DNA of 64,000 nt from an uncultured Burkholderiales bacterium. Its GTDB lineage: Bacteria > Pseudomonadota > Gammaproteobacteria > Burkholderiales > Burkholderiaceae_C. Shown piece after piece: positions 1 through 64,000 of the stretch (position 1 is its first letter; every line of letters begins with the position of its first letter). The stretch lies in NCBI GenBank assembly GCA_945952065.1, contig CAMFGY010000029.1, positions 1 through 64,000 of the forward strand, read 5' to 3'. A program made the position numbers and the translations under genes. The notes beneath the pieces are model-generated. The model worked only from the letters and a program-made list of their open reading frames with translations. It did no database searches and had not been told where the DNA came from.

Positions 1-600
1 ACGCCGGGTGGTGTGGGAGGGGTCCGGTCAGCGATGATCGGCCCCTATCCCGATTGTGGGCTCAGCGCTCGAGATTGGTGCTTGGGCTTTGTGTTTGGGC
101 TAAGTGTTTTGGCTGAGCGCTTGGGGCTAGAGGCAAGCTGGCGCTACGCCGCCGCCTTCCCGGCGGTCATTGACGGGCAGGCATGGCGGCTCATGGCATG
201 GCGTGTCTTTGCGGGCGAGGGGGGCGAAAGGGCTGTTTGAATGGGGCTCGTCTCTACGGCTTGGCCAGCTTGCCAGAGCCGCGCAGACTGGCTTGTCCGC
301 TGTGGCGGTGAGGCTCGAATTTGCGGGCTTGTTGTGTGGGCGTGTTGCGAGTGCGTGCTACGAGCGCGTGCCACGAGAGCGTGCCACGAGAGCATGCTAG
401 GGGTGCCCCTTGCGACGTTTGAAAGAAAGAGGAGGGCGCCTGGCCGTGGCGCTGCTTCCATGGCTCCAGTTGCGCGCTTTGCGCTTTGCGGCACCACCGG
501 GCTTTGTATCGAGCCCTTGCGAGGGCGCGGGCTTGGCGCAGCTTTGGCCTCATGGCGTCGCCGGGGCTTGAGCGCACCGCTTGTTCTTCGCTGCCCCGGG
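1..600. other. No recognisable gene
   Basis: Several frames stay open here on both strands, but their translations are rich in Arg, Ala, Cys and Trp, show no family features, overlap each other and lack convincing ribosome binding sites. I read this as high-GC non-coding or decayed sequence lying downstream of the terminator of the PEP-CTERM gene. The only structure seen is a short tandem repeat at 353-391. Confidence 0.5.
353..391. repeat. Three tandem copies of a 13-bp unit
   Basis: The unit gcgtgccacgaga occurs twice exactly (366-378 and 379-391) and once with two changes (353-365). A partial fourth copy follows at 392. No function is evident. Confidence 0.6.
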
Positions 601-623
601 ATGTGAGGCTTTGTTGCGGGACG

Positions 624-648
624 AAAAAAAGGGCTCCCGAGGGAGCCC
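624..648 (-). terminator. Rho-independent terminator of the PEP-CTERM gene
   Basis: An 8-bp perfect GC-rich stem (631-638 with 641-648) is followed, read on the minus strand, by seven T residues (630-624). It lies about 45 bp past the stop codon of the minus-strand gene at 694. Confidence 0.85.
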
Positions 649-693
649 TGTGCGAAGGGGCAAGCCTTTGGCTTGGGTCCCCTGTTCGCTTGA

Positions 694-1761
694 TCAGCCT
701 TGCTTGCGGCGACGTGCGACGAAGCCAATCACGCCCAAGCCTGCCAGCAGCATGGCATAGCTGTCGGCTTCCGGCACTGCGGAAACCACCGGCGAATAAC
801 CGATTTCCAGATTCGACTTCAGGCCTTGCGCCATCAGTTGACCCTCGACATGGCCGCCACCGAGGCGGTTTTCACCACCATAGACCAAGGCATTGGGTGC
901 CAAGATGCTGCCGCCTACGAAGCTGCCAACGGTCACGTCGGTCGCCTTGTCGAAGTTGAACAAGATGTTGCTGCTGAAGGTTTCCAGTTGCGTGGCAGGA
1001 CGGCCCCAGGGGTCCAGGCCGCCAATGGCCACGTCTTTGGTCAGCTGGCTGCCGGCGAACAAGACGGCGTCATTGCCGGTGTAGTTGATGACCACGGTGG
1101 CGCCGGCTTTCACGCCGTTCAGGCTCAGATTGCGGAAGGTCGAGGTGTTGACATTGAAGACTTCAAAGTCCGCGCCCGTGCCGGTCAAGGTGATGCCGCT
1201 GACCTTGGTGCTTTGCCATTCATAACTCACCTGGGTCTTGCCGGTTGCAGCGAGCTGGCCCAGCTGTGTGGCAGTGTTTCGCAAGGTATTGCCAGCGGCG
1301 TTGAAGTCAATCACATTGGCTTGCTTGCGCAAGTCCAGATCGCTTGCCGAGCCTGTCTTGCTGCCGCCGTAGACGCCATAGCCATTGCCGTAATTGCTCA
1401 GGCTTTGGTCCCAGTAAGGCAGGTGAGAGCCTTTGCTTGAGTCCACACCGGCGGGTGCATTGCTGTAGATGCGGCCGCTGCTGTAGTTGACGTCACCCCC
1501 CACCACCAGCGCGGGGCCTGCGGTGCCGGCGGGCGTGCGGTAGTTCATTGACAGACCCGTGGTGGTCAGATTGCCACCCACAGCCATGCGCCCTTCGACG
1601 TCGTTGGCTTGGTCAACGTTGCCCAAAATGAAAGCGCTGAAACCCTTGGCGGCGCCAAAGTCGATCGTGGGCAGGGCTTGCGCACCGGCAGTTGTCAGCA
1701 GCGCCGCCGCCAATGAAACCAATTGAATACCATTCTTGCGACTGATCATTTTGTGCTTCAC
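694..1761 (-). CDS. Choice-of-anchor A family protein with PEP-CTERM sorting signal
   Basis: This is a secreted surface protein of about 355 residues. It has a positively charged N terminus and signal peptide ending near AGAQA, then a choice-of-anchor A domain (IDFGAAKGFSAFILGNV, repeated Gly/Asn-rich strands and VGGSILAPNA). The C terminus has a PEP-CTERM layout: VPEADSYAMLLAGLGVIG followed by an Arg cluster. The sorting motif reads PEA rather than the usual PEP. Exosortase B, encoded at 28431, is the obvious candidate to cleave and anchor it. The GTG at 1761 has AAGGGA five bases upstream and is preferred; the ATG at 1749 (MISRKNG) is the alternative. Ligand and role are unknown. Confidence 0.88.
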   Translation of the reverse strand: MKHKMISRKNGIQLVSLAAALLTTAGAQALPTIDFGAAKGFSAFILGNVDQANDVEGRMAVGGNLTTTGLSMNYRTPAGTAGPALVVGGDVNYSSGRIYSNAPAGVDSSKGSHLPYWDQSLSNYGNGYGVYGGSKTGSASDLDLRKQANVIDFNAAGNTLRNTATQLGQLAATGKTQVSYEWQSTKVSGITLTGTGADFEVFNVNTSTFRNLSLNGVKAGATVVINYTGNDAVLFAGSQLTKDVAIGGLDPWGRPATQLETFSSNILFNFDKATDVTVGSFVGGSILAPNALVYGGENRLGGGHVEGQLMAQGLKSNLEIGYSPVVSAVPEADSYAMLLAGLGVIGFVARRRKQG

Positions 1762-1937
1762 TTGAATCCCTTTTTTGACCGAACTGTTGGTGAGGTAACG
1801 CCACGAAAGCTGGTGTTTCCGTGCTGAGGGCCATTTTAGGGAGGCGGTCCTGGAAGGGAAGTCGGTAGTCAAGTGGTATCTAGTGGGCGCGTGTGAAATA
1901 CACGGATTCCCGGTGAACCATCCCTGAATGAGGGGGG

Positions 1938-3185
1938 TTATTCCCTATCAACTGTTCGGCGCAGTGGGTCTTGATCTTGGATTTTGGGCCTGAGGCCGCT
2001 CAGCGCTCTTTGCAAGCTGCTGCGGCTGGGCTTGTCGACAAACAGGCAGCGCTTGCCCAATCGCTTGCAATGCTCTTTGACCCGCCAATAGGCGTCGTGG
2101 CTGATGCAGCCGGTCTGGCAAATCACCCAATCAGCCGCCGCCAAACTGGCGTCCAGCTTGGCGGCGGCATCTTCTTCGCCGCCGTCATGATGCAAAAAGC
2201 GCCCGCCGATGCGCTCGATCAGTTGCCGGTAGATGGGGATGGCTGCTTGTCTGCCGCCGACGCACAGCACCGCTTGTTGAGGCTGCTCTGCGTCAAGCCC
2301 CGGGCTTGGAGCCTGAGAAGAGCTCGGGGCCGGCTGTGGGCATGCTGACGGCGGCGGGGGTGCGGGCTTGACTTTGCGTTGGCGTTCGTCGAGCCATTGC
2401 TGTTCCGTCTTGTGCAGGCGCTGTTCGAGTTCGGCGATTTGGGCGCTTTGCTGGCGAAGTTGCAGGGCCAGTTCTTGGCGTGACTTGAGTCCGGGCGCGC
2501 TGGCGTGCAGCGCTTGAATCTCGGCTTGCAAGCTCTCAATCAGCGTGTCTTTGCCCACGAGCAAGGCGCGCAAGCGCAGCAACTCAGCGGCTTGCTTTTC
2601 AATCCATTGGCTGCGTTCTTGCAAAAGTCTGGTGCTGCGCGCCTGGACTTGCGCCAGTTCTCGGGCCAGCACGCCGTTCTCGTCCATGACTGCACTGAGC
2701 TTTTGTAGGTCGGCCCGGTTGGCGCTGCCCAGTTGGTGCTGCAGCATATGGATGTCTTGCAGCACCTGTTCTTGCAGCAGGGCGTCGCAGCGGGCATGGG
2801 TCAAGGTAGCCCAAAGCGCGGCGGCGACTTCATGTTCTTGGCTGGCCTGCGCCCACCACTTGGCCAAGGCCTGGGTCGTCTTGAGTCGGCTGCACTGGCG
2901 AATGGTGCGGATGAAGCGTTGCTCAAGCTCGCGTTGCAGGCATTGCGCAATCGGGCTGCGGCTGTGGCATTCCTTGATGGCGCCGCAATGCAGTTCGTAG
3001 TCTGAAGCTTGTATGGCTCCCCCCAACACTTTGCCCAGGCGTTGGCGCAGCAAGGGCATGGGCAAGCAAACGCCAATCACTGGACAAAGGGCTTGCGAAG
3101 GAAGGTCCCAAAGGCGTCGGCGGCGAGAGCCCGTGGGTTCAGGGTTTGCGGAGTCTTGGGGCTGCGGAGCGGGTGTGCTTTGCAT
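1938..3185 (-). CDS. DUF2325 domain-containing protein with central coiled coil
   Basis: 415 residues. The C-terminal ~100 residues match the DUF2325 pattern: VLCVGGRQAAIPIYRQLIE, a central HHDGG segment, then DWVICQTGCISHDAYWRVK and CLFVDKPS. The middle (roughly residues 150-270) is rich in Leu, Gln, Glu and Arg in heptad-like spacing and is probably a coiled coil; a Pro/Ser linker follows. The biochemical role of the family is not established as far as I know. The ATG at 3185 has AAGAAGG upstream at good spacing. It lies 110 bp downstream of hemP on the same strand and may share its Fur-controlled transcript; that link is inference. Confidence 0.8.
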   Translation of the reverse strand: MQSTPAPQPQDSANPEPTGSRRRRLWDLPSQALCPVIGVCLPMPLLRQRLGKVLGGAIQASDYELHCGAIKECHSRSPIAQCLQRELEQRFIRTIRQCSRLKTTQALAKWWAQASQEHEVAAALWATLTHARCDALLQEQVLQDIHMLQHQLGSANRADLQKLSAVMDENGVLARELAQVQARSTRLLQERSQWIEKQAAELLRLRALLVGKDTLIESLQAEIQALHASAPGLKSRQELALQLRQQSAQIAELEQRLHKTEQQWLDERQRKVKPAPPPPSACPQPAPSSSQAPSPGLDAEQPQQAVLCVGGRQAAIPIYRQLIERIGGRFLHHDGGEEDAAAKLDASLAAADWVICQTGCISHDAYWRVKEHCKRLGKRCLFVDKPSRSSLQRALSGLRPKIQDQDPLRRTVDRE

Positions 3186-3295
3186 CGTGTGGACCTTCTT
3201 CGTGAGAGAAAGGTGGGAGCACGGTGCTGGCAGTCGGCTGGCGGGTGCGGCGGTGGGCTTGAAAAGCCGGTACGTCCGGGAGTGGGGGTGGAGCT

Positions 3296-3517
3296 TTACT
3301 TGGTCAAAATCAATTTGCCGAGGGCGGTCAGGCGCAGGCGATAAATCTGCCCGGCGTGCTCAATTTCAACTTCCCGCTGGTCTTGCAGCAGATCACGGCT
3401 GTTGATCTGCTTGCGGGCCTTTGGCGTGGTGGAGAAGGGCGCTGCAACGGAGTGCTCTGCGCTCAGGTGCGGGTGCGCCTCAGCCGGGGACGGCGACAGT
3501 TCGATAGGACTTTGCAT
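3296..3517 (-). CDS. hemP: Hemin uptake protein HemP
   Basis: A 73-residue protein whose C-terminal half has the HemP/HmuP signature: [17 protein letters not shown], then [15 protein letters not shown]. In Burkholderiales HemP is a small iron-responsive factor needed for expression of haem uptake genes; no haem receptor operon is visible beside it here. The N-terminal half is low-complexity. A Fur-box-like sequence lies just upstream (3527-3545), between hemP and the divergent bfr gene, consistent with iron repression. The ribosome binding site is weak. Confidence 0.88.
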
Positions 3518-3526
3518 GTGGGTATC

Positions 3527-3545
3527 TTAAATGAGAATGATTCCT
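3527..3545. promoter_or_regulatory. Putative Fur box between hemP and bfr
   Basis: The sequence ttaaatgagaatgattcct matches the 19-bp Fur consensus at 11 positions by hand. It starts 10 bp upstream of hemP and could influence both divergent genes. Confidence 0.55.
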
Positions 3546-3681
3546 ACTGGCAACAACTTTGAAGGCTTGCTGCCTTGTGCATGCGAACGCTTCCTATGTC
3601 GACCCAAAATTTGCGGGCTTGTGCCATGCATGCCCGGCGCCCCTCACAATCCCGCCTGTTGAACAACAAAAGGAGAGCGAG

Positions 3682-4161
3682 ATGAAGGGTGATGCCAAGG
3701 TCATTGAGTACCTCAATGCGCAATTGAAGATTGAATTGACGGCCATCAATCAGTACTTCCTGCATTACCGCATGCTGAAGAACTGGGGCTTTGAAAAGCT
3801 GGCCAAGCATGAGCACGATGAATCCATCGAAGAGATGAAGCATGCCGACAAGCTGATGGACCGCATCCTGATGCTGGAAGGTCTGCCGAATCTGCAAGAT
3901 TTGGGAAAGCTCTATATCGGTGAGTCCGCGGTGGAGGTCTTGCATTGCGATCTCAAGCTCGAGGCGGGCTCCCAGCCGGGCTTGAAAGAAGCCATGGCCT
4001 ATTGCGAGAGCGTGCGCGACTATGTCTCGCGCGACGTGCTGGGCAGCATCTTGAAGGACACCGAAGACCATATCGACCACTTGGAAACGCAGATTGGTCT
4101 GGTGGCCCAAGTGGGCGAGCAAAACTGGCTGCAATCGCAGATGGGGGATGCCTCGTCCTGA
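3682..4161 (+). CDS. bfr: Bacterioferritin (haem-containing iron storage protein)
   Basis: 159 residues, the normal length for bacterioferritin, which assembles into a 24-subunit shell and oxidises and stores iron. The haem-ligand Met52 is present, as are ferroxidase ligands equivalent to E. coli E18, E51, H54, E94 and H130. The position equivalent to E127 is Thr, with Glu next to it at 128. The start is set by AGGAGAGCGAG directly before ATG 3682; the open frame extends further upstream, but that part is not conserved. bfd follows 128 bp downstream on the same strand, so the storage protein and its iron-release partner are neighbours. Confidence 0.95.
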
Positions 4162-4215
4162 TCGGTGCTGGAGTCCCAGCAAGCCCCGTGTTTCTGAATG
4201 GTCTTGCTGCGAACA

Positions 4216-4236
4216 GTATTGAGAAACATTCTCGTT
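4216..4236. promoter_or_regulatory. Putative Fur box upstream of bfd
   Basis: An inverted repeat gagaa-aca-ttctc (4221-4233) within attgagaaacattctcg resembles the core of a Fur site and lies about 55 bp upstream of the bfd start. Confidence 0.6.
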
Positions 4237-4288
4237 TGCGATAGAGTGCAGGCGTGCTCAAGCAGAGCCCGTCTTCCCTTGTCCGAAC

Positions 4289-4537
4289 ATGATTGTTTGT
4301 CTTTGCCGCCGAGTTTCAGATCGCGACATTCGCCACCACGTGCAGGCGGGCGTTCACAATTTCGATCTGCTTCAAGATGAAACCGGCCTTGCATCGGCCT
4401 GCGGGTGCTGCCATGACTGCGCCCGCGAGGTTTTTGATGAAGCCGTGATGAAACAGCGGCAATCCTCGGCTTGCGGTAGTTGCCCAGGCACTTGCGCCGC
4501 GCCCGCGGTGAATCCCGCCGTGGTTTTTGGCGCCTGA
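4289..4537 (+). CDS. bfd: Bacterioferritin-associated ferredoxin
   Basis: 82 residues. The first ~60 form a Bfd domain: CLC at residues 4-6 and CGCCHDC in the middle provide the four Cys ligands (CxC...CxxC) of a [2Fe-2S] cluster. Bfd passes electrons to bacterioferritin haem to release stored iron when iron is scarce. The tail after residue ~62 is Cys/Ala/Pro-rich (SSACGSCPGTCAAP) and longer than in the short enterobacterial Bfd. A Fur-box-like repeat lies upstream at 4221-4233, and a strong terminator follows at 4591. Confidence 0.93.
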   Translation: MIVCLCRRVSDRDIRHHVQAGVHNFDLLQDETGLASACGCCHDCAREVFDEAVMKQRQSSACGSCPGTCAAPAVNPAVVFGA

Positions 4538-4590
4538 GGGCTGCTCAGACTCAGGCGACAGCGGCTTTGTGCCGCACAGACCTTCAATGC

Positions 4591-4633
4591 AAATGCCCCG
4601 GTCACACTTGAGTGAGCGGGGCATTTGTTTTTT
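4591..4633 (+). terminator. Rho-independent terminator after bfd
   Basis: A perfect 10-bp stem (4591-4600 with 4617-4626) is followed by a T-rich run (gttttttg, 4627-4634). Confidence 0.85.
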
Positions 4634-4713
4634 GTCGGCAGGCTGTCTGGATTGCTTGCAGACTGGTGGCATCCATCACCGTGACCCGTGACGGCCCGGT
4701 CAAAACAGCCAAG

Positions 4714-4748
4714 AAAAAAGCCCTGATGCATTCGCAACAGGGCTTTTT
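4714..4748 (-). terminator. Terminator after the first tRNA-Asn
   Basis: The stem aaaaagccctg/cagggcttttt (4714-4724 with 4738-4748) is flanked by T runs on the minus strand, just past the 3' end of the tRNA at 4754. It could also act for forward transcripts. Confidence 0.75.
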
Positions 4749-4753
4749 CTTTG

Positions 4754-4829
4754 TGGCTCCTCGACCTGGGCTCGAACCAGGGACCTACGGATTAACAGTC
4801 CGGCGCTCTACCGACTGAGCTATCGAGGA
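4754..4829 (-). tRNA. tRNA-Asn(GTT), copy 1
   Basis: 76 nt including an encoded CCA. The acceptor stem TCCTCGA pairs with TCGAGGA, the anticodon loop is CTGTTAA with anticodon GTT, and the T-loop is GTTCGAGCC. It is identical to the copy at 4929. Confidence 0.97.
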
Positions 4830-4869
4830 ATTATTCGGTACGCAAACCTGCGCTCAAAAAGAGTAGGTC

Positions 4870-4915
4870 TACATAAAAAGGGAAAAGCCGCTTGACCTTG
4901 CGATCAAGCGGCTTT
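4870..4915 (-). terminator. Terminator between the two tRNA-Asn genes
   Basis: A 12-bp stem (4884-4895 with 4904-4915) is followed on the minus strand by tccctttttatg. It should end transcripts of the upstream tRNA copy, implying a separate promoter or read-through for copy 1. Confidence 0.7.
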
Positions 4916-4928
4916 CGCTTCTTTTCTG

Positions 4929-5004
4929 TGGCTCCTCGACCTGGGCTCGAACCAGGGACCTACGGATTAACAGTCCGGCGCTCTACCGACTGAGCTATCG
5001 AGGA
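4929..5004 (-). tRNA. tRNA-Asn(GTT), copy 2
   Basis: 76 nt, identical to copy 1, with anticodon GTT and encoded CCA. It is the promoter-proximal copy of the tandem pair. Confidence 0.97.
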
Positions 5005-5016
5005 ACAGAGCCTCGC

Positions 5017-5046
5017 ATTATAGACTGAATTTTTAGAGCTTTACAA
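5017..5046 (-). promoter_or_regulatory. Sigma-70-type promoter of tRNA-Asn
   Basis: On the minus strand, TATAAT (5022-5017) and TTGTAA (5046-5041) are separated by 18 bp. The -10 box lies 12 bp before the tRNA 5' end. The -35 hexamer overlaps the stop codon of the TonB-dependent receptor gene. Confidence 0.7.
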
Positions 5047-7191
5047 GCTAATTTCCAAACTGGCTCTGAAAGTTCTGGGAGCCATGGGATAGAGGTAGAC
5101 ATGGTCGAACTGGAAGGGCGATTCCTTCCAGGCGCGACGGTTCAGCACATTGTCCACGCCAACGCGCCAGATCAGCCCTTGGCGGCCCAGGTTTTGGTCC
5201 CAGCGCGCGCCGGCATCCACGCGAGTCCAGCCGGGAATGCTGATGCTGTTATCCGGCAAGACGGCGCGCGGCCCTTCATAGCTGAGCCCAGCCAGCAGCT
5301 GCAAGCCGGGCAGGGCGGCCACATGTTGACGACCTTGCAGGCGCAGCGTGGTCTCAGGCACGTTCTCAGGCTTGAGACCGTTCAGGCTGGCCAGCGCACT
5401 GCCGCTGCGACGAGCCTTGAGCTTCATGGCGCTGGCAATCAGGCCGCCGCTGCCCCATTTCAAATCCGCCTGGGCTTCCAGGCCTTGGTGATGGGCATGC
5501 CCATCGGCTTGACGCACGCAGCTACCCGGTTGGCTGTCGGAACAGTCCCCGATATCGCGCCACTTGGGTCGATTCACATCAAACCAGTTGACCGACCAAT
5601 CTACGGTATTGGAGCCCGCCTTCAAGCCGATTTCGTATTGCTGGCTCTTCAGTGCATTCAGCGCCCGGCCGGCTTGCTCACCGTAGCGTTTGCGATTGGG
5701 CGTGACCTCAGACTCCATGCCTTCGCCCCAGCTGGCATAGGCCATCAGCTGCGGGCTCAGGGCATAGCTCAGGCCGAGCCAAGGGGTGCTGAGGTTTTGG
5801 CTGTAGCTGGTGGCGCGGGAGCCATTGGTGCGCACGCTTTCGCGTTTCAGATGGGTGGCGCGCAGGCCCAGCCAGGCTTGCCAATCGCTGCTGATCTGAA
5901 TGGCGTCGCGCAGGTACAGCTCGGTGCTGCGCTCGTCGCGATTGGTGTTTTCGTCGGTGAGGCTGGGGTCGGCAGTCGTCTTGGCATTGCCTTCAATGTT
6001 GCCAACGCCGGTCAGGTTGTAGGCCTGCTTTTGAAAGCGGCTGTTGAAGCGTGTGAACAAGACGCCGGTAGTGACCTGATGAGACAGGCTGCCGGTGGCG
6101 AATTTGCCAGCCAGTGAGAGGTTCAAGGCCTCACTGTTGCGACGCTCGTTCTCGCTGCGGAAGTCCCAGATCGAGAAGCTCCCGTCCGCGGCGTAGCGGT
6201 CGCAGGGGGCGCACTCATAGCTGACAGGGTCGTACTTGCCATTGGCATAGGCCAGTCGGTCATCGGTCTTCAAGCGTTGAATGCCCAGATGCGCCTGGGC
6301 GCGCCAGTCGGCGTTGAGCTTGTGCTGCAGCCGAATCGACGCGTGGGTGTTGTCAAACACCACCGGCTGCGACCAACTCTGGTTGTTCAGGTTGATGCGC
6401 GGATCGATGGCCTTGGCGTCGGGCAGCTTGTCGCCCAGCAGGCTGAAGCCCGGTTGGCTGGGCTGGCGCTGTTGGTTCCACTCGAACTCGGCTTCGAGCA
6501 GGGTGTTATTGCTCAAGCGCCAATCACCGGCCGCGGCCAACAAGTAACGCCGACCTTCAGCGTCACGCAATTCGGGCTTGAGTTGACTGGCGCTGGCATT
6601 GATGCGCAGGCCGAATGCCTCGCCCGTGCCAAAGCGCTGGCTCCAGTCCAGTGCGGCTTCGGTGGTACCGCGCTCACTGACGCTCAAGCTGACCGCGCTC
6701 AAATTGCTGGTGGGCCGCTTCACCACCGCATTGACCAAGCCGCCGGGCGAGCTGGTGCCCGCTTGGATGCCGCTGGTGCCTTTGAGTACTTCGAGGCTGC
6801 TCTTATTGCCCAGATGGATGGCGGTTTCGGCGTTGATGGGCAGCCCGTCGCGGCGGTAGTTGAAGCGGTTGTCCAAGTCGAAGCCGCGGATCTTCAAATA
6901 AGACACATAGCCGGTGGAGTTGTAGGCATCGCTCAGGCTGGCGTCCAAACTGGTGATGGCGGCCAGCGACTGCAGGCCCAAATCCTGCAAGCGTTCGCTG
7001 CTCAGAATATTGGCTTGCATGGGCAGTTTGGCGATCGGGGTGTTGCCGAAGCCGCCCACCAGAACTGGCGTGTCGGCCGAGCGCCCGCTGACCGAAACTG
7101 TGGGCAAGGTTTGCCCCATGGCGCTCATGCTGCAGAGCAGGCCTGCGGCGCTGGCGAGTAAAGAGATTTTCTTAGGAACGTAGGTGGTCAT
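5041..7191 (-). CDS. TonB-dependent outer-membrane receptor, TPP-riboswitch controlled
   Basis: 716 residues from ATG 7191: signal peptide ending near SAMGQ, a plug domain (PIAKLPMQANILSSERLQDL and LEVLKGTSGIQAGTSSPGGL) and a 22-strand-type barrel ending in an aromatic-rich C terminus (APRTFRASLEISL). By sequence style it belongs to the siderophore-receptor group. The leader, however, carries a TPP aptamer (7279-7412), so expression should fall when thiamin pyrophosphate is plentiful. The likely substrate is therefore thiamin or a precursor, taken up with TonB-ExbBD energy; this assignment rests on regulation alone. No inner-membrane transporter is adjacent. An earlier in-frame ATG at 7257 is not preferred because the conserved signal peptide begins at 7191. 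Confidence 0.9.
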   Translation of the reverse strand: MTTYVPKKISLLASAAGLLCSMSAMGQTLPTVSVSGRSADTPVLVGGFGNTPIAKLPMQANILSSERLQDLGLQSLAAITSLDASLSDAYNSTGYVSYLKIRGFDLDNRFNYRRDGLPINAETAIHLGNKSSLEVLKGTSGIQAGTSSPGGLVNAVVKRPTSNLSAVSLSVSERGTTEAALDWSQRFGTGEAFGLRINASASQLKPELRDAEGRRYLLAAAGDWRLSNNTLLEAEFEWNQQRQPSQPGFSLLGDKLPDAKAIDPRINLNNQSWSQPVVFDNTHASIRLQHKLNADWRAQAHLGIQRLKTDDRLAYANGKYDPVSYECAPCDRYAADGSFSIWDFRSENERRNSEALNLSLAGKFATGSLSHQVTTGVLFTRFNSRFQKQAYNLTGVGNIEGNAKTTADPSLTDENTNRDERSTELYLRDAIQISSDWQAWLGLRATHLKRESVRTNGSRATSYSQNLSTPWLGLSYALSPQLMAYASWGEGMESEVTPNRKRYGEQAGRALNALKSQQYEIGLKAGSNTVDWSVNWFDVNRPKWRDIGDCSDSQPGSCVRQADGHAHHQGLEAQADLKWGSGGLIASAMKLKARRSGSALASLNGLKPENVPETTLRLQGRQHVAALPGLQLLAGLSYEGPRAVLPDNSISIPGWTRVDAGARWDQNLGRQGLIWRVGVDNVLNRRAWKESPFQFDHVYLYPMAPRTFRASLEISL

Positions 7192-7278
7192 CGTGATTCT
7201 TGGCGATGACAGGGCTGCATAAAGCCAAGGCCTGAACGTCTGGAGAAAAAGATCCAAAAAGCGACGTGGCCGATGAAG

Positions 7279-7412
7279 GCTTGCTTCCCTGCGCGAGCAT
7301 TACCTCGGGACTGGGCGGGCGCTGGTTTGCAACGCGCCGCTCAGCCTCAATCAGGTTCAAAGGGACTTTCTCAGCCGAAGCGGTTTTCTCCGATTCAGCA
7401 CCCCTAGCGAAT
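7279..7412 (-). ncRNA. TPP (thiamin pyrophosphate) riboswitch
   Basis: Read on the minus strand, the conserved aptamer elements occur in order: AGGGGTGC near 7408, GGCTGAGA, then CCCTTTGAACCTGAT, a variable GC-rich helix, GAGGTAATGCTCGCG and the closing GCAGGGAAGC near 7280. It ends about 90 bp before the receptor start codon. An upstream TACAAT (7449-7444) may be the -10 box of its promoter. Confidence 0.92.
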
Positions 7413-7436
7413 GCGGCAGATCCCAAGATCTGCCGC
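7413..7436 (-). other. 10-bp perfect stem-loop at the 5' edge of the TPP aptamer
   Basis: GCGGCAGATC pairs with GATCTGCCGC across a 4-base loop. It has no T run, so it is unlikely to be a terminator. It may form part of the riboswitch leader or protect its 5' end. Confidence 0.55.
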
Positions 7437-7461
7437 GGTTGGCATTGTATCGGCTCGACCC

Positions 7462-7489
7462 AAAAAAACAGCCCGCGTGTAGCGGGCTG
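7462..7489 (-). terminator. Terminator after the ferredoxin reductase gene
   Basis: An 8-bp stem (7469-7476 with 7482-7489) is followed on the minus strand by seven Ts (7468-7462). It separates the reductase transcript from the riboswitch transcript. Confidence 0.85.
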
Positions 7490-7515
7490 TAAGGTCATTG
7501 CCGAGCGGCGGTGGA

Positions 7516-8640
7516 TCAGTCGAACACAGGCGACTCGACGCCCAGCACCTTGTGCAGCTTGGGGCTGGTGGTTGTGTATTGCAGATGCACGCGCTTTTCC
7601 GGGTTGATGTAGGGCATGGCGCCAAAAGCAGCCAAAGCGCACTCATGGAAGCCCGACAGAATCAGCTTCTTCTTGCCGGGATAGGTGTTCACATCACCCA
7701 CGGCGAAGATGCCGGGCACGCTGGTCTGGAACTTCTCGGTGTCCACCACGATTTGCTTGCGCTCGAGCTCCAGGCCCCATTCAGCGATTGGGCCCAGCTT
7801 CGGCGACAGGCCGAAGAACACCAGCACTTGGTCGCAAGGCACGACGCGGGTCACGCCGTCGCCGCCCGTGACCTTGATATTCGTCAGCTTGCCATCGGCC
7901 TCGACGATGTCGGTCACCTGGCCCACTTCGAACTGCATCTCATAGGCTTCGCAGAGCTCGCGCATCTTGGCCACGCTGGCCGGGGCGGCACGGAAGCCAT
8001 CGCGGCGGTGCAGCAGGATCACGCTCTCGGCCTTGTGGGCACCACCGTCATCGTTGCCGGCGCAGAAGTTCAGCGCCCAGTCCAGCGCCGAGTCGCCGCC
8101 CCCCACGATCACCAGATTCTTGCCGGCGAACTGCTCGGGGTTGCGCACGCGGTAGTGCAGCTGCGTGCCTTCGTACTTCTCGATGCCTTCAACCTTGAGC
8201 GTGCGCGGCTGGAAGGAGCCCACGCCACCGGCGATGAATATGGTCTTGGTCAGGAACTGGGTGCCCTTGGAGGTCTCAACGAAGAAGCGGCCGTCGTCCT
8301 GCTTGAGCACGGTGGTCACTTCTTGGCCCAGATGGAAGGTCGCGCCGAAGGGCTCGATCTGCTTGAGCAGGTTGTCCGTCAGTTCCTTGCCGGTGCAGAT
8401 GGGCACGGCCGGGATGTCGTAAATCGGCTTGTCCGGATACAGCTCAATGCACTGACCGCCGGGGTAGGCGAGCGAATCAATGATGTGGGCTTTGACCTCG
8501 AGCAGGCCAAGCTCGAACACCTGGAACAGGCCGACCGGACCGGCGCCGACGATGACGGCATCGGTCTCAATCGCGTCGGGTCCGGGGACGGGTAGGGCGC
8601 CGGCCGGCGTGGCAATCTCTGCGTTCAATTGATCTTCCAT
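7516..8640 (-). CDS. Thioredoxin-reductase-like ferredoxin/flavodoxin-NADP+ reductase
   Basis: 374 residues. An N-terminal FAD site ([21 protein letters not shown], residues ~25-45), a GGQC motif and a central NADP(H) site ([14 protein letters not shown]) identify the single-fold FNR that resembles thioredoxin reductase but lacks the CxxC redox pair. It reduces or oxidises ferredoxin with NADP(H). Start ATG 8640 follows GAAAGAGA; the frame reads further upstream without similarity. It lies 56 bp past fdxA on the same strand, making FdxA its probable partner. Confidence 0.9.
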
Positions 8641-8696
8641 TCTCTTTCGGGCCCGGGCACAGCTGAGCCCAAGCGTCACTTCAATAATCCAGCACT

Positions 8697-9020
8697 TCAG
8701 CGGATCAGCTGATCGAGCTTGTCAGTGCGGTCTTTCCACTCGTCAGCGTCGGGCAGGGCTGCCTTGCGCTTGGTGATGCTGGGCCACTTCTTGGCCAATT
8801 CGGCATTCAACTTGATCATGTGCTGCATATTGCCGGGCACATCTTCTTCGGGAACGATGGCGTTCACCGGGCACTCGGGGATGCAAACCGCGCAGTCGAT
8901 GCACTCATCGGGGTCAATGGACAGGAAGTTCTGGCCTTCGCGGAAGCAGTCGACGGGGCAAACATCGACGCAGTCGGTGTACTTGCAGCGGATGCAGTTT
9001 TCGAGGACGACGTGGGTCAT
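8697..9020 (-). CDS. fdxA: FdxA-type 7Fe ferredoxin
   Basis: 107 residues. The first cluster site has [17 protein letters not shown] and the second has [12 protein letters not shown], the pattern of ferredoxins carrying one [3Fe-4S] and one [4Fe-4S] cluster. The C-terminal extension after residue ~60 ([15 protein letters not shown]) is typical of the FdxA family. Start ATG 9020 (MTHVVLENC) is conserved. It sits between cobA and the ferredoxin reductase on the same strand, so it could carry electrons for sulfite reduction; that is inference. Confidence 0.93.
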
Positions 9021-9098
9021 GGTGCAACTCTGTTGTTGTTGGGGCCGTGAATCGCCTGCTTTCGCGCGGGTGCGCAAAATATCGGCAAAACGCGGATT

Positions 9099-9887
9099 TT
9101 AATCGTTCAAGGTCTCTAAACGTGTTTGATCCGTCGCAAGACCTGAATTGATGCTGGAAATTGTTGGCAATGCTTGGCTCAGCGCTGGGTGGCTTCGCAC
9201 CGGGCTTGCGCCCGCGCCCACCGTCACCACGGTGGGCCGACCCTTGTGCAGCAAAGCGGCAGCGGCCAGGGTATCGAGCCGATGGTCGCTGCACAAAGCG
9301 TCTTTGCAGCCGGCCTTGGAGACCACGCTCACCGCCGTATCGGCAGGCCAGCCGGCCTCGGCGAGCTTGCGAGCCAGCGCGCTGAGCTGACGGCCGGCCA
9401 TGTAAAACACCTCGGTGTCGGCGCTGCGCGCGGCTTGCAATTCGCCGGCCTGCGTCATGGCGGTGGTCAGGCTGACGCTGCGACCCAAGCCGCGGCGGGT
9501 CAGCGGGCGCTGGGTTTGCGCGGCAGCTGCGATGGCGGCGGTCACGCCGGGCACCACTTCGCTGGCAATGCCCGCCTCGGCCAGGGCCTGCAATTCTTCT
9601 TCCAGGCGACCAAAGATGCTGGCGTCGCCGCCCTTCAGTCGCACCACCCGCTCATGGGTCTGCGCCTGCTTGACCAGGGCTGCATTGATGGCGGTTTGCT
9701 TGGTGGAGTGGCAAAAGCCGCGCTTGCCCACGTCGATCCACACCGCATGGGGCGCCAGTTCGCGCAGCGCCGGGTCGGTCAAGGCATCGAACAAAACCAC
9801 ATCGGCAGCGGCCAGGGCGCGCGCGCCGCGCAGCGTGATCAAGTCGGCGGCACCCGGGCCCGCGCTGACAAAGACAACCTGTCCCAT
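9099..9887 (-). CDS. cobA: Uroporphyrinogen-III C-methyltransferase (SUMT)
   Basis: 262 residues from ATG 9887. Family motifs are present: VSAGPGAADLITLRGARAL at the N terminus, VRLKGGDASIFGR, and VVPGVTAAIAAAAQ. The enzyme uses two S-adenosylmethionine molecules to make precorrin-2, the precursor of sirohaem and cobalamin. It is the SUMT domain only, without the CysG dehydrogenase/ferrochelatase part. Its place two bases after the cysN stop codon suggests it supplies sirohaem for CysI. A TTG two codons upstream is less likely. The C-terminal 25 residues look unconserved. Confidence 0.92.
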   Translation of the reverse strand: MGQVVFVSAGPGAADLITLRGARALAAADVVLFDALTDPALRELAPHAVWIDVGKRGFCHSTKQTAINAALVKQAQTHERVVRLKGGDASIFGRLEEELQALAEAGIASEVVPGVTAAIAAAAQTQRPLTRRGLGRSVSLTTAMTQAGELQAARSADTEVFYMAGRQLSALARKLAEAGWPADTAVSVVSKAGCKDALCSDHRLDTLAAAALLHKGRPTVVTVGAGASPVRSHPALSQALPTISSINSGLATDQTRLETLND

Positions 9888-9889
9888 GA

Positions 9890-11233
9890 TCAAGCGGTGT
9901 TAACGGCCGCGGCACGCACCAACAAGGCGCCGCTGGTGCGGTTGCTGCTGGGGTCCACCACGATCAAGCTGCCACCGACGCGGTTGTCCGCATAGGCTTC
10001 CACCGGCAAGGCGGCTTGCACCTCGATCTGCACGTGGCCGATCTCGTTGACCTTGAGCTCCTCGGCCTCCAGCGGCTGCAGGCTGTGGATGTCCAGGCGG
10101 TGTTCGATGGCACTGATGCGGCCCTGCACCCAGCGGTTGCCGTGGCGCAGCCAGTACTTGCGGCCAGGCACAGCGGGCTCGGTGTCCAGCCAAGCCAGGG
10201 TGGCCTTGAAACTCTGCGTCGGCTGGGCCGAACCGGGGGTGACGATCCAGTCGCCGCGCGAGACATCCAGTTGGCGGTCCAGCACCACACCGGCCGACTC
10301 GCCGGCCACGCTGTGCGCCACGGTTTCGCCGGCGCGCCGCACCTCGGCCACGATGGCGCGCTCGCCGCTGGGCAGGATCTGCACTTCGTCGCCGGCCTGG
10401 ACTTGGCCATGGGCGATGCGGCCCCAAAGGGTGCGCGGCTGGTGGCCGGTGCCTTCTGCCGTTTCACCGGCGTCTCGGGCCACGTATTGCACCGGGATCA
10501 AAAGCTTGCCTTCAACCTTTTCTTGCAAGCTGGGCAGGCTCTCCAAGACCTGCAGCAGCGAAGGGCCTTGGTACCAGTTTGCCCAGTCACCGGCCAAGGG
10601 CTGGGTGACGTTGTCGCCGCGCAGGGCCGAGACTGGCACGATGGCAGTGACCGTGATGCCGGCTTGCTCGGCAAAGGCGCGCAAGGCCTTTTCAACCGCG
10701 GCGAAAGCCGGGCCGGGCTGGTCCAAGGCGTCGAGCTTGTTGACCGCGAAAACAATGTTGGGCACGCGAAGCAAATGGGCCAGCAGGCTGTGCCGGCGGG
10801 TTTGCGGCAGCAACTCGACGGCATCGGCCGCAGTGTCCAGCTTGGTGATGTCCACCAGCACCACGGCTGCATCACTGCCCGCCGCGGCGGTGACCATATT
10901 GCGGGTGTATTGCTCATGGCCCGGCGCGTCGGCAATGATGAATTTGCGCGTTTTGGTGGCGAAGTAGCGGTAGGCCACATCGATGGTGATGCCCTGCTCG
11001 CGCTCGGCTTCCAGGCCGTCGGTGAGCAGGCTCAGATCGATGGGCGCACCTGCGGCGCGCTTCTCCAGGGTGTCGAGCTGGTCGGCCAAGATGGCGCGGC
11101 TGTCAAACAGCAGGCGGCCGATCAAGGTGCTCTTGCCATCGTCCACGCTGCCAGCAGTCAGGAAGCGCAGGGCGCGGTGATGGGTGTCCACGTCTTGCTC
11201 GTGGATGATGTCGGGGCTAGGAACTGCGCTCAT
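9890..11233 (-). CDS. cysN: Sulfate adenylyltransferase subunit 1 (GTPase)
   Basis: 447 residues from ATG 11233. The N-terminal GTPase domain has P-loop GSVDDGKST, REQGITIDVAYR, DAPGHEQYTRNM and NKLD; two beta-barrel domains follow. CysN hydrolyses GTP to drive CysD-catalysed activation of sulfate to adenylyl sulfate (APS). At this length it is CysN alone, without a fused APS kinase. The cysD stop lies 108 bp upstream; the gap holds a palindromic repeat. The frame extends 4 codons upstream to a further start. Confidence 0.95.
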   Translation of the reverse strand: MSAVPSPDIIHEQDVDTHHRALRFLTAGSVDDGKSTLIGRLLFDSRAILADQLDTLEKRAAGAPIDLSLLTDGLEAEREQGITIDVAYRYFATKTRKFIIADAPGHEQYTRNMVTAAAGSDAAVVLVDITKLDTAADAVELLPQTRRHSLLAHLLRVPNIVFAVNKLDALDQPGPAFAAVEKALRAFAEQAGITVTAIVPVSALRGDNVTQPLAGDWANWYQGPSLLQVLESLPSLQEKVEGKLLIPVQYVARDAGETAEGTGHQPRTLWGRIAHGQVQAGDEVQILPSGERAIVAEVRRAGETVAHSVAGESAGVVLDRQLDVSRGDWIVTPGSAQPTQSFKATLAWLDTEPAVPGRKYWLRHGNRWVQGRISAIEHRLDIHSLQPLEAEELKVNEIGHVQIEVQAALPVEAYADNRVGGSLIVVDPSSNRTSGALLVRAAAVNTA

Positions 11234-11269
11234 AAATCGGGTCATCCTGTCTTGATCGAGTGGAGCCCA

Positions 11270-11340
11270 TGGAACCGGCTTTGCCGGGCCATCGGGCTCG
11301 CCCCCTTGAGGGGGTGGCGCGTCAGCGCCTCGGGGCTGGG
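11270..11340. repeat. REP-like palindromic element between cysD and cysN
   Basis: The gap contains gccgggccatcgggctcg followed by ccccctt-gaggggg (perfect inverted repeat near 11310-11322) and gcgcgtcagcgcctcgggg. It resembles the GC-rich intergenic repeats common in Burkholderiales and the segment inserted inside cysD. Confidence 0.5.
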
Positions 11341-11341
11341 T

Positions 11342-12382
11342 TCAGAAATACCCTTCCTTCTTGCGGCGCTCCATCGAGGCCTCGGAAGTGCGGTCGTCCA
11401 TGCGGGTGGCACCACGCTCGCTCACGGTCACGGTCAGCGTCTCGGCCACGATGTCGGCGGCGCTGGCGGCCGTGCTTTCCACTGGGCAGGTGCAAGTCAT
11501 ATCGCCCACGGTGCGGAAGCGCACGGTGGCCGTTTCGATATGCTCGCCGGCCTCGGGCGGCGTCACCTCGGTCACCGGTACCAGCAAGCCCTTGCGGCGG
11601 ATCACTTCGCGCTGGTGTTGGTAGTAGAGGCTGGGCAGCGGGATGTTTTCGCGGGCGATGTAGAGCCAGACGTCCAACTCGGTCCAGTTGCTGATCGGGA
11701 AGGCGCGGAAATGCTCGCCCGGGCGGATGCGGGTGTTGAACAGATTCCACAGCTCGGGGCGCTGCTCCTTGGGCTGCCATTGGCCGAAGCTGTCGCGGTG
11801 GCTGAAGATGCGCTCTTTGGCGCGGGCCTTTTCTTCGTCGCGGCGGGCGCCGCCGATCAACACATCGAAGCGATGCTCTTCAATCGCTTCCAGCAGCGTC
11901 ACGGTCTGGTGGCCGTTGCGTGATTCCAGCGGGTGGGCCAGGCGCACGGTGCCTTTTTTGATCGACTCGTCCATGTGGGCCACGATCAGGCGCTCGCCCA
12001 TCTCGGCCACGCGCTTTTCGCGGAAGTCGATCACTTCGGGGAAGTTGTGGCCGGTGTCCACATGCACCAGCGGGAAGGGCAGGCGGCCCTTGAATACGTT
12101 GCCGGCACCGGCGCCCGGCCGCCCCGAAGCCGGTGCGCTCCCCTCGGGGGACGAGCCGGCGCGCAGCGCAGGATCCAGGGGCTCATGGACGCGGGTCTTG
12201 AAGGCCTTCTCGGCCAGGCGCAGCACCACGCAGGAATCCTTGCCGCTGGAGAACAGCAGGCCCGGGCGCTCAAAGCTGGCCGCCACTTCGCGCAGGATGA
12301 AGATGGCTTCTTCTTCCAGATGATCCAGATGACGCTGGTCCACCGTGGCGGCCAGCGCTTGCAAATTCAGAGGGGCGTTCAT
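11342..12382 (-). CDS. cysD: Sulfate adenylyltransferase subunit 2, with in-frame insert
   Basis: 346 residues, against about 300-310 usual. The PP-loop LLFSSGKDS (residues 42-50), VDTGHNFPEV, IGGARRDEEKARAKERIFSHRD and the C-terminal MERRKKEGYF are intact, so the catalytic core of ATP sulfurylase looks whole. Residues ~64-99 (Gly/Ala/Pro/Ser-rich, EPLDPALRAGSSPEGSAPAS onward) interrupt the segment that normally joins EKAF to the FPLVHVDTGH strand. The DNA of this insert resembles an intergenic palindromic repeat. The start overlaps the cysH stop (ATGA), indicating translational coupling. It forms a heterodimer with CysN. Confidence 0.95.
   Translation of the reverse strand: MNAPLNLQALAATVDQRHLDHLEEEAIFILREVAASFERPGLLFSSGKDSCVVLRLAEKAFKTRVHEPLDPALRAGSSPEGSAPASGRPGAGAGNVFKGRLPFPLVHVDTGHNFPEVIDFREKRVAEMGERLIVAHMDESIKKGTVRLAHPLESRNGHQTVTLLEAIEEHRFDVLIGGARRDEEKARAKERIFSHRDSFGQWQPKEQRPELWNLFNTRIRPGEHFRAFPISNWTELDVWLYIARENIPLPSLYYQHQREVIRRKGLLVPVTEVTPPEAGEHIETATVRFRTVGDMTCTCPVESTAASAADIVAETLTVTVSERGATRMDDRTSEASMERRKKEGYF
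12086..12193. repeat. Repeat-like insert within cysD
   Basis: About 36 extra codons. The core ccggccgccccgaagccggt then gcgctcccctcgggggacgagccggcgcgc (around 12117-12161) contains the palindrome tcccctcgggga and shares its layout with the element at 11270-11340. Confidence 0.5.
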
Positions 12383-13188
12383 GCCGAAACTCCAGGGTTC
12401 ACTTCAGGGATGCGGGTCGCATGCAGGCCGCACTCTTTGGCCGAGGCGTCTTCCCACCACCAGCGGCCCGAACGAAAGTCTTCGCCAACCGAGATGGCCC
12501 GGGTGCAGGGCGCGCAGCCGATGCTGGGCATGAACTGGTCATGCAAGGCGTTGTAGGGCACTTGATGCGTGGCGATGTAATGCCAGACATCGGCCCAGCT
12601 CCATTCGGCCAGGGCGTTGAGCTTGGTTCGGCCTTGGCTGTCCAACTCCGTGAAAGGCACGTCGGCGCGATTGCTGGACTGTTCGCGGCGCAAGCCGGTG
12701 ATCCAGGCGGTGCGACCGTCCAGCATGCGGCCCAGCGGCTCCAGCTTGCGGATGCTGCAGCACTCTTTGCGCAGGGCCACGCTTTCATACATGGCGCGCT
12801 CGCCGCGCACCCGCACGAAGTTGATCACGGCGTCATGCACCGGGCTGTAGACCTCGACCTTCAAGCCATAGCGCGCTTCGATCTGCGGCAGCAGTGCCAG
12901 GGTTTCGGCGTGCAGACGGCCGGTGTCCAGCGTGGCCACAGGAATCGGCAATTGGTGGCGGGCGATCAGGTCGGTGATGACCATGTCTTCGGCGCCGAGG
13001 CTGCTGGCCTGCACCACACTGGCGCCATGGTGGTAAACCGCTTCTTGCAGCAGCTCCACCGTTTTGGCGAGCCGCTCTGCAAAGCCTGCGGTTTCGCGGG
13101 CGTAGAGCTGGATGGCCGAAGCCGAGTTCGCTGCGGCCGCGCCAGGCAAGGCCGAAACTGGCGCCAAGCTGGAGACGGTTTCGCTCAT
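12379..13188 (-). CDS. cysH: Assimilatory adenylyl-sulfate (APS) reductase, CysH family
   Basis: 269 residues. It has the iron-sulfur signature of APS-type enzymes: Cys143-Cys144 (KECCSIRKLEPL) and Cys225/Cys228 (GCAPC), plus the catalytic ECGLH with Cys253 near the C terminus. Enzymes with the CC...CxxC set bind [4Fe-4S] and reduce APS directly to sulfite, which fits the absence of an APS kinase gene here. The first ~25 residues are an Ala/Ser-rich extension. The gene overlaps DUF934 upstream and cysD downstream by 4 bp each, so the three are probably translated as a coupled unit. Confidence 0.95.
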   Translation of the reverse strand: MSETVSSLAPVSALPGAAAANSASAIQLYARETAGFAERLAKTVELLQEAVYHHGASVVQASSLGAEDMVITDLIARHQLPIPVATLDTGRLHAETLALLPQIEARYGLKVEVYSPVHDAVINFVRVRGERAMYESVALRKECCSIRKLEPLGRMLDGRTAWITGLRREQSSNRADVPFTELDSQGRTKLNALAEWSWADVWHYIATHQVPYNALHDQFMPSIGCAPCTRAISVGEDFRSGRWWWEDASAKECGLHATRIPEVNPGVSA

Positions 13189-13673
13189 GCTGCACCTCGC
13201 GCAAACACCGGCTGGAGCGCATCCACATCACCCTGGTAGTGTGCCGGGAAGAAGCGCAGTGCGCGTTCTGCGGCCTCGCGGGATTGGTCGGCGCCCAGCT
13301 GCACCGCGTCAAAGCCGGTGCGAGCCAGCAGCGGCAGCATGTCCACCAAGACTTCGCCGGTGGCGCGCACTTCGCCGGCAAAGCGGTAGCGCGAGCGCAG
13401 CAGGCGCGCTTGGCTGTAGGCACGGCCATCCACCCACTTGGGGAAATGCAGGGCAATCAGGCTCAGGCGCGGCAGATCGGCGGCCAGGTCCTCGACCGCA
13501 AAGTCGTTGGGCAATTCCACACCGGTGACCAGGCCAGCCGGCCAGTGGTCGCGCACGGCATGCCACTGCTCAATGGTCAGCAGCAAGTGCGGGGCCGGGT
13601 CAGGATGCGGCATGGGGCCGTCTTCGCCGACCACGCGATGCCATTGCTGATGATGGGTGTCAATGAACTTCAT
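13185..13673 (-). CDS. DUF934 protein of the sulfite reduction cluster
   Basis: 162 residues of the DUF934 family, recognised by LPNDFAVEDLAADLPRLSLI, ALHFPKWVDGRAYSQARLLR and the FGAVQLG-like segment FDAVQLGADQS. The family is nearly always found beside cysI and cysH in proteobacteria, but its function is not established; a role as partner of sulfite reductase has been suggested from context. It starts 16 bp after cysI and overlaps cysH. Confidence 0.9.
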   Translation of the reverse strand: MKFIDTHHQQWHRVVGEDGPMPHPDPAPHLLLTIEQWHAVRDHWPAGLVTGVELPNDFAVEDLAADLPRLSLIALHFPKWVDGRAYSQARLLRSRYRFAGEVRATGEVLVDMLPLLARTGFDAVQLGADQSREAAERALRFFPAHYQGDVDALQPVFARGAA

Positions 13674-13689
13674 GATGATGGAACCTGAT

Positions 13690-15399
13690 TCAGTTGGCTT
13701 GGGCAGCGGGTGTGCCGGTCAGCGTACGGACGGCGTTAGCCGGGCCTTTGAAGGGCTCCAGGCCGATGCGGCGCACCGTGTCAATGAAGCGCTCGGCGCT
13801 GCTGCTGCGCTGGCTGCGGTAGGTGTCGATCAGCGACTCGATCACATCGGCCACTTCGTCCGCCGCAAACGAGGGGCCGATGACGCGGCCAGCCACCGAG
13901 CTGCCCGACAGCGTCGAGCCGTCCGAGCCGCCCAGCGAAACCTGGTACCACTCCTTGCCGTCTTTGTCGACGCCCAGGATGCCGATGTGGCCGCTGTGGT
14001 GGTGGCCGCAAGAGTTGATGCAGCCGCTGATGTGCAGGTCAATGTCGCCGATGTCGTAAATCTCGTCCAGGTCTTCAAAACGCTCGGTGATGGCCGCAGC
14101 CACCGGGATGGAGCGCGCATTGGCCAAGGCGCAGAAGTCACCGCCGGGGCAGGCAATCATGTCGGTCAAGAGGCCGATGTTCGGTGTGGCCAAGCCCAGG
14201 CCGCGCGCGGCTTCAAACACCGCCGGCAAATCGGCTTCGCGCACCCAGGGCAGCACCAGATTTTGGTCATGGCTGACGCGCAGCTCCGAGGCGCTGTAGC
14301 GGTCGGCCAGATCAGCGGCGGCGTCCATCTGGGTGTCGGTGGCGTCGCCCGGGGCGATGCCGGCGCGCTTGAGTGACAAGGTCACGGCGCGGTAGCCCGG
14401 CACATTGTGGCGATGCACATTGCGCTCCAGCCAGCGCTTGTAGGCACCGTCGGCCACGCCCGCGAAGATGTCGCTGCTCACACCGGCTTGCACGCCAGCG
14501 GGGCGCACAAAGCACGCGGCCACGCGGTCCAGCTCGGCTTGCGGAATCAGGTGCTCGCGGCCGCCTGCGTCCAACTCAAGAATCTGCTTGAACTCTGCGT
14601 TCACATCGTCGAAGAACTTTTGGCCCTCGGCCTTGACCAAGATCTTGATGCGCGCTTTGTACAAATTGTCGCGGCGGCCATAGCGGTTGTAGACCCGCAC
14701 GATGGCTTCGATGTAGACCAGAATTTGCTGCCAGGGCAAAAACTCACGGATCACCTGGCCGGTGATTGGCGTGCGGCCCATGCCGCCGCCCACCAGTACC
14801 TTGAAGCCCACTTCGCCGGCCTCGTTCTTCAGCAGCTGCAAGCCGATGTCATGCCAGGCGATGGCGGCGCGGTCTTCCACCGTGCCGGAGATGGCGATCT
14901 TGAACTTGCGCGGCAAGAAGGCGAACTCGGGGTGCAAGGTGCTCCACTGGCGCAGCACTTCGGCATAGGGGCGCGGGTCGACGATTTCGTCATGCGCCAC
15001 ACCGGCGAAGCAGTCGCTGGTGATGTTGCGGATGCAGTTGCCGCTGGTCTGGATGCCGTGCATGTCCACGGCGGCCAGGCGGTCCATCACGTCGGCCGAG
15101 GCGGTCAGCGGGATCCAGTTGTATTGCAGGTTCTGGCGCGTGGTGAAGTGGCCATAGCCGCGGTCAAAGTCGCGGGCAATGCCAGCCAAGGCGCGCAGCT
15201 GGCGGCTGCTCAAAGCGCCATACGGCACGGCCACGCGCAACATGGGGGCGTGGCGTTGCACATACCAGCCGTTTTGCAAGCGCAAGGGGCGGAAGTGATC
15301 GTCGCTCAGCTCACCCGCCAAATTGCGCTGCAGCTGATCACGGTACTGCGCGGCACGCGCATGGACGAATTGGCGGTCGAAGTCGGTGTAGGCGTACAT
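13690..15399 (-). CDS. cysI: Ferredoxin/NADPH-type sulfite reductase haemoprotein
   Basis: 569 residues with the duplicated nitrite/sulfite reductase half-domain and [4Fe-4S] domain. FTTRQNLQYNWI, GNCIRNITSDCFAG and the C-terminal cluster/sirohaem site ACPGGDFC ... SGCINSC are clear. It reduces sulfite to sulfide with six electrons. No CysJ flavoprotein gene lies nearby; FdxA and the ferredoxin reductase at the end of the same gene run are candidate electron donors. It is followed directly by DUF934 and cysH and preceded by a TauE/SafE permease. Confidence 0.95.
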   Translation of the reverse strand: MYAYTDFDRQFVHARAAQYRDQLQRNLAGELSDDHFRPLRLQNGWYVQRHAPMLRVAVPYGALSSRQLRALAGIARDFDRGYGHFTTRQNLQYNWIPLTASADVMDRLAAVDMHGIQTSGNCIRNITSDCFAGVAHDEIVDPRPYAEVLRQWSTLHPEFAFLPRKFKIAISGTVEDRAAIAWHDIGLQLLKNEAGEVGFKVLVGGGMGRTPITGQVIREFLPWQQILVYIEAIVRVYNRYGRRDNLYKARIKILVKAEGQKFFDDVNAEFKQILELDAGGREHLIPQAELDRVAACFVRPAGVQAGVSSDIFAGVADGAYKRWLERNVHRHNVPGYRAVTLSLKRAGIAPGDATDTQMDAAADLADRYSASELRVSHDQNLVLPWVREADLPAVFEAARGLGLATPNIGLLTDMIACPGGDFCALANARSIPVAAAITERFEDLDEIYDIGDIDLHISGCINSCGHHHSGHIGILGVDKDGKEWYQVSLGGSDGSTLSGSSVAGRVIGPSFAADEVADVIESLIDTYRSQRSSSAERFIDTVRRIGLEPFKGPANAVRTLTGTPAAQAN

Positions 15400-15417
15400 A
15401 GTTCTACGAGAGGAGAT

Positions 15418-16185
15418 TCAGTGAATGACTTTCCAGCCAGCGAGCAGCAGCGAGCCACAGAGCAGGGCGCGCACCGCGCCATCGGGCAGGCGGCGGGTCA
15501 ATTGGGCGCCCAGCCAAATGCCGGGCACGGAACCGAGAAGCAGTGGCACCAGCAGGGCCCAATTTACATGGCCCAGCGTGGCGTGACCAATACCCGCGAC
15601 GAGCGTCAGGGGTACCGCGTGGGCGATATCGCTGCCGACGATGTAGCGCGCCTCCAGGCGGGGGTAGAGCAGCAAAATCAGCGTGGCCCCGATGGCGCCA
15701 GCGCCAATCGACGACAAAGACACCAAAACGCCCAGCAAGACGCCGCAAGCCACCGTCAACGCCGGCTTGCGCGACTCAGGGATGAAGCGCTCCAAACGCA
15801 GACCCACAGCCTGCCAAGACTTTTTGAAGGCCACCACCACGGCGGTCAAAAACAAGGCAATGCCCAAAGAGAAGGTCAGGGCGCTGGCCCAGCCCTTGGT
15901 GATGTCGGTCGCATGCATCAATGCCACCGTGCCAATGGAAGCGGGAATGCTGCCCAGCAGCAAGCGCCCGGTCAGGGCCCACTTCACATGACCGTGGCGC
16001 GCGTGGGCCACAGAGCCCGAGAGTTTGGTCAGCGCGGCGAACCAAAGATCGGTGCCGATGGCCACCGCCGGGTTCAGCTTGAACACGGACAGGAGCAAGG
16101 GCGTCATCAATGAGCCGCCGCCAACGCCGGTCACGCCGACGATGACGCCAACACCCAGTCCACCCGCTACCGCGATCCAGTCCAT
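15418..16185 (-). CDS. TauE/SafE family sulfite/sulfonate permease
   Basis: 255 residues, almost entirely hydrophobic, with about seven to eight membrane segments. Family features are GVIVGVTGVGGGSLMTPLLL near the N terminus and the second-half repeat GVLLGVLVSLSSIGAGAIG. Members export sulfite or move sulfur anions across the inner membrane. It is the first gene of the sulfur run and lies only 18 bp before cysI, so it may export excess sulfite or import a sulfur source. Direction cannot be judged from sequence. Confidence 0.9.
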   Translation of the reverse strand: MDWIAVAGGLGVGVIVGVTGVGGGSLMTPLLLSVFKLNPAVAIGTDLWFAALTKLSGSVAHARHGHVKWALTGRLLLGSIPASIGTVALMHATDITKGWASALTFSLGIALFLTAVVVAFKKSWQAVGLRLERFIPESRKPALTVACGVLLGVLVSLSSIGAGAIGATLILLLYPRLEARYIVGSDIAHAVPLTLVAGIGHATLGHVNWALLVPLLLGSVPGIWLGAQLTRRLPDGAVRALLCGSLLLAGWKVIH

Positions 16186-16243
16186 GGAACTCCTCTGGGA
16201 GCAGCCCCCATGGCTACCCTAGGGGCCGGACTGTAGGGTCAGT

Positions 16244-16304
16244 CCATAGATAAGCAAACCATAGATTCGTAAATTACATATGTGAAAATGCATATATGAA
16301 AATC
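16244..16304. promoter_or_regulatory. AT-rich operator-like region upstream of the sulfur genes
   Basis: Two direct repeats stand out in an AT-rich island: ccatagat at 16244 and again at 16259 (15 bp apart), and catatgtgaaaatg/catatatgaaaatc at 16277-16290 and 16291-16304 (12 of 14 matching). The region starts 58 bp from the permease start codon and is a plausible site for a LysR regulator such as CysB; that is inference. Confidence 0.4.
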
Positions 16305-16392
16305 GGCTGAGGCCCAGGACGGCTCAGACGCGGTAAGCTGCCGCGCCTGTGCAAACGGCATTGCCCCCTTCTTTTCTTCTTTCCGAGCCCCC

Positions 16393-17271
<879 letters not shown>

Positions 17272-17304
17272 GCCAGGCGCGCCGCGGTGCGCCCGAGCGC
17301 TCGC

Positions 17305-18225
17305 TCAGTCGCGAGCCAGCTGGCTCAAAACCAGCACTTGCTCTTGAATGCGCGGCGGTATGGCTTGTTCACCGGCCAGCATGGCTTGAATCAAGGCGGC
17401 ATTGGCTTGCGCTTCGCAGGCCTCGGACAGCGGCCAATCCAGGTCTTCGGCGTCGGCCGCGTGCATCTCATGGCGCTGGCCGTTGATGAAGCCATACAGC
17501 TGCGGCTTGCGTCGCAGGTGGGCGTAGGCTTCGCCCTCGCTGGCCTTCATCAGCAGGGCGCGGCCCTCGGGCGCGGTGCTGCGCTGCAAGGCTTCGCCCA
17601 TGCTGATTAGATACTCCGGGTGGGTGACGGCCACCACCCGTACGCTGCGGCCCGGTGCGGCGTCCAGCAGCTTGGCCACGCTGTGGCCGCTATTGCGCAC
17701 GCCAAGGCGCGGGCGCAGCGCCATCAAAGTGTCCAGCCCAGGGTTCAGCTGGGCCAGTGGCAAGCAGGCCAGGCGGCGCGTGGCCAATTGGGTCGAGGCT
17801 TCTTGCACCGAGCCCGCCAAGGGCAAGCCTAGGGCGGCTAGCAAGGCAAAAGGGCTTTCGCGGCTGTCAAAGTCATGCCGGCCGTGGATCAAAACCGGGA
17901 TGCCCTCGCGCGCCAGCAGCAGCGCCACCAGCGGCATCAAATTCGCCTGCTTGCGCGCGCCGTTGAAGCTGGGCAGCAACACGCAGCGCGGCCCGGCATC
18001 GAGGGTCAGCCGCGCAGTACGCGCTTGCATGGCGCGCTCAAAACCCGCCAGTTCGGCCTCGGTTTCGCCTTTGATGCGCAGCGACAGCAGCAGGGCACCC
18101 AGCTCCATATCGGGCACTTGCCCATCCAAGATGGCGCCAAACAAGGCCTCGGCGGTGGCCGCGTCCATATCGCGCGCGCCTTTGCTGCCGCGGCCGACTT
18201 CTTTGATCAATGGGGCAAATTCCAT
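17305..18225 (-). CDS. ybiB: YbiB-type DNA-binding protein (TrpD-like fold)
   Basis: 306 residues with the fold of anthranilate phosphoribosyltransferase: an N-terminal helical domain (DAATAEALFGAILDGQVPDMELGALLLSL), then LLPSFNGARKQANLMPLVALLL and GVRNSGHSVAKLLDA. E. coli YbiB has this fold but binds nucleic acid instead of acting in tryptophan synthesis and belongs to the SOS-related genes. No trp genes are adjacent, which favours YbiB. The start ATG 18225 (MEFAPLIKEVGRG) fits the family. Confidence 0.82.
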   Translation of the reverse strand: MEFAPLIKEVGRGSKGARDMDAATAEALFGAILDGQVPDMELGALLLSLRIKGETEAELAGFERAMQARTARLTLDAGPRCVLLPSFNGARKQANLMPLVALLLAREGIPVLIHGRHDFDSRESPFALLAALGLPLAGSVQEASTQLATRRLACLPLAQLNPGLDTLMALRPRLGVRNSGHSVAKLLDAAPGRSVRVVAVTHPEYLISMGEALQRSTAPEGRALLMKASEGEAYAHLRRKPQLYGFINGQRHEMHAADAEDLDWPLSEACEAQANAALIQAMLAGEQAIPPRIQEQVLVLSQLARD

Positions 18226-18272
18226 GGGGCGCAGTGTAAGAGGGCCCAGCTCCTGGCCCGGCTCAAAATGAG

Positions 18273-18303
18273 CAAGGCCTGCTCCCAGACGGGGCAGGCC
18301 TTG
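18273..18303. terminator. Hairpin between the 18494 gene and ybiB
   Basis: A 10-bp stem (caaggcctgc 18273-18282 with gcaggccttg 18294-18303). A short T stretch follows on either strand (gtgtttg forward; cattttg reverse). It probably ends the minus-strand transcript from 18494. Confidence 0.5.
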
Positions 18304-18490
18304 TGTTTGTAGCTGGCTTAGACCTTGTCCGCAAAAGGCGGGTCAGAGGGTGGCGAGACGATTGGAGCGCAGAGCAAGGCGCAGACCGGAGCGATACCCG
18401 GAGGTATCGCGAGCTTCTGCAACGCAGCAAAGCGTTCAAAGCGATAGCAAGCCGAGCCCGGCGATTGATGGATGAGTTCTGAAAGGCTGC
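18304..18490. other. Non-coding stretch with inverted repeat
   Basis: No gene is seen. The stretch contains the perfect stem gcgatacc-cgga-ggtatcgc (about 18391-18410) and imperfectly related segments such as gcgcagagcaaggcgcag and ctgcaacgcagcaaagc. It may be a dispersed intergenic element of this genome. Confidence 0.4.
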
Positions 18491-18493
18491 GAC

Positions 18494-18934
18494 TCAGGGC
18501 TTGGCAGCGCTCGCGCTGGCGTCGGGCTTCAAGCCCTGCTGCATTTGCTTCTTGGCGGCCGCTTTGGCGGGCGCGGCGGCAGCCGTGGCTTCTTTCTCGG
18601 CAGCTTTGCGCGCCTCTTTGGCGGCCTTGAGCTTGTTCTTGTAGCTGAGGTTCGAGTCATTGTCGAGCCGGCGCTTCATGATCAAACCATCGCGGCCCGC
18701 AGCAGTTTCAGCCTTGGCCTTGGCCGAGTTCTCGGCCTTCTCGGCAGCCAACTCGGCCTTGGCTTTGGCCTTGGCCTCGGCATAGGCCTTGCCCGCCGCA
18801 TCAAAAGCTTGTTTCTGGGTTTTCTTGGCTTCGGCCAGTTGCGCGCGCCCGTCGACCACCGGGTCTGCGGCCTGGGCCAGCCAACTCAAGGAGCTCAGCG
18901 TCAGGGCAATCAGCAGCTTCACACAGGTATTCAT
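18494..18934 (-). CDS. Small secreted Ala/Lys-rich protein
   Basis: 146 residues from ATG 18934, which follows a strong AAGGAGG. A signal peptide ends near LAQAA. The mature part is dominated by Ala, Lys and Glu (AKAKAKAELAAEKAENSAKA), predicted to be one long charged helix, with a conserved-looking centre GRDGLIMKRRLDNDSNLSYKNKLKAAK. It is probably periplasmic. I do not recognise a family with known function. Confidence 0.75.
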   Translation of the reverse strand: MNTCVKLLIALTLSSLSWLAQAADPVVDGRAQLAEAKKTQKQAFDAAGKAYAEAKAKAKAELAAEKAENSAKAKAETAAGRDGLIMKRRLDNDSNLSYKNKLKAAKEARKAAEKEATAAAAPAKAAAKKQMQQGLKPDASASAAKP

Positions 18935-19099
18935 AGCAAATCCTCCTTGTTTCATACGATTGAAGGCTTGGGAAGAGGCCTGGTGCAGTCTACTGCGCAG
19001 CCCTGTTGTCCTGCTGGGGTTTTCGCAGCGGCAGCCTGCAGCGCTGCTCGCAGCCTGACAGAATCGCGTCCTCTTTCAGATTTAGGGATCCCATCCATC

Positions 19100-19609
19100 A
19101 TGAGCTCAGCCATGTATTCAGCTTCCGTGCCCGTTTTCAAGCAAATGTTGGGGGGCTTGGCCGATGTGTTGGCCAAGGCCGAAGCCCATGCCGCGGCCCG
19201 CAATATCGAGCCCGCCGCGCTGCTGCAAGCACGTTTGTTCCCCGATATGTTTGCGCTGACCAAGCAGGTGCAGGTGGCCTGCGACTTTGCCAAAGGCGTT
19301 TGCGCCCGGCTCGCGGGGGTGGATGTGCCCAGCGCCGAAGACAAGGAACAGAGCTTTGCTGAGCTGCAGGCCCGCATCAAAACAACCTTGGCTTTTATTG
19401 AGGGCCTGAGTGCCGCGCAATTCGAAGCCGCCGCCAGCCGCAGCATCGTCACCCGCCCCGGCACACCCAAGGAGCGCCACTTCACCGGCCAGGACTATTT
19501 GCTGCACTACGGTCTGCCGCAGTTCTTCTTCCACGTGACCACCAGCTACGCCATCTTGCGGCACAACGGCGTGGAGTTGGGCAAGAAGGACTATATGGGC
19601 GTGTATTGA
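19100..19609 (+). CDS. DUF1993 family protein (DinB-like fold)
   Basis: 169 residues. Recognised by MYSASVPVFKQMLGGLADVL, ARLFPDMFALTKQVQVACDFAKG and the C-terminal FFHVTTSYAILRHNGVELGKKDYMG, the DUF1993 pattern; members adopt a four-helix bundle related to DinB. No activity is known to me. The frame stays open far upstream, but homology begins at MSSAMYS (19100). A shared terminator at 19679 separates it from the convergent PEP-CTERM gene. Confidence 0.85.
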   Translation: MSSAMYSASVPVFKQMLGGLADVLAKAEAHAAARNIEPAALLQARLFPDMFALTKQVQVACDFAKGVCARLAGVDVPSAEDKEQSFAELQARIKTTLAFIEGLSAAQFEAAASRSIVTRPGTPKERHFTGQDYLLHYGLPQFFFHVTTSYAILRHNGVELGKKDYMGVY

Positions 19610-19678
19610 GCGCCGCACTGCATTGCCAGGCCTGTTGCAGCGCTCAGTTGCTTGATGGCGCTGGCGTGCAGCTCATGA

Positions 19679-19703
19679 AAAACGGGCCCAGCGGGCCCGT
19701 TTT
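19679..19703. terminator. Bidirectional terminator
   Basis: An 11-bp stem aaaacgggccc/gggcccgtttt (19679-19689 with 19693-19703) lies between two convergent genes and serves both strands. Confidence 0.85.
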
Positions 19704-19726
19704 GTTTGCGCTCTTGGGGTGCTGAA

Positions 19727-20407
19727 TCAGATCGAGCGCGAGCGGCGCTTGCTCAAGAAGCCCACAATGCTCAGGCCTGCCAACAGCAAGGCATAGCTGC
19801 TGGGTTCGGGCACGGCGGTCACGGCATTGAAGCGCAGCAAGTCTTGGTGGCTGTCATTGCTGAGCTTTTCAATCTGATACAGGCTGCTGCCGGTGTAGGC
19901 GGCGCCGGCGTTCAGATAGCCGTTGGCCAAGTCCTTCAGGGTGTTGTAGCCCGAGGTGCTGTTGTTGAGGTTGAAGTACTGGGCATCACCGCTCAGTTCG
20001 GTCACGCTGGCCGGGCCGCTGAGCTTTTCATGCGTCAGCTCCCAAACGGCCAATTGAAAGGCCGCGCGCTCCGTGTTGGTGTCCACGCTGGCGTAGTTGG
20101 CCGAGAACAGGTTTTGCAAGCTGCTGGCTTGGCTGCCGGTGAAGCTGCCCACGGTGTAGGTGGCGTAGCTGGTGGAGGTGAACTGTGCCAACTCCACGCA
20201 GTAGGCGCCAAAGCTGGCGCCGTTCTTGATTTCAAAATTCAGCAGACCTGCAGATGTGCTCTCGTTGAGGCCACGCTGTTCGATGTCCACATTGACACTG
20301 CCGCCCACAAAACCGTTTTGGCGGATCGAAATGGTGTTGGCGGCTTGGGCCGCACCGGCCAAGCTGAAAACGGCGGCGGCGATCAGTGTGAAATGACGGC
20401 TGTTCAT
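19727..20407 (-). CDS. PEP-CTERM protein with possible Cys-Gln thioester domain
   Basis: 226 residues. Signal peptide to AQA (residue ~22), then a single compact domain, then VPEPSSYALLLAGLSIVGF plus an Arg-rich tail: a canonical PEP-CTERM signal (residues 199-225). The middle contains YCVEL with Cys70 and AAFQLAVWEL with Gln118. That spacing and wording match the Cys and Gln of Gram-positive thioester domains, where they form an internal bond used for covalent attachment to surfaces. If the match is real, this would be a thioester adhesin delivered by exosortase. C70 is the only Cys after the signal peptide. Confidence 0.88.
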   Translation of the reverse strand: MNSRHFTLIAAAVFSLAGAAQAANTISIRQNGFVGGSVNVDIEQRGLNESTSAGLLNFEIKNGASFGAYCVELAQFTSTSYATYTVGSFTGSQASSLQNLFSANYASVDTNTERAAFQLAVWELTHEKLSGPASVTELSGDAQYFNLNNSTSGYNTLKDLANGYLNAGAAYTGSSLYQIEKLSNDSHQDLLRFNAVTAVPEPSSYALLLAGLSIVGFLSKRRSRSI

Positions 20408-20604
20408 ATCTGTTTTTCAGAGGGCTGTTGGCCCTGTCCCTGTGCTAGTTGTGGCTGAGGATTTGCACTGTAGGGGCCAAAGCCCTCGGCCGGCTCCCCC
20501 TTGGCGTGGGATGCAACAGGCTTGGCGTGAAGCTCTTCACGCACAAGGCGCTCAAGTTTTGCTGGGGGCGCCGATCACAGGGTCAGGTGTTGCCACGGCG
20601 CCGC

Positions 20605-20632
20605 AAAAAAAGAGCCCGCGCAAGGCGGGCTC
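20605..20632 (-). terminator. Terminator after the chemoreceptor gene
   Basis: An 8-bp GC stem (20612-20619 with 20625-20632) is followed on the minus strand by seven Ts (20611-20605). Confidence 0.85.
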
Positions 20633-20700
20633 GATGGCATTGGCTTTGGCCGTTAGTCTCCGCAGGCCTTGGCAAACTCGGCAGCGGAGGCGGTCCTTCT

Positions 20701-22245
20701 TCAGGGTAACTTGAAGGCGGACACGGAGTCCACCAACTGCGTGGCTTGGTCGCGCAGGCTTTCGGCGGCGGCGGCCGACTCTTCCACCAGCGAGGCGTTT
20801 TGCTGCGTCATCTTGTCCAGTTGGCCCACGGCTTGGCTGATTTCACCCAGCGTCAGCGCCTGCGCTGATGTGGAGTTGGAAATCTCCGCCACGATGCGGG
20901 TCACCCGTTGCACGCTTTGCACCACCTCGCCGATGGTGCCGCCGGTGTCTTGCACCAGGCGCACGCCGGTTTCCACGCGCTCCACCGAAGCCGAGATCAG
21001 CGTCTTGATTTCACGTGCCGCTTGCGCGCTGCGCTGTGCCAGCGAGCGCACCTCGCTGGCCACCACCGCAAAGCCGCGCCCTTGCTCGCCAGCGCGCGCC
21101 GCTTCCACGGCCGCATTGAGCGCCAAGATATTGGTCTGGAAAGCAATGCCGTCAATCACGCCGATGATGTCGGAGATCTTGTTCGACGACTGCTGGATTT
21201 CATTCATGGTCTCCACCACGCGGCTGACCATGGCGCCGCCGCGGTCCGCCACCACGGCGGCCGTTTGCGCCATGCTGTCGGCCTGCCGCGCGGCCTCGGC
21301 GTTGCTGCGCACGCCTTCGCCCAATTGCTGCATGGCGGCGCCGGTTTCTTCCAGGCTGCTGGCCGCTTGCTCGGTGCGGTTGGACAAGTCCATATTGCCC
21401 GAGGCAATCTCAGTGGAGGCGATGCGCACCTGCTCCGCAGCGTTGCGCACGCCGGTGATGGTGCCCGCCAATTGCTGCTGCATGCGCTGCAGAGACTGCG
21501 TCAGCTCGGCCAGTTCGTCGCTGCCCTGGCTGTGCACGCGCAGGGTCAGGTCGCTGTCGGCAATGCTGTGAGAGAGCGCTTTGGCCTGTTCCACCGGCCC
21601 GGTCACCGAGCGTGTGATGGCCAAGGCGATCATCACCCCCAGCACCGTGGCCAGTGTGGACAAGCCCAGCACCAGATTGCGGGCAAAGACCGCTTGCTCG
21701 CTGGCCTCCAGTCGCGCGGCTTGCAAGCGCTCGCGGCTGTGTTCGGCGTAGGCGTTGATGGCCTCCAGATAGGTTTCCATGGCGGGGATCAACTCGGCCA
21801 CCACGCGGGGCTTGATGTCCTGGCCGTCTTTCTTGAGCTTGCCCAACTCGTCGCGCAGGGTTTGGTACTGCTTGCGGGTGTTGCCGATTTGGTCGCTCAG
21901 GCGGTCGGTTTCGGGGGTCTTGCTGAGCTTGTCGATCTCTTCTTGCACCTTGTCCACCCGTGCTGAAGTCTCTTTGGACTTGCGGGTGAAGGCTTTCACA
22001 AAGTCGGCGTCATCCACCACCATGCTGACGATGCGACGCTGAATATTGGCTTCGGTCAAGCCCGACCAGGCGCGCGCCAGGTCTAGGGCTTGCATCTCGG
22101 CTGACACCAAGTGTTCGATGCGGGCATTGAGCTGTTGCACCCGCAACACCCCGACCAGCGAGGCCACCAACATCAAGCTCATCACCAGCGCAAAACCTGC
22201 CAAAACCCGCGTACGCAGGCGCCAACTGTCCATTGCAGAAAACAT
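20701..22245 (-). CDS. Methyl-accepting chemotaxis protein
   Basis: 514 residues. One transmembrane helix near residues 14-36, a periplasmic four-helix-bundle-type sensor domain (about 37-185), a second helix (about 187-207), a HAMP segment and the cytoplasmic signalling domain. The conserved hairpin tip is intact ([29 protein letters not shown], residues split here only by the description). Methylation-type Gln/Glu pairs flank it. It senses a ligand in the periplasm and controls CheA through CheW. No che genes are near, so it is a stand-alone receptor; ligand unknown. Confidence 0.94.
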
Positions 22246-22450
22246 CTTTTGGGTCCCTTAGCCATGCCGACATTGGCGTATGGCTCAAAAAGAAAGGATG
22301 CTAGGCGCGGCCCGGCTTGATGCTGGCTTGAAAAGCCCCATGAAAGCCGGCCTCCTTTGGTTGCACCTGGGCCAAGCCCATGAGGCAGGCGGCTACACTG
22401 ACGACCCAGCGCGCAGCGCCCCACTCAGTTTTTTCAAGCACCCATCCCTC

Positions 22451-22867
22451 ATGGCCGGACTTTCCGCAGCGACCCCCAGCCCCACCGAGATCACGGTGCA
22501 CCAGCAGTCCCGCGTCTTGGAAGTGGCCTTCTCTGACGGGGCGCGCTTTCGCATCCCTTTTGAGCTGATGCGGGTTTACAGCCCCTCGGCCGAGGTCAAG
22601 GGCCATGGCCCTGGGCAAGAAATCCTGCAGACCGGCAAACGGGAGGTGGGCATGACGGCCTTGGAGCCCGTGGGCCACTATGCGGTGCGCCCGGTTTTCA
22701 GCGATGGGCATGACAGCGGCCTGTTCGACTGGGCGTATTTGTATGAGCTGGGCGCCAATGAAGCGCAGTTGTGGCGCGACTATGAAGCCCGGCTGGCGGC
22801 CGCCGGTGTGAACCGTGACGACCCCATGCCCAGCAAAAGTTCCGGCGGCGCCTGCGCCAGCCACTGA
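22451..22867 (+). CDS. DUF971 domain-containing protein
   Basis: 138 residues from ATG 22451. The DUF971 fold is recognised by [56 protein letters not shown] and WAYLYELG. In other proteobacteria this domain occurs in iron-sulfur carrier or gamma-butyrobetaine hydroxylase-like proteins. It lies 50 bp before ubiE and in Burkholderiales the pair is commonly adjacent. The upstream open stretch from 22280 is not conserved. Confidence 0.85.
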
Positions 22868-22917
22868 GCCTGCAGCGATATCCGGGCCCAAGCCCCATTC
22901 AGATTTGTGAGACGACC

Positions 22918-23649
22918 ATGAGCAGCACCCATTTCGGTTACCAAACGGTGGACGAGCGCGAAAAAGCCAGCCGCGTACGCGGCGTGTTCGACTCGGTGGC
23001 CTCCAAGTACGACATCATGAACGACCTGATGTCCATGGGCATGCACCGGGCCTGGAAGGCCTATACCGTGGCAGTGGCCAACCTCAAGCCGGGCCAGCGG
23101 GTGCTGGACATTGCTGGGGGCACCGGCGATCTCTCTCTCGCCTTTGCCAAAAAAGTGGGCGAGACCGGCATGGTGGTGCATACCGACATCAACGAAGCCA
23201 TGTTGCGCCAGGGACGCAATCGCTTGCTGGACGAAGGCTTGGTCTTGCCCACCAATCTGTGTGACGCTGAAAAGCTGCCCTACAAGAACGCCAGCTTTGA
23301 CCTGGTCAGTGTGGCCTTTGGCCTGCGCAATATGACGCACAAAGACCAGGCGCTGGCTGAAATGTGCCGGGTGCTCAAGCCGGGCGGGCGTTTGCTGGTG
23401 CTGGAGTTCTCCAAAGTGGCCGCGCCTTTGCAAAAGCCTTACGACTGGTATTCCTTCAAGGTCTTGCCCAAGCTCGGTCAAATGATCGCCGGTGACGCGG
23501 AAAGTTACCGTTATCTCGCCGAATCCATTCGCATGCACCCAGGTCAGCAGGAATTAAAGGCGATGATGAAGACTGCAGGCTTTGGCCATGTTGACGTTCA
23601 CAACCTCAGTGGCGGCATCGTGGCCCTGCATGCCGGGATCAAGTGCTGA
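22918..23649 (+). CDS. ubiE: Ubiquinone/menaquinone C-methyltransferase
   Basis: 243 residues. Family signatures are [17 protein letters not shown], the SAM-binding [15 protein letters not shown] (residues ~61-75) and the second UbiE motif [17 protein letters not shown]. UbiE methylates the ring carbon of demethylubiquinone/demethylmenaquinone precursors at the membrane surface. Length is normal. A hairpin at 23726 may end the transcript. Confidence 0.96.
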
Positions 23650-23725
23650 GGCTGTGCGCTCTGCGTGAGCGGCGTTTCGGTTCTTGATTCGCCTCACCCC
23701 TGATTCATGGGGTGGGAAATTGTCA

Positions 23726-23750
23726 CAAAGCCCGGCCTTGCCGGGCTTTG
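23726..23750 (+). terminator. Hairpin downstream of ubiE
   Basis: A perfect 11-bp stem caaagcccggc/gccgggctttg with a 3-base loop; the T run after it is lacking, so termination is likely but not certain. Confidence 0.55.
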
Positions 23751-24096
23751 GTCCAAGAGCAGACCGAAATTCAGTAAGAAAAAAGGGGGGAGAGGACGCT
23801 TGTCCCCTGGGCTTTTGGCCCAGTTCAAACGCCGACGCCGCTGCCGGGCGGCCGTGCTGCCGCCATGAGCCATAAGGGCTATCCCTGCTTGTTGTCATAG
23901 GTGTTCAAAACAGGGACACAAACCGCGGGTAAACCGTAGTCGCAGGCCGGCGGCAAGGGCGTTTTTCAAGGGGAGAATTGTCATTTTCCAAAGTTACACT
24001 CGCTCGTCCTTGAAGGGTGAGGATGCCTGCTGCAGTGCAGCAAATGATCTGAGCCGCCTAATTGGGTGACTCTCGAAGAAGAAGGAAAGACACGCC
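23751..24096 (+). promoter_or_regulatory. Leader/promoter region of the exopolysaccharide locus
   Basis: No gene is seen in these 346 bases. They hold a hairpin ctgggc/gcccag (23807-23823), an AT-richer stretch near 23985-24000 and a perfect 7-1-7 inverted repeat tgctgca-g-tgcagca at 24028-24042, 54 bp before epsD. I see no convincing -24/-12 (sigma-54) element by eye. Confidence 0.4.
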
Positions 24097-25140
24097 ATGA
24101 ATGTTGTGAAGAATCAGCAAGAATTCCTGTCCACCACCCGCGGCCCCCGTGCCTTCAGTGGCCTGCGTGTCGCAGCGATCGCGGCAGCCGCAGTGACGGT
24201 GTTGCTGGCCGGTTGCGGCGGCGGCTCCAAGAGCGATAAAGCCTCGCAAACCGCGGCCAAGGTCAACAAAGAAGAGATCACCGTTCACCAGATCAACTTC
24301 GTGTTGCAGCGCCAGCAAGGCCTCAAGCCCGAGCAGGCTGAAGCCGCCAGCAAGCAAGTGCTGGAGCGCCTGATCGAACAAGAGTTGGCCGTTCAAAAAG
24401 GCCAAGAGCTGAAGATCGACCGCGACCCCAAGGTGGTGCAGCAGATTGAAGCCGCCAAGCGCGAAATCATCGCCCGCGCCTATGTGGAGCGCATTGGTGA
24501 ATCGGTGGCCAAGCCCACGGCTGAAGAAGTCAGCAAGTACTACAACGAGAAGCCGGCCCTGTTCAAAGACCGCCGCATCTTCAGCCTGCAAGAGCTGGCC
24601 ATTGAAGCCAAGCCTGAGCAAATCCCTGCGATCCGCGAGAAGCTGCAAGCTTCCAAGAACATGGCGGAGTTTGCTGAGTATCTGAAGGCCAATGACATCC
24701 GCTTCCAAGGCAACCAAGCCGTGCGCGCCGCTGAGCAGCTGCCCCTGGCAGGCCTGGACGCCATTGCCCGCATGAAGGACGGCGACTCTGCCATCACTCA
24801 AACGCCCAACGGCATGACCGTGTTGTTCTTGGTGGGCTCGCGCAGCCAGCCTGTGGACGAAGCCCGTGCCCGCCCCGCGATCGAAGCCTTCTTGAGCAAC
24901 CAGCGCAAGGCTGAGCAAGTGCAAAAAGACATCAAGGCTTTGCGCGCCGCCGCCAAGATCGAATACGTGGGCAAGTTTGCTGAAGGTGCACCCGGCGCCG
25001 CTGCGGGGTCCGCTTCCGCGCCAGCCGCCGCGGCCACAACGCCTGCCGCTGTGACTGCGCCTGAAGCCCCCGCCGCCGTGGCCCCTGCCGCCAGCGGCTT
25101 GGATGCCAGCGCCATTTCCAAAGGCATGGGCCTGAAGTAA
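24097..25140 (+). CDS. epsD: EpsD-type peptidyl-prolyl isomerase lipoprotein
   Basis: 347 residues. A lipobox VLLAGC (Cys near residue 41) follows a hydrophobic segment, so the protein is probably a lipoprotein. The body is SurA/parvulin-like: NKEEITVHQINFVLQRQQG, a helical chaperone part and a degenerate isomerase domain (FSLQELAIEAKPEQI). The tail is a Pro/Ala linker. It is the first gene of the EpsD-E-F-G series that accompanies exosortase B and is thought to help fold export-machinery proteins. RBS GAAGGAAAG precedes ATG 24097. Confidence 0.9.
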   Translation: MNVVKNQQEFLSTTRGPRAFSGLRVAAIAAAAVTVLLAGCGGGSKSDKASQTAAKVNKEEITVHQINFVLQRQQGLKPEQAEAASKQVLERLIEQELAVQKGQELKIDRDPKVVQQIEAAKREIIARAYVERIGESVAKPTAEEVSKYYNEKPALFKDRRIFSLQELAIEAKPEQIPAIREKLQASKNMAEFAEYLKANDIRFQGNQAVRAAEQLPLAGLDAIARMKDGDSAITQTPNGMTVLFLVGSRSQPVDEARARPAIEAFLSNQRKAEQVQKDIKALRAAAKIEYVGKFAEGAPGAAAGSASAPAAAATTPAAVTAPEAPAAVAPAASGLDASAISKGMGLK

Positions 25141-25144
25141 TGCA

Positions 25145-26029
25145 ATGAGCAAACTGATCGGATTGAAGATGACGATGATGACGACTCGAAGCCCCTCTTG
25201 GCTCGGCCTGGCTTCTTTGGCGCTGGCGTGTGCCGCTTTCGGGCAAGCCGCTTGGGCGGCGAGCCCAGTGGCGCCCGCCGCTGCCGCAGCCTCGGCGCCC
25301 ACCGCCGAATACCGCCTGGGTTCTGGCGACGTGATTCGCATCACCGTATATCAAAACCCGGACCTGACCCTGGAAACCCGTGTCTCCGAAGCCGGTGTGG
25401 TGTCTTATCCCTTGCTGGGCAATGTGCGCCTGGGCGGCCTGAGCGTCACGCAAGCCGAGCAATCGATTGCCGACGGCTTGCGCACCGGCAACTTCGTCAA
25501 GAACCCGCAAGTCACCATCGTCGTCTTGCAGGTCAAGGGCAACCAGGCCAATGTGCTGGGGCAGGTCAACCGCCCGGGCCGCTATCCGATCGAAACCGCT
25601 GACATGCGCTTGACCGACCTGATCTCTAACGCCGGCGGCGTGGCCCCCGGTGGCGCTGAGATTTTGGTTGTGACTGGCAAGCGCAACGGCAAGCCCTACC
25701 GCGTTGAAATCGACCTGCCGGGCCTGTTTGCGCCCGGCGGCAGCGACAACGACATCTTCATCCAGAACGGCGACGTCGTCTGGGTGGACCGCGGCCCCAT
25801 GGTCTACATCTATGGCGAAGTGCAGCGCCCCGGCCCCATGCGCCTGGAACGCGGCATGACCCTGATGCAAAGCCTGGCCACGGGTGGCGGCATCACCCAA
25901 CGCGGCACCGAAAAAGGCATCCGCGTGCACCGCAAAAACGCCGAAGGCAAGGTCGAAGTCATTCAACTCCCCATGGACGAGAGCTTGAAAGACGGCGATG
26001 TTGTGTATGTCAAAGAGAGCTTGTTCTGA
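25145..26029 (+). CDS. epsE: Polysaccharide export outer-membrane protein EpsE
   Basis: 294 residues. Signal peptide to AAWAA, then the export domain (YRLGSGDVIRITVYQNPDLT, then GVVSYPLLGNVRLGG) and two SLBB-type repeats (ANVLGQVNRPGRYPI and VYIYGEVQRPGPMRL). It is a Wza-like protein forming the outer-membrane channel for the polymer. It begins 4 bp after epsD. A possible internal start lies at residue 9 (MTMMTT). Confidence 0.93.
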   Translation: MSKLIGLKMTMMTTRSPSWLGLASLALACAAFGQAAWAASPVAPAAAAASAPTAEYRLGSGDVIRITVYQNPDLTLETRVSEAGVVSYPLLGNVRLGGLSVTQAEQSIADGLRTGNFVKNPQVTIVVLQVKGNQANVLGQVNRPGRYPIETADMRLTDLISNAGGVAPGGAEILVVTGKRNGKPYRVEIDLPGLFAPGGSDNDIFIQNGDVVWVDRGPMVYIYGEVQRPGPMRLERGMTLMQSLATGGGITQRGTEKGIRVHRKNAEGKVEVIQLPMDESLKDGDVVYVKESLF

Positions 26030-26039
26030 GTCGAGGTAA

Positions 26040-27476
26040 ATGATGTCGTTCGCACAGTTCTTATCTATTTGCCTCGCTCGATGGAAAGTTTCCGTCTCGA
26101 TTTTTGTGAGCGTTGTTGTCGTTACTTTGGTTGCCAGCCTTCTCTGGCCTAAGAAGTACTTGGCGACTGCCTCGGTGGTGGTAGAGGTAAAACCAGATCC
26201 ATTGAGCGCCATGATGTTTTCTGGTGCTCCAAACCCAAGTTTGATCGCCACTCAAATTGATGTGATCACGAGTGACCGCGTGGCCTACAAAGTGGTTCGT
26301 AACCTCAAGTTGGCTGAGAATCCGCAAATTCGTGAGCAATGGAAGGAAGACACGAAAGGTGAAGGCTCAATTGAGCAGTGGCTTGGGGAGAGTTTTCAAC
26401 GAGGACTGGATGTAAAACCCTCGCGTGAGTCCAATGTCATTACGGTTGGCTACAAGGCCGCCGACCCCAGGTTTGCGGCAGGGCTGGCCAATGCTTTTGT
26501 TCAAGCCTATTTGGAAACTACGCTTGAGCTGAAAGTTGATCCCGCCAAACAGTATGTTGGTTTCTTTGAAACCCGTTCAAAGGAAGCGCGTGAGGCCGTT
26601 GAAAAGGCTCAATCAAAACTGTCTGAGTTCCAGCGCGAGAAAGGAATCATCGCGTCGGACGAGCGCCTTGATGTCGAGAACACACGTCTGAATGAGTTGT
26701 CTACGCAATTGGTGGGATTGCAGGCTTTGGCCAGTGATTCGGGTAGCCGTCAGTCTGTTTCGAAAGGGGCTGGTGGTGAGCGAATGCAAGAAGTCTTGGG
26801 CAATTCGTTGATCGCTGGACTGAAAGTTGACCAAGCTCGTATGGAGTCTCGATTAGAGGAACTGAACTCCAAGTTGGGAGCCAATCACCCGCAAGTGGTC
26901 GAACTCAAGGCCAATATGGCTGAATTGAGCAAGCGTATTGCTGACGAGACTGCCAAAGTGGGAAGTAGTATCAGTTTGGCAAACTCAATCAATCAACAGC
27001 GCGTTGCTGAGTTGAAGACTTCTTTGGAGGCGCAGCGTGCCAAAGTACTTCAAATGAAAGCGGTTCGTGATGAAGGAGCGGTGCTTCTTCGCGATGTCGA
27101 GAATACGCAACGTATTTATGACCAAATTCAGCAGCGATTGAATCAAGTCTCGCTTGAAAGTCAGGCCAATCAAAGCAGTGCATCTATCTTGACGCAAGCG
27201 GTTCCGCCATTGCAGCCGAGTTCACCTCGGCTCATTCTGAATATGGCTCTTTCTGTATTTGTAGGCACTTTGCTGGCGGTTGGAGTCGCACTGCTTCTTG
27301 AATTGCTGAATCGCCGTGTTCGTACTGCAGACGATGTGGTGCAAGCCGTTGGTTTGCCGATTATTGGTGTTCTTCAGGCGCCGACAGCCAAACGCCTGTT
27401 TGGTCGCGTCGCCACAGCAAATTTGGCTCAGAGACGACTGCTCGGGCCAGTTTCTGGCGGTAACCGGGTCGCGTGA
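26040..27476 (+). CDS. epsF: Chain-length determinant protein EpsF
   Basis: 478 residues of the Wzz family: an N-terminal membrane helix (CLARWKVSVSIFVSVVVVTLVASLL), a long periplasmic coiled region (about 150-390, heptad-rich Glu/Gln/Lys) and a second helix near 400-425 (MALSVFVGTLLAVGVALLLELLNRR). It sets polymer length with EpsG. Two adjacent ATGs (26040, 26043) follow GAGGTAA; the second has the better spacing. Base composition becomes less GC-rich from here on. Confidence 0.92.
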   Translation: MMSFAQFLSICLARWKVSVSIFVSVVVVTLVASLLWPKKYLATASVVVEVKPDPLSAMMFSGAPNPSLIATQIDVITSDRVAYKVVRNLKLAENPQIREQWKEDTKGEGSIEQWLGESFQRGLDVKPSRESNVITVGYKAADPRFAAGLANAFVQAYLETTLELKVDPAKQYVGFFETRSKEAREAVEKAQSKLSEFQREKGIIASDERLDVENTRLNELSTQLVGLQALASDSGSRQSVSKGAGGERMQEVLGNSLIAGLKVDQARMESRLEELNSKLGANHPQVVELKANMAELSKRIADETAKVGSSISLANSINQQRVAELKTSLEAQRAKVLQMKAVRDEGAVLLRDVENTQRIYDQIQQRLNQVSLESQANQSSASILTQAVPPLQPSSPRLILNMALSVFVGTLLAVGVALLLELLNRRVRTADDVVQAVGLPIIGVLQAPTAKRLFGRVATANLAQRRLLGPVSGGNRVA

Positions 27477-28399
27477 GTATGAATACAGTGTTTTCAGATA
27501 GGACCGAAACCGTGAGTAGTGACAAGGTTCAGGAAGAAGTTTCGCAAGCTTCGCAAGAGCGCTCCATTGGCGACATCATTCGCGATGCACGCAGTCTGAG
27601 TGCCGCTGAAGTTGAAAAGGTTCTGGCCTACCAGCGGGACAAAGGTGTTCGTTTCGGTGAAGCTGCCGTGGCCTTGGGTTTGGCCAGCGAAGACGATGTT
27701 TTGAATGCGTTGGCCCAGCAGTTTAGTTACCCGCTAGCCAATGCTGAGCGCAGGGTCTCAAGCCCTGAATTGGTGACTTTGAATCAGCCGTTTTCGGTGC
27801 AAGCGGAAGCGATTCGCGCGGCCCGGAGTCAAGTCACCATGCGTCTGCATGGGGCCAGTGCCGCGAAAGAGCAAAGCCAAACAGCAGTGGCGGTGATCAG
27901 CCCCGACCACGGAGATGGCAAGACCTATTTCGCTGCAAATTTGGCTGTGTCGCTGGCGCAGCTGGGTGGGCGCACTTTGCTCGTCGATGCTGACTTGCGC
28001 TCGCCGCGTCAGCATGAAGTGTTTTGTGTTTCCAATGCTGCCGGTTTGTCCAATGTGCTCTCTGGCCGTGCTGAAGCTCAAGTGATTCAATCGGTGGAAG
28101 GGGTGCCCGGCCTGTTTGTCCTGCCAGGTGGTTCCATTCCACCCAACCCGCTTGAATTGGTGGAACGACCCGCGTTCGCTTTGTTGATGCGGGAGTTGTG
28201 TGCCAAGTTTGACCACGTGATCGTCGATACAGCCGCTGCGAGCAGTGGTGCTGATGCGTGTGTGGTCGCCGCCAAATGCGGTTCAGCGATTGTTCTTGCA
28301 CGCAAGAACGCCTGCAAATATGAAGCGCTGCAGGATTTGGTCGCGAGCTTGGCGGGTAGCTCGGTGAATGTGCTTGGCGCAGTCATGAACGAGTACTGA
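27473..28399 (+). CDS. epsG: EpsG, bacterial tyrosine-kinase-type chain-length partner
   Basis: 308 residues. An N-terminal segment resembling the GspE/MshE N domain (IGDIIRDARSLSAAEVEKVLAYQ) is followed by a P-loop kinase domain: SPDHGDGKTYFAANLA (Walker A), LLVDADLRSP (Walker A') and DHVIVDTAA (Walker B). These are BY-kinase features; the usual C-terminal Tyr cluster is reduced to the final Tyr. GTG 27473 overlaps the epsF stop (GTGA); ATG 27479 is an alternative start. It acts on EpsF at the inner membrane. Confidence 0.9.
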   Translation: MSMNTVFSDRTETVSSDKVQEEVSQASQERSIGDIIRDARSLSAAEVEKVLAYQRDKGVRFGEAAVALGLASEDDVLNALAQQFSYPLANAERRVSSPELVTLNQPFSVQAEAIRAARSQVTMRLHGASAAKEQSQTAVAVISPDHGDGKTYFAANLAVSLAQLGGRTLLVDADLRSPRQHEVFCVSNAAGLSNVLSGRAEAQVIQSVEGVPGLFVLPGGSIPPNPLELVERPAFALLMRELCAKFDHVIVDTAAASSGADACVVAAKCGSAIVLARKNACKYEALQDLVASLAGSSVNVLGAVMNEY

Positions 28400-28430
28400 T
28401 TTTCGCCATCGATGAGTCCGAGCCGATTTC

Positions 28431-29309
28431 ATGTCAACCTCTCTGTCTAGCGGGACCTCGCCGGTCAAATTCGATCTGCCTGTCGTCATCCTGTTGTTGT
28501 TAGGGCTTGCGGTCATGTTTGGCCCAACGGCCATGACCCTGGCAAGCACGGTGTGGGTGAAAGATGAACAAGGGCACGGGCCCATCATCTTTGCAGTCGT
28601 GCTTTGGCTCTTGTATGGCAAGCGGCAAGCCTTTGCTGAGATTGCGGCCCGGCCAAAGCCCGGCTTGGCTGCTGGGATGCTTGCTCTCGGATTCTTGCTT
28701 TATGTATTGGGGCGCTCTCAGGCCATCTTGATGTTTGAAGTAGGAGCGCTGATTCCTATTTCCATTGGGCTGATCTTGCTCTTCAAGGGCGCAGAGGCAT
28801 TGCGTCTTTGCTGGTTCCCGATTTTCTTTTTGATTTTCATGGTGCCGCTGCCGGCCACCTTGGTGATTGCGATCACCACCCCTTTGAAGAGCGCGGTTTC
28901 TGCAGTCGCAAGTTCTATTCTTTACGCCATTGGATATCCGGTCGGGCGTAGCGGCGTGATTCTGACGGTCGGCCCCTATCAGCTCTTGGTAGCAGACGCT
29001 TGCGCGGGTTTGAACTCAATGTTCACCCTAGAGGCGTTGGGCATGCTCTACATGAACCTGATGAACTACAAGTCAGTGGCCAGGAATGTGGCTTTGGCGG
29101 TTCTGATCGTGCCGATCTCATTTGTAGCCAACATCATCCGCGTGATGATTCTGGTCTTGGTGACCTACCACTTTGGCGACGAAGCCGGGCAGGGCTTTGT
29201 CCATGGCTTTGCTGGCATGGTCTTGTTCATTGTGGCTTTGGCCCTGATTCTGTTTGTAGACCATGGCATGCAAGTCTTGGCGCGCTTGTTCAAAGGGGGC
29301 GCAAAATGA
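28431..29309 (+). CDS. xrtB: Exosortase B
   Basis: 292 residues with about eight membrane helices. The catalytic triad candidates are Cys191 (ADACAGLNSMF), Arg237 (NIIRVMIL) and His258 (FVHGFAGMVLF), all in the family positions. Exosortases cleave PEP-CTERM proteins at the membrane and pass them to a surface anchor. The two PEP-CTERM proteins at 694 and 19727 are candidate substrates. The association with EpsD-G and the EpsI partner is the layout of the exosortase B group. Confidence 0.94.
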   Translation: MSTSLSSGTSPVKFDLPVVILLLLGLAVMFGPTAMTLASTVWVKDEQGHGPIIFAVVLWLLYGKRQAFAEIAARPKPGLAAGMLALGFLLYVLGRSQAILMFEVGALIPISIGLILLFKGAEALRLCWFPIFFLIFMVPLPATLVIAITTPLKSAVSAVASSILYAIGYPVGRSGVILTVGPYQLLVADACAGLNSMFTLEALGMLYMNLMNYKSVARNVALAVLIVPISFVANIIRVMILVLVTYHFGDEAGQGFVHGFAGMVLFIVALALILFVDHGMQVLARLFKGGAK

Positions 29310-29992
29310 CCGCGCGCCGCAAAGCATTGGTGGTGATGGGGGCGATGCTTGGGTCTGCCGCTTTGGCGGAATGGGCTCGGCCAACGATCAAAGTCTCTGA
29401 TTCCTACAAAGGATTCAAACTCGAGACCGTATTCCCCTCGGCCTTTGGCGATTGGCGTGTTGACGACAAGACGCCCGTCATCGTGCCCCCGCCAGACCAA
29501 CAGGCCATGCTGGACAAGATCTACAACCAGACGCTGGCGCGAACATACGTCAATAGCCAGGGGGCGAGAGTCATGCTCTCAGTCGCGTATGGCGGTGATC
29601 AGTCGGATGGTCTAACAGTACATGTACCCGACGTTTGTTACGTCTCTCAAGGATTCAAGCTGGAATCAAGCCGGGACGCAACACTTCAGGCTGCGCCCGG
29701 CATTGTCATACCGGTGCGACATTTGATGATGACAATGGGTTCGCGTATGGAGCCCGTCACGTATTGGGTTTTGATGGGCGACCAAGCGACGACATCCAAT
29801 ACGCAAAGGCGATTGATCAGCATTCGTTTTGGTCTTCAGCGCTTGATCCCAGAAGGCATGTTGATTCGTGTCTCCTCCATCAACCCGGATATGGACAAAG
29901 CCATACCTGTCCATACGGACTTCATCAACCAAATGATGGCTGCAATTCCGGCCGACCAGCGCGAGCGGGTCATCGGCAAAGTCAGCATTTAG
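29306..29992 (+). CDS. epsI: EpsI-family exosortase B-associated protein
   Basis: 228 residues from ATG 29306, overlapping the xrtB stop by 4 bp (ATGA). An N-terminal hydrophobic segment ([17 protein letters not shown]) is followed by the EpsI domain: [34 protein letters not shown] and [13 protein letters not shown] with its conserved Cys. In related exosortase groups this domain is fused to or paired with the protease; its role is unproved. Confidence 0.9.
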
Positions 29993-30017
29993 TACTTTTA
30001 GTTTCCGAAAAGCAGTT

Positions 30018-31136
30018 ATGACACAAAAGGTCGCACTCATCACCGGCGTGACCGGCCAAGACGGCGCGTATTTGGCCGAACTCCTGCTCTCCAAGGGCTA
30101 CCAAGTGCACGGCATCAAGCGCCGCGCCTCGTCCTTCAATACCGACCGTATTGACCACCTGTATCAAGACCCGCATGTGGAGAAGAAGAACTTCACGCTG
30201 CACTATGGTGACTTGACCGACAGCTCCAACCTGATCCGCATCATCCAGCAGGTGCAGCCTGACGAGATCTACAACCTCGGCGCCATGAGCCATGTGGCGG
30301 TCAGCTTTGAGAGCCCGGAGTACACGGCCGACGCCGACGCCATGGGCACGCTGCGCATCTTGGAGGCCATCCGCATCTTGGGCCTGGAGAAGAAGACACG
30401 CTTCTATCAAGCCTCCACCTCCGAGCTCTACGGCCTGGTGCAAGAGATCCCGCAAAAAGAAACCACGCCCTTCTACCCCCGCAGCCCTTACGCTGTGGCC
30501 AAGATGTATGCCTACTGGATCACGGTGAACTACCGCGAGGCCTATGGCATCTACGCCTGCAACGGCATCTTGTTCAACCACGAGAGCCCGCTGCGCGGCG
30601 AAACCTTCGTCACCCGCAAGATCACCCGCGCCATTGCCCGCATTGCCTTGGGCCTGCAAGACTGCCTGTACCTGGGCAATATGAGCGCCCTGCGAGACTG
30701 GGGCCATGCCCGTGACTACGTGCTGATGCAATGGATGATGCTGCAGCAAGAGCAAGCCGAAGACTTCGTCATTGCCACCGGCGTGCAATACAGCGTGCGT
30801 CAGTTCGTGGAGTTTGCGGCGGCTGAGCTGGGCATCACGCTGGCCTTCAGCGGCGAGGGCGATCAAGAGATCGGCACCGTGGTGGCCGTGACAGGCGACA
30901 GGGCCAAGTGCAAGGTGGGCGATGTGGTCATCAAGGTGGACCCGCGCTACTACCGCCCCACCGAAGTGGAAACCCTGTTGGGCGACCCCACCAAGGCCAA
31001 AGAAAAGCTCGGCTGGGTGCCCAAGACCTCGCTGCGTGAACTGGTGGCTGAAATGGTGGAAGCCGACTACACCTCGGCTCGCCGCGACAGCTTGGTCAAG
31101 ATGGCCGGCTTCAAGGCCTACGACTACAACGAATAA
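30018..31136 (+). CDS. gmd: GDP-mannose 4,6-dehydratase
   Basis: 372 residues of the short-chain dehydrogenase/reductase type: [20 protein letters not shown] (NADP site), the catalytic STSELYG region, YAVAK (Tyr/Lys) and [16 protein letters not shown]. It makes GDP-4-keto-6-deoxymannose, the first step to GDP-L-fucose. The DNA is clearly richer in G+C than the flippase and polymerase genes downstream. fcl follows after a short gap with a hairpin. Confidence 0.96.
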
Positions 31137-31176
31137 GCAGCACGCCTAGGCTTGTAACGATTCCACCTTAGTCTTC

Positions 31177-31203
31177 AAGGGGCCGATTCCTCGGCCCCTT
31201 TGT
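31177..31203 (+). terminator. Hairpin between gmd and fcl
   Basis: A 10-bp stem aaggggccga/tcggcccctt with a short T run (ctttg). It may attenuate rather than end transcription, since fcl belongs to the same pathway. Confidence 0.5.
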
Positions 31204-31223
31204 CGTCATAGACCCGCATCATC

Positions 31224-32192
31224 ATGAATAGCAGCAGCACCGCCACTTCGATCAGCAAGCAGTCCAAGATCTTTGTCACCGGCCACCGGGGTATGGTGGG
31301 CTCGGCCTTGGTGCGGCGCCTTCAACAAAGGGGTTACAGCAATGTCATCACCCGCAGCCGGGCAGAGCTGGACCTGCTGGATCAAAAAGCAGTGCATGCC
31401 TTCTTGGCGGAAGAAAAGCCTGACTACATCTTCATTGCTGCGGCCAAGGTGGGCGGCATCCATGCCAACAATGTGTACCGCGCAGACTTTCTCTATCAAA
31501 ACCTTTTGATCGAGGCCAACCTGATCCATGGCGCGCATTTGGCTGGGGTGCAACGCTTGATGTTCTTGGGCTCAAGCTGCATCTACCCGCGCGACTGCCC
31601 GCAACCCATCAAAGAAGAGTACTTGCTGACCGGCCCTTTGGAGCAAACCAACGAGCCCTATGCCATTGCCAAGATCGCCGGCATCAAGCTGGCCGAGAGC
31701 TACAACCATCAGTTTGGCCGCCAGTACATCAGCGCCATGCCCACCAATTTGTATGGGCCCAATGACAACTACGACCTCAACAACAGCCATGTGTTGCCGG
31801 CGCTGATCCGCAAAGCCCATGAGGCCAAGCTGCGTGGCGACACCGAGTACGTGGTGTGGGGCAGTGGCACACCCATGCGTGAGTTTTTGTACGTCGACGA
31901 CTTGGCCGACGCCTGCGTCTTCTTGATGGAATCGGGCTACGACGGCCCCCTGGTCAACATTGGCACTGGCACTGATGTGACCATCCGTGAATTGGCCGAA
32001 ACCGTGATGAAGGTGGTGGGCTTTGAGGGCCGCATCGTGTTTGATGCAAGCAAGCCGGATGGGACGCCGAGGAAGTTGATGGATGTGAGTCGGCTGCAGA
32101 GTTTGGGTTGGAAAGCCAGTACTCCTTTGGAGCGGGGTATTTCTCTAGCGTTACAGGACTACCTTTATCGCCACGTGGCTGGTTCCAATTAA
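31224..32192 (+). CDS. fcl: GDP-L-fucose synthase
   Basis: 322 residues. FVTGHRGMVGSALVRRL (NADP site), the SSCIYPRDCPQPIKE catalytic segment and YAIAK (Tyr/Lys) identify the epimerase-reductase that turns the Gmd product into GDP-L-fucose. Together gmd and fcl predict fucose in the exported polymer. The stop codon abuts the ATG of the next gene. Its 3' end (from about 32080) already shows the shift to AT-richer sequence. Confidence 0.96.
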   Translation: MNSSSTATSISKQSKIFVTGHRGMVGSALVRRLQQRGYSNVITRSRAELDLLDQKAVHAFLAEEKPDYIFIAAAKVGGIHANNVYRADFLYQNLLIEANLIHGAHLAGVQRLMFLGSSCIYPRDCPQPIKEEYLLTGPLEQTNEPYAIAKIAGIKLAESYNHQFGRQYISAMPTNLYGPNDNYDLNNSHVLPALIRKAHEAKLRGDTEYVVWGSGTPMREFLYVDDLADACVFLMESGYDGPLVNIGTGTDVTIRELAETVMKVVGFEGRIVFDASKPDGTPRKLMDVSRLQSLGWKASTPLERGISLALQDYLYRHVAGSN

Positions 32193-33707
32193 ATGGCTAG
32201 CTTAGGAGGAAAATCGATTTCGGCGGTTTTCTGGGGCGCTGGTGGGGCCGGGCTTCGGATGGTCTTGCAACTCGGGACGCAAATCGCTTTAGCCCGATTG
32301 CTCGGTCCAGTTGAATATGGGGTCTTTGCGATTGGTGCAATCGTGATTGGCTTCAGTGCTTTCTTTTCTGATGTGGGTTTGGCTTATGGCCTTATTCAAA
32401 AGCGTGAGGTCAACGACCGGGATGTTCGATTTGTAGTGACTTGGCAAGTCATTTTGGGTTCAGTTGTTACAGCGTTCATTGCATTCGCAGCAAGTCCAAT
32501 CGCTACTTTTTTTGGTGAACCACGTGCAGCATCTGTAGTTTCAGCATTGTCAGCGCTTTGTTTCGTCAATGCACTCACGGCTCCAGCCTTAAATTTGTTG
32601 AAGCGCGACTTAGACTTTAAGTCAATACAAGTAGATTTTTTGGCGAGTTATGTTGTCGGGTATCTGTTTTTTGGCTTACCTATGGCAGTGTTGGGTTTTC
32701 ATGTGTGGGCACTGGTTTGGGCCTGGTTGATGCAGTCGATAGTGAATGGTTTGCTCCTGTATCGCCGAACTCACCATGCCCTACGACCTTTGATTTGGTA
32801 CGAAGAGGCTAGGGTGCAAGGCTCCTATGCAGGCACTGTTTTAGCCACAAATATGCTGAATTGGGTGATTTCTAATATTGACCGAGTCATTATTGGGCGA
32901 GTGCTCCCGAGTCGGGAGCTTGGTATCTACTCCAATACATTTAACCTTCTATACAGTCCCACCAACAGTGTATTGGGTGTATTGCAGCCTGTTTTCTTCT
33001 CTGCTTCTTCGCGTCTCGCTAGTCAAAGTGAGAGTTCCCGTATAAGTTCCGGATTCTTAGCCCTTGCTGCAGCCATTGCTCTCTTTGTATTGCCCGTTTT
33101 CCTTTCGGTTGCCGCTGTTTCAAAAACATTTATCTTGACCCTTTATGGTACCCCTTGGGTGAGCGCGGCTGATGTGTGTATACCGCTGGCATTGGCTATG
33201 CCTTTATATTTACTTTTGGGAATGAGCACACCTTTACTCTGGACGGCCGGTCAAGCATCAACTGAGTTTCGCGCTCAATGGCCATTGGCCTTGGCTTGGG
33301 CTGCCATGTGCTGGCAGTTGGCGCCAATGGGAGTTGAGGCTGTAGCTTGGGGTTGTTTTTGGTTGTTCCTCGCTCGTTGTGCCCTGGTCATTCGAGCAGC
33401 TTTGCCACTACTTGGCCTTCGCATTTTTGACTTGTGGCAGGCCATTCGAGGTGGTGTCTTGGTCAGCTTGGTAGTAGCGTGTGTAGCTGTAGCTGTCGAT
33501 GCCAGTCTGAATGATTTTCGGCCTACAGTTCGTTTAATTTGTGTGTTGGTTGTCTCGACCTTTTGCTATCTGAGCGCGCTGCATTGCTTTCCCCGACTTG
33601 TCGGGGCTGAACTTGCTCAGGTTTTGAAAAGTGTTAGTAGTCGCCTACCGCCTATGGTTGCTGCGTATATGAACACTCAATTGGATAAAGGACAAAAAAG
33701 TGAGTGA
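32193..33707 (+). CDS. Wzx-type polysaccharide flippase
   Basis: 504 residues with about 12-14 predicted membrane helices and little soluble sequence. The start (GGKSISAVFWGAGGAGLRMV, then ALARLLGPVEYGVFAIG) is typical of the WzxC/MOP lipopolysaccharide flippase group. It should move the undecaprenyl-linked repeat unit across the inner membrane. It starts directly after the fcl stop codon and overlaps the polymerase gene by 8 bp. AT-rich composition suggests an origin different from the flanking genes. Confidence 0.9.
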   Translation: MASLGGKSISAVFWGAGGAGLRMVLQLGTQIALARLLGPVEYGVFAIGAIVIGFSAFFSDVGLAYGLIQKREVNDRDVRFVVTWQVILGSVVTAFIAFAASPIATFFGEPRAASVVSALSALCFVNALTAPALNLLKRDLDFKSIQVDFLASYVVGYLFFGLPMAVLGFHVWALVWAWLMQSIVNGLLLYRRTHHALRPLIWYEEARVQGSYAGTVLATNMLNWVISNIDRVIIGRVLPSRELGIYSNTFNLLYSPTNSVLGVLQPVFFSASSRLASQSESSRISSGFLALAAAIALFVLPVFLSVAAVSKTFILTLYGTPWVSAADVCIPLALAMPLYLLLGMSTPLLWTAGQASTEFRAQWPLALAWAAMCWQLAPMGVEAVAWGCFWLFLARCALVIRAALPLLGLRIFDLWQAIRGGVLVSLVVACVAVAVDASLNDFRPTVRLICVLVVSTFCYLSALHCFPRLVGAELAQVLKSVSSRLPPMVAAYMNTQLDKGQKSE

Positions 33708-35106
33708 AAAGGAACTCATACCACTGTTGATGTACATGGGCGGAGCACTGGTATTTGCATTGTTTTTGGTTTCTGTGCAAGCGGCTTTTCTTGAGTTTGA
33801 ATTGCGAATGGGGCGCTGGCTGATACCGAGTGCCGCGCCGTTGCTTGTATTAGGAATTGGATTAAGTACATTACTTTCTGGTCGGAGCCTTAAATATGTG
33901 GCCATGGATGTTCGAAGCATGGGTGGTACCGCTTCGGGTGGTGGGGACATATTGCGCATGCTCACTGCATTGATTTTGGCAATTTCGGTTGCCAAGATCG
34001 TTAGAACCTTGTTTTCAGTAAAATCTAGTTCCCAGTCGGTGAGTGCTAAAGAATTTGGAATTTCAAAATTTGTTTTTATTTCCTTCCTGATTTATTTCTT
34101 TTGTAATGTCGTGTTTCCTAGTGCATTGGGCTATCGACCGGCATTTGTTCACAATGCACTTTACCCAGCGTTTTTGTTTGCAGCTGCTTATTGTGCTCGC
34201 AAAGAATCGATCGATCTTCTGCTTAATTTTGCAAAAAACGGTCTTTTGGTTTTTATGGTCGCCAGCTTATTGATTGCGGTCATCAAGCCTGATTTGGCTG
34301 TGCAGCCAGGATATGTTGGTTGGGTTCCAGCATTGAGTGTTCGATTGTGGGGGCTAGGCTCCAATGCAAACAGTATTGGTCCGCTTGCACTGCTTTTGAT
34401 ATTGTTGCAATTGGCAAGGCCGTCATCCAATATTTGGTTAGGTTGTTTTACGTGGGTGGTCGCCCTAGCCGTATTAGTCATGGCGCAGTCTAAGACTGTT
34501 TGGCTCGCATCTGTATTGGTGGCCCTAACCATCATTGCTTACAGAGGTGGGCGGCAGCAAGGTGGGGGTGTTAAACCCGGTTTTGTATTGGCTTTAATCG
34601 GCTTGGCGTTACTGGCGTGCCTCAGCATGCTCTTTGTAGATGTAGATCGTCTGCTGTTGAAGTTGAGCATGACGCAGGCTGGTACGGATATCAGCACCTT
34701 GACCGGGCGTTCGACTATCTGGGCAGTGGCGCTTCAGGTTTTTGCCGATGCGCCCATCTTTGGCTATGGCCTTGAAGCCTGGGGCCCTTTACACAGAAAT
34801 GCGATTGGTTTGCCCTTTGCTTTCCACGCGCACAACCAGTTACTACAGAGCTTGTCGGTGGCTGGAGCCGTGGGGGGACTTAGTCTTCTTGTCTATTTCT
34901 TTGCGCTCGCCAAAGCTGCGTGGCGAGCAGCTCCGCGCACGGGCGGAGTCTCCTTAGGGCTTTGGTTGTTTGTTGCGATTCGGTGTGTTGGCGAAGCTCC
35001 GTTGGAGTTGACCGGCCTGTTTGTCGGTGAGTTGGTCACTCACTTCTTGTTATTTGCCTTGTTGGTCCATGAGTCGGTGGCAGACCAAGGGGAGAACAGC
35101 AAGTGA
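33700..35106 (+). CDS. Wzy-type polymerase / O-antigen ligase family protein
   Basis: 468 residues, about ten to twelve membrane helices, with the large periplasmic loop expected of the Wzy/O-antigen ligase family (LSMTQAGTDISTLTGRSTIW, then FGYGLEAWGPLHRNA and FHAHNQLLQSLSVAG, including the family His). It most likely links repeat units delivered by the flippase. GTG 33700 follows AAAGGAC. A 60-base hand count at 34021-34080 gives 18 G+C. It overlaps the next gene by 4 bp. Confidence 0.88.
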   Translation: MSEKELIPLLMYMGGALVFALFLVSVQAAFLEFELRMGRWLIPSAAPLLVLGIGLSTLLSGRSLKYVAMDVRSMGGTASGGGDILRMLTALILAISVAKIVRTLFSVKSSSQSVSAKEFGISKFVFISFLIYFFCNVVFPSALGYRPAFVHNALYPAFLFAAAYCARKESIDLLLNFAKNGLLVFMVASLLIAVIKPDLAVQPGYVGWVPALSVRLWGLGSNANSIGPLALLLILLQLARPSSNIWLGCFTWVVALAVLVMAQSKTVWLASVLVALTIIAYRGGRQQGGGVKPGFVLALIGLALLACLSMLFVDVDRLLLKLSMTQAGTDISTLTGRSTIWAVALQVFADAPIFGYGLEAWGPLHRNAIGLPFAFHAHNQLLQSLSVAGAVGGLSLLVYFFALAKAAWRAAPRTGGVSLGLWLFVAIRCVGEAPLELTGLFVGELVTHFLLFALLVHESVADQGENSK

Positions 35107-36038
35107 GCCTAGGAGCCGAACCCGAGATTTCGGGCGCCAACCCGCGAATTTCAGTCGTCATTCCGCTGTACAACAAAGCCGATTATATTTTGGAGGCGGT
35201 GGAATCCGTGCTGGCGCAAGATCCCCCGGCCCTTGAGGTTTTGGTGATTGACGACGGTTCTACCGATGATGGTTTGAGTAGGCTTGGTTGTATTCATGAT
35301 CAACGGCTGCGTTGTATTTCTAAAGAAAATGGTGGGGTATCTGCAGCGCGAAATATGGGGATAGAGCTTTCAAAGGGGGAGTTCATCGCGTTCCTCGACG
35401 CAGATGATTTGTACCTTCCGGGCTATCTATCTGAGATTTCTAAGCTGATTCATCAGTATCCATCAGCTTCGCTTTGGGCTACCGGTTACTTTTGTGCTTG
35501 GCCTGATGGAAAGAGGCAGGAATGTGTTTTGTTAATGCCTGAAAAAGTCGGATGTATAGATGACTTTTATGAAAAGTGGGTCAGGAAGTCTTTTATGTGC
35601 ACTGACTCAATTGTAGTTTCAAGATTAAGTTTAGGTAGGTTGGGTAGATGTTTCCCAGTCGGGGAAACACTCGGCGAAGATCAGGATTTATGGTTTCGTT
35701 TGGCAGAGTCTGGGATGGTTGCCTATTCTGCAAAGGCTTTGGTCCAATATCGAATGGATGTTCCGAGTAGCGCCACGAACCGGAAAATGCCGTCTGATCC
35801 TTTGCCTTGTTATATTAGGTTGGCAGAGCGCTTGAATTCTGGCAGTGTGCCTGAAATCCTGCGCACAGGCGCAAAACGGCTTTTGTCCTCGCATTTTATT
35901 AATGTAGCGAGAGCGGCCAGTTTGGCTGGGCAGCATTCCAAAGCTGTCGAATTGCTGGCAAATCCAAGGTCGCGGGCGAATTTTTTCTATTGGCTCCGGT
36001 CTTGGGTATTTATTCAGGTGGGGCGGTTTTTTAGATAG
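35103..36038 (+). CDS. Family 2 glycosyltransferase
   Basis: 311 residues. The GT-A fold is seen in ISVVIPLYNKADYILEAVES (nucleotide site), VIDDGSTDDG and the metal-binding FLDADDLYLPGY. The catalytic-base region GEDQDLWFRL is present. It adds a sugar in building the lipid-linked repeat unit; donor and acceptor are unknown. GTG 35103 overlaps the polymerase stop (GTGA). Local G+C is low: a 60-base hand count at 35521-35580 gives 20. Confidence 0.9.
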   Translation: MSLGAEPEISGANPRISVVIPLYNKADYILEAVESVLAQDPPALEVLVIDDGSTDDGLSRLGCIHDQRLRCISKENGGVSAARNMGIELSKGEFIAFLDADDLYLPGYLSEISKLIHQYPSASLWATGYFCAWPDGKRQECVLLMPEKVGCIDDFYEKWVRKSFMCTDSIVVSRLSLGRLGRCFPVGETLGEDQDLWFRLAESGMVAYSAKALVQYRMDVPSSATNRKMPSDPLPCYIRLAERLNSGSVPEILRTGAKRLLSSHFINVARAASLAGQHSKAVELLANPRSRANFFYWLRSWVFIQVGRFFR

Positions 36039-36051
36039 ATCCGGAGTCGAT

Positions 36052-36909
36052 ATGGCAGCTAGCTTTGGAATTTCTTTAATACTTGCCACCTACGGCCGAA
36101 CCGACGATATCGGTCGGCTTGTGGACTCCTTGATCGAACAGGTCGACCAAAATTTTGAGTTGATCTTTGTTGATCAGAATTTAGATGAGCGTGTCGCGCC
36201 CTATGTGCAGCGAGCGCAATCGGCCGGTATCGAAGTTGTTCATTTACGGATGGCCAAGCCGAATTTGTCAAAAGCCCGCAATTTGGGCTTGTCTGTCGCT
36301 CGAGGCAATTGGGTCGCTTTTCCCGATGACGATTGCTGGTACGAGCCCGAAACAATGTCGACTGTTATGTCAGCCCCTTCCGATTGTGTGGATGCTTGGG
36401 TGATGTCATGGGTAGAGCACGATGAAGCGATTGGTATTCCTGCTCATCATGCATGTTTCGATCTCAAAGCCTGGCGAGACTTTCGCGGCGGTGAAGCCAG
36501 TTCCATCACGCTTGTCTTTCGTAAGAATGTGGCTCGGACGTTAGACGGGTTTGACGAAAAGCTCGGTGTGGGGCAATGGTTCGGTGCTGGAGAAGAAACC
36601 GACTTTGTGATAAGGGCCCTGTCAGTCGGCGCGAAGATCCAACGATTGGAGTCAGCACGTGTCCATCATCATTTTTCGGTAAAAAATGAAGCCGAATTGA
36701 GCGGCTTCTCCTGGCAAGCAACCCAAGCGAGGGCGCGAGGTACCGGGGCTTTATATGCTAAGCACAGTGTCCCCTTGGGTGTAATTATTCGCGGCTTTAT
36801 CGCACCGATTTTGAAGGCAACTGTTCTTGGGCGCAAACAGAGGAATTTTCGAAGGGCTTTAGCCATAGTCACTGGCCGCATGCAGGGGTGGTGGACCTGG
36901 CAGCGATAG
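36052..36909 (+). CDS. Family 2 glycosyltransferase
   Basis: 285 residues. N-terminal ISLILATYGRTDDIGRLVDS, a KPNLSKARNLGLSVARGNW segment and the metal-binding FPDDDCWY mark a GT-A transferase; GAGEETDFVIRAL carries the usual acidic base. It starts 13 bp after the previous transferase and is probably part of the same transcript. Substrate unknown. A TTA-type microsatellite follows the stop codon. Confidence 0.88.
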   Translation: MAASFGISLILATYGRTDDIGRLVDSLIEQVDQNFELIFVDQNLDERVAPYVQRAQSAGIEVVHLRMAKPNLSKARNLGLSVARGNWVAFPDDDCWYEPETMSTVMSAPSDCVDAWVMSWVEHDEAIGIPAHHACFDLKAWRDFRGGEASSITLVFRKNVARTLDGFDEKLGVGQWFGAGEETDFVIRALSVGAKIQRLESARVHHHFSVKNEAELSGFSWQATQARARGTGALYAKHSVPLGVIIRGFIAPILKATVLGRKQRNFRRALAIVTGRMQGWWTWQR

Positions 36910-36910
36910 T

Positions 36911-36933
36911 ATTTATTATTATTATTATTATTT
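36911..36933. repeat. TTA/ATT trinucleotide repeat
   Basis: About seven copies of the unit att (atttattattattattatt) lie directly after the glycosyltransferase stop codon, in the gap before asnB. Confidence 0.8.
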
Positions 36934-37030
36934 GTAGTTGGCAATTTCTCAGTTGGTTGAAACAGCATAGTTTTCGATACTTTGAGGCCGGTAATGTGGG
37001 CTAGAGAAATTGGTGCCGAGGGAGGAAGAA

Positions 37031-38911
37031 ATGTGTGGCATTAACGGAATAATTCAGTTGAACTCAGGTGGACAGGGGCAACTGCAATCCCAGATTGAAA
37101 GCATGAATTTAGCCATTGCCCATCGCGGTCCCGATGGTGAAGGAACCTTCGTACGGCCAGGTATAGCCTTGGGGCATCGTCGGTTATCGATTCTTGACTT
37201 GAGCGAGGCAGGCGCTCAACCCATGCACAGTGCGGATGGGATGCTAACGCTGGTGTTCAACGGCGAGATTTACAACTACATCGAGTTGGCGGAAGAACTG
37301 CAAGCCAAGGGCTATGTGTTCAAGTCGCATAGCGATACCGAAGTGATCTTGCATGCCTATCGGGAGTGGGGCGAAGACTGCGTGCAGCGTTTCAATGGCA
37401 TGTGGGCTTTTGCCTTGTGGGACTCAGCGCAGAACAAGCTTTTCGCATCGCGCGATCGCTTGGGCGTCAAGCCCTTCTTTTATTTGCGAACGGCTGACCA
37501 GTTCATCTTCAGCAGTGAAATTGGGGGCATTCGCGCCGTGGTGCCAGTCACGGAAGCCAACCTTGGCAAGCTGCATGACTATTTGGCCTATGGCTACCGC
37601 ACCAACAACGGCGAGACCTTTTTCAAAGACATTTTTGAGCTCAAGCCTGGCCATGTGATGGTGAGCCAGGGCGGGCAGATCAGCTTCAGGCGTTTCTGGG
37701 AAATCAAACCCAACCAGCCCGCCCCGCAGAGCCGCAATCCTGTGGCCGCTTATGCCGATCTGTTGCGCGATGCGGTGCGTTTGCGCTTTCGCAGTGATGT
37801 TCCCGTGGCTTTGCTGCAAAGTGGCGGCATCGACTCTTCGGTGATCTGCACCATCGTCAACGACGAGATCGACTCCAACCGCCTAGGCGTTGAGACTGTG
37901 ACAGCGTTCACGGCAACGCATCCGGGCCACGCTTTTGATGAGAGCGGGCCGGTGCGTGAGTTGATGAAGACTTGCCCGCATATCCAGTCGGTAGAGCTCA
38001 GCCCCAACGGCGACACCTTGGCGGCAGACTTCAGGGACTATGTCCGTGCGATGCAAGAGCCGATGGGGAGCGCCGCTTCTTACGCCCATTGGCGCTTGAT
38101 GCAAGAAGTGCGGCGTCAGGGTATCAAGGTCGTCATCAATGGCCAAGGCGCCGATGAAGCGCTGGCGGGCTATGGGCAGTACATCCGTGGCTACCGTTTG
38201 TTGGACCTGCTTCAAACGCGTGTCTCAAGCGTGTTGGCTGAGGCGCGCGCCATTCGACGCAATATGCCCTGGGGCTATGCCAGTCTCGTGGCTCAAACCT
38301 TCAAGGCCATGTTGGGCCGTCGCGCCGCTTCCCGTTTTCGTGCGCGTTTTGTGGAGCGTTCCTTCAGTGTCTTGCGCCCCGAATTCAAGCGAGAACAACA
38401 AGGCTATCTGCCAGATCTGGGCATGTCTTGGGACGGCAAGAACCTCGACCGGCATCTGCGCAGTCAGTTGCAAGACTATGGCTTGAACCAAATCTTGAAC
38501 TACGAAGATCAATCGGCCATGAGTCAGGGCATCGAGATTCGGTCACCCTTTGTGGACTACCGATTGATGGAGTTCGCGTTTGCTTTGCCTGATGAGGAGA
38601 AGTTCTCTGGCGGCATCACCAAGAAGATTCTGCGTCAAGGCTTCAGTGGCCGTGTGCCTGATTCCATCATCAATTCCAAAATCAAATTGGGTTTTGCCAT
38701 TCCTTTCGCTGAATGGTTGAAACGACCCGCGATGCAGGACTTGGTGCGCAGGCTGGTGGACTCCCCTGCCTTCAAATCGCGAAAAATATGGGATGCGGAA
38801 AAGCTTGCTGCCCTCTTGACCGATCCGAAAGCTTCCGCAAGAGGTTTTCCTGCTTGGCGTTTCCTGATGGTGGCTGTTTGGCTTGATGAATACGAAATCA
38901 ACAATGCTTGA
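37031..38911 (+). CDS. asnB: Asparagine synthase-like glutamine amidotransferase
   Basis: 626 residues from ATG 37031, set by GAGGGAGGAAG and by the need for Cys at position 2 (MCGING), the glutaminase nucleophile. An N-terminal Ntn glutaminase domain (LAIAHRGPDGEG, FNGEIYNY) is followed by an ATP-pyrophosphatase domain with LLQSGGIDSSV. Classically it makes asparagine from aspartate. Inside glycan loci such enzymes often amidate uronic acids; with uronate-sugar genes nearby, that role is likely here but unproved. It lies 121 bp after the previous gene. Confidence 0.92.
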   Translation: MCGINGIIQLNSGGQGQLQSQIESMNLAIAHRGPDGEGTFVRPGIALGHRRLSILDLSEAGAQPMHSADGMLTLVFNGEIYNYIELAEELQAKGYVFKSHSDTEVILHAYREWGEDCVQRFNGMWAFALWDSAQNKLFASRDRLGVKPFFYLRTADQFIFSSEIGGIRAVVPVTEANLGKLHDYLAYGYRTNNGETFFKDIFELKPGHVMVSQGGQISFRRFWEIKPNQPAPQSRNPVAAYADLLRDAVRLRFRSDVPVALLQSGGIDSSVICTIVNDEIDSNRLGVETVTAFTATHPGHAFDESGPVRELMKTCPHIQSVELSPNGDTLAADFRDYVRAMQEPMGSAASYAHWRLMQEVRRQGIKVVINGQGADEALAGYGQYIRGYRLLDLLQTRVSSVLAEARAIRRNMPWGYASLVAQTFKAMLGRRAASRFRARFVERSFSVLRPEFKREQQGYLPDLGMSWDGKNLDRHLRSQLQDYGLNQILNYEDQSAMSQGIEIRSPFVDYRLMEFAFALPDEEKFSGGITKKILRQGFSGRVPDSIINSKIKLGFAIPFAEWLKRPAMQDLVRRLVDSPAFKSRKIWDAEKLAALLTDPKASARGFPAWRFLMVAVWLDEYEINNA

Positions 38912-39051
38912 AGCACGCCCAGTTACTCTTTTTGTTGACGCAGGAGTGAAGCGCATCCTTGGCCGGATCAGCATGGTGTATATACAGAAGCATGAAAACA
39001 AATACTGGCCATGCGATTAGTCAATAAATTCTCTGAAAAACTCGGTCACAT

Positions 39052-40191
39052 ATGAAGCATGTTGTGATTTTTCAACGTCGGCTTGTCCATTACCGTGTTG
39101 AGTTTTTCAATCGCCTGAAACGATCGCTTGAAAAGAATCATGTTCGTTTGGATCTTGTGGTCGGCGAGTTGAGTACTGAATCGATACTCAAAAGGGATGA
39201 CGGAAACTTGGGTTGGGCCTATCGAGTCAAAAACCGGGAGTTCAATATTCTCGGGCGAGAATTGGTTTGGCAGCGAATCCCGTATGCATTAAGGAACTGC
39301 GACTTGGCCATCGTGGCTCAAGAGAATAAGATCATTTCTAACTATTTTCTTCAAGTGATGGCTTCTTTTGGCAGGCGAAAGATTGCATTTTGGGGGCATG
39401 GAAAGAATTTTCAGAGCGTGGAACCTGACGGCCTTGCTGAAAAATGGAAGAAATTTTGGCTGCGGAGAGTAGATTGGTGGTTTGCTTACACCGAGATGTC
39501 CAAGCGCACGGTTGTGGCTGCTGGGTTCGATGCGACCAAAGTCACGGTATTGAATAACTCTTTAGATGGGCGAGGGTTGTCTTCTGAAATCAATGATATT
39601 TCTAAAGAGAATCTATCTGCCTATTTTGAAATTAATGGGTTATCAAAGAATGCAATCATCGGACTCTACTGTGGCTCCTTGTATGCGGAAAAGAAAGTAG
39701 ACTTTTTGATCGAAGCAGCGGTGAAGCTTAGGCAATCATTGCCTAGTTTTCATCTCCTAGTCTTGGGTGCAGGACCGGAACAGTCCAAAGTGATTGATGC
39801 GGCAGCCAAGTACCCTTGGATCCACTACAAAGGCATGCAGAAAGGGCGAGAGAAAGCGGTCGCTTTCAAGGCGGCTTCGTTCTTGATGAATCCAGGGGCG
39901 GTTGGACTGAGCGTGGTTGAGAGTTTTATTGCTGCTCGCCCGATTGTGACGATTGCCTCAGCAGCGCATGGACCAGAAATCGAATACCTTGTAAATGGTC
40001 AGAACGCACTCGTATTGCCAAGTGAGTCAGTCGATGTCTATGTCAATGAGATTGTTAGGCTTATGAATAGCCAAGATGATTTGGAAAGAATCAGGCGTAG
40101 ATGCAGCGCTGATGCCGATGTTTACTCTTTGGATTCGATGGTTGAGAGATTTTCTCGGGGCATCTTGGCTTCAATCAATGGGAAATCGTAG
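39052..40191 (+). CDS. Family 1/4-type glycosyltransferase
   Basis: 379 residues. The C-terminal Rossmann half has GLYCGSLYAEKKVDFLIEA, LLVLGAGPEQSK and the family nucleotide-sugar region NPGAVGLSVVESFIAARPIV. The N-terminal half (VIFQRRLVHYRVEFFNRLKR) recalls acceptor-binding domains of GT4 enzymes. AT-rich compared with flanks. A 140-bp gap without other features precedes it. Donor unknown. Confidence 0.87.
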   Translation: MKHVVIFQRRLVHYRVEFFNRLKRSLEKNHVRLDLVVGELSTESILKRDDGNLGWAYRVKNREFNILGRELVWQRIPYALRNCDLAIVAQENKIISNYFLQVMASFGRRKIAFWGHGKNFQSVEPDGLAEKWKKFWLRRVDWWFAYTEMSKRTVVAAGFDATKVTVLNNSLDGRGLSSEINDISKENLSAYFEINGLSKNAIIGLYCGSLYAEKKVDFLIEAAVKLRQSLPSFHLLVLGAGPEQSKVIDAAAKYPWIHYKGMQKGREKAVAFKAASFLMNPGAVGLSVVESFIAARPIVTIASAAHGPEIEYLVNGQNALVLPSESVDVYVNEIVRLMNSQDDLERIRRRCSADADVYSLDSMVERFSRGILASINGKS

Positions 40192-40232
40192 GTTTCGCTG
40201 TTTGGTTTGTTGAATTATCTTGGGTTGGCGTA

Positions 40233-41462
40233 ATGGCTTCTGTTGAGCATGATGTATTGGATCAAAATCCAATGGGGGCGCTTGCGCAAGGAGCGATACA
40301 GCTTCGCATATTGATTGCTCATAACGCCTATCAGCACCGGGGGGGCGAGGATTCCGTTGCGGAATCCGAGATTGACTTACTGCGCGCGCATGGCCATGTG
40401 GTTGAAACTTATTGGCGCCGTAATGACGAAATTGAAAATATCGGGCGTGCGAGAGCTGCCATGCAGACCTTGTGGTCCACACAAACGACGCGGGATATTG
40501 AAGCCTTGATTGCGCGGTTCAAGCCGCATGTGATTCATGTTCACAATACGATGCCGCTTATCTCACCATCGCTGTATTGGGTGGCGAATCGACTGAAGAT
40601 ACCGGTGGTGCAAACTCTTCATAACTTTCGCTTACTTTGCCCACAGGCGTTGTTGTTACGAGAAGGCAAGGTGTGTGAGGACTGTGTGGGCAAACTGCCG
40701 TGGCGCGGTGTTGTTCGGGCTTGCTACCGGGGTAGCGTGTTGCAAAGCGGTGTAATGGCCATGATGCTGAGTGGTCACCGGGTCTTGGGTACCTGGCAGA
40801 ACAAGGTCTCTCGCTATATCGCATTGAATGAGTTTGCGCGGCGCAAGTACATCGAGGGTGGACTACCTGCTGAGCGCATTTCCGTCAAACCCAACTTTGT
40901 TGACGTGCCGGAGATGCCGGCAGCAAGCCGCAGCGGTTTCTTGTTTGTGGGCCGCCTGTCGCAAGAGAAGGGTGTGCAGGTTCTGATGGACGCGATGCGT
41001 CGCTTGCCGGCGGGGGCTCGATTGCGGGTGGTGGGCAGTGGGCCGCTTGAAGCAGAGGTGCTCGGCGTACCGGGGGTGGAATTCGTAGGTCCCCTGGATT
41101 CAGAGTCGGTTTACCGTGAGATGCGGCGTTCGAGTGCATTGGTGCTCCCAAGCATCTGCTATGAGAATTTTCCGCGCACCATCGTAGAGGCCTTTGCCTG
41201 CGGGCTGCCTGTTCTGGCGAGCGACTTAGGCCCAATTCCTGGAATCGTGGAAGCGCATCGGACCGGCGTTTTGTTTGAGGCCGCCAGTGCGCCGGCTTTG
41301 GCCTCGTGCCTTCAATGGGCGATGGATCATCCTGAGGAACTTGCGGACATGGGGCGCGCATGTAGAGCCGAGTACCAAGAGAAGCTCTCGCCGCAAGTTA
41401 ATCATGCGAAATTGATGGAAATTTACAAGGAAGCCATCACCGTGAGCCTAAGTACTAGTTGA
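40233..41462 (+). CDS. GT4 glycosyltransferase
   Basis: 409 residues. LIAHNAYQHRGGEDSVAESE begins the first Rossmann domain; the second has FLFVGRLSQEKGVQVLMDAM and LPSICYENFPRTIVEAFACG, with the EX7E-type region of retaining GT4 enzymes. A Cys-containing segment (LLCPQALLLREGKVCEDC) is typical of this subgroup. The first ~20 residues are unconserved, so the start could be slightly later. The gene ends 8 bp inside the convergent lyase gene. Confidence 0.9.
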   Translation: MASVEHDVLDQNPMGALAQGAIQLRILIAHNAYQHRGGEDSVAESEIDLLRAHGHVVETYWRRNDEIENIGRARAAMQTLWSTQTTRDIEALIARFKPHVIHVHNTMPLISPSLYWVANRLKIPVVQTLHNFRLLCPQALLLREGKVCEDCVGKLPWRGVVRACYRGSVLQSGVMAMMLSGHRVLGTWQNKVSRYIALNEFARRKYIEGGLPAERISVKPNFVDVPEMPAASRSGFLFVGRLSQEKGVQVLMDAMRRLPAGARLRVVGSGPLEAEVLGVPGVEFVGPLDSESVYREMRRSSALVLPSICYENFPRTIVEAFACGLPVLASDLGPIPGIVEAHRTGVLFEAASAPALASCLQWAMDHPEELADMGRACRAEYQEKLSPQVNHAKLMEIYKEAITVSLSTS

Positions 41463-43995
41463 GCTTTCTGATTTCGGTCTCGAATCTTGCCGTAGTACCG
41501 TCCACGTCGTAGTACAAAGCGTTGCGCTCCGAGGGCAGAGGGGTGTTTGGCGCTTTGGACAAGTAGATCCGTTGGTTGGCTGGGCCTGTGACATTCAGCA
41601 GGTAACGGTTCGTGCCACAGTTCAAGGTTGCTTGCCAGTTGGGCTGGCCATTACTCATCTTGGTTTTGCTCCAATAGCCCATCGCGTTGACTTTCGGCAG
41701 GGGAGCAATGCTTGGTGCTGCCGTGGTGCCATTCCCCAGAACGATGTCGCATGTGGTGTTAAACACGACGCCAAGTCGTTTAATCAGGCCGCTATTAACT
41801 CTGATTTCGGTCTGCTCTACAAAACCATCGCTAGTGACTCGATATCCTCGAGTAACGCTCACGTCACTCTGATACTTGGCTTGTTCAATAACAAGGCGGC
41901 TTTCAGTTGCAGAGAACAGTTTTACAGAGCCTTTGGCCCAGATGTCCTGGCCGACGCCATTGATCAACGGGACGTTGTTTGCCGCACCCCGTTGAAAGTA
42001 GTTTTTGTGTTCTGGCAGCGCGTAGTCCACGGTTCCTGGGTCGTACGCCAAGGGGGTTTTGCCTTCGTGCAGTTCAAAGGTCGTCAATTCCTCTTGCACA
42101 TGGTTGCCATTTGATTGGCCGTAGTGAACATAGGCCTGCCAGGTGCCCGCGCGTAAGACCGCTTGGCTCAGTGTAGGGAAGTGCCGGGTCATGGCGGAAG
42201 GAATCACGGGCTCATTGGCGGGAACGGTCGCTGGGACATCGAGTAGCGACTCCCAAGTTCGCCACTTGCTTGCTTTGTCTAAGCCCCAATACGTGGGGGC
42301 AAACCGATACAGCCACCAATGTGCAGGTTGGGCGATAAGAGTCTGGGGAGCGCGGCTGTCGTTCGGGTTGGGCAGGCTGTTGTTGTCGAATCGGTAGTCA
42401 AAAACTGCAAGCAGCAGTTTTAAGGCTTGCTCGCGTTCGGTCGCGAAGCGGCCGCCATAGCCTTCTACCCCTGCTTGAGTAATGAGCTTTGATAGCCCGT
42501 CCAACACATAGTTGTTGTAGGCAAAGGTGCCCTCGATCCAGAAATTGTCGGCAGTTAGGGCATAGGCCATGATTGCCTTGATGCCCTGGCTGCCGTTGTG
42601 GGCGTAATCAAGAAGTGCTGAGTCCTTGTAGCGCATGGCAATCGCGGCGATTGCAGCGTTGTGCCAAAGCGCAATATTGCTCATGGGAGCGCTGGTTGAC
42701 TTGAGGTTGTTTGCCATCGGCATGAAGAGCTTGTCACGCCAAGATTGGTAGCGCGCGCTTGAGGCATAGCCTTCTAACAAACGGGCGGTGTCAATCAAGG
42801 CAAAGCTAGCGACAGCCTCATCAAGCCCTTGCATATACATCGTGCTTCTGCCCTCGCTGGTGCGAGTCGGCCAGCTGTTGTAATTTGCAGCGTAAAAGTC
42901 AAGCTGTTGAGCCGCCCACGCAGCGTATTTGGTGTCACCCGTGAGCTTGTATATGCGTGCCCCGGCTTGTATTTGTGCGATGTTGTAGTCACGGCCTAGC
43001 GCAACCCATGCAGCTTTGAAGGCCCGCTCGGCTTCTGTGCTGCCATTGGCTGGCTCCGCACTTTCCGGTGTCCATTTCAGCACTTGACCAGATTTGGGGT
43101 CGATGTAGCCTTGGCTCCATCCACCTACGAGGTCTGCTCGTTCAAAGTTCCTGGCGATCCACGCATCTACTCGCGACTTTTCGCTTTGCACCCAGTTGGC
43201 GATGTCTGGCATGCGCTTGAAGCGGTCTTTCAAGCTAACCCAATCTTCCCGCGCATCCCGGAACCCAAAAAATATTCCCAACGCGGGGGCTTGATACGCG
43301 ACGGCACTTGAGGCTGTAGAAGTTGACCCGTTTCCGCTTGTAATGGACGCAACGGCCAGCGTTTCTGGCTGATCCCAAATGCTCACTTTGCCAATCGACG
43401 CGGACCGAGCAACGTTGCCTTGCGTTGCAATGGTTGTCGATTTGGTTGCCGTGTTGCTTGTGGGGGCCGCAGGGCTCAGTGGGGCAACCGCAATTGCGGC
43501 AGTCGGTGCCGTCCGGGCTTTGGTGGTATTGCTGGCAGTCGTTGTGCTGAGCGCAGGCGCTGCAGAAATGGAATCTGTCGTCTTGGCGCCTTGAACGTTT
43601 GGTGCCAACTGAACTTGGTTTGGCAGCTTGGCAAGCACCGCTGCGGTAACAGCGTCTACCTTTTGAGGAGATTTAGCCGCAGCAATCTTGCTGCTCGTGC
43701 CTGCTGCGTCACTGGCCGCAGAGGCTGGCGATGCCGCAAGCAGTGGATCAGCCTTGGCGGCTTCTATTGCTGGGGCTTCGGGGACTGAGGCTGCAGGGCT
43801 GGCCGCATCGCTGGCGGCTGCAGAGGCAGATGCTGCCATGGCCGTCATGCTGGGCACTTCCGCCGACGAGGGCTTTTCGGTTTCAGAGTTTGAGTTGCCT
43901 CCGCCGCAGGCGCAGAGGAGGGTACAGGCAGAGGCAATCAAGCTGAAAGACAAGATACGGTTCCTGGGCTTACAGGCGTTGGAGGAGTACTGCAT
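41455..43995 (-). CDS. Secreted alginate-lyase/heparinase II-III family polysaccharide lyase
   Basis: 846 residues from ATG 43995. A lipoprotein-like signal (SLIASACTLLCAC) is followed by a ~150-residue Ala/Ser/Pro linker. An alpha/alpha-toroid alginate-lyase-type domain follows (DFYAANYNSWPTRTSEGRS, SNIALWHNAAIAAIAMRY), then a heparinase II/III-type beta domain (QSNGNHVQEELTTFELHEG, YDPGTVDYALPEHKNYFQRG). Such enzymes cleave uronic-acid polymers by beta-elimination. Convergent with the transferases at the end of the locus, it may trim or release the exported polymer; this is inferred from position and fold. Confidence 0.85.
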   Translation of the reverse strand: MQYSSNACKPRNRILSFSLIASACTLLCACGGGNSNSETEKPSSAEVPSMTAMAASASAAASDAASPAASVPEAPAIEAAKADPLLAASPASAASDAAGTSSKIAAAKSPQKVDAVTAAVLAKLPNQVQLAPNVQGAKTTDSISAAPALSTTTASNTTKARTAPTAAIAVAPLSPAAPTSNTATKSTTIATQGNVARSASIGKVSIWDQPETLAVASITSGNGSTSTASSAVAYQAPALGIFFGFRDAREDWVSLKDRFKRMPDIANWVQSEKSRVDAWIARNFERADLVGGWSQGYIDPKSGQVLKWTPESAEPANGSTEAERAFKAAWVALGRDYNIAQIQAGARIYKLTGDTKYAAWAAQQLDFYAANYNSWPTRTSEGRSTMYMQGLDEAVASFALIDTARLLEGYASSARYQSWRDKLFMPMANNLKSTSAPMSNIALWHNAAIAAIAMRYKDSALLDYAHNGSQGIKAIMAYALTADNFWIEGTFAYNNYVLDGLSKLITQAGVEGYGGRFATEREQALKLLLAVFDYRFDNNSLPNPNDSRAPQTLIAQPAHWWLYRFAPTYWGLDKASKWRTWESLLDVPATVPANEPVIPSAMTRHFPTLSQAVLRAGTWQAYVHYGQSNGNHVQEELTTFELHEGKTPLAYDPGTVDYALPEHKNYFQRGAANNVPLINGVGQDIWAKGSVKLFSATESRLVIEQAKYQSDVSVTRGYRVTSDGFVEQTEIRVNSGLIKRLGVVFNTTCDIVLGNGTTAAPSIAPLPKVNAMGYWSKTKMSNGQPNWQATLNCGTNRYLLNVTGPANQRIYLSKAPNTPLPSERNALYYDVDGTTARFETEIRKLN

Positions 43996-44296
43996 GGGGC
44001 TGACCTGCCTTGCTGATAAAAATCGCGCCGGTGCTTGATTGCCCGTGCTGTTTCGGCATTTTCGGTTGCAGCTCCGCAAAGTTGAGAAGCGATTTTGTTA
44101 ACGCTTACCTAGGCTTGGTAAGCGCAAGAAACGAGCGCGTACTTTGTCTCGCATGCTGTGTTTTTGTCGTGCTTGCAAGCTGAATGCATCCATCAAGCGT
44201 GATGTGATGCGCTTTGGTTGGGGGCGATGCAGGGTGATTCGGCTCGCTTCAGGGCGGGCCTGTTGCGCCTAAGGCACTTTGCATGCTGTAGAGCTC

Positions 44297-44343
44297 AGCA
44301 GTTGCTGGGCCGCCCAGATGATGAAGGCGGTGTTGGTGACGGA
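44297..44343 (-). pseudogene. Remnant of a wecG 3' end
   Basis: On the minus strand the bases encode SVTNTAFIIWAAQQLL, aligning with VTNTAFIAGATQQLL at the C terminus of the intact wecG (45085). The DNA matches at 35 of 44 positions by hand. It lies just after the hicB stop codon, about 800 bp from the intact copy, with hicBA between them. The rest of 43996-44296 shows no gene. Confidence 0.65.
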
Positions 44344-44350
44344 TGCGCTT

Positions 44351-44683
44351 TTATGCATGTGCAGCGTTTTGCAGCACTTCGCTTGCCCATTGATTGAGGC
44401 TCTTGCCGCTGGCCTGTGCGGCGACCAAGGCTGCGCCATGGACCTCGGGAGGTACTCGCAGCATCAGTTTTCCAGAGGCGGGCTTCTCGGGCTTGATGCC
44501 TAGCGCTTTGCAGTCTTGAAGAAAATCCTCAATCGCGCCTTCAAAGGCTTTCCGCAACTCTGTGACTGTTTCACCATGGAAGCTGATGATTTGGCGCAGG
44601 CCCAGCACTCGGCCCACAAAAATGGCATCGCGTTCATCGAATTCGATGCGCGCCGTGTAGCCTTTGTGGTTCATCGTGTTCAT
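44351..44683 (-). CDS. hicB: HicB-family antitoxin
   Basis: 110 residues. The N-terminal HicB fold (YTARIEFDERDAIFVGRVLGL, then ISFHGETVTELRKAFEGAIEDFL) is followed by a C-terminal ribbon-helix-helix/CopG-like part (GKLMLRVPPEVHGAALVAAQ, then SLNQWASEVL). HicB neutralises HicA and represses the operon by DNA binding. Start ATG 44683 overlaps the hicA stop by 4 bp; a second ATG lies three codons later. Confidence 0.92.
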   Translation of the reverse strand: MNTMNHKGYTARIEFDERDAIFVGRVLGLRQIISFHGETVTELRKAFEGAIEDFLQDCKALGIKPEKPASGKLMLRVPPEVHGAALVAAQASGKSLNQWASEVLQNAAHA

Positions 44684-44934
44684 GGTGCTACTCCTGCTCG
44701 TTCAAGGATTTCTCGGATTTCTTCTATTTGATAGCGCTTGGCTTCTTTGCCGGGGTGAGGGCGGTGGCAGCGCCATTGCTCGCCTCTGAAAAGAATTTTC
44801 ACGCGTGATCCCTCGCGCTCGTGTACTTCGCCACCCAGGCCGACGATCAATGATTCGATATCGGCGAACACGATCGACGCTGACGTTGGACGAGCAAAGA
44901 TGGCTCGTAGCGTCTTTCGTTGCTTTGTGTTCAT
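44680..44934 (-). CDS. hicA: HicA-family toxin
   Basis: 84 residues from ATG 44934. HicA toxins have a double-stranded RNA-binding-type fold and cut mRNA. Visible features are TLRAIFARPTSASIVFADIE, GGEVHEREGSRVKI and CHRPHPGKEAKRYQIEEIREIL, matching the HicA group common in Proteobacteria, with the His of HRPHP retained. The open frame extends upstream to 45081, but that part is not conserved. A toxin-first order with overlapping antitoxin is standard. Confidence 0.9.
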   Translation of the reverse strand: MNTKQRKTLRAIFARPTSASIVFADIESLIVGLGGEVHEREGSRVKILFRGEQWRCHRPHPGKEAKRYQIEEIREILERAGVAP

Positions 44935-44993
44935 GGGATGAATGCTAGCAAAAGGTGCAAGCATGCGCAAAGGCGCTGGTGGCCCGAGGCTTT

Positions 44994-45005
44994 CGTTCGC
45001 GAACG
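44994..45005. promoter_or_regulatory. Perfect 12-bp palindrome upstream of hicA
   Basis: cgttcgcgaacg lies 60 bp before the hicA start codon in the gap between wecG and hicA. It is a candidate operator for autoregulation by HicB. Confidence 0.4.
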
Positions 45006-45084
45006 TCTGCCATGCCCTGGCGATCAAAGCTGAAGTTTGGGCAGGAGTCCTGTTTGTTGCCGCAGTGGCTGCCTCTCGCAACCG

Positions 45085-45849
45085 TCACTTGCCCAGCAAT
45101 TGCTGCGTCGCCCCGGCAATGAACGCGGTGTTGGTCACCAAATAGCGGCGCCACAGTCGGCGTGGCTCGGTCACCAGGCGGTAGAGCCATTCCAGCCCGC
45201 GCTTTTGCATCCAGAGTGGGGCGCGCTTCAAGGTGCCGGCGTGGTAGTCAAAGGCCGCGCCCACGCCAATCATCACGGCGTTGATGTGGCCGAGTTGTTT
45301 GGCCATCCACAACTCTTGCTTGGGGCAACCGAGGCTGACCCACACGGTGCCAGCGCCGGAGTCATTGATGCGTTGCACGATGGCGGCATCTTCTTCCGCG
45401 CTCAAGGGGCGGAAGGGGGGGGAATAGGCGCCGGCAATCTTGAGGCTGGGCCAATCGCGCAACAGGCGTTCTTGCAGCAAATCCAAGGTGGTTTGGCTGG
45501 CGCCGTACAAGAAGATCGATTCTTCTCGTTGGCTGGCCTGCTCGCAGTAGCGCAGCATCAAATCAGGGCCGTTGATGCGTTGCTGATGAGCGTGGCCGAG
45601 TTTGCGCAGCATCCAGGCCACGGGCGCGCCGTCGGCGGTGTTCATGTTCGAGCCTTCCAGCGCGGCTCGAAACGCGGGGTCTTGCTGCGCCGTGACCACC
45701 GAATGCGCATTGCAAATGCCCACGTAGCTGCTTTGCCGACGGCGGGCGAGTTGCCAGATGCGGTCCAGTGCTTCATCCCAACCAACGGGGTCGATGGGGG
45801 TGCCGAGAACGCGGGTTTGTTTTTTTTGCAAAGTGAGGGTCACGGGCAA
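45085..45849 (-). CDS. wecG: WecG/TagA/CpsF-family glycosyltransferase
   Basis: 254 residues. The family core is evident: TADGAPVAWMLRKLG, RINGPDLMLRYCEQA, IFLYGASQTTLDLL, WVSLGCPKQELWMAKQ and GVGAAFDYHAGTLKRAP. Members transfer N-acetylmannosamine or its uronic acid onto undecaprenyl-diphosphate-GlcNAc. wecB lies 105 bp upstream on the same strand, giving a donor supply. No ATG fits the N terminus: TTG 45849 or GTG 45843 must be used, and neither has a clear ribosome binding site. WecC is not seen in the window. Confidence 0.9.
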   Translation of the reverse strand: MPVTLTLQKKQTRVLGTPIDPVGWDEALDRIWQLARRRQSSYVGICNAHSVVTAQQDPAFRAALEGSNMNTADGAPVAWMLRKLGHAHQQRINGPDLMLRYCEQASQREESIFLYGASQTTLDLLQERLLRDWPSLKIAGAYSPPFRPLSAEEDAAIVQRINDSGAGTVWVSLGCPKQELWMAKQLGHINAVMIGVGAAFDYHAGTLKRAPLWMQKRGLEWLYRLVTEPRRLWRRYLVTNTAFIAGATQQLLGK

Positions 45850-45954
45850 AGGGGCGCAGGAGCTGATGGGTCGAAACGATTCTAGAAGTGGACTGTGTCA
45901 GCCTGCTTGCGGCCCATGCGATGGGCCAGCTTTGTTTGCGCGGCCCTCAGAAGC

Positions 45955-47064
45955 TCAGGCGCCCAGCTTCTCGGCCAAGATCTTCACAATCCGCTCGGCC
46001 GACTTGCCGTCCCACAGAGCAGGCCGGCGGCCACGCTTGCCGCCGTTTTTGATGGCGTCCATGGCCAGCGGGATGATGACATTGGGGTCGGTGCCGGCCA
46101 GGACGTTGCTGCCTTCGTCCACGGTGATGGGGCGTTCGGTGTTCTCGCGCATGGTGATGCAGGCCACGCCCAGGGCGGTGGTTTCTTCTTGCAGGCCGCC
46201 GCTGTCTGTCAGCACCACGACGGCGTCTTTCCACAGGTGCAGGAAGGACATATACGCCTGCGGGCCCATCAGCGTGACGTTGGCTCCCAGGTCAACGCCG
46301 AACTTCTCGATGTTGGCGCGGGTGCGCGGGTGCACGGGGAACACCAGCGGCAGTTCTGGCGAAACGGCGCGCAGCACGGTGGCAATGCGCTCCAGCGCTT
46401 CGGCACTGTCCACATTGCTGGGGCGGTGCAGGGTGACCACGCCGTAGCGGGCATGCTGGCGCTTGTAGGCGTCGGTCTCATAACTGCTGGTGTCAGCGGT
46501 TTTGCTGAGCTTGTCGGCTTGGTAGAGCACGTTGTCGGCCATCACATGGCCGACGTCATAGACCACCTCCATATTGCGGCCTTCGCGGCGCAAATGTTCG
46601 GTGGCGCTGGGCTCGGTGACGAAGAACCAGTCGGTGATGGCGTCGGTCACCAGGCGGTTGATCTCTTCGGGCATGCTCATATCGCCGCTGCGCAGGCCGG
46701 CTTCCACGTGAGCCACGGGGATGCAGGCTTTTTTGGCGACGATGGAGCAGGCGGCGGTGGAGTTCACATCGCCTACCACCAGGCAGGCTGCGGGCTTTTC
46801 GGCCAGCACCAGGGCCTCGTAGGCCACCATGATCTTGCCGGTTTGCTCGGCATGGCTGCCGCCGCCGCAACCCAGGCGCACATCCGGCGCGGGGATGCCC
46901 AGCTCTTCAAAGAACACATCATTCATGTCGCGGTCGTAGTGTTGACCGGTGTGGATGATCTTCCAGTCCAAACGCCCGTCGGCCTGCAGCGCGCGCACGA
47001 TGGGCGCAATCTTCATGAAGTTGGGGCGTGCGCCGGCGATCAGATGAATGCAAGGCTTGCTCAT
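45955..47064 (-). CDS. wecB: UDP-N-acetylglucosamine 2-epimerase (non-hydrolysing)
   Basis: 369 residues. IAGARPNFMKIAPIVRAL, TGQHYDRDMNDVFFEEL, VVGDVNSTAACSIVA, HVEAGLRSGDMSMPEEINR and LTDSGGLQEET are the family signatures. It interconverts UDP-GlcNAc and UDP-ManNAc. Length is normal and the start ATG 47064 is clear. It is divergent from the UDP-glucuronate epimerase gene across a 292-bp gap in which I see no gene. Confidence 0.96.
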   Translation of the reverse strand: MSKPCIHLIAGARPNFMKIAPIVRALQADGRLDWKIIHTGQHYDRDMNDVFFEELGIPAPDVRLGCGGGSHAEQTGKIMVAYEALVLAEKPAACLVVGDVNSTAACSIVAKKACIPVAHVEAGLRSGDMSMPEEINRLVTDAITDWFFVTEPSATEHLRREGRNMEVVYDVGHVMADNVLYQADKLSKTADTSSYETDAYKRQHARYGVVTLHRPSNVDSAEALERIATVLRAVSPELPLVFPVHPRTRANIEKFGVDLGANVTLMGPQAYMSFLHLWKDAVVVLTDSGGLQEETTALGVACITMRENTERPITVDEGSNVLAGTDPNVIIPLAMDAIKNGGKRGRRPALWDGKSAERIVKILAEKLGA

Positions 47065-47356
47065 GGGCTTGTGTACTCGCTGGATGCAGATGCCTGCTTG
47101 GGCATCGGGTTGTTGTGATGGGGCTTTCCTCTGGGTGGGTCATTCTATGGGGGGCTTGGCCGGGCAATTGCAGGCCTGAACGGTATGACTCAGCCGCCCG
47201 CGTGACCAGCTTCACGCTGCCGGTTTGTGCTTGCGAGGCCGGACAGGCGCAGCGGCCCCGCTTCTCAGCGAGAATGCCGGGCTGTAAAGCCGCTGCTGGC
47301 TTTGCACAGGGCAGGCGGGCGAAATCAAGACACAAGCCCATGAACCAGGAGATTGC

Positions 47357-48364
47357 GTGAAAGTTCTCGTTACCGGCGCGGCCGGCTTTATCGGCATGCA
47401 TGTCAGCCAGCTTTTGCTGGCGCGTGGCGACCAAGTGGTCGGCCTGGACAACCTCAATGATTACTACGACCCGCAGCTTAAGCATGACCGCTTGGCGCGC
47501 CTGACGCCGCTGCCGGGTTTTCGCTTTGTGAAGATGGACGTGGCCGACAAACCCGGCATTGCCGACTTGTTTGCCACGGAGAAGTTTGACCGTGTGGTGC
47601 ACCTCGCCGCGCAAGCCGGCGTGCGCTACTCGATTGAGAACCCGCACGCTTACATCGAGAGCAATATCGTCGGCTTCACCAATATCTTGGAAGGCTGCCG
47701 CCACAACCAGGTGGCCCATCTGGCCTACGCCTCCAGCTCCAGCGTGTATGGCGGCAACACTTTGATGCCCTTCTCAGAGCATCACAGCGTGGACCACCCG
47801 GTGAGCCTGTACGCCGCCACCAAAAAGGCCAATGAGCTGATGGCGCACACCTACAGCCATTTGTTCCGCCTGCCCACCACCGGCCTGCGCTTCTTCACGG
47901 TGTATGGCCCTTGGGGCCGGCCGGACATGGCTTTGTTCTTGTTCACCAAGGCCATCATTGAAGGCAAGCCCATCAATGTGTTCAACCACGGCAAGATGGT
48001 GCGCGACTTCACCTACATCGACGACATCGCCGAAGGCGTGGTGCGCGTCTTGGACCGTGTGGCCACGCCCGAGCCGGGCTACGACCCGGTGAAGAGCGAC
48101 CCGGCGCATTCCAATGCACCGTACCGCGTGTTCAACATCGGCAACCACGACCCCATCGAGTTGATGGCCTTCATCGAAGCCATCGAAAAAGCCGTAGGTC
48201 AAGAAGCCAAGAAGAACTTCATGCCGCTGCAAGACGGCGATGTGCCCGCCACCCACGCCGATGTGGAAGAGCTGGCCGCCTGGACGGGCTTCCGCCCCGC
48301 CATGCCGGTGCCCGAGGGCGTGGCCAAGTTCGTGGCCTGGTATCGCGACTACTACAAGGTCTGA
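47357..48364 (+). CDS. UDP-glucuronate 4-epimerase family protein
   Basis: 335 residues. [19 protein letters not shown] (NAD site), [32 protein letters not shown] and [13 protein letters not shown] (catalytic Tyr/Lys) are typical of enzymes converting UDP-glucuronate to UDP-galacturonate. GTG 47357 is the start (KVLVTGAAG follows at once). It would use UDP-glucuronate made by the dehydrogenase at 63905, predicting galacturonate in the polymer. Confidence 0.92.
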
Positions 48365-48462
48365 TGCCCGAGTGCTGATGCGGGCGCTCAGGGGCTGAGT
48401 GCCTCTGGCGCGCCGGGCGCTTCAGCCTGGCGCGGTGCCCGCTGCGCTTGTCAGCCAGCCAT

Positions 48463-49437
48463 TCAGTCAGGCAGCTTGTCCAGCCACACGGCAAGGCCCT
48501 GCGCATTCAATTCAATGTCCATGGCCAACAGGGCCAGCTGCTCCTGCTCCGGCAAGGGGCAGCCATGCGCATGCAGGCTTTGCAAATAGATCTGCTGCAG
48601 GCCTTGTTTGAGCTGCGCATGCCGCCGCTCTTTGGCTTTGCGCAGCCCAAGCCCCAAGTCCACCATTTGTTGAACCTGCGCCAGCAGCAGGCCGGCCAGA
48701 CGCTGCACATCCTCGGCGTGATGGCCGATGCGACCGTAGTGCGTCAACAGCATGGCTTGCGGCGCATGGCTCAGCAGGCGCTGCACCGAGGCGCGCAAGG
48801 CCTCGGGCTCAAACTGCACCGGCGTGCTGGTGGGCAGCAGCCAGGCGCGGCCCTGGTGGTCAAACTCGCGGTAGCTCAGGCCGAAGGTGTCGCCGGTGAA
48901 CCAGCTTTGGCTGCGCGCGTCCCAAATGCAGTGGTGGTGGCGCGCATGGCCGGGGGTGTCGATCAGCAATAACGGCCGGCCCGCCAGTTCAATGGTTTGC
49001 TCATCAAAGCTGGCTTGCGCGCGCTCGGCCGGCACGGGCTGCAGCTCGCCATAAGAGCGCTGCATTTCCTCCTCGCCATAGACCGCCAAAGCGCCCTGGT
49101 ACAAGGCTGAAGGGTCGACCATATGGCGCAGGCCGCGCGGGTGCACCAAGACCTGCGCCCGCGGCAAAGACTGCATCAGCAGGCCCACGCCGCCGGCGTG
49201 GTCCAAATGCACATGGGTCGGAATCACCCAGTCCACGCAGTCCGGTGTGAGACCCAGCGACGCCAAGGCGGCCAGCAATCGAGGCACGGCGTGGTTGGTG
49301 CCGGTGTCGATGAAGGCGGCGCGGCCGGCTTCGACGATCAAGTACGCCGCATCAAAGCGGGGCCGCTGAAAGCCGGTGTCGATGGCATAAATGCCATGGC
49401 CCAGCGGCTGCAAAAAGTCCTCGGGAAGTGCTTGCAC
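48463..49437 (-). CDS. MBL-fold metallo-hydrolase
   Basis: 324 residues from GTG 49437, chosen because AGGAG lies 7 bases upstream. The metal site THVHLDHAGG (HxHxDH), DTPGHARHHH and FTGDTFGLSY are the metallo-beta-lactamase-fold motifs. The substrate is unknown; the C-terminal ~100 residues (VQRLLSHAPQAMLLTHYGRI onward) form a helical extension seen in hydrolases of this subgroup. It is divergent from def. Confidence 0.88.
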   Translation of the reverse strand: MQALPEDFLQPLGHGIYAIDTGFQRPRFDAAYLIVEAGRAAFIDTGTNHAVPRLLAALASLGLTPDCVDWVIPTHVHLDHAGGVGLLMQSLPRAQVLVHPRGLRHMVDPSALYQGALAVYGEEEMQRSYGELQPVPAERAQASFDEQTIELAGRPLLLIDTPGHARHHHCIWDARSQSWFTGDTFGLSYREFDHQGRAWLLPTSTPVQFEPEALRASVQRLLSHAPQAMLLTHYGRIGHHAEDVQRLAGLLLAQVQQMVDLGLGLRKAKERRHAQLKQGLQQIYLQSLHAHGCPLPEQEQLALLAMDIELNAQGLAVWLDKLPD

Positions 49438-49484
49438 GGTGCGGCTCCTTAGAATTCTGCGCACGATAGCTCAGAGGGCGAGAG

Positions 49485-50021
49485 ATGGCCGTACATGAAA
49501 TCCTGAAGATGGGCGATGCGCGCCTTTTGCGCGTGGCGCAGCCGGTGACCGAATTTGGCACGCCGGCCTTGAAGGCCTTGATTGCCGATATGTTCGAGAC
49601 CATGAAAGCCGCCAACGGTGCCGGCTTGGCCGCGCCGCAAATCGGCGTGGACTTGCAACTGGTGATCTTTGGCTTCCAAAGCAATGAGCGCTACCCCGAG
49701 GCCCCCCCGGTGCCACCCACGATTTTGATCAACCCGCAGATCACACCCTTGTCAGATCAGCGCGTGGAGGGCTGGGAGGGCTGCTTGTCGGTGCCTGGGT
49801 TGCGCGGCGTGGTGGAGCGCTTTGAACGCATCCGCTACAGCGGCTTTGACGAAATGGGTCAGCCCTTTGAGCGCGAGGCTGAGGGCTTTCATGCCCGCGT
49901 GGTGCAGCATGAGTGCGACCATTTGCAGGGCGTGCTCTACCCCATGCGCATCAAAGACTTCAGCCGCTTTGGCTACACCTCGGTGCTGTTCCCGGCGCTG
50001 GACCCGAATGCCGATGATTGA
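49485..50021 (+). CDS. def: Peptide deformylase
   Basis: 178 residues. The three family motifs are present: [18 protein letters not shown] (Cys ligand) and QHECDHLQG (two His ligands and the catalytic Glu). It removes the formyl group from new proteins. There is no adjacent fmt gene, so this may be a second, stand-alone deformylase. Confidence 0.95.
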
Positions 50022-50030
50022 TCCGCACAT

Positions 50031-50052
50031 GCCCCTCTTTGGAGGGGCGGTT
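50031..50052 (+). terminator. Probable terminator after def
   Basis: The stem gcccctc/gaggggc (50031-50037 with 50042-50048) is followed by ggtttgc, 9 bp after the def stop codon. The T run is weak. Confidence 0.45.
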
Positions 50053-50122
50053 TGCAATAGTTTGTAAAGCGGGTCGGCGCGGTCAGCGATTCAGGCGTTG
50101 AGCTGGCTTGAAGGAGCTTGCC

Positions 50123-52177
50123 ATGTTTGCTGCCGCTTGGAATCAAAGACTCGCTGCTTGGCGCAGCGGGCTTGCCATGTACATGGGCCTGATGGGCCTT
50201 GCCGCTCTTTTGGGCGCAGCCGCGCCGGCCGCCTGGGCCGACCCGCCCACACGCGCAGGCCGGGTGGCTGAAGTAACGGGCGATGCCTGGCTGTTTGATG
50301 CCGAAGCCAAGGAGTGGCTGCGCGTCACCCGCAATCAGACCGTGGCCGAAGGCGACCGCCTGCGCACCGATGAGCGTTCGCGCGTCAGCCTGCGCATTGG
50401 CTCCACCAGCTTGTGGCTGGACGAGCGCAGCGATTTGGAGTTCACCCAGTTGGACGAGGGGCGTGTGTTGCTGCAAGTCGCCAAGGGCGATTTGGGTCTG
50501 CGGCTGCGTTCTCAAGAAGCGGTGAATGAGTACCGAGTGCAGACCCGCGAGGGCATGGTGTTTGCCGAGCGGGAAGGGCTTTACCGGGTCGAGCAACTCG
50601 ATCGTGGCAGCCGGGTGTTTGCGATGCAAGGGCGCAGCCGGTTTGAATTCAAACGGGGCGAGCAAAGTCAGCCGGTCTGGTTGCAAGACGGCGAGCAGGC
50701 CGAGTTGTGGTGGGCTGGCGGGCCGCGCACCGAACGCCAGGTGCTCCGGGGCGACGGCTTCGGCGATTGGCTGGTGTCGCAAAGCCGTGCCGAGGGCGAC
50801 AGCATCAGCGCCGGGGTCAGCCATCGCTATGTCTCGCCCGAGATGACCGGGGCTGAAGACCTGGACCGGCATGGCCGCTGGGAGCAGTCTCCTGAGTACG
50901 GCCATGTTTGGATCCCGACCGTGGTGTCGGCGGGCTGGGCGCCTTATCGCCATGGGCGTTGGGTTTGGTCGCGCCATTGGGGCTGGACCTGGGTGGACGA
51001 CGCGCCCTGGGGCTTTGCCCCGTTTCACTATGGGCGCTGGGTGAGCTGGGGTGGGCGCTGGTGCTGGTCGCCTGGGGTCTATGTGAGCCGCCCGGTGTAT
51101 GCGCCGGCGCTGGTGGCCTGGGTGGGCGGGCCTTCGGTGAGCATCGGCGTCACGATTGGCGGGCCGCGGCCACCGCGCCCGCATTACGGCTGGTACCCCT
51201 TGGCGCCTCGAGAAGTCTATGTGCCGCATTACCAGCACAGCCCGGCGTATCAGCAGCGTATCAATGTCGACCCGGACCCAGTCACGGTGCGCCGGCCGCG
51301 CAGCAATTTTGAGGTGCCGGGCGCGGTCAGCTACTTGCCCGGCCAGGGCGGGGCAGTGCAGGCCTTGCCGGCCAAAGAGGTGGGGCCGGTGCGTCCTCTG
51401 CCCAGCCCGCCAGCGCGGCAGGAGCTTGCCGCTTTGCTGCCGGCCCGGCCGGCGGTTGACGCGGCTGCGCCGCAGCGCTCAGCGCCCGAGATGAACTGGC
51501 GCAGCGAGTCGCTGAGCCGCCGTGAACGTGAACGTGAGCGCGAGCGTGACCGCGATCTGCCCCGCGCCGGCAACGGCGAGGTCGGGCCGCAGCGGCCGGC
51601 CGTGGTGGCGCCGTCGGTGGCGCCGTCGGCGGTCGGGGGCGGGGGGCCGGCAGCGGTCATGGGCCCGGCGGCGCCCCGCGATGAAAGCCGCGAACGCCAA
51701 GATCGCGCCATGCAGCAGGAGCGCCAGGAACGTGCGGAGCGTCAAGAGCGCCAGGATCGGCAAGACCGGCAAGACCGGCAAGATCGGGTCGAGCGCCAAG
51801 ATCGCGCAGAGCGCTTGGAACGCGCGCAAAGAGCCGAGCGCGAAGAGCGCGAGGCCTTGGCACGGCGGGCTTCTGAACGCAGTTCAGAGCGGGGCATGGA
51901 CAGCGTAGGCCCCAGCCGCAACCCCGGCTTTGAGCGGAGCCCGGAGCGTTCCCAAGAGCGTCAGATGGAGCGCCAGATGGAGCGTCAGGCCGAGTCGCGC
52001 TCCCGTTCGATGGACATGCCCTCGGCGCCGGCCATGCCTCGCCCCGCGATGGAGGTCCCTCGGCCCGCGGCGCCGGCGGCCATGCCGCGTGCCGAAGATG
52101 CCGGCCCACGGCGCGGTCGTGCAGAAGATTCGGCCCGGCCGGGCGGCGAGCGCCGCCGTGGCGAGGCAGAGCGCTGA
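50123..52177 (+). CDS. FecR-like / DUF6600 secreted protein with charged C-terminal repeats
   Basis: 684 residues from ATG 50123, which follows AAGGAG. Signal peptide to AAWAD; a FecR-type beta domain (about 45-150: GRVAEVTGDAWLFD, LRTDERSRVSLRIGSTSLWL). A Trp/Tyr/Gly-rich DUF6600 region follows (GHVWIPTVVSAGWAPYRHGR, then HWGWTWVDDAPWGFAPFHYG). The last ~200 residues are disordered and highly charged, with runs of RERERERERDRD and repeats of QDR. It is probably periplasmic or envelope-attached; function unknown. Confidence 0.85.
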   Translation: MFAAAWNQRLAAWRSGLAMYMGLMGLAALLGAAAPAAWADPPTRAGRVAEVTGDAWLFDAEAKEWLRVTRNQTVAEGDRLRTDERSRVSLRIGSTSLWLDERSDLEFTQLDEGRVLLQVAKGDLGLRLRSQEAVNEYRVQTREGMVFAEREGLYRVEQLDRGSRVFAMQGRSRFEFKRGEQSQPVWLQDGEQAELWWAGGPRTERQVLRGDGFGDWLVSQSRAEGDSISAGVSHRYVSPEMTGAEDLDRHGRWEQSPEYGHVWIPTVVSAGWAPYRHGRWVWSRHWGWTWVDDAPWGFAPFHYGRWVSWGGRWCWSPGVYVSRPVYAPALVAWVGGPSVSIGVTIGGPRPPRPHYGWYPLAPREVYVPHYQHSPAYQQRINVDPDPVTVRRPRSNFEVPGAVSYLPGQGGAVQALPAKEVGPVRPLPSPPARQELAALLPARPAVDAAAPQRSAPEMNWRSESLSRRERERERERDRDLPRAGNGEVGPQRPAVVAPSVAPSAVGGGGPAAVMGPAAPRDESRERQDRAMQQERQERAERQERQDRQDRQDRQDRVERQDRAERLERAQRAEREEREALARRASERSSERGMDSVGPSRNPGFERSPERSQERQMERQMERQAESRSRSMDMPSAPAMPRPAMEVPRPAAPAAMPRAEDAGPRRGRAEDSARPGGERRRGEAER

Positions 52178-52213
52178 GGCTGGCTTCGCCTCGCCTTGAT
52201 GATGCAGCAGCCC

Positions 52214-52885
52214 TCAGGGCTTGAGCAGCGGCTTCAAGGCAGGCCAGACTTGGTCCAGCATGATGGGGTGAGCTTTGGCCAAGGGGTGGATGCGGTCGGG
52301 CTGGAACCAGTCCATCGCGTCCGACCGGTCGGCCACGCCTTTGAGTAAAAAGGGCACCAGGGCGGTCTTCTCCGCCTTGGCCACTTGCTCAAACAGGCCA
52401 GAAAATTCGCGCCCATAGCTGGCGCCGTAGTTCGGCGGCACTTGCATGCCGGCAATCAGCACCTTGGCCCCCGCGGCCTTGGCGGCTTGGCTCATGGCCA
52501 GCAGGTTCTCGCGCGTGCTGGCCAGCGGCAGGCCGCGCAAAGCGTCATTGCCGCCCAACTCGATGATGAGCACGGCGGGCTGGTGCTGCTTCAGCAGGGC
52601 GCCCAAACGCGCGCGGCCGCCGGCCGTGGTGTCGCCGCTGATGCTGGCGTTCAAGACTTGGTGCGGGTGTTTGTTTTCGCGCAGCCGCTGCTCCAGCAGG
52701 GCGACCCAGCCTTGGCCGCGCGTCAGCCCGTATTCGGCTGACAAACTGTCGCCCAGCACCAAGATCAGTGGCGCGGCCTTGCTGCTGGCCGCCTGCGCAA
52801 GACCTGAGCCCGCACCGGTGAATAAGGCCGCCAGGGTCAAGGCGCTAAAGTAGGCGCCACAATCTCGTCGTCTCAGTGTCTTCAC
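52214..52885 (-). CDS. tesA: TesA-type arylesterase / lysophospholipase (SGNH hydrolase)
   Basis: 223 residues with a signal peptide to LAQAA. The SGNH blocks are clear: VLGDSLSAEYGL (Ser), the Gly of SISGDTTAGG, IELGGNDALRGL (Asn) and DRIHPLAKAH (Asp/His). Such enzymes act in the periplasm on thioesters, aryl esters and lysophospholipids. GTG 52885 follows AGGAA. It is divergent from ybbA, the conserved arrangement in proteobacteria. Confidence 0.93.
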   Translation of the reverse strand: MKTLRRRDCGAYFSALTLAALFTGAGSGLAQAASSKAAPLILVLGDSLSAEYGLTRGQGWVALLEQRLRENKHPHQVLNASISGDTTAGGRARLGALLKQHQPAVLIIELGGNDALRGLPLASTRENLLAMSQAAKAAGAKVLIAGMQVPPNYGASYGREFSGLFEQVAKAEKTALVPFLLKGVADRSDAMDWFQPDRIHPLAKAHPIMLDQVWPALKPLLKP

Positions 52886-52900
52886 CAGGGTTCCTGTTCA

Positions 52901-53596
52901 ATGGCAGTCCATATTGTCGAAGTCGATCAAGTCAGCAAGCGGGTGCAAGACGCGACCGGCGAGTTGACCATTCTCCATGACATCTCATTCACCCTGGCGG
53001 CGCAGGAATCTGTGGCCATCGTCGGCGCCTCCGGCTCGGGCAAGAGCACTTTGCTGGCGATTTTGGCCGGCTTGGACAAGCCCAGCAGCGGCACGGTGCG
53101 CCTGCGCGGGCAAGACCTGTTTGCCTTGGATGAAGACCAGCGCGCGGCTGTGCGAGGCGCCGAGCTGGGTTTTGTGTTTCAGAGCTTTCAGCTGCTGCCG
53201 AATTTGACTGCGCTGGAAAACGTGATGCTGCCGCTGGAACTGCGGGGCTACCGCGATGCGCGTGTCTTGGCCACACAGATGCTCGGCCGCGTCGGCTTGT
53301 CGCAGCGCTTGAGTCATTACCCGCGGGTGCTGTCCGGTGGCGAGCAACAGCGCGTGGCCTTGGCCCGGGCTTTTGTGATGCGGCCCGCTTTGTTGCTGGC
53401 CGATGAACCCACCGGCAGCTTGGACTTCGCCACCGGGGCCGCAGTGATGGAATTGATGTTTGAGCTCAACCGCGAGGTGGGCACCACCTTGGTCTTGGTG
53501 ACCCATGACATCGGCATTGCACAGCGCTGCCAGCGGCAGTTGCGAATCGAGGCGGGCGGTTTGGCCGCCGAGGTGACGGACGCGATCGGGGTCTGA
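52901..53596 (+). CDS. ybbA: ABC transporter ATP-binding protein, YbbA/LolD type
   Basis: 231 residues. Walker A GASGSGKSTLL, Q-loop FVFQSFQLLPNLTALENV, signature LSGGEQQRVALARAF, Walker B LLADEPTGSLD and the switch His in VTHD are all intact. In E. coli the YbbA ATPase works with the large permease YbbP; here no permease follows, as the next gene is a convergent DUF2062 protein. It starts 15 bp from divergent tesA. Confidence 0.93.
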   Translation: MAVHIVEVDQVSKRVQDATGELTILHDISFTLAAQESVAIVGASGSGKSTLLAILAGLDKPSSGTVRLRGQDLFALDEDQRAAVRGAELGFVFQSFQLLPNLTALENVMLPLELRGYRDARVLATQMLGRVGLSQRLSHYPRVLSGGEQQRVALARAFVMRPALLLADEPTGSLDFATGAAVMELMFELNREVGTTLVLVTHDIGIAQRCQRQLRIEAGGLAAEVTDAIGV

Positions 53597-53603
53597 GCGC
53601 TGA

Positions 53604-54155
53604 TCAGCGCCGCTGCCGCAGGCGCCGCCAACGCTCACCCTTGATGACCACCCACCAGCCGAAGTAGACGACCACATAGGCCAGTGCGCCCAGCACCACG
53701 CCTGCCAGCGGCAGGCCGATCAAGAGCGGCTCACCCAGCGACTGAATGCCGGCCCAAAAAGAGGGCCACCAGCTGGCCGGCTGGGTCCAGTCGATGGCCA
53801 TCATTTCCGGCGTGGCAATGGGGCCGGTGTGCCCTGATACCATGCGGCCCAAAGCGATGGCCAGGCTCCAGATCGGCACCAGGGTGAAGGGGTTGGTCAG
53901 CCAGGTGGCGGCAATGGCCGCAGCCACATTGGCGCGGCAGGCAATGGCCAGCACCGCGGCCAACACCATTTGGGTCGGCAAGGGGATCACGCCCGCGGCC
54001 AAGCCCACGGCCACGCCCAACGCCACGCGACGCCGGTGCGCCACCCACAACCAAGGCCGTGGCGCCAGGTAGTGGCCCAGCCACTTCAGTCCCTTGGTCT
54101 GAGCCAGAGTGTCGGGATGCGGCAGGATGCGACGGGCCAGTCGGGAAGCAGACAC
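53604..54155 (-). CDS. DUF2062 membrane protein
   Basis: 183 residues, three to four hydrophobic segments. The DUF2062 pattern is RRVALGVAVGLAAGVIPLPTQM, then RANVAAAIAATWLTNPFTLVPIW. Small inner-membrane protein of unknown function. It ends 7 bp from convergent ybbA. Confidence 0.88.
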   Translation of the reverse strand: MSASRLARRILPHPDTLAQTKGLKWLGHYLAPRPWLWVAHRRRVALGVAVGLAAGVIPLPTQMVLAAVLAIACRANVAAAIAATWLTNPFTLVPIWSLAIALGRMVSGHTGPIATPEMMAIDWTQPASWWPSFWAGIQSLGEPLLIGLPLAGVVLGALAYVVVYFGWWVVIKGERWRRLRQRR

Positions 54156-54184
54156 GCGAGAGGTCCTTGCTCGGTTCGATCAAC

Positions 54185-54232
54185 AAAAAAACAAAACCCG
54201 CGCCGCCATCATTGCATGGCGCTGCGCGGGTT
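54185..54232 (-). terminator. Terminator after the parvulin gene
   Basis: On the minus strand aacccgcgcagcgcc pairs with ggcggcgcgggtt (54232-54195 region), then a T-rich run tttgtttttttg follows. Confidence 0.75.
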
Positions 54233-54348
54233 GGCAGTCTGGCCTATCTGAGGCTGGGTCTGTGTTCGACAAGACGCAGCGCTCAAAAATCGGCCTCAGC
54301 ATCGGGGGCCAGGGATCAGCGCAGTGCCAAGCCCTGGTCCTGGCTGCA

Positions 54349-55146
54349 TCAGTTGGCGAACTTGTAATCGGTCTTGGCCTTGCTGCGCAGCTCTTGCTGG
54401 AAGGCGCCGATCTTTTGCTGGTTCAGGCGTTGCACGATTTGACCCTTGACGTCGTCAAAGGCGGGGAACTGTGCTTCGCGGCTGTCTTCCAGCTTGATGA
54501 TGTGATAGCCGAATTGCGACTTCACCGGCTCCTGGGTCATTTCGCCCTTTTGCAGCTTGGCCAGGGCTTCGGTGAATTCCTTCACGTAGCTGTTGCCATT
54601 GGCCCAGTCCAGATCGCCACCATTGGCGGCCGAGCCAGGGTCTTTGGAGTTCTTGGTGGCGAGGTCTTCAAACTTGGCGCCGCCTTTGATCTGGGCGATC
54701 AGGGCCTTGGCTTCGTCTTCCTTTTCCACCAGGATGTGGCGAGCGCGGTATTCCTGGCCGCTGTTTTGGGCCTTGAACTTGTCGTACTCGGCCTTGGCGT
54801 CGGCATCGCTGACGGGGTTCTTCTTGGCAAAGTCAGCAAACAGTTCGCGGATCAGGATGCTTTGACGCGCCATTTCCATCTGAGCCTTGTAGTCGGCGCT
54901 GGCAGGGATGCCGCGCTTTTCTGCTTCTTGCAAAAAGATCTCGCGCAGCACGACTTCGTCCTTGACCTGGGCTTCCAGTTCAGGGGTGCGTTGCTGCTGG
55001 CCACTCTTGGTGACCTGGGCAATCAGCTGCTCGGCGCGGGCCTTGGGCACCGGCTTGCCATTGACGATGGCGATGTTTTGCGCGCTGGCCGACAGGGGCA
55101 GCAAGGCGGCGGACAAGGCCACAACGGCGAACAAATTCTTCTTCAT
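54349..55146 (-). CDS. Periplasmic parvulin-type peptidyl-prolyl isomerase
   Basis: 265 residues. Signal peptide to SASAQ, a helical N-terminal chaperone part, then a parvulin domain: YRARHILVEKEDEAKALIAQ, DLDWANGNSYVKEFTEAL and SQFGYHIIKLEDSREAQFP. It assists folding of envelope proteins, like PpiC/PrsA. It follows bolA on the same strand, separated by a terminator. Confidence 0.93.
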   Translation of the reverse strand: MKKNLFAVVALSAALLPLSASAQNIAIVNGKPVPKARAEQLIAQVTKSGQQQRTPELEAQVKDEVVLREIFLQEAEKRGIPASADYKAQMEMARQSILIRELFADFAKKNPVSDADAKAEYDKFKAQNSGQEYRARHILVEKEDEAKALIAQIKGGAKFEDLATKNSKDPGSAANGGDLDWANGNSYVKEFTEALAKLQKGEMTQEPVKSQFGYHIIKLEDSREAQFPAFDDVKGQIVQRLNQQKIGAFQQELRSKAKTDYKFAN

Positions 55147-55168
55147 GGAGATGGCGCTTTATGAGGCT

Positions 55169-55193
55169 AAAAAAATGGCGCCTGTGAGGGCGC
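55169..55193 (-). terminator. Terminator after bolA
   Basis: A 5-bp GC stem (55189-55193 with 55178-55182) is followed on the minus strand by seven Ts (55175-55169). Confidence 0.55.
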
Positions 55194-55227
55194 TGATTGA
55201 TCAGGATGTGGAGCGGATTTGCTGGTT

Positions 55228-55506
55228 TCAGGCTTCGTCCGGCGCGCGGGCATCGACCGCCAGCGCATGGATGCCCTGCTGCATCAACTCTGCCAGGCAA
55301 TGATATACGAGGCGATGACGTGCCACTCGGTTAAGCCCTGTAAAGCGGGCGCTGACGATGCTCAGGCTGTAGTGGCCGCCTTCTTTGGCGCCTGCATGGC
55401 CGGCATGCAGATGGCTGTCGTCTTGCAACTTCAGCGACAAGGGTTCCAGGCCTGCGCGCAGCCGGGCCTCGATGTCGGCCAGCGATGCTTTGGGGCTGCT
55501 GCTCAT
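55228..55506 (-). CDS. BolA family protein
   Basis: 92 residues. The BolA pattern is DDSHLHAGHAGAKEGGHYSLSI, then FTGLNRVARHRLVYHCL, with conserved His for iron-sulfur sharing with monothiol glutaredoxin. The start overlaps the yciB stop by 4 bp (ATGA), so the two are translationally coupled. Confidence 0.93.
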   Translation of the reverse strand: MSSSPKASLADIEARLRAGLEPLSLKLQDDSHLHAGHAGAKEGGHYSLSIVSARFTGLNRVARHRLVYHCLAELMQQGIHALAVDARAPDEA

Positions 55507-56177
55507 GGTTGTTGGCCCTTCTTTTCTTCTGAGTCTTTGCTGGCGCCTTCGCCTTCAGCGGCGGGCTCAGGCAGGTGGCGACTCAGGTAAAAACCTTGTG
55601 CCACGGTGAAGACCACGATCAATCCAATGGTGCCGAAGGCCTTGAAGCTGGCCCAAGTCGAGGTCGAGAAGCTGTAGGCCACATAGATATTGAGCACCCC
55701 CATAAAGGCAAAGAACAGCACCCAGGCACGGTTCAGGTTTTGCCACACTTCAGTGGGCAAGGCGAGTTCAGCGCCCAGCATGGCCTTGATCAGGTTCTTG
55801 CCCCAAAACACCTGCGAGGCCCAGAACACCAGCGCCGAGGCCCAGTACAAGCCGGTGGGCTTCCACTTGATGAAGGTTTCGTTATGGAACCAGACGGTGG
55901 CGCCGCCCAGCGTGACCACCAAGCCCAGGCTGATCCAAAGCATCAGGTCGATCTTCTTGCCTTGCAGCTTGATGACCAGGGCTTGCAGCAATGTGGCCAC
56001 CATGACGACCAAGGTCGAAAGCAGCACCGGGCCTTCGTCCAAGCCCACCACGCCGCCGGAGACCATGAAGCCGAAATGTTCGCTGGCAAAAGCGGCGGCC
56101 CACTCCTTGTGCGATTCCGCGTATTTGAAAGTGCCGAAGAACAGGATCAGCGGCAAAAAGTCGAGCAAGAGCTTCAT
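55503..56177 (-). CDS. yciB: YciB-type inner-membrane septation protein
   Basis: 224 residues, about five membrane segments. MKLLLDFLPLILFFGTFKYA, the FIKWKPTGLYWASALVFW segment and NRAWVLFFAFMGVLNIYVAY are family features. YciB is linked to cell envelope and division. A charged extension after residue ~200 (EPAAEGEGASKDSEEKKG) is longer than in E. coli. Confidence 0.94.
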   Translation of the reverse strand: MKLLLDFLPLILFFGTFKYAESHKEWAAAFASEHFGFMVSGGVVGLDEGPVLLSTLVVMVATLLQALVIKLQGKKIDLMLWISLGLVVTLGGATVWFHNETFIKWKPTGLYWASALVFWASQVFWGKNLIKAMLGAELALPTEVWQNLNRAWVLFFAFMGVLNIYVAYSFSTSTWASFKAFGTIGLIVVFTVAQGFYLSRHLPEPAAEGEGASKDSEEKKGQQP

Positions 56178-56257
56178 GCAAAGGGCGAAAGTGAAAAGGG
56201 GTCAGCAGGATGAACAGGTGCAAACACGCGCCCGGGCGGTCGTGACCCACAAGGCCC

Positions 56258-56674
56258 TCAGGGTTCGGAGCCGAAGTCTATCGCAGCGGAGTTGATGCAA
56301 AAGCGCTCGCCGGTGGGCTCAGGGCCGTCGGGGAAGACGTGTCCCAGGTGCGAGCCGCACTGGTTGCAGCGCACCTCCACGCGCACCATGCCGTGCGAGT
56401 GATCGATGACGCGCTCGATCACTTCGGCATTGATGGGCGCCCAGTAGCTGGGCCAGCCGCAGCCGGCGTCGAATTTGGTGTCCGGTTCGAACAGGGGCGT
56501 GCCGCAGCCCACGCATTTGTACAGGCCGTTCTTTTCAAAATGGTCCCAGTACTTGCCGGTGAAAGCCCGTTCGGTGCCGGCGTGGCGGGTGACTTGGTAT
56601 TGCATCGGGTCCAACTCGGCGCGCCATTGGGCGTCGGTTTTCTGGACCGGGTATTTTTTATCGCTCTCGTTCAT
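56258..56674 (-). CDS. msrB: Peptide-methionine (R)-S-oxide reductase
   Basis: 138 residues. Two CxxC zinc pairs (CVGCG and [10 protein letters not shown]), the GCGWPSYW segment and the catalytic Cys in [11 protein letters not shown] are present. It repairs the R form of oxidised methionine. The start overlaps the selO stop by 4 bp, a frequent selO-msrB pairing that suggests a shared redox role. Confidence 0.96.
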
Positions 56675-58191
56675 GATGAACAGCTGACCTCCAGAGTTTG
56701 TGCCCAGTCGGGCGCGAGTGCGGTATCACTGGGCCGCTCTGCTTCGTCGTAGGGGCGCTGCAAAACTTTCAGCAGGCGCTGGGTTTCGCTGAAGTCGCCC
56801 TGCTGAGCTTGGCGAATGGCGATTTCGGCCAGATGCTTGCGCAGCACCACGGCCGGGTTGACGCCGCGCATGCGGGCGGCTCGCTCGGCGTCGTCACTGG
56901 CCTCCACCTGCAGCCGAGCCCGGTAGCGCTGCAGCCAGGCCGCCAAGGCTTCGCGGTCGATGAAAAGGTCCCGCAAATGCGCGGGGTCTTCGCTGGCCGT
57001 CACGGCACTCAGGCGCCGGAACGATTGGGTGTAGTCCGCTCGCGAGGCGGCCATCAGGCGCAGCCAGTCGTCGATCAGTTGGCGGTCCTCGTCTTGCGCG
57101 GTTTGCAGGCCTAGCTTGGCACGCATGCGGCGCAGCAGGCCTTGGGCAAACTCGGTCTTGTAGGGTTCCAACGCTTGTAGCAGGGCCTCACCGGCGGCTT
57201 CGCGCGGGCCGGGCATCAAGGGCATGAAGGCCTGGGCCAGCGCATGCAGATTCCAAAACGCGATATTGGGCTGGCGCGCAAAGGCATAACGGCCTTGGCC
57301 ATCGGAATGGTTGCAAATGTGACCGGGGTCAAAACCGTCCATGAAGCCAAAGGGGCCGTAATCCAGGGTCAGGCCCAGCATCGACATATTGTCGGTATTC
57401 ATCACGCCGTGGCAAAAGCCCACCGCCTGCCAGTCTGCAATCAGGCTTGCGGTTTGCGTGGCGACGCGCTCCAACAGCGCGGCATAGGGCGACGATGCGG
57501 CCTGGCACTCGGGCGCATGGTGCTGGATGAAGAAGTCTGCGAGGCGGCGCAAGGCCTCATGTTGATCGGTATGCGCAAAGTGTTCAAAGTGGCCGAAGCG
57601 CAGGAAGCTGGGCGCAATGCGGGTGACGATGGCGGCTGTTTCCAGGCGCTCGCGGCGCACGGGCAAATCACTGGCGCTCAGGCACAGCGCACGCGTGGTT
57701 GGGATGCCCAGGCCGGCCATGGCTTCTGAGCAGAGGAACTCGCGGATCGATGAACGCAGCACCGCCCGGCCATCGCCCATGCGGGAGTAGGGCGTGATGC
57801 CGGCGCCTTTGAGCTGAATTTCCAGCGCGCCCTGGGGCGTGGCGACTTCGCCCAGCAGATGCGCCCGCCCATCACCCAGCTGACCGGCCCAGACGCCGAA
57901 CTGGTGGCCGCTGTAGACCGTGGCCATGGGGCGCATGCCCGGCCACTGGGCATTGCCGCTGAAGACTTGCAGGGCTTGCCAATCCTCGCGCTCCCACCAA
58001 TCACTGGGCCAGCCCAGTTGCTCGGCGCAGCCGGGGCTGTGGGCGACCCAGCGTGGCGAGGGCATGCCTTGCGGCGGCAGCTCAGTGAAGAAGGCGGGCC
58101 CCAAGGCCGCAAACCGATTCAACCAATTGCCGGGTGCTGCGGCGGGGGGCGAGGCGGGGTCAGGGCTGGCGGGGGCGGAGTCAGAAGGCAT
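56671..58191 (-). CDS. selO: Protein adenylyltransferase SelO
   Basis: 506 residues or so from ATG 58191. The pseudokinase core is recognisable: [21 protein letters not shown], then [40 protein letters not shown] and [16 protein letters not shown]. SelO transfers AMP from ATP to Ser/Thr/Tyr of target proteins in redox control. The C terminus reads EVSCSS, keeping one Cys of the usual CxxC/CxxU site. A Pro/Ala-rich N-terminal extension is present; the frame remains open to 58281. Confidence 0.94.
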
Positions 58192-58450
58192 CGCGGCAGT
58201 GTAGCGAGCGCCTCTGGGCCTTGTGGTTCTGGGGGTTTTACCGCGCCAAGGCCTTGGGGGCTTGTTGGTGCAGGCTGGCATTTGCTGGCGTCTGCTGGTA
58301 TTTGCTGGCGCGGGCGATGTGAATTGTTGACGCCCAAAGCATCAAACTGCGGCGCGGGGACGGGCACTCGCCGCCTATACTTTTTGGCCGCCCACGCTGG
58401 CCGGGTTTCTCAGGTTCAGCGCTCGTTTTTGACCTTGTTCACAGGACACG

Positions 58451-61261
58451 ATGAAACCCTTTTTGCTCAAGTCCCTCGCGCCCAGCTTGCTTGCCGTCAG
58501 CCTCTTGGCTGCTTGTGGCGGTGAGAGCTACGACACCTTGATGAGCTCGGCCAAAACGCTGCTGGACAAGGGCGATAGCAAGGCCGCCATCATTCAACTG
58601 AAGAATGCGCTGCAAAAAAGCCCCGAGGCGGGCGAGGCGCGTTATCTCTTGGGCAAAGCCTTTTTGGACGTTGGCGACCCGCGCTCGGCCGAAGTCGAGT
58701 TGCGCAAAGCCATGTCCGCCAAATATGACCCGGTGCGAGTGGCCCCGGCTTTGGCGCGCGCGCAGCTGGCCTTGCAGGCTTTCAAGCCCTTGATTGAGAC
58801 CTTTGCCGAGGCCAAGCTGGACGATGCGGCAGCGCGCGCTGATTTGCAGACGTCGCTGGCGATGGCGTATTTCAGCACCGGGGCGGTCGACAAAGCCAAC
58901 GCCGCCTTGCAAGAAGCATTCAAGGCGGTGCCCGACTTCACGCCGGCACAGCTGCTGCAGGCCCGGGTCAAGCTGCGTGATGGGGAGGTACCCGCTGCAC
59001 TGCAGATGCTGGATGCATTGCTCAAGCGCGAGCCCAAGCAGACCGATGCCTGGCGCCTGAAAGGCGAGGTGATACTGGGCGCCGTTCGGGCCGGGCAAAC
59101 CGGCTTTGACGCCAAAGAGGGCGAAGCAGCTCTGCGCCAGGCCTTGCTCTTGAATTCCGCCGATGTGGGTGCTTATGCCGGCTTGCTGAATTACTTCATT
59201 GAGAAGGGTGACTTTGAGGCCGCGGCTGCGGATCTTGAAAAGCTCAAGCAAGCCTTGCCCAAGGATCCGCAAACGTTCTATTTCGACGCACTCCTGGCGT
59301 ATTCGCGCAAAGACTATGCGGCGGCCAAGCCCCCGATTCAGCAACTGCTGCAAGTGGCGCCGGAGAGCCCGCTGGCTTTGCAGTTGGGCGGAGCCATTGA
59401 GTACGAGTTGAAAAACTACACGCAAGCGGAGGAGTGGCTGGCCAAATCTTTGAAGCTGGCACCTAACTTGTCAGCGCCACGGCGCATGTTGACGCAGATT
59501 TATTTGTTGAACGCCAGCCCGGCCAAGGCGGTGGCGGCGATTCAACCTTTGCTCTTGAGCAGCAACCCGGACGCCCAGGTCTATTCCTTGGCTGGCGAGG
59601 CCTATTTGCAAAACGGCGACAGCAAGAAGGCCGAGGGCTATTTCGCGCAAGCCGCCAAGCTCAACCCCAAGGACAGCCGCAGCCGCACGCAGCTGGTGTT
59701 GGGCAAAGCGAGCAATGCCAAGGCGGAAGAGGTGTTCGCTGACCTGAAGGCGATTTCGGACAGCGACCCCAGTTCGGTGGCGGATATCGCCATCATCCGG
59801 GCGCATTTGCAGCGCCGCGAGCTGGACAAGGCGCTCGCGGCGATCGACGTCTTGGAGCGCAAGCAACCGAAGCGGCCCATTGCGGCCAATCTGCGTGGCT
59901 TGGTGCAGTTGGCGCGCAAAGACACGGCCGGCGCGCGCCAGAATTTTGAGAAGGCCTTGAGCTTGGACCCAGGCTTTTATCCGGCGGCCGCGTTGTTGGC
60001 CTCCTTGGACATGGCCGATAAAAAGCCCGAGGCGGCCAAGGAGCGCTTTGAAACGCTGTTGAAGGCCTCGCCGAACAACGTCAAAGCCCATCTGGCCTTG
60101 ACCGAGCTGAAGGAGCTGGGCGGCGCCAGCAAGGAGGAGGTGGCCGGGCTGATCGAAAAAGCCATCAGCATGAAGCCCAGTGACGCAGCGCCGCGCGTGG
60201 CCTTGGTGGACCACCATCTGAAGCACAAAGACTTGAAAGCCGCGCAGATTGCGGCACAAAAAGGCATTGCGGCGCTGCCGGAGGCGCCGGAGCTTTTGGA
60301 GGTGCAAGGCCGGGTTCGCATGATGGCGGGTGAATACAACCAAGCCACCGAGTCTTTCAATGCCTTGGCGCGGGTGATGCCGCGTTCGCCCATGCCGCAT
60401 ATGCGAGTGGCTGAAGCCTATGTGGCACTGAAAAACCTGCCGTCGGCAACACAGAGCTTGAAGCGAGCGCTGGAGTTGGCCCCCGACTATTTGGCGGCTC
60501 GCAAGCGCTTGGGCGAGGTGCAGTTGGCGGCGGGCGACTTCAAGGCGGCGCAGGCCACGGCCGCTTTGCTGCAAAAGCAGGAGTTGGGCAAGGTCTCGGG
60601 CTTGAATCTGGACGGCGATGTGCGCGCCGCCCAAAAAGACTGGTCTGGCGCGGCCACGCAATATCGCCAAGGCTTGGCGACGGCGGGTGCCGAGGCCAAC
60701 CCTGATTTGCTCGCCGCCTTGGCCAGCAAGTTGCACCATGCTTTGCTGCAAACGCCCAACAAGCCTGAGGCGGACAAGTTCGCCAGCGGCTGGCTCAAAG
60801 ATCATCCCAAAGACGCTGTGTTCAACTTCTATTTGGGCAGCGAAGAGTTGAAGCTCGGTCAGTTTGATGTGGCGGAGTCGCGCTTTGCCCAGGTGTTGAA
60901 GCTGCAACCGGAGAACGCCCCAGCGCTGAACAATATGGCTTGGCTGTTGATGAAACAGGGCAAGCCCGGCGCTTTGGCGCTGATTGAAAAAGCCAATCAA
61001 ATTGCGCCCAAGCAGCCGGAGTTCCTGGACACCTTGTCTTTGGTCTTGGAGTCAGAGAAGCAGTTGCCCAAGGCCCTGGCCGCTCAGGTGCAGGCGCTGG
61101 AATTGCAGCCGGAAAACCACGACATGCGTTTGCGTCTGGCCAAGCTGTATTTGAAGACCGGCGACAAAACCCAGGCGAACAATGAGTTGCAGCGTTTGGC
61201 CAAGGTGGGCAAACAGTTCTCGGGCCAAGCCGAGGTGCAGCAGCTGCTGCGCACGTTGTGA
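58451..61261 (+). CDS. prsT: PrsT, PEP-CTERM system TPR-repeat lipoprotein
   Basis: 936 residues. Lipobox SLLAACGG (Cys near residue 25), then a chain of about 20 tetratricopeptide repeats (for example KGDSKAAIIQLKNALQKSPE, GEARYLLGKAFLDVGDPRSA). Length and repeat layout match the PrsT family tied to exosortase/EPS loci, where it is thought to act as an outer-membrane scaffold. It lies 10 kb from the rest of the locus, with no PrsK/PrsR two-component genes in the window. Confidence 0.93.
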   Translation: MKPFLLKSLAPSLLAVSLLAACGGESYDTLMSSAKTLLDKGDSKAAIIQLKNALQKSPEAGEARYLLGKAFLDVGDPRSAEVELRKAMSAKYDPVRVAPALARAQLALQAFKPLIETFAEAKLDDAAARADLQTSLAMAYFSTGAVDKANAALQEAFKAVPDFTPAQLLQARVKLRDGEVPAALQMLDALLKREPKQTDAWRLKGEVILGAVRAGQTGFDAKEGEAALRQALLLNSADVGAYAGLLNYFIEKGDFEAAAADLEKLKQALPKDPQTFYFDALLAYSRKDYAAAKPPIQQLLQVAPESPLALQLGGAIEYELKNYTQAEEWLAKSLKLAPNLSAPRRMLTQIYLLNASPAKAVAAIQPLLLSSNPDAQVYSLAGEAYLQNGDSKKAEGYFAQAAKLNPKDSRSRTQLVLGKASNAKAEEVFADLKAISDSDPSSVADIAIIRAHLQRRELDKALAAIDVLERKQPKRPIAANLRGLVQLARKDTAGARQNFEKALSLDPGFYPAAALLASLDMADKKPEAAKERFETLLKASPNNVKAHLALTELKELGGASKEEVAGLIEKAISMKPSDAAPRVALVDHHLKHKDLKAAQIAAQKGIAALPEAPELLEVQGRVRMMAGEYNQATESFNALARVMPRSPMPHMRVAEAYVALKNLPSATQSLKRALELAPDYLAARKRLGEVQLAAGDFKAAQATAALLQKQELGKVSGLNLDGDVRAAQKDWSGAATQYRQGLATAGAEANPDLLAALASKLHHALLQTPNKPEADKFASGWLKDHPKDAVFNFYLGSEELKLGQFDVAESRFAQVLKLQPENAPALNNMAWLLMKQGKPGALALIEKANQIAPKQPEFLDTLSLVLESEKQLPKALAAQVQALELQPENHDMRLRLAKLYLKTGDKTQANNELQRLAKVGKQFSGQAEVQQLLRTL

Positions 61262-61281
61262 TTCAGCCTGAAGGCTGAGCC

Positions 61282-62628
61282 TCAGCCCTGCTTTGCAGAC
61301 CCGCGGCTTGGGCGCCCTGGCGTGCTGTCGCTGACGCTGACGTTGACGCTGGTGCCCGCTTGCAGCCAGGCCAGGATTTGTTGGCTGACTTGCGGGTCTT
61401 TGAGCAGGGCCATGTGGTTCATGCCCTCGAAGACCCGCTGCGCTGAGGGCGCAAACGCCAAGCAGCGGTGCGCATCGCTGTGTTGGCCGAGCGCGCTGTG
61501 CAAGGGAACCAGTCCATCGCCAATCAATGAATGGGCCAAGCTGGCCCCGCGAGGCGCCAAGGTGGCGGCCACGGCAAAGCAGTTCACGCCGGCAGGCAAG
61601 GGCGTGAAGCGCCGCGCGTCGGCCTTGCGCTGGAAGCGATCATTGCCGCGCCAGTCTTCATCCCGCACAAAGCCGTGGCGGAGGTCGGTGATGCCGGCAC
61701 TGCGCAGATGGCCGAGCTTGGCCAAAGGGGCAGTGAACGGGGTGCTGGCCAAGATGACGTCGACCCAATTGCCGGCCCGCTCCAAGGGCGCGCCATGGTG
61801 AGGTGTGCCCAGAAACACGATGTTCTTCAGCAAAGGCCGCCAGCTCAAGCCTTGCTCGGTGGCGATATGGCAAGCGCTGCGGGCCAGCAGCCCGCCCATG
61901 CTGTGCGCAATGATGCTGATCTCCTGCAAGGGCACGGGCCATTGCGCTTGCAATGCCTGCAATTGCTGGGCCAGTGTCTGGCCGTTTTGCGAGATGTGCA
62001 GGCCCGAGTTGTAGCGCACATAGAGGGGGCAATAGCCCAGCGCCTCCGCCAGACTGAGCTCGGCCGTGTCCGGCGGATCTTGGAGGCGACCGCCCCAATG
62101 CAGTTCGTTCATGCAAAGACCATGCACCAGCAGCAAGATCTTGCTGTGTGGGGGCATGTCGGGCGGTAAGCGTGGCGGCAAGTGCGGCGGACGATGTTCT
62201 TCTGTCAGCGACTGTCCCCGCCAGCGCAGACTCATGCCCAAGGCCAGGGGGTTGTGTGTGGCTTGCAAATGGTCGCCCATCACGCCGTTCAGCGCGGCCA
62301 GCCCGGCGGCGCGCTGGGGGCTGTCTTCGCCTCTGTGTGCCGGCTCGTCTGGAGGGAGCAGCGATTCAAGCTGCCGCAGTGAAAGGTCCAGACCCTTGCC
62401 GACCCAGTGATTGATGCCCCGAACGCTTCGGTAAGCCAGGCCGGTGATGCCGCGGGCTTGGCCGGCTTGAGGGCCACCGGGCAGACCCAAACGATCCCAG
62501 ATTGACTGGTGAACGCCTTCCACCATGCGAGTGACGCCGGCCGTGGCTTGGGTGGCAAGCTGAGCCATGCCACGCAAATCAGAGGGCCGCAGATGTCGGG
62601 TGCGTGGCTTCGGAGGAAGTGCAGTCAT
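61282..62628 (-). CDS. Alpha/beta hydrolase, PGAP1-like esterase/lipase
   Basis: 448 residues from ATG 62628; ATG 62670 is an alternative and neither start has a strong ribosome binding site. LLLVHGLCMNELHW forms the oxyanion strand, IIAHSMGGLLARSA carries the nucleophile Ser (GxSxG) and FLGTPHHGAPLERAGN is typical of PGAP1/lipase-type hydrolases. A helical N-terminal region of ~100 residues precedes the fold. No signal peptide is evident. Substrate unknown. Confidence 0.88.
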   Translation of the reverse strand: MTALPPKPRTRHLRPSDLRGMAQLATQATAGVTRMVEGVHQSIWDRLGLPGGPQAGQARGITGLAYRSVRGINHWVGKGLDLSLRQLESLLPPDEPAHRGEDSPQRAAGLAALNGVMGDHLQATHNPLALGMSLRWRGQSLTEEHRPPHLPPRLPPDMPPHSKILLLVHGLCMNELHWGGRLQDPPDTAELSLAEALGYCPLYVRYNSGLHISQNGQTLAQQLQALQAQWPVPLQEISIIAHSMGGLLARSACHIATEQGLSWRPLLKNIVFLGTPHHGAPLERAGNWVDVILASTPFTAPLAKLGHLRSAGITDLRHGFVRDEDWRGNDRFQRKADARRFTPLPAGVNCFAVAATLAPRGASLAHSLIGDGLVPLHSALGQHSDAHRCLAFAPSAQRVFEGMNHMALLKDPQVSQQILAWLQAGTSVNVSVSDSTPGRPSRGSAKQG

Positions 62629-62779
62629 GGCCTTGGCCCCCAGTTTGAATGCGCCTTGAGCGTGCGGCATTGTGGGGCCGCGGGAGCGCGCTTGTCGCTT
62701 GGATTTGCTAGGGGCGCAGGTCTATTGCCTTTTTGCCGAAGTGTGGTGTCGCCTGGCCTGACCTTGGCCTTCGCTCTGC

Positions 62780-63706
62780 TCAAGTCATCAAGGTCAGCAG
62801 GGCAAAGCTGGCCAGCACAAAAGCGATGCTGCTGATGTTGAGCACGGCCAGCACAAAAGCGCGCGGCAAGGTGCTCCACCAACGGGTTCGATAGACGCGT
62901 TGCAAGGCAATCAAGGGATAGACCACCGCCGCCACCACCCCGAGCAGGGTCAGCGGCGTCCAGTTGATCAGCAGCAGCAACATCATGGCGAACCAAAAGG
63001 CGTGCAAGTGCAGCGCGAAAATCATGTGCTCGGTGTAGTGCAAGCCTTTGTCCCAAAACAGCAGCTTGAGCCAGACCGCAAAGCAAGGCAGCAGCACAAA
63101 CATGGTGGCGCCCAAGTTGTTGAGGGCGCGTTCGGTCAGCTGCAGCATTTCCTTGACCAGGCTGGCGCTGTCCAGTGTGAGGCGGCGCTCCAGCCGTTTG
63201 CACATGCTTTCGGGCAGCTTTTCGCAAAAGAACACGCCATCTTTCATGCCGGCCCTCACCCCGGCGATACCGAGAATCTGGATGTTCTTGGTGTCGCCGT
63301 TTTTCAGGTCAATGGCGCGAGATGAGCTGGTTTTGTCGATCACCGGCGCCTCGGCCTCGATTTTTTGGCTGGTGACCATGCGCAGTGACAGCAAGGCCAA
63401 GACGCTGATCGTCAGGTACAGGCGCAGGGGCAAAACATAACGCCGCCGCCGACCGGCCAAGTATTCCAGCGTCAATTGGCCCGGCAGCAACAACAAGCGC
63501 CACAGCGTTCGCCACAAAGCGCCTTCGGTCGAGATATAGGCCCCGCCGAGCTGCTGAATGAACTCCAGCAGGCTGGGCGCGCGCAAATTGCTCTCTTGGC
63601 CACAGTCCCCACAGTACTTGGGCCTCGGCTCGGCGAAGCGGCTGCCACAGTTGGGGCAGATGTCCGGAGATGGTTTGACGGGGACCAGGGCTTGAGGAGC
63701 AGGCAT
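62780..63706 (-). CDS. DUF3667 zinc-ribbon membrane protein
   Basis: 308 residues from ATG 63706. An N-terminal zinc ribbon (CPNCGSRF ... YCGDCGQE) precedes a short amphipathic region and a membrane part with about five hydrophobic segments ([19 protein letters not shown] and C-terminal helices). This is the DUF3667 layout; function unknown. It lies upstream of and divergent from the UDP-glucose dehydrogenase gene. Confidence 0.87.
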
Positions 63707-63904
63707 GGCGCATTGTCCAAGCAAACCGGCCCGGCGCTTGGGCCTGCTTGGGCCTGCTCGCGCTTGGATGTTTCATGGCCGCTACACAGAGTCTTGCTAG
63801 GCTGTGCGGAATTTTGGGTCGGGCAGCGTCTTGCTCCCCAGCTCGGCACGAGCAAGCCGGGCTGGAGGGTTACCATCGCGCCATCCAGCAAAGGGAATAG
63901 AGCA

Positions 63905-64000
63905 ATGAAGGTTACCGCCATTGGCACCGGTTATGTGGGATTGGTTACCGGCGCATGTCTGGCCGAAATGGGCAACCATGTGGTGTGCCTGGATGTCAAC
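63905..64000 (+). CDS. ugd: UDP-glucose 6-dehydrogenase, N-terminal part only
   Basis: The window ends after 32 codons. The visible [20 protein letters not shown] contains the NAD-binding GxGYVG motif that opens UDP-glucose 6-dehydrogenases. The product UDP-glucuronate is the substrate of the 4-epimerase at 47357. UDP-ManNAc dehydrogenase (WecC) begins similarly, so the assignment is not absolute. Confidence 0.85.

Follow-up and report, generated by a model that had tools for sequence, protein, structure and literature searches.

A candidate thioester domain with an exosortase sorting signal in a PEP-CTERM protein of a Burkholderiales bacterium

We detected, in the window (the whole analysed stretch of DNA, 64,000 nucleotides, from an uncultured Burkholderiales bacterium), the gene for a PEP-CTERM protein that carries the three motifs of thioester domains (TEDs) and has a TED fold by model. 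A TED fold with a Cys70-Gln188 thioester is very probable, and we consider it likely that the protein is a surface-sorted stalkless TED, the thioester of which would tie the cell coat to the matrix or to a neighbour. That covalent adhesion or cross-linking is the job of the protein has about an even chance. We infer from known TEDs that the thioester forms and reacts; the amine target and a role in aggregation are our guesses. The protein is laid out as an N-terminal signal-like segment, a single domain and a PEP-CTERM tail, with the following features:

19727..20407, minus strand: gene of the PEP-CTERM protein with the thioester domain (226 aa; open reading frame and profile matches)
20342..20407, minus strand: signal peptide, approximately residues 1-22, cleavage after AQA (predicted by eye from the sequence)
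19817..20338, minus strand: thioester domain, residues 24-197 (AlphaFold2 model and structure match)
20198..20200, minus strand: Cys70 (YCVE), presumed thioester Cys (C in 111 of 112 distinct sequences)
20054..20056, minus strand: Gln118, helix motif AAFQLAVWE (known TEDs do not use this Gln for the bond)
19844..19846, minus strand: Gln188 (SHQDLL), presumed thioester Gln (112 of 112; aligned with SfbI Gln261)
19742..19816, minus strand: PEP-CTERM sorting signal, residues 198-222 (PF07589)

The domain and its candidate bond glutamine

The original prediction described the frame at 19727-20407 as a small exosortase substrate and proposed a thioester between Cys70 of YCVEL and Gln118 of AAFQLAVWEL. 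The 226-residue frame on the minus strand and both motifs were confirmed, Gln118 is present as described, and Cys70 is the sole Cys of the whole protein by sequence. The assignment as a predicted exosortase substrate holds, with PF07589 matched at 29.5 bits (cut-off 20.7) in the profile search of the protein and with the PEP motif, hydrophobic segment and basic tail all present (tail helix 202-224 in the AlphaFold2 model). An adhesin-type thioester domain on such a substrate is supported by the PF08341 match, the fold match and the SfbI alignment. The proposed profile search against TED families gave a divided answer: the genome frame scored 22.2 bits with PF08341, over the gathering cut-off of 22, and the protein 19.9 bits (residues 68-143), under it. 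The choice of Gln118 as bond partner was not supported, as this stretch is the TQxxPhiW helix motif and the bond Gln261 of SfbI aligns with Gln188, within a third motif, SHQDLL, that had been overlooked.

In TEDs as published, the bond joins the Cys of a [YFL]C-hydrophobic-hydrophilic motif to a late-strand Gln in the weak motif PhiQ-zeta-Phi-Phi, and TQxxPhiW is the third motif, located on the central helix, the Gln of which contacts the Cys backbone in solved structures (PMC4450167; PMC6194298). YCVE fits the Cys rule, FQLAVW (helix 111-126 of the model) corresponds to the helix motif with Phe replacing Thr, and HQDLL, directly ahead of model strand 190-195, corresponds to the late Gln motif, with His preceding Gln188 where the published motif has a hydrophobic residue. 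A thioester between Cys70 and Gln118 could be argued from the presence of Gln118 in all 112 distinct sequences and from the backbone contact of the helix Gln, but is highly improbable: the bond in solved TEDs goes to the late-strand Gln, neither the helix Gln nor the Trp is essential for it in the Cpa TED (PMC4450167; PMC6194298), the SfbI bond Gln aligns with Gln188, and the conservation of Gln118 was built in by the search and the filter. In view of that backbone contact, the structural check proposed originally could place Cys70 beside Gln118 in a model even though Gln118 is not the partner. From the sequence comparison we presume that Gln188, not Gln118, is the thioester Gln.

Direct phmmer with the single protein found no match among PDB sequences, and profiles were needed. 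The 38-sequence profile aligned SfbI Cys109 and Gln261 with Cys70 and Gln188 in two separate stretches (weak, E 0.89), with the spacing of 152 residues that separates Cys109 from Gln261. The 77-sequence profile placed the SfbI Cys and Gln on Cys70 and Gln188 in one alignment (weak, E 0.041) and paired SfbI TQNAIW with the Gln118 motif; the rows below SfbI in this search are unrelated proteins (E 0.31-0.54). With E-values this weak, the weight that we would give to the assignment rests on motif order, register and fold match. Model residues 195, 196 and 197, the last ones aligned, pair with 268 of 5a0l, 275 of 5a0g and 276 of 5a0d, and an ungapped count back from these ends would put Gln188 at the positions reported to form the bond, Gln261 and Gln267. 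A like count from Gln201 of the Planctomycetota model would fit 5a0g and 5a0d and be one off for 5a0l; this model gave no Foldseek match at E <=0.001 (best 0.014, a TIE protein).

Cys70 might instead stay free or form a disulfide, serving dimerisation or a metal or heme and having nothing to do with a thioester; this would agree with a single Cys in an exported chain, and is very unlikely in view of the TED fold, the matched Gln and the fit of the Cys motif to the published rule. That the motifs arose by chance in a PEP-CTERM protein of low complexity is hardly credible: the genome has many PEP-CTERM proteins (53 profile matches, many to the tail only), and their composition is biased, but only one of 100,000 composition shuffles of residues 22-198 carried the Cys motif, QxxPhiW and a later Q-polar-hydrophobic (a three-motif rule written after the sequence had been seen), and a family of 112 distinct sequences and the fold match also speak against chance.

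The barrel and three-helix fold is present in the AlphaFold2 model and by structure match, with a Foldseek TM-score to SfbI of only 0.38-0.41. Class I TEDs are marked by an alpha0 helix between strand D and alpha1, and class II TEDs by a seven-stranded beta-sandwich between alpha3 and strand P (PMC4450167; PMC6194298). Both are absent from the AlphaFold2 model, in which strand 82-87 runs into helix 91-107 and a 6-residue linker connects helix 151-170 to strand 177-183. The class I TEDs of Gram-positive adhesins (SfbI 5a0l, CpTIE 5a0g, Cpa 2xic) differ by their alpha0 helix, and also by the isopeptide/ester stalk and LPXTG anchor of TIE proteins, which are absent here, where the single domain abuts the PEP-CTERM sorting signal. 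The highest Z-scores to the model (12.6-10.5) belong to the class II TEDs BaTIE 6fwv, SaTIE 6fx6 and EfmTIE86 6fwy, which likewise have no alpha0 helix but contain the beta-sandwich (~75 residues) that the window protein lacks; YCID of TIEpLS20 and YCVE share a YC-hydrophobic-acidic motif. According to the relevant part of a fibrillar adhesin survey, its TED-like clusters 19 and 21 are also without the beta-sandwich insert, but are predicted fibrillar adhesins, unlike the window protein (PMC9210967). The presumed bond Gln precedes the PEP motif by 12 residues in the window protein and by 7-22 (median 10) across the family. Complement and alpha2-macroglobulin TEDs also couple to targets through an internal Cys-Gln thioester, but their fold differs from the TED discussed here, and their CxEQ motif is absent from the window protein, which reads CVELAQ.

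Conservation and spread of the family

Gln188 is kept in 112, Cys70 in 111 and Asp189 in 105 of 112 distinct sequence cores (window protein and L083 included, the same protein trimmed differently counted once), and these three residues played no part in selecting the relatives. Exactly one Cys in the domain was found in 111 of the 112. Gln118 and Trp122 are present in all 112, but this conservation is biased, because the relatives were scanned with that peptide and filtered on the helix pattern. Averaged over columns, identity amounts to 27% in the alignment of 38 rows and to 24% in that of 77. Of these sequences, only L083, from Roseateles cellulosilyticus, has lost the Cys; Ser replaces it, and the Gln is kept.

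The TED fold might keep these residues for stability or non-covalent binding, or the thioester might merely protect the lone Cys until hydrolysis, and the missing stalk and the one natural Cys-to-Ser relative would suit such explanations. We consider them unlikely, since a Cys-to-Ala TED is reported to be essentially unchanged in structure (PMC4450167; PMC6194298), so that the bond appears unneeded for the fold and little reason but reactivity is left for the near-invariant Cys70 and Gln188. A reactive Cys70-Gln188 thioester is the reading that we prefer. The L083 gene (7851-8543), a natural Cys-to-Ser variant with the Gln, provides a ready-made non-thioester comparison.

From 57 phmmer matches, 43 were kept, 11 were passed over (no strict helix pattern) and three duplicates were skipped; L027 and L028, among those passed over, look like true members (QAITW, QAGIW). 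The 38-row alignment leaves out the window-gene duplicate, L018, L019, L044, L046 and one of the three open reading frames of L035. The 77-row alignment includes 76 of 81 filtered references (L058, L083, L084, L087 and L131 left out), and its invariant Cys70 is that of an alignment without the Cys-to-Ser relative L083. PF07589 was matched by 62 of its 77 members at E 0.01, and PF08341 was unmatched by 39 of the 77 at the same threshold; with the window protein itself at the Pfam cut-off, many relatives would therefore go unnamed in databases. The sorting motif reads PEP in 84 and PLP in 15 of the 112 sequences.

Across 398 genomes sampled from the phylum, near-full-length profile matches were detected in at least six, the window genome among them, and a seventh (G452) has a longer form that was matched in part; with up to seven candidates scored per genome, this count is a lower bound. 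Among the named relatives (the best 80 of 269), which are mostly Burkholderiales, the closest is from Paucibacter sp. Y2R2-4 (86% identical), which makes a Roseateles/Paucibacter species the probable source of the window, and others belong to Roseateles/Paucibacter, Crenobacter, Janthinobacterium, Alkalimonas and Pseudomonas cuatrocienegasensis, and to metagenome-assembled genomes of Sphingomonas, Phycisphaeraceae and Rokuibacteriota. Contigs C35 and C3 of the window genome each encode one more TED-PEP-CTERM protein (that of C3 matched in two pieces); judged by eye, both retain the Cys, helix and late-Gln motifs. The C3 protein (L135) is a longer third paralogue with an insert between the Cys and helix motifs, and a similar long form (L149) was found in another genome. 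The 53 matches of the 77-row alignment profile in the window genome, many of them to the PEP-CTERM tail only, indicate dozens of PEP-CTERM proteins.

Exosortase setting and proposed role

A candidate sorting enzyme and exopolysaccharide genes are encoded in the window:

28431..29309, plus strand: exosortase B (XrtB), candidate sorting enzyme (TIGR03113, 357.1 bits, cut-off 275)
24097..28399, plus strand: epsD-epsE-epsF-epsG exopolysaccharide genes of the XrtB locus (EpsG-type protein under cut-off, 267.2 of 313.8)

GDP-fucose genes are also found in this locus, and PF09721 has two exosortase matches in the genome, one of them at window positions 28500-29264 and the other representing a second exosortase. 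Among 200 genomes of the taxonomic family, an exosortase was detected in 13 of the 14 with a PF08341 match (E 0.01), all but G100, versus 106 of the 200 (Fisher tests ignore kinship), and this count is free of the query bias from the PEP-CTERM tail. The three-motif genomes gave 34 of 37, with none found in G041, G090 and G100; these 37 were hand-picked and represent a lower bound, and the query included the PEP-CTERM tail, favouring exosortase genomes. The exopolysaccharide locus further contains an asparagine-synthase-like amidotransferase (window 37010-38911), which matches the XrtA/PEP-CTERM amidotransferase model under its cut-off.

At the named loci (best 80 of 269), another PEP-CTERM-type gene lies just upstream on the same strand in 16 of 80 and a convergent one follows in 9 of 80, counts that cover PEP-CTERM genes whose tail resembles the profile closely enough. 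The FxDxF PEP-CTERM model was the best for all four upstream neighbours tested (two over cut-off, two under), and the two convergent neighbours tested (L060 8981-10081, L062 8805-9875) have a putative adhesive domain (pAdhesive_15, choice-of-anchor A). TED genes beside such genes possibly form adhesion islands. The window copy has neither an upstream nor a convergent PEP-CTERM neighbour.

In the pathway that we propose, the PEP-CTERM/exosortase system would deliver a secreted stalkless TED to the cell surface. The domain would fold once exported by Sec, and its Cys70 and Gln188 side chains would close the internal thioester, releasing ammonia; the PEP-CTERM tail would be cut off by the exosortase, leaving the domain right at the attachment point. 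A nearby primary amine, such as a Lys of another surface protein or a matrix amino sugar or ethanolamine, would attack the thioester and end amide-linked to Gln188, and the cell surface coat would be tied covalently to the matrix or a neighbour. Because the relatives are mostly Burkholderiales and the gene is near the exopolysaccharide locus, matrix or cell-surface amines seem at least as likely as host amines.

Overexpression of PepA, a floc-forming PEP-CTERM protein of Aquincola, is reported to have lowered soluble and raised bound exopolysaccharide (PMC9850573). The exosortase-type sorting signal and exopolysaccharide setting are common to PepA and the window protein; the part of that report drawn on here describes no TED in PepA (PMC9850573). 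Similarity to the PepA model is weak (NF033554, 30.5 bits, cut-off 80). The neighbouring PEP-CTERM and adhesive genes and the PepA effect therefore lead us to think that the amines to which the domain couples are close to the cell, in the matrix or the neighbouring envelope, rather than on a distant host receptor. A two-ended covalent cross-linker, in which the exosortase would attach the C terminus to a component of the surface or of the exopolysaccharide and the Gln188 thioester would join an amine, is a rather doubtful extension. If true, a family of small PEP-CTERM proteins would staple cells or matrix strands covalently; this would be a Gram-negative, stalkless third form of the thioester domain, and would explain in chemical terms how PEP-CTERM proteins affect bound exopolysaccharide.

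The founding TED survey, in the part considered here, reports matches exclusively in Gram-positive bacteria (PMC4450167), and 'PEP-CTERM' is mentioned zero times in the text of the fibrillar adhesin survey (PMC9210967). We found no description of a TED on a PEP-CTERM/exosortase protein or in Proteobacteria adhesins in the freely accessible literature searched, and domain databases may already hold this architecture. What appears to be new, by sequence and model, is a stalkless TED-type domain with an exosortase sorting signal, not LPXTG, in a Gram-negative bacterium. If the family forms the bond, covalent adhesion would extend to outer-membrane bacteria by way of another sorting machine, and some PEP-CTERM proteins would gain testable chemistry, a chemical clue to the function of exosortase-sorted proteins. 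The soluble-to-bound exopolysaccharide shift of PepA, reported without a mechanism, could likewise gain a chemistry (PMC9850573).

The upstream region

Upstream of the TED gene, on the same strand, lies the following gene:

20701-22245, minus strand: chemotaxis receptor

The receptor gene is followed by a terminator-like hairpin at 20612-20632 (two such sites in the stretch, 1.9 expected by chance), and the TED gene therefore probably has its own promoter. A sigma-54-like element, TGGCCCCTACAGTGC, was detected at 20465-20479 (TGGC-N8-TGC, GG-N10-GC spacing), 72 nt upstream of the gene, and such elements occur within 300 nt upstream in 15 of 90 relatives versus 2.6% of mononucleotide shuffles. 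We do not rely on it as a promoter, given that the nearest relatives (L053-L056) are without one. A CCCTACAGT-like stretch at 20467-20475 is kept in these four, exactly in two and with one mismatch in two. No sigma-70 site was found in 19580-20720. An inverted repeat, gcgtgaag-ct-cttcacgc, is located at window positions 20525-20542 (118-135 nt upstream of the gene), and GTG-N8-CAC is kept at its place in the same four relatives; we take this repeat to resemble a CRP-family site.
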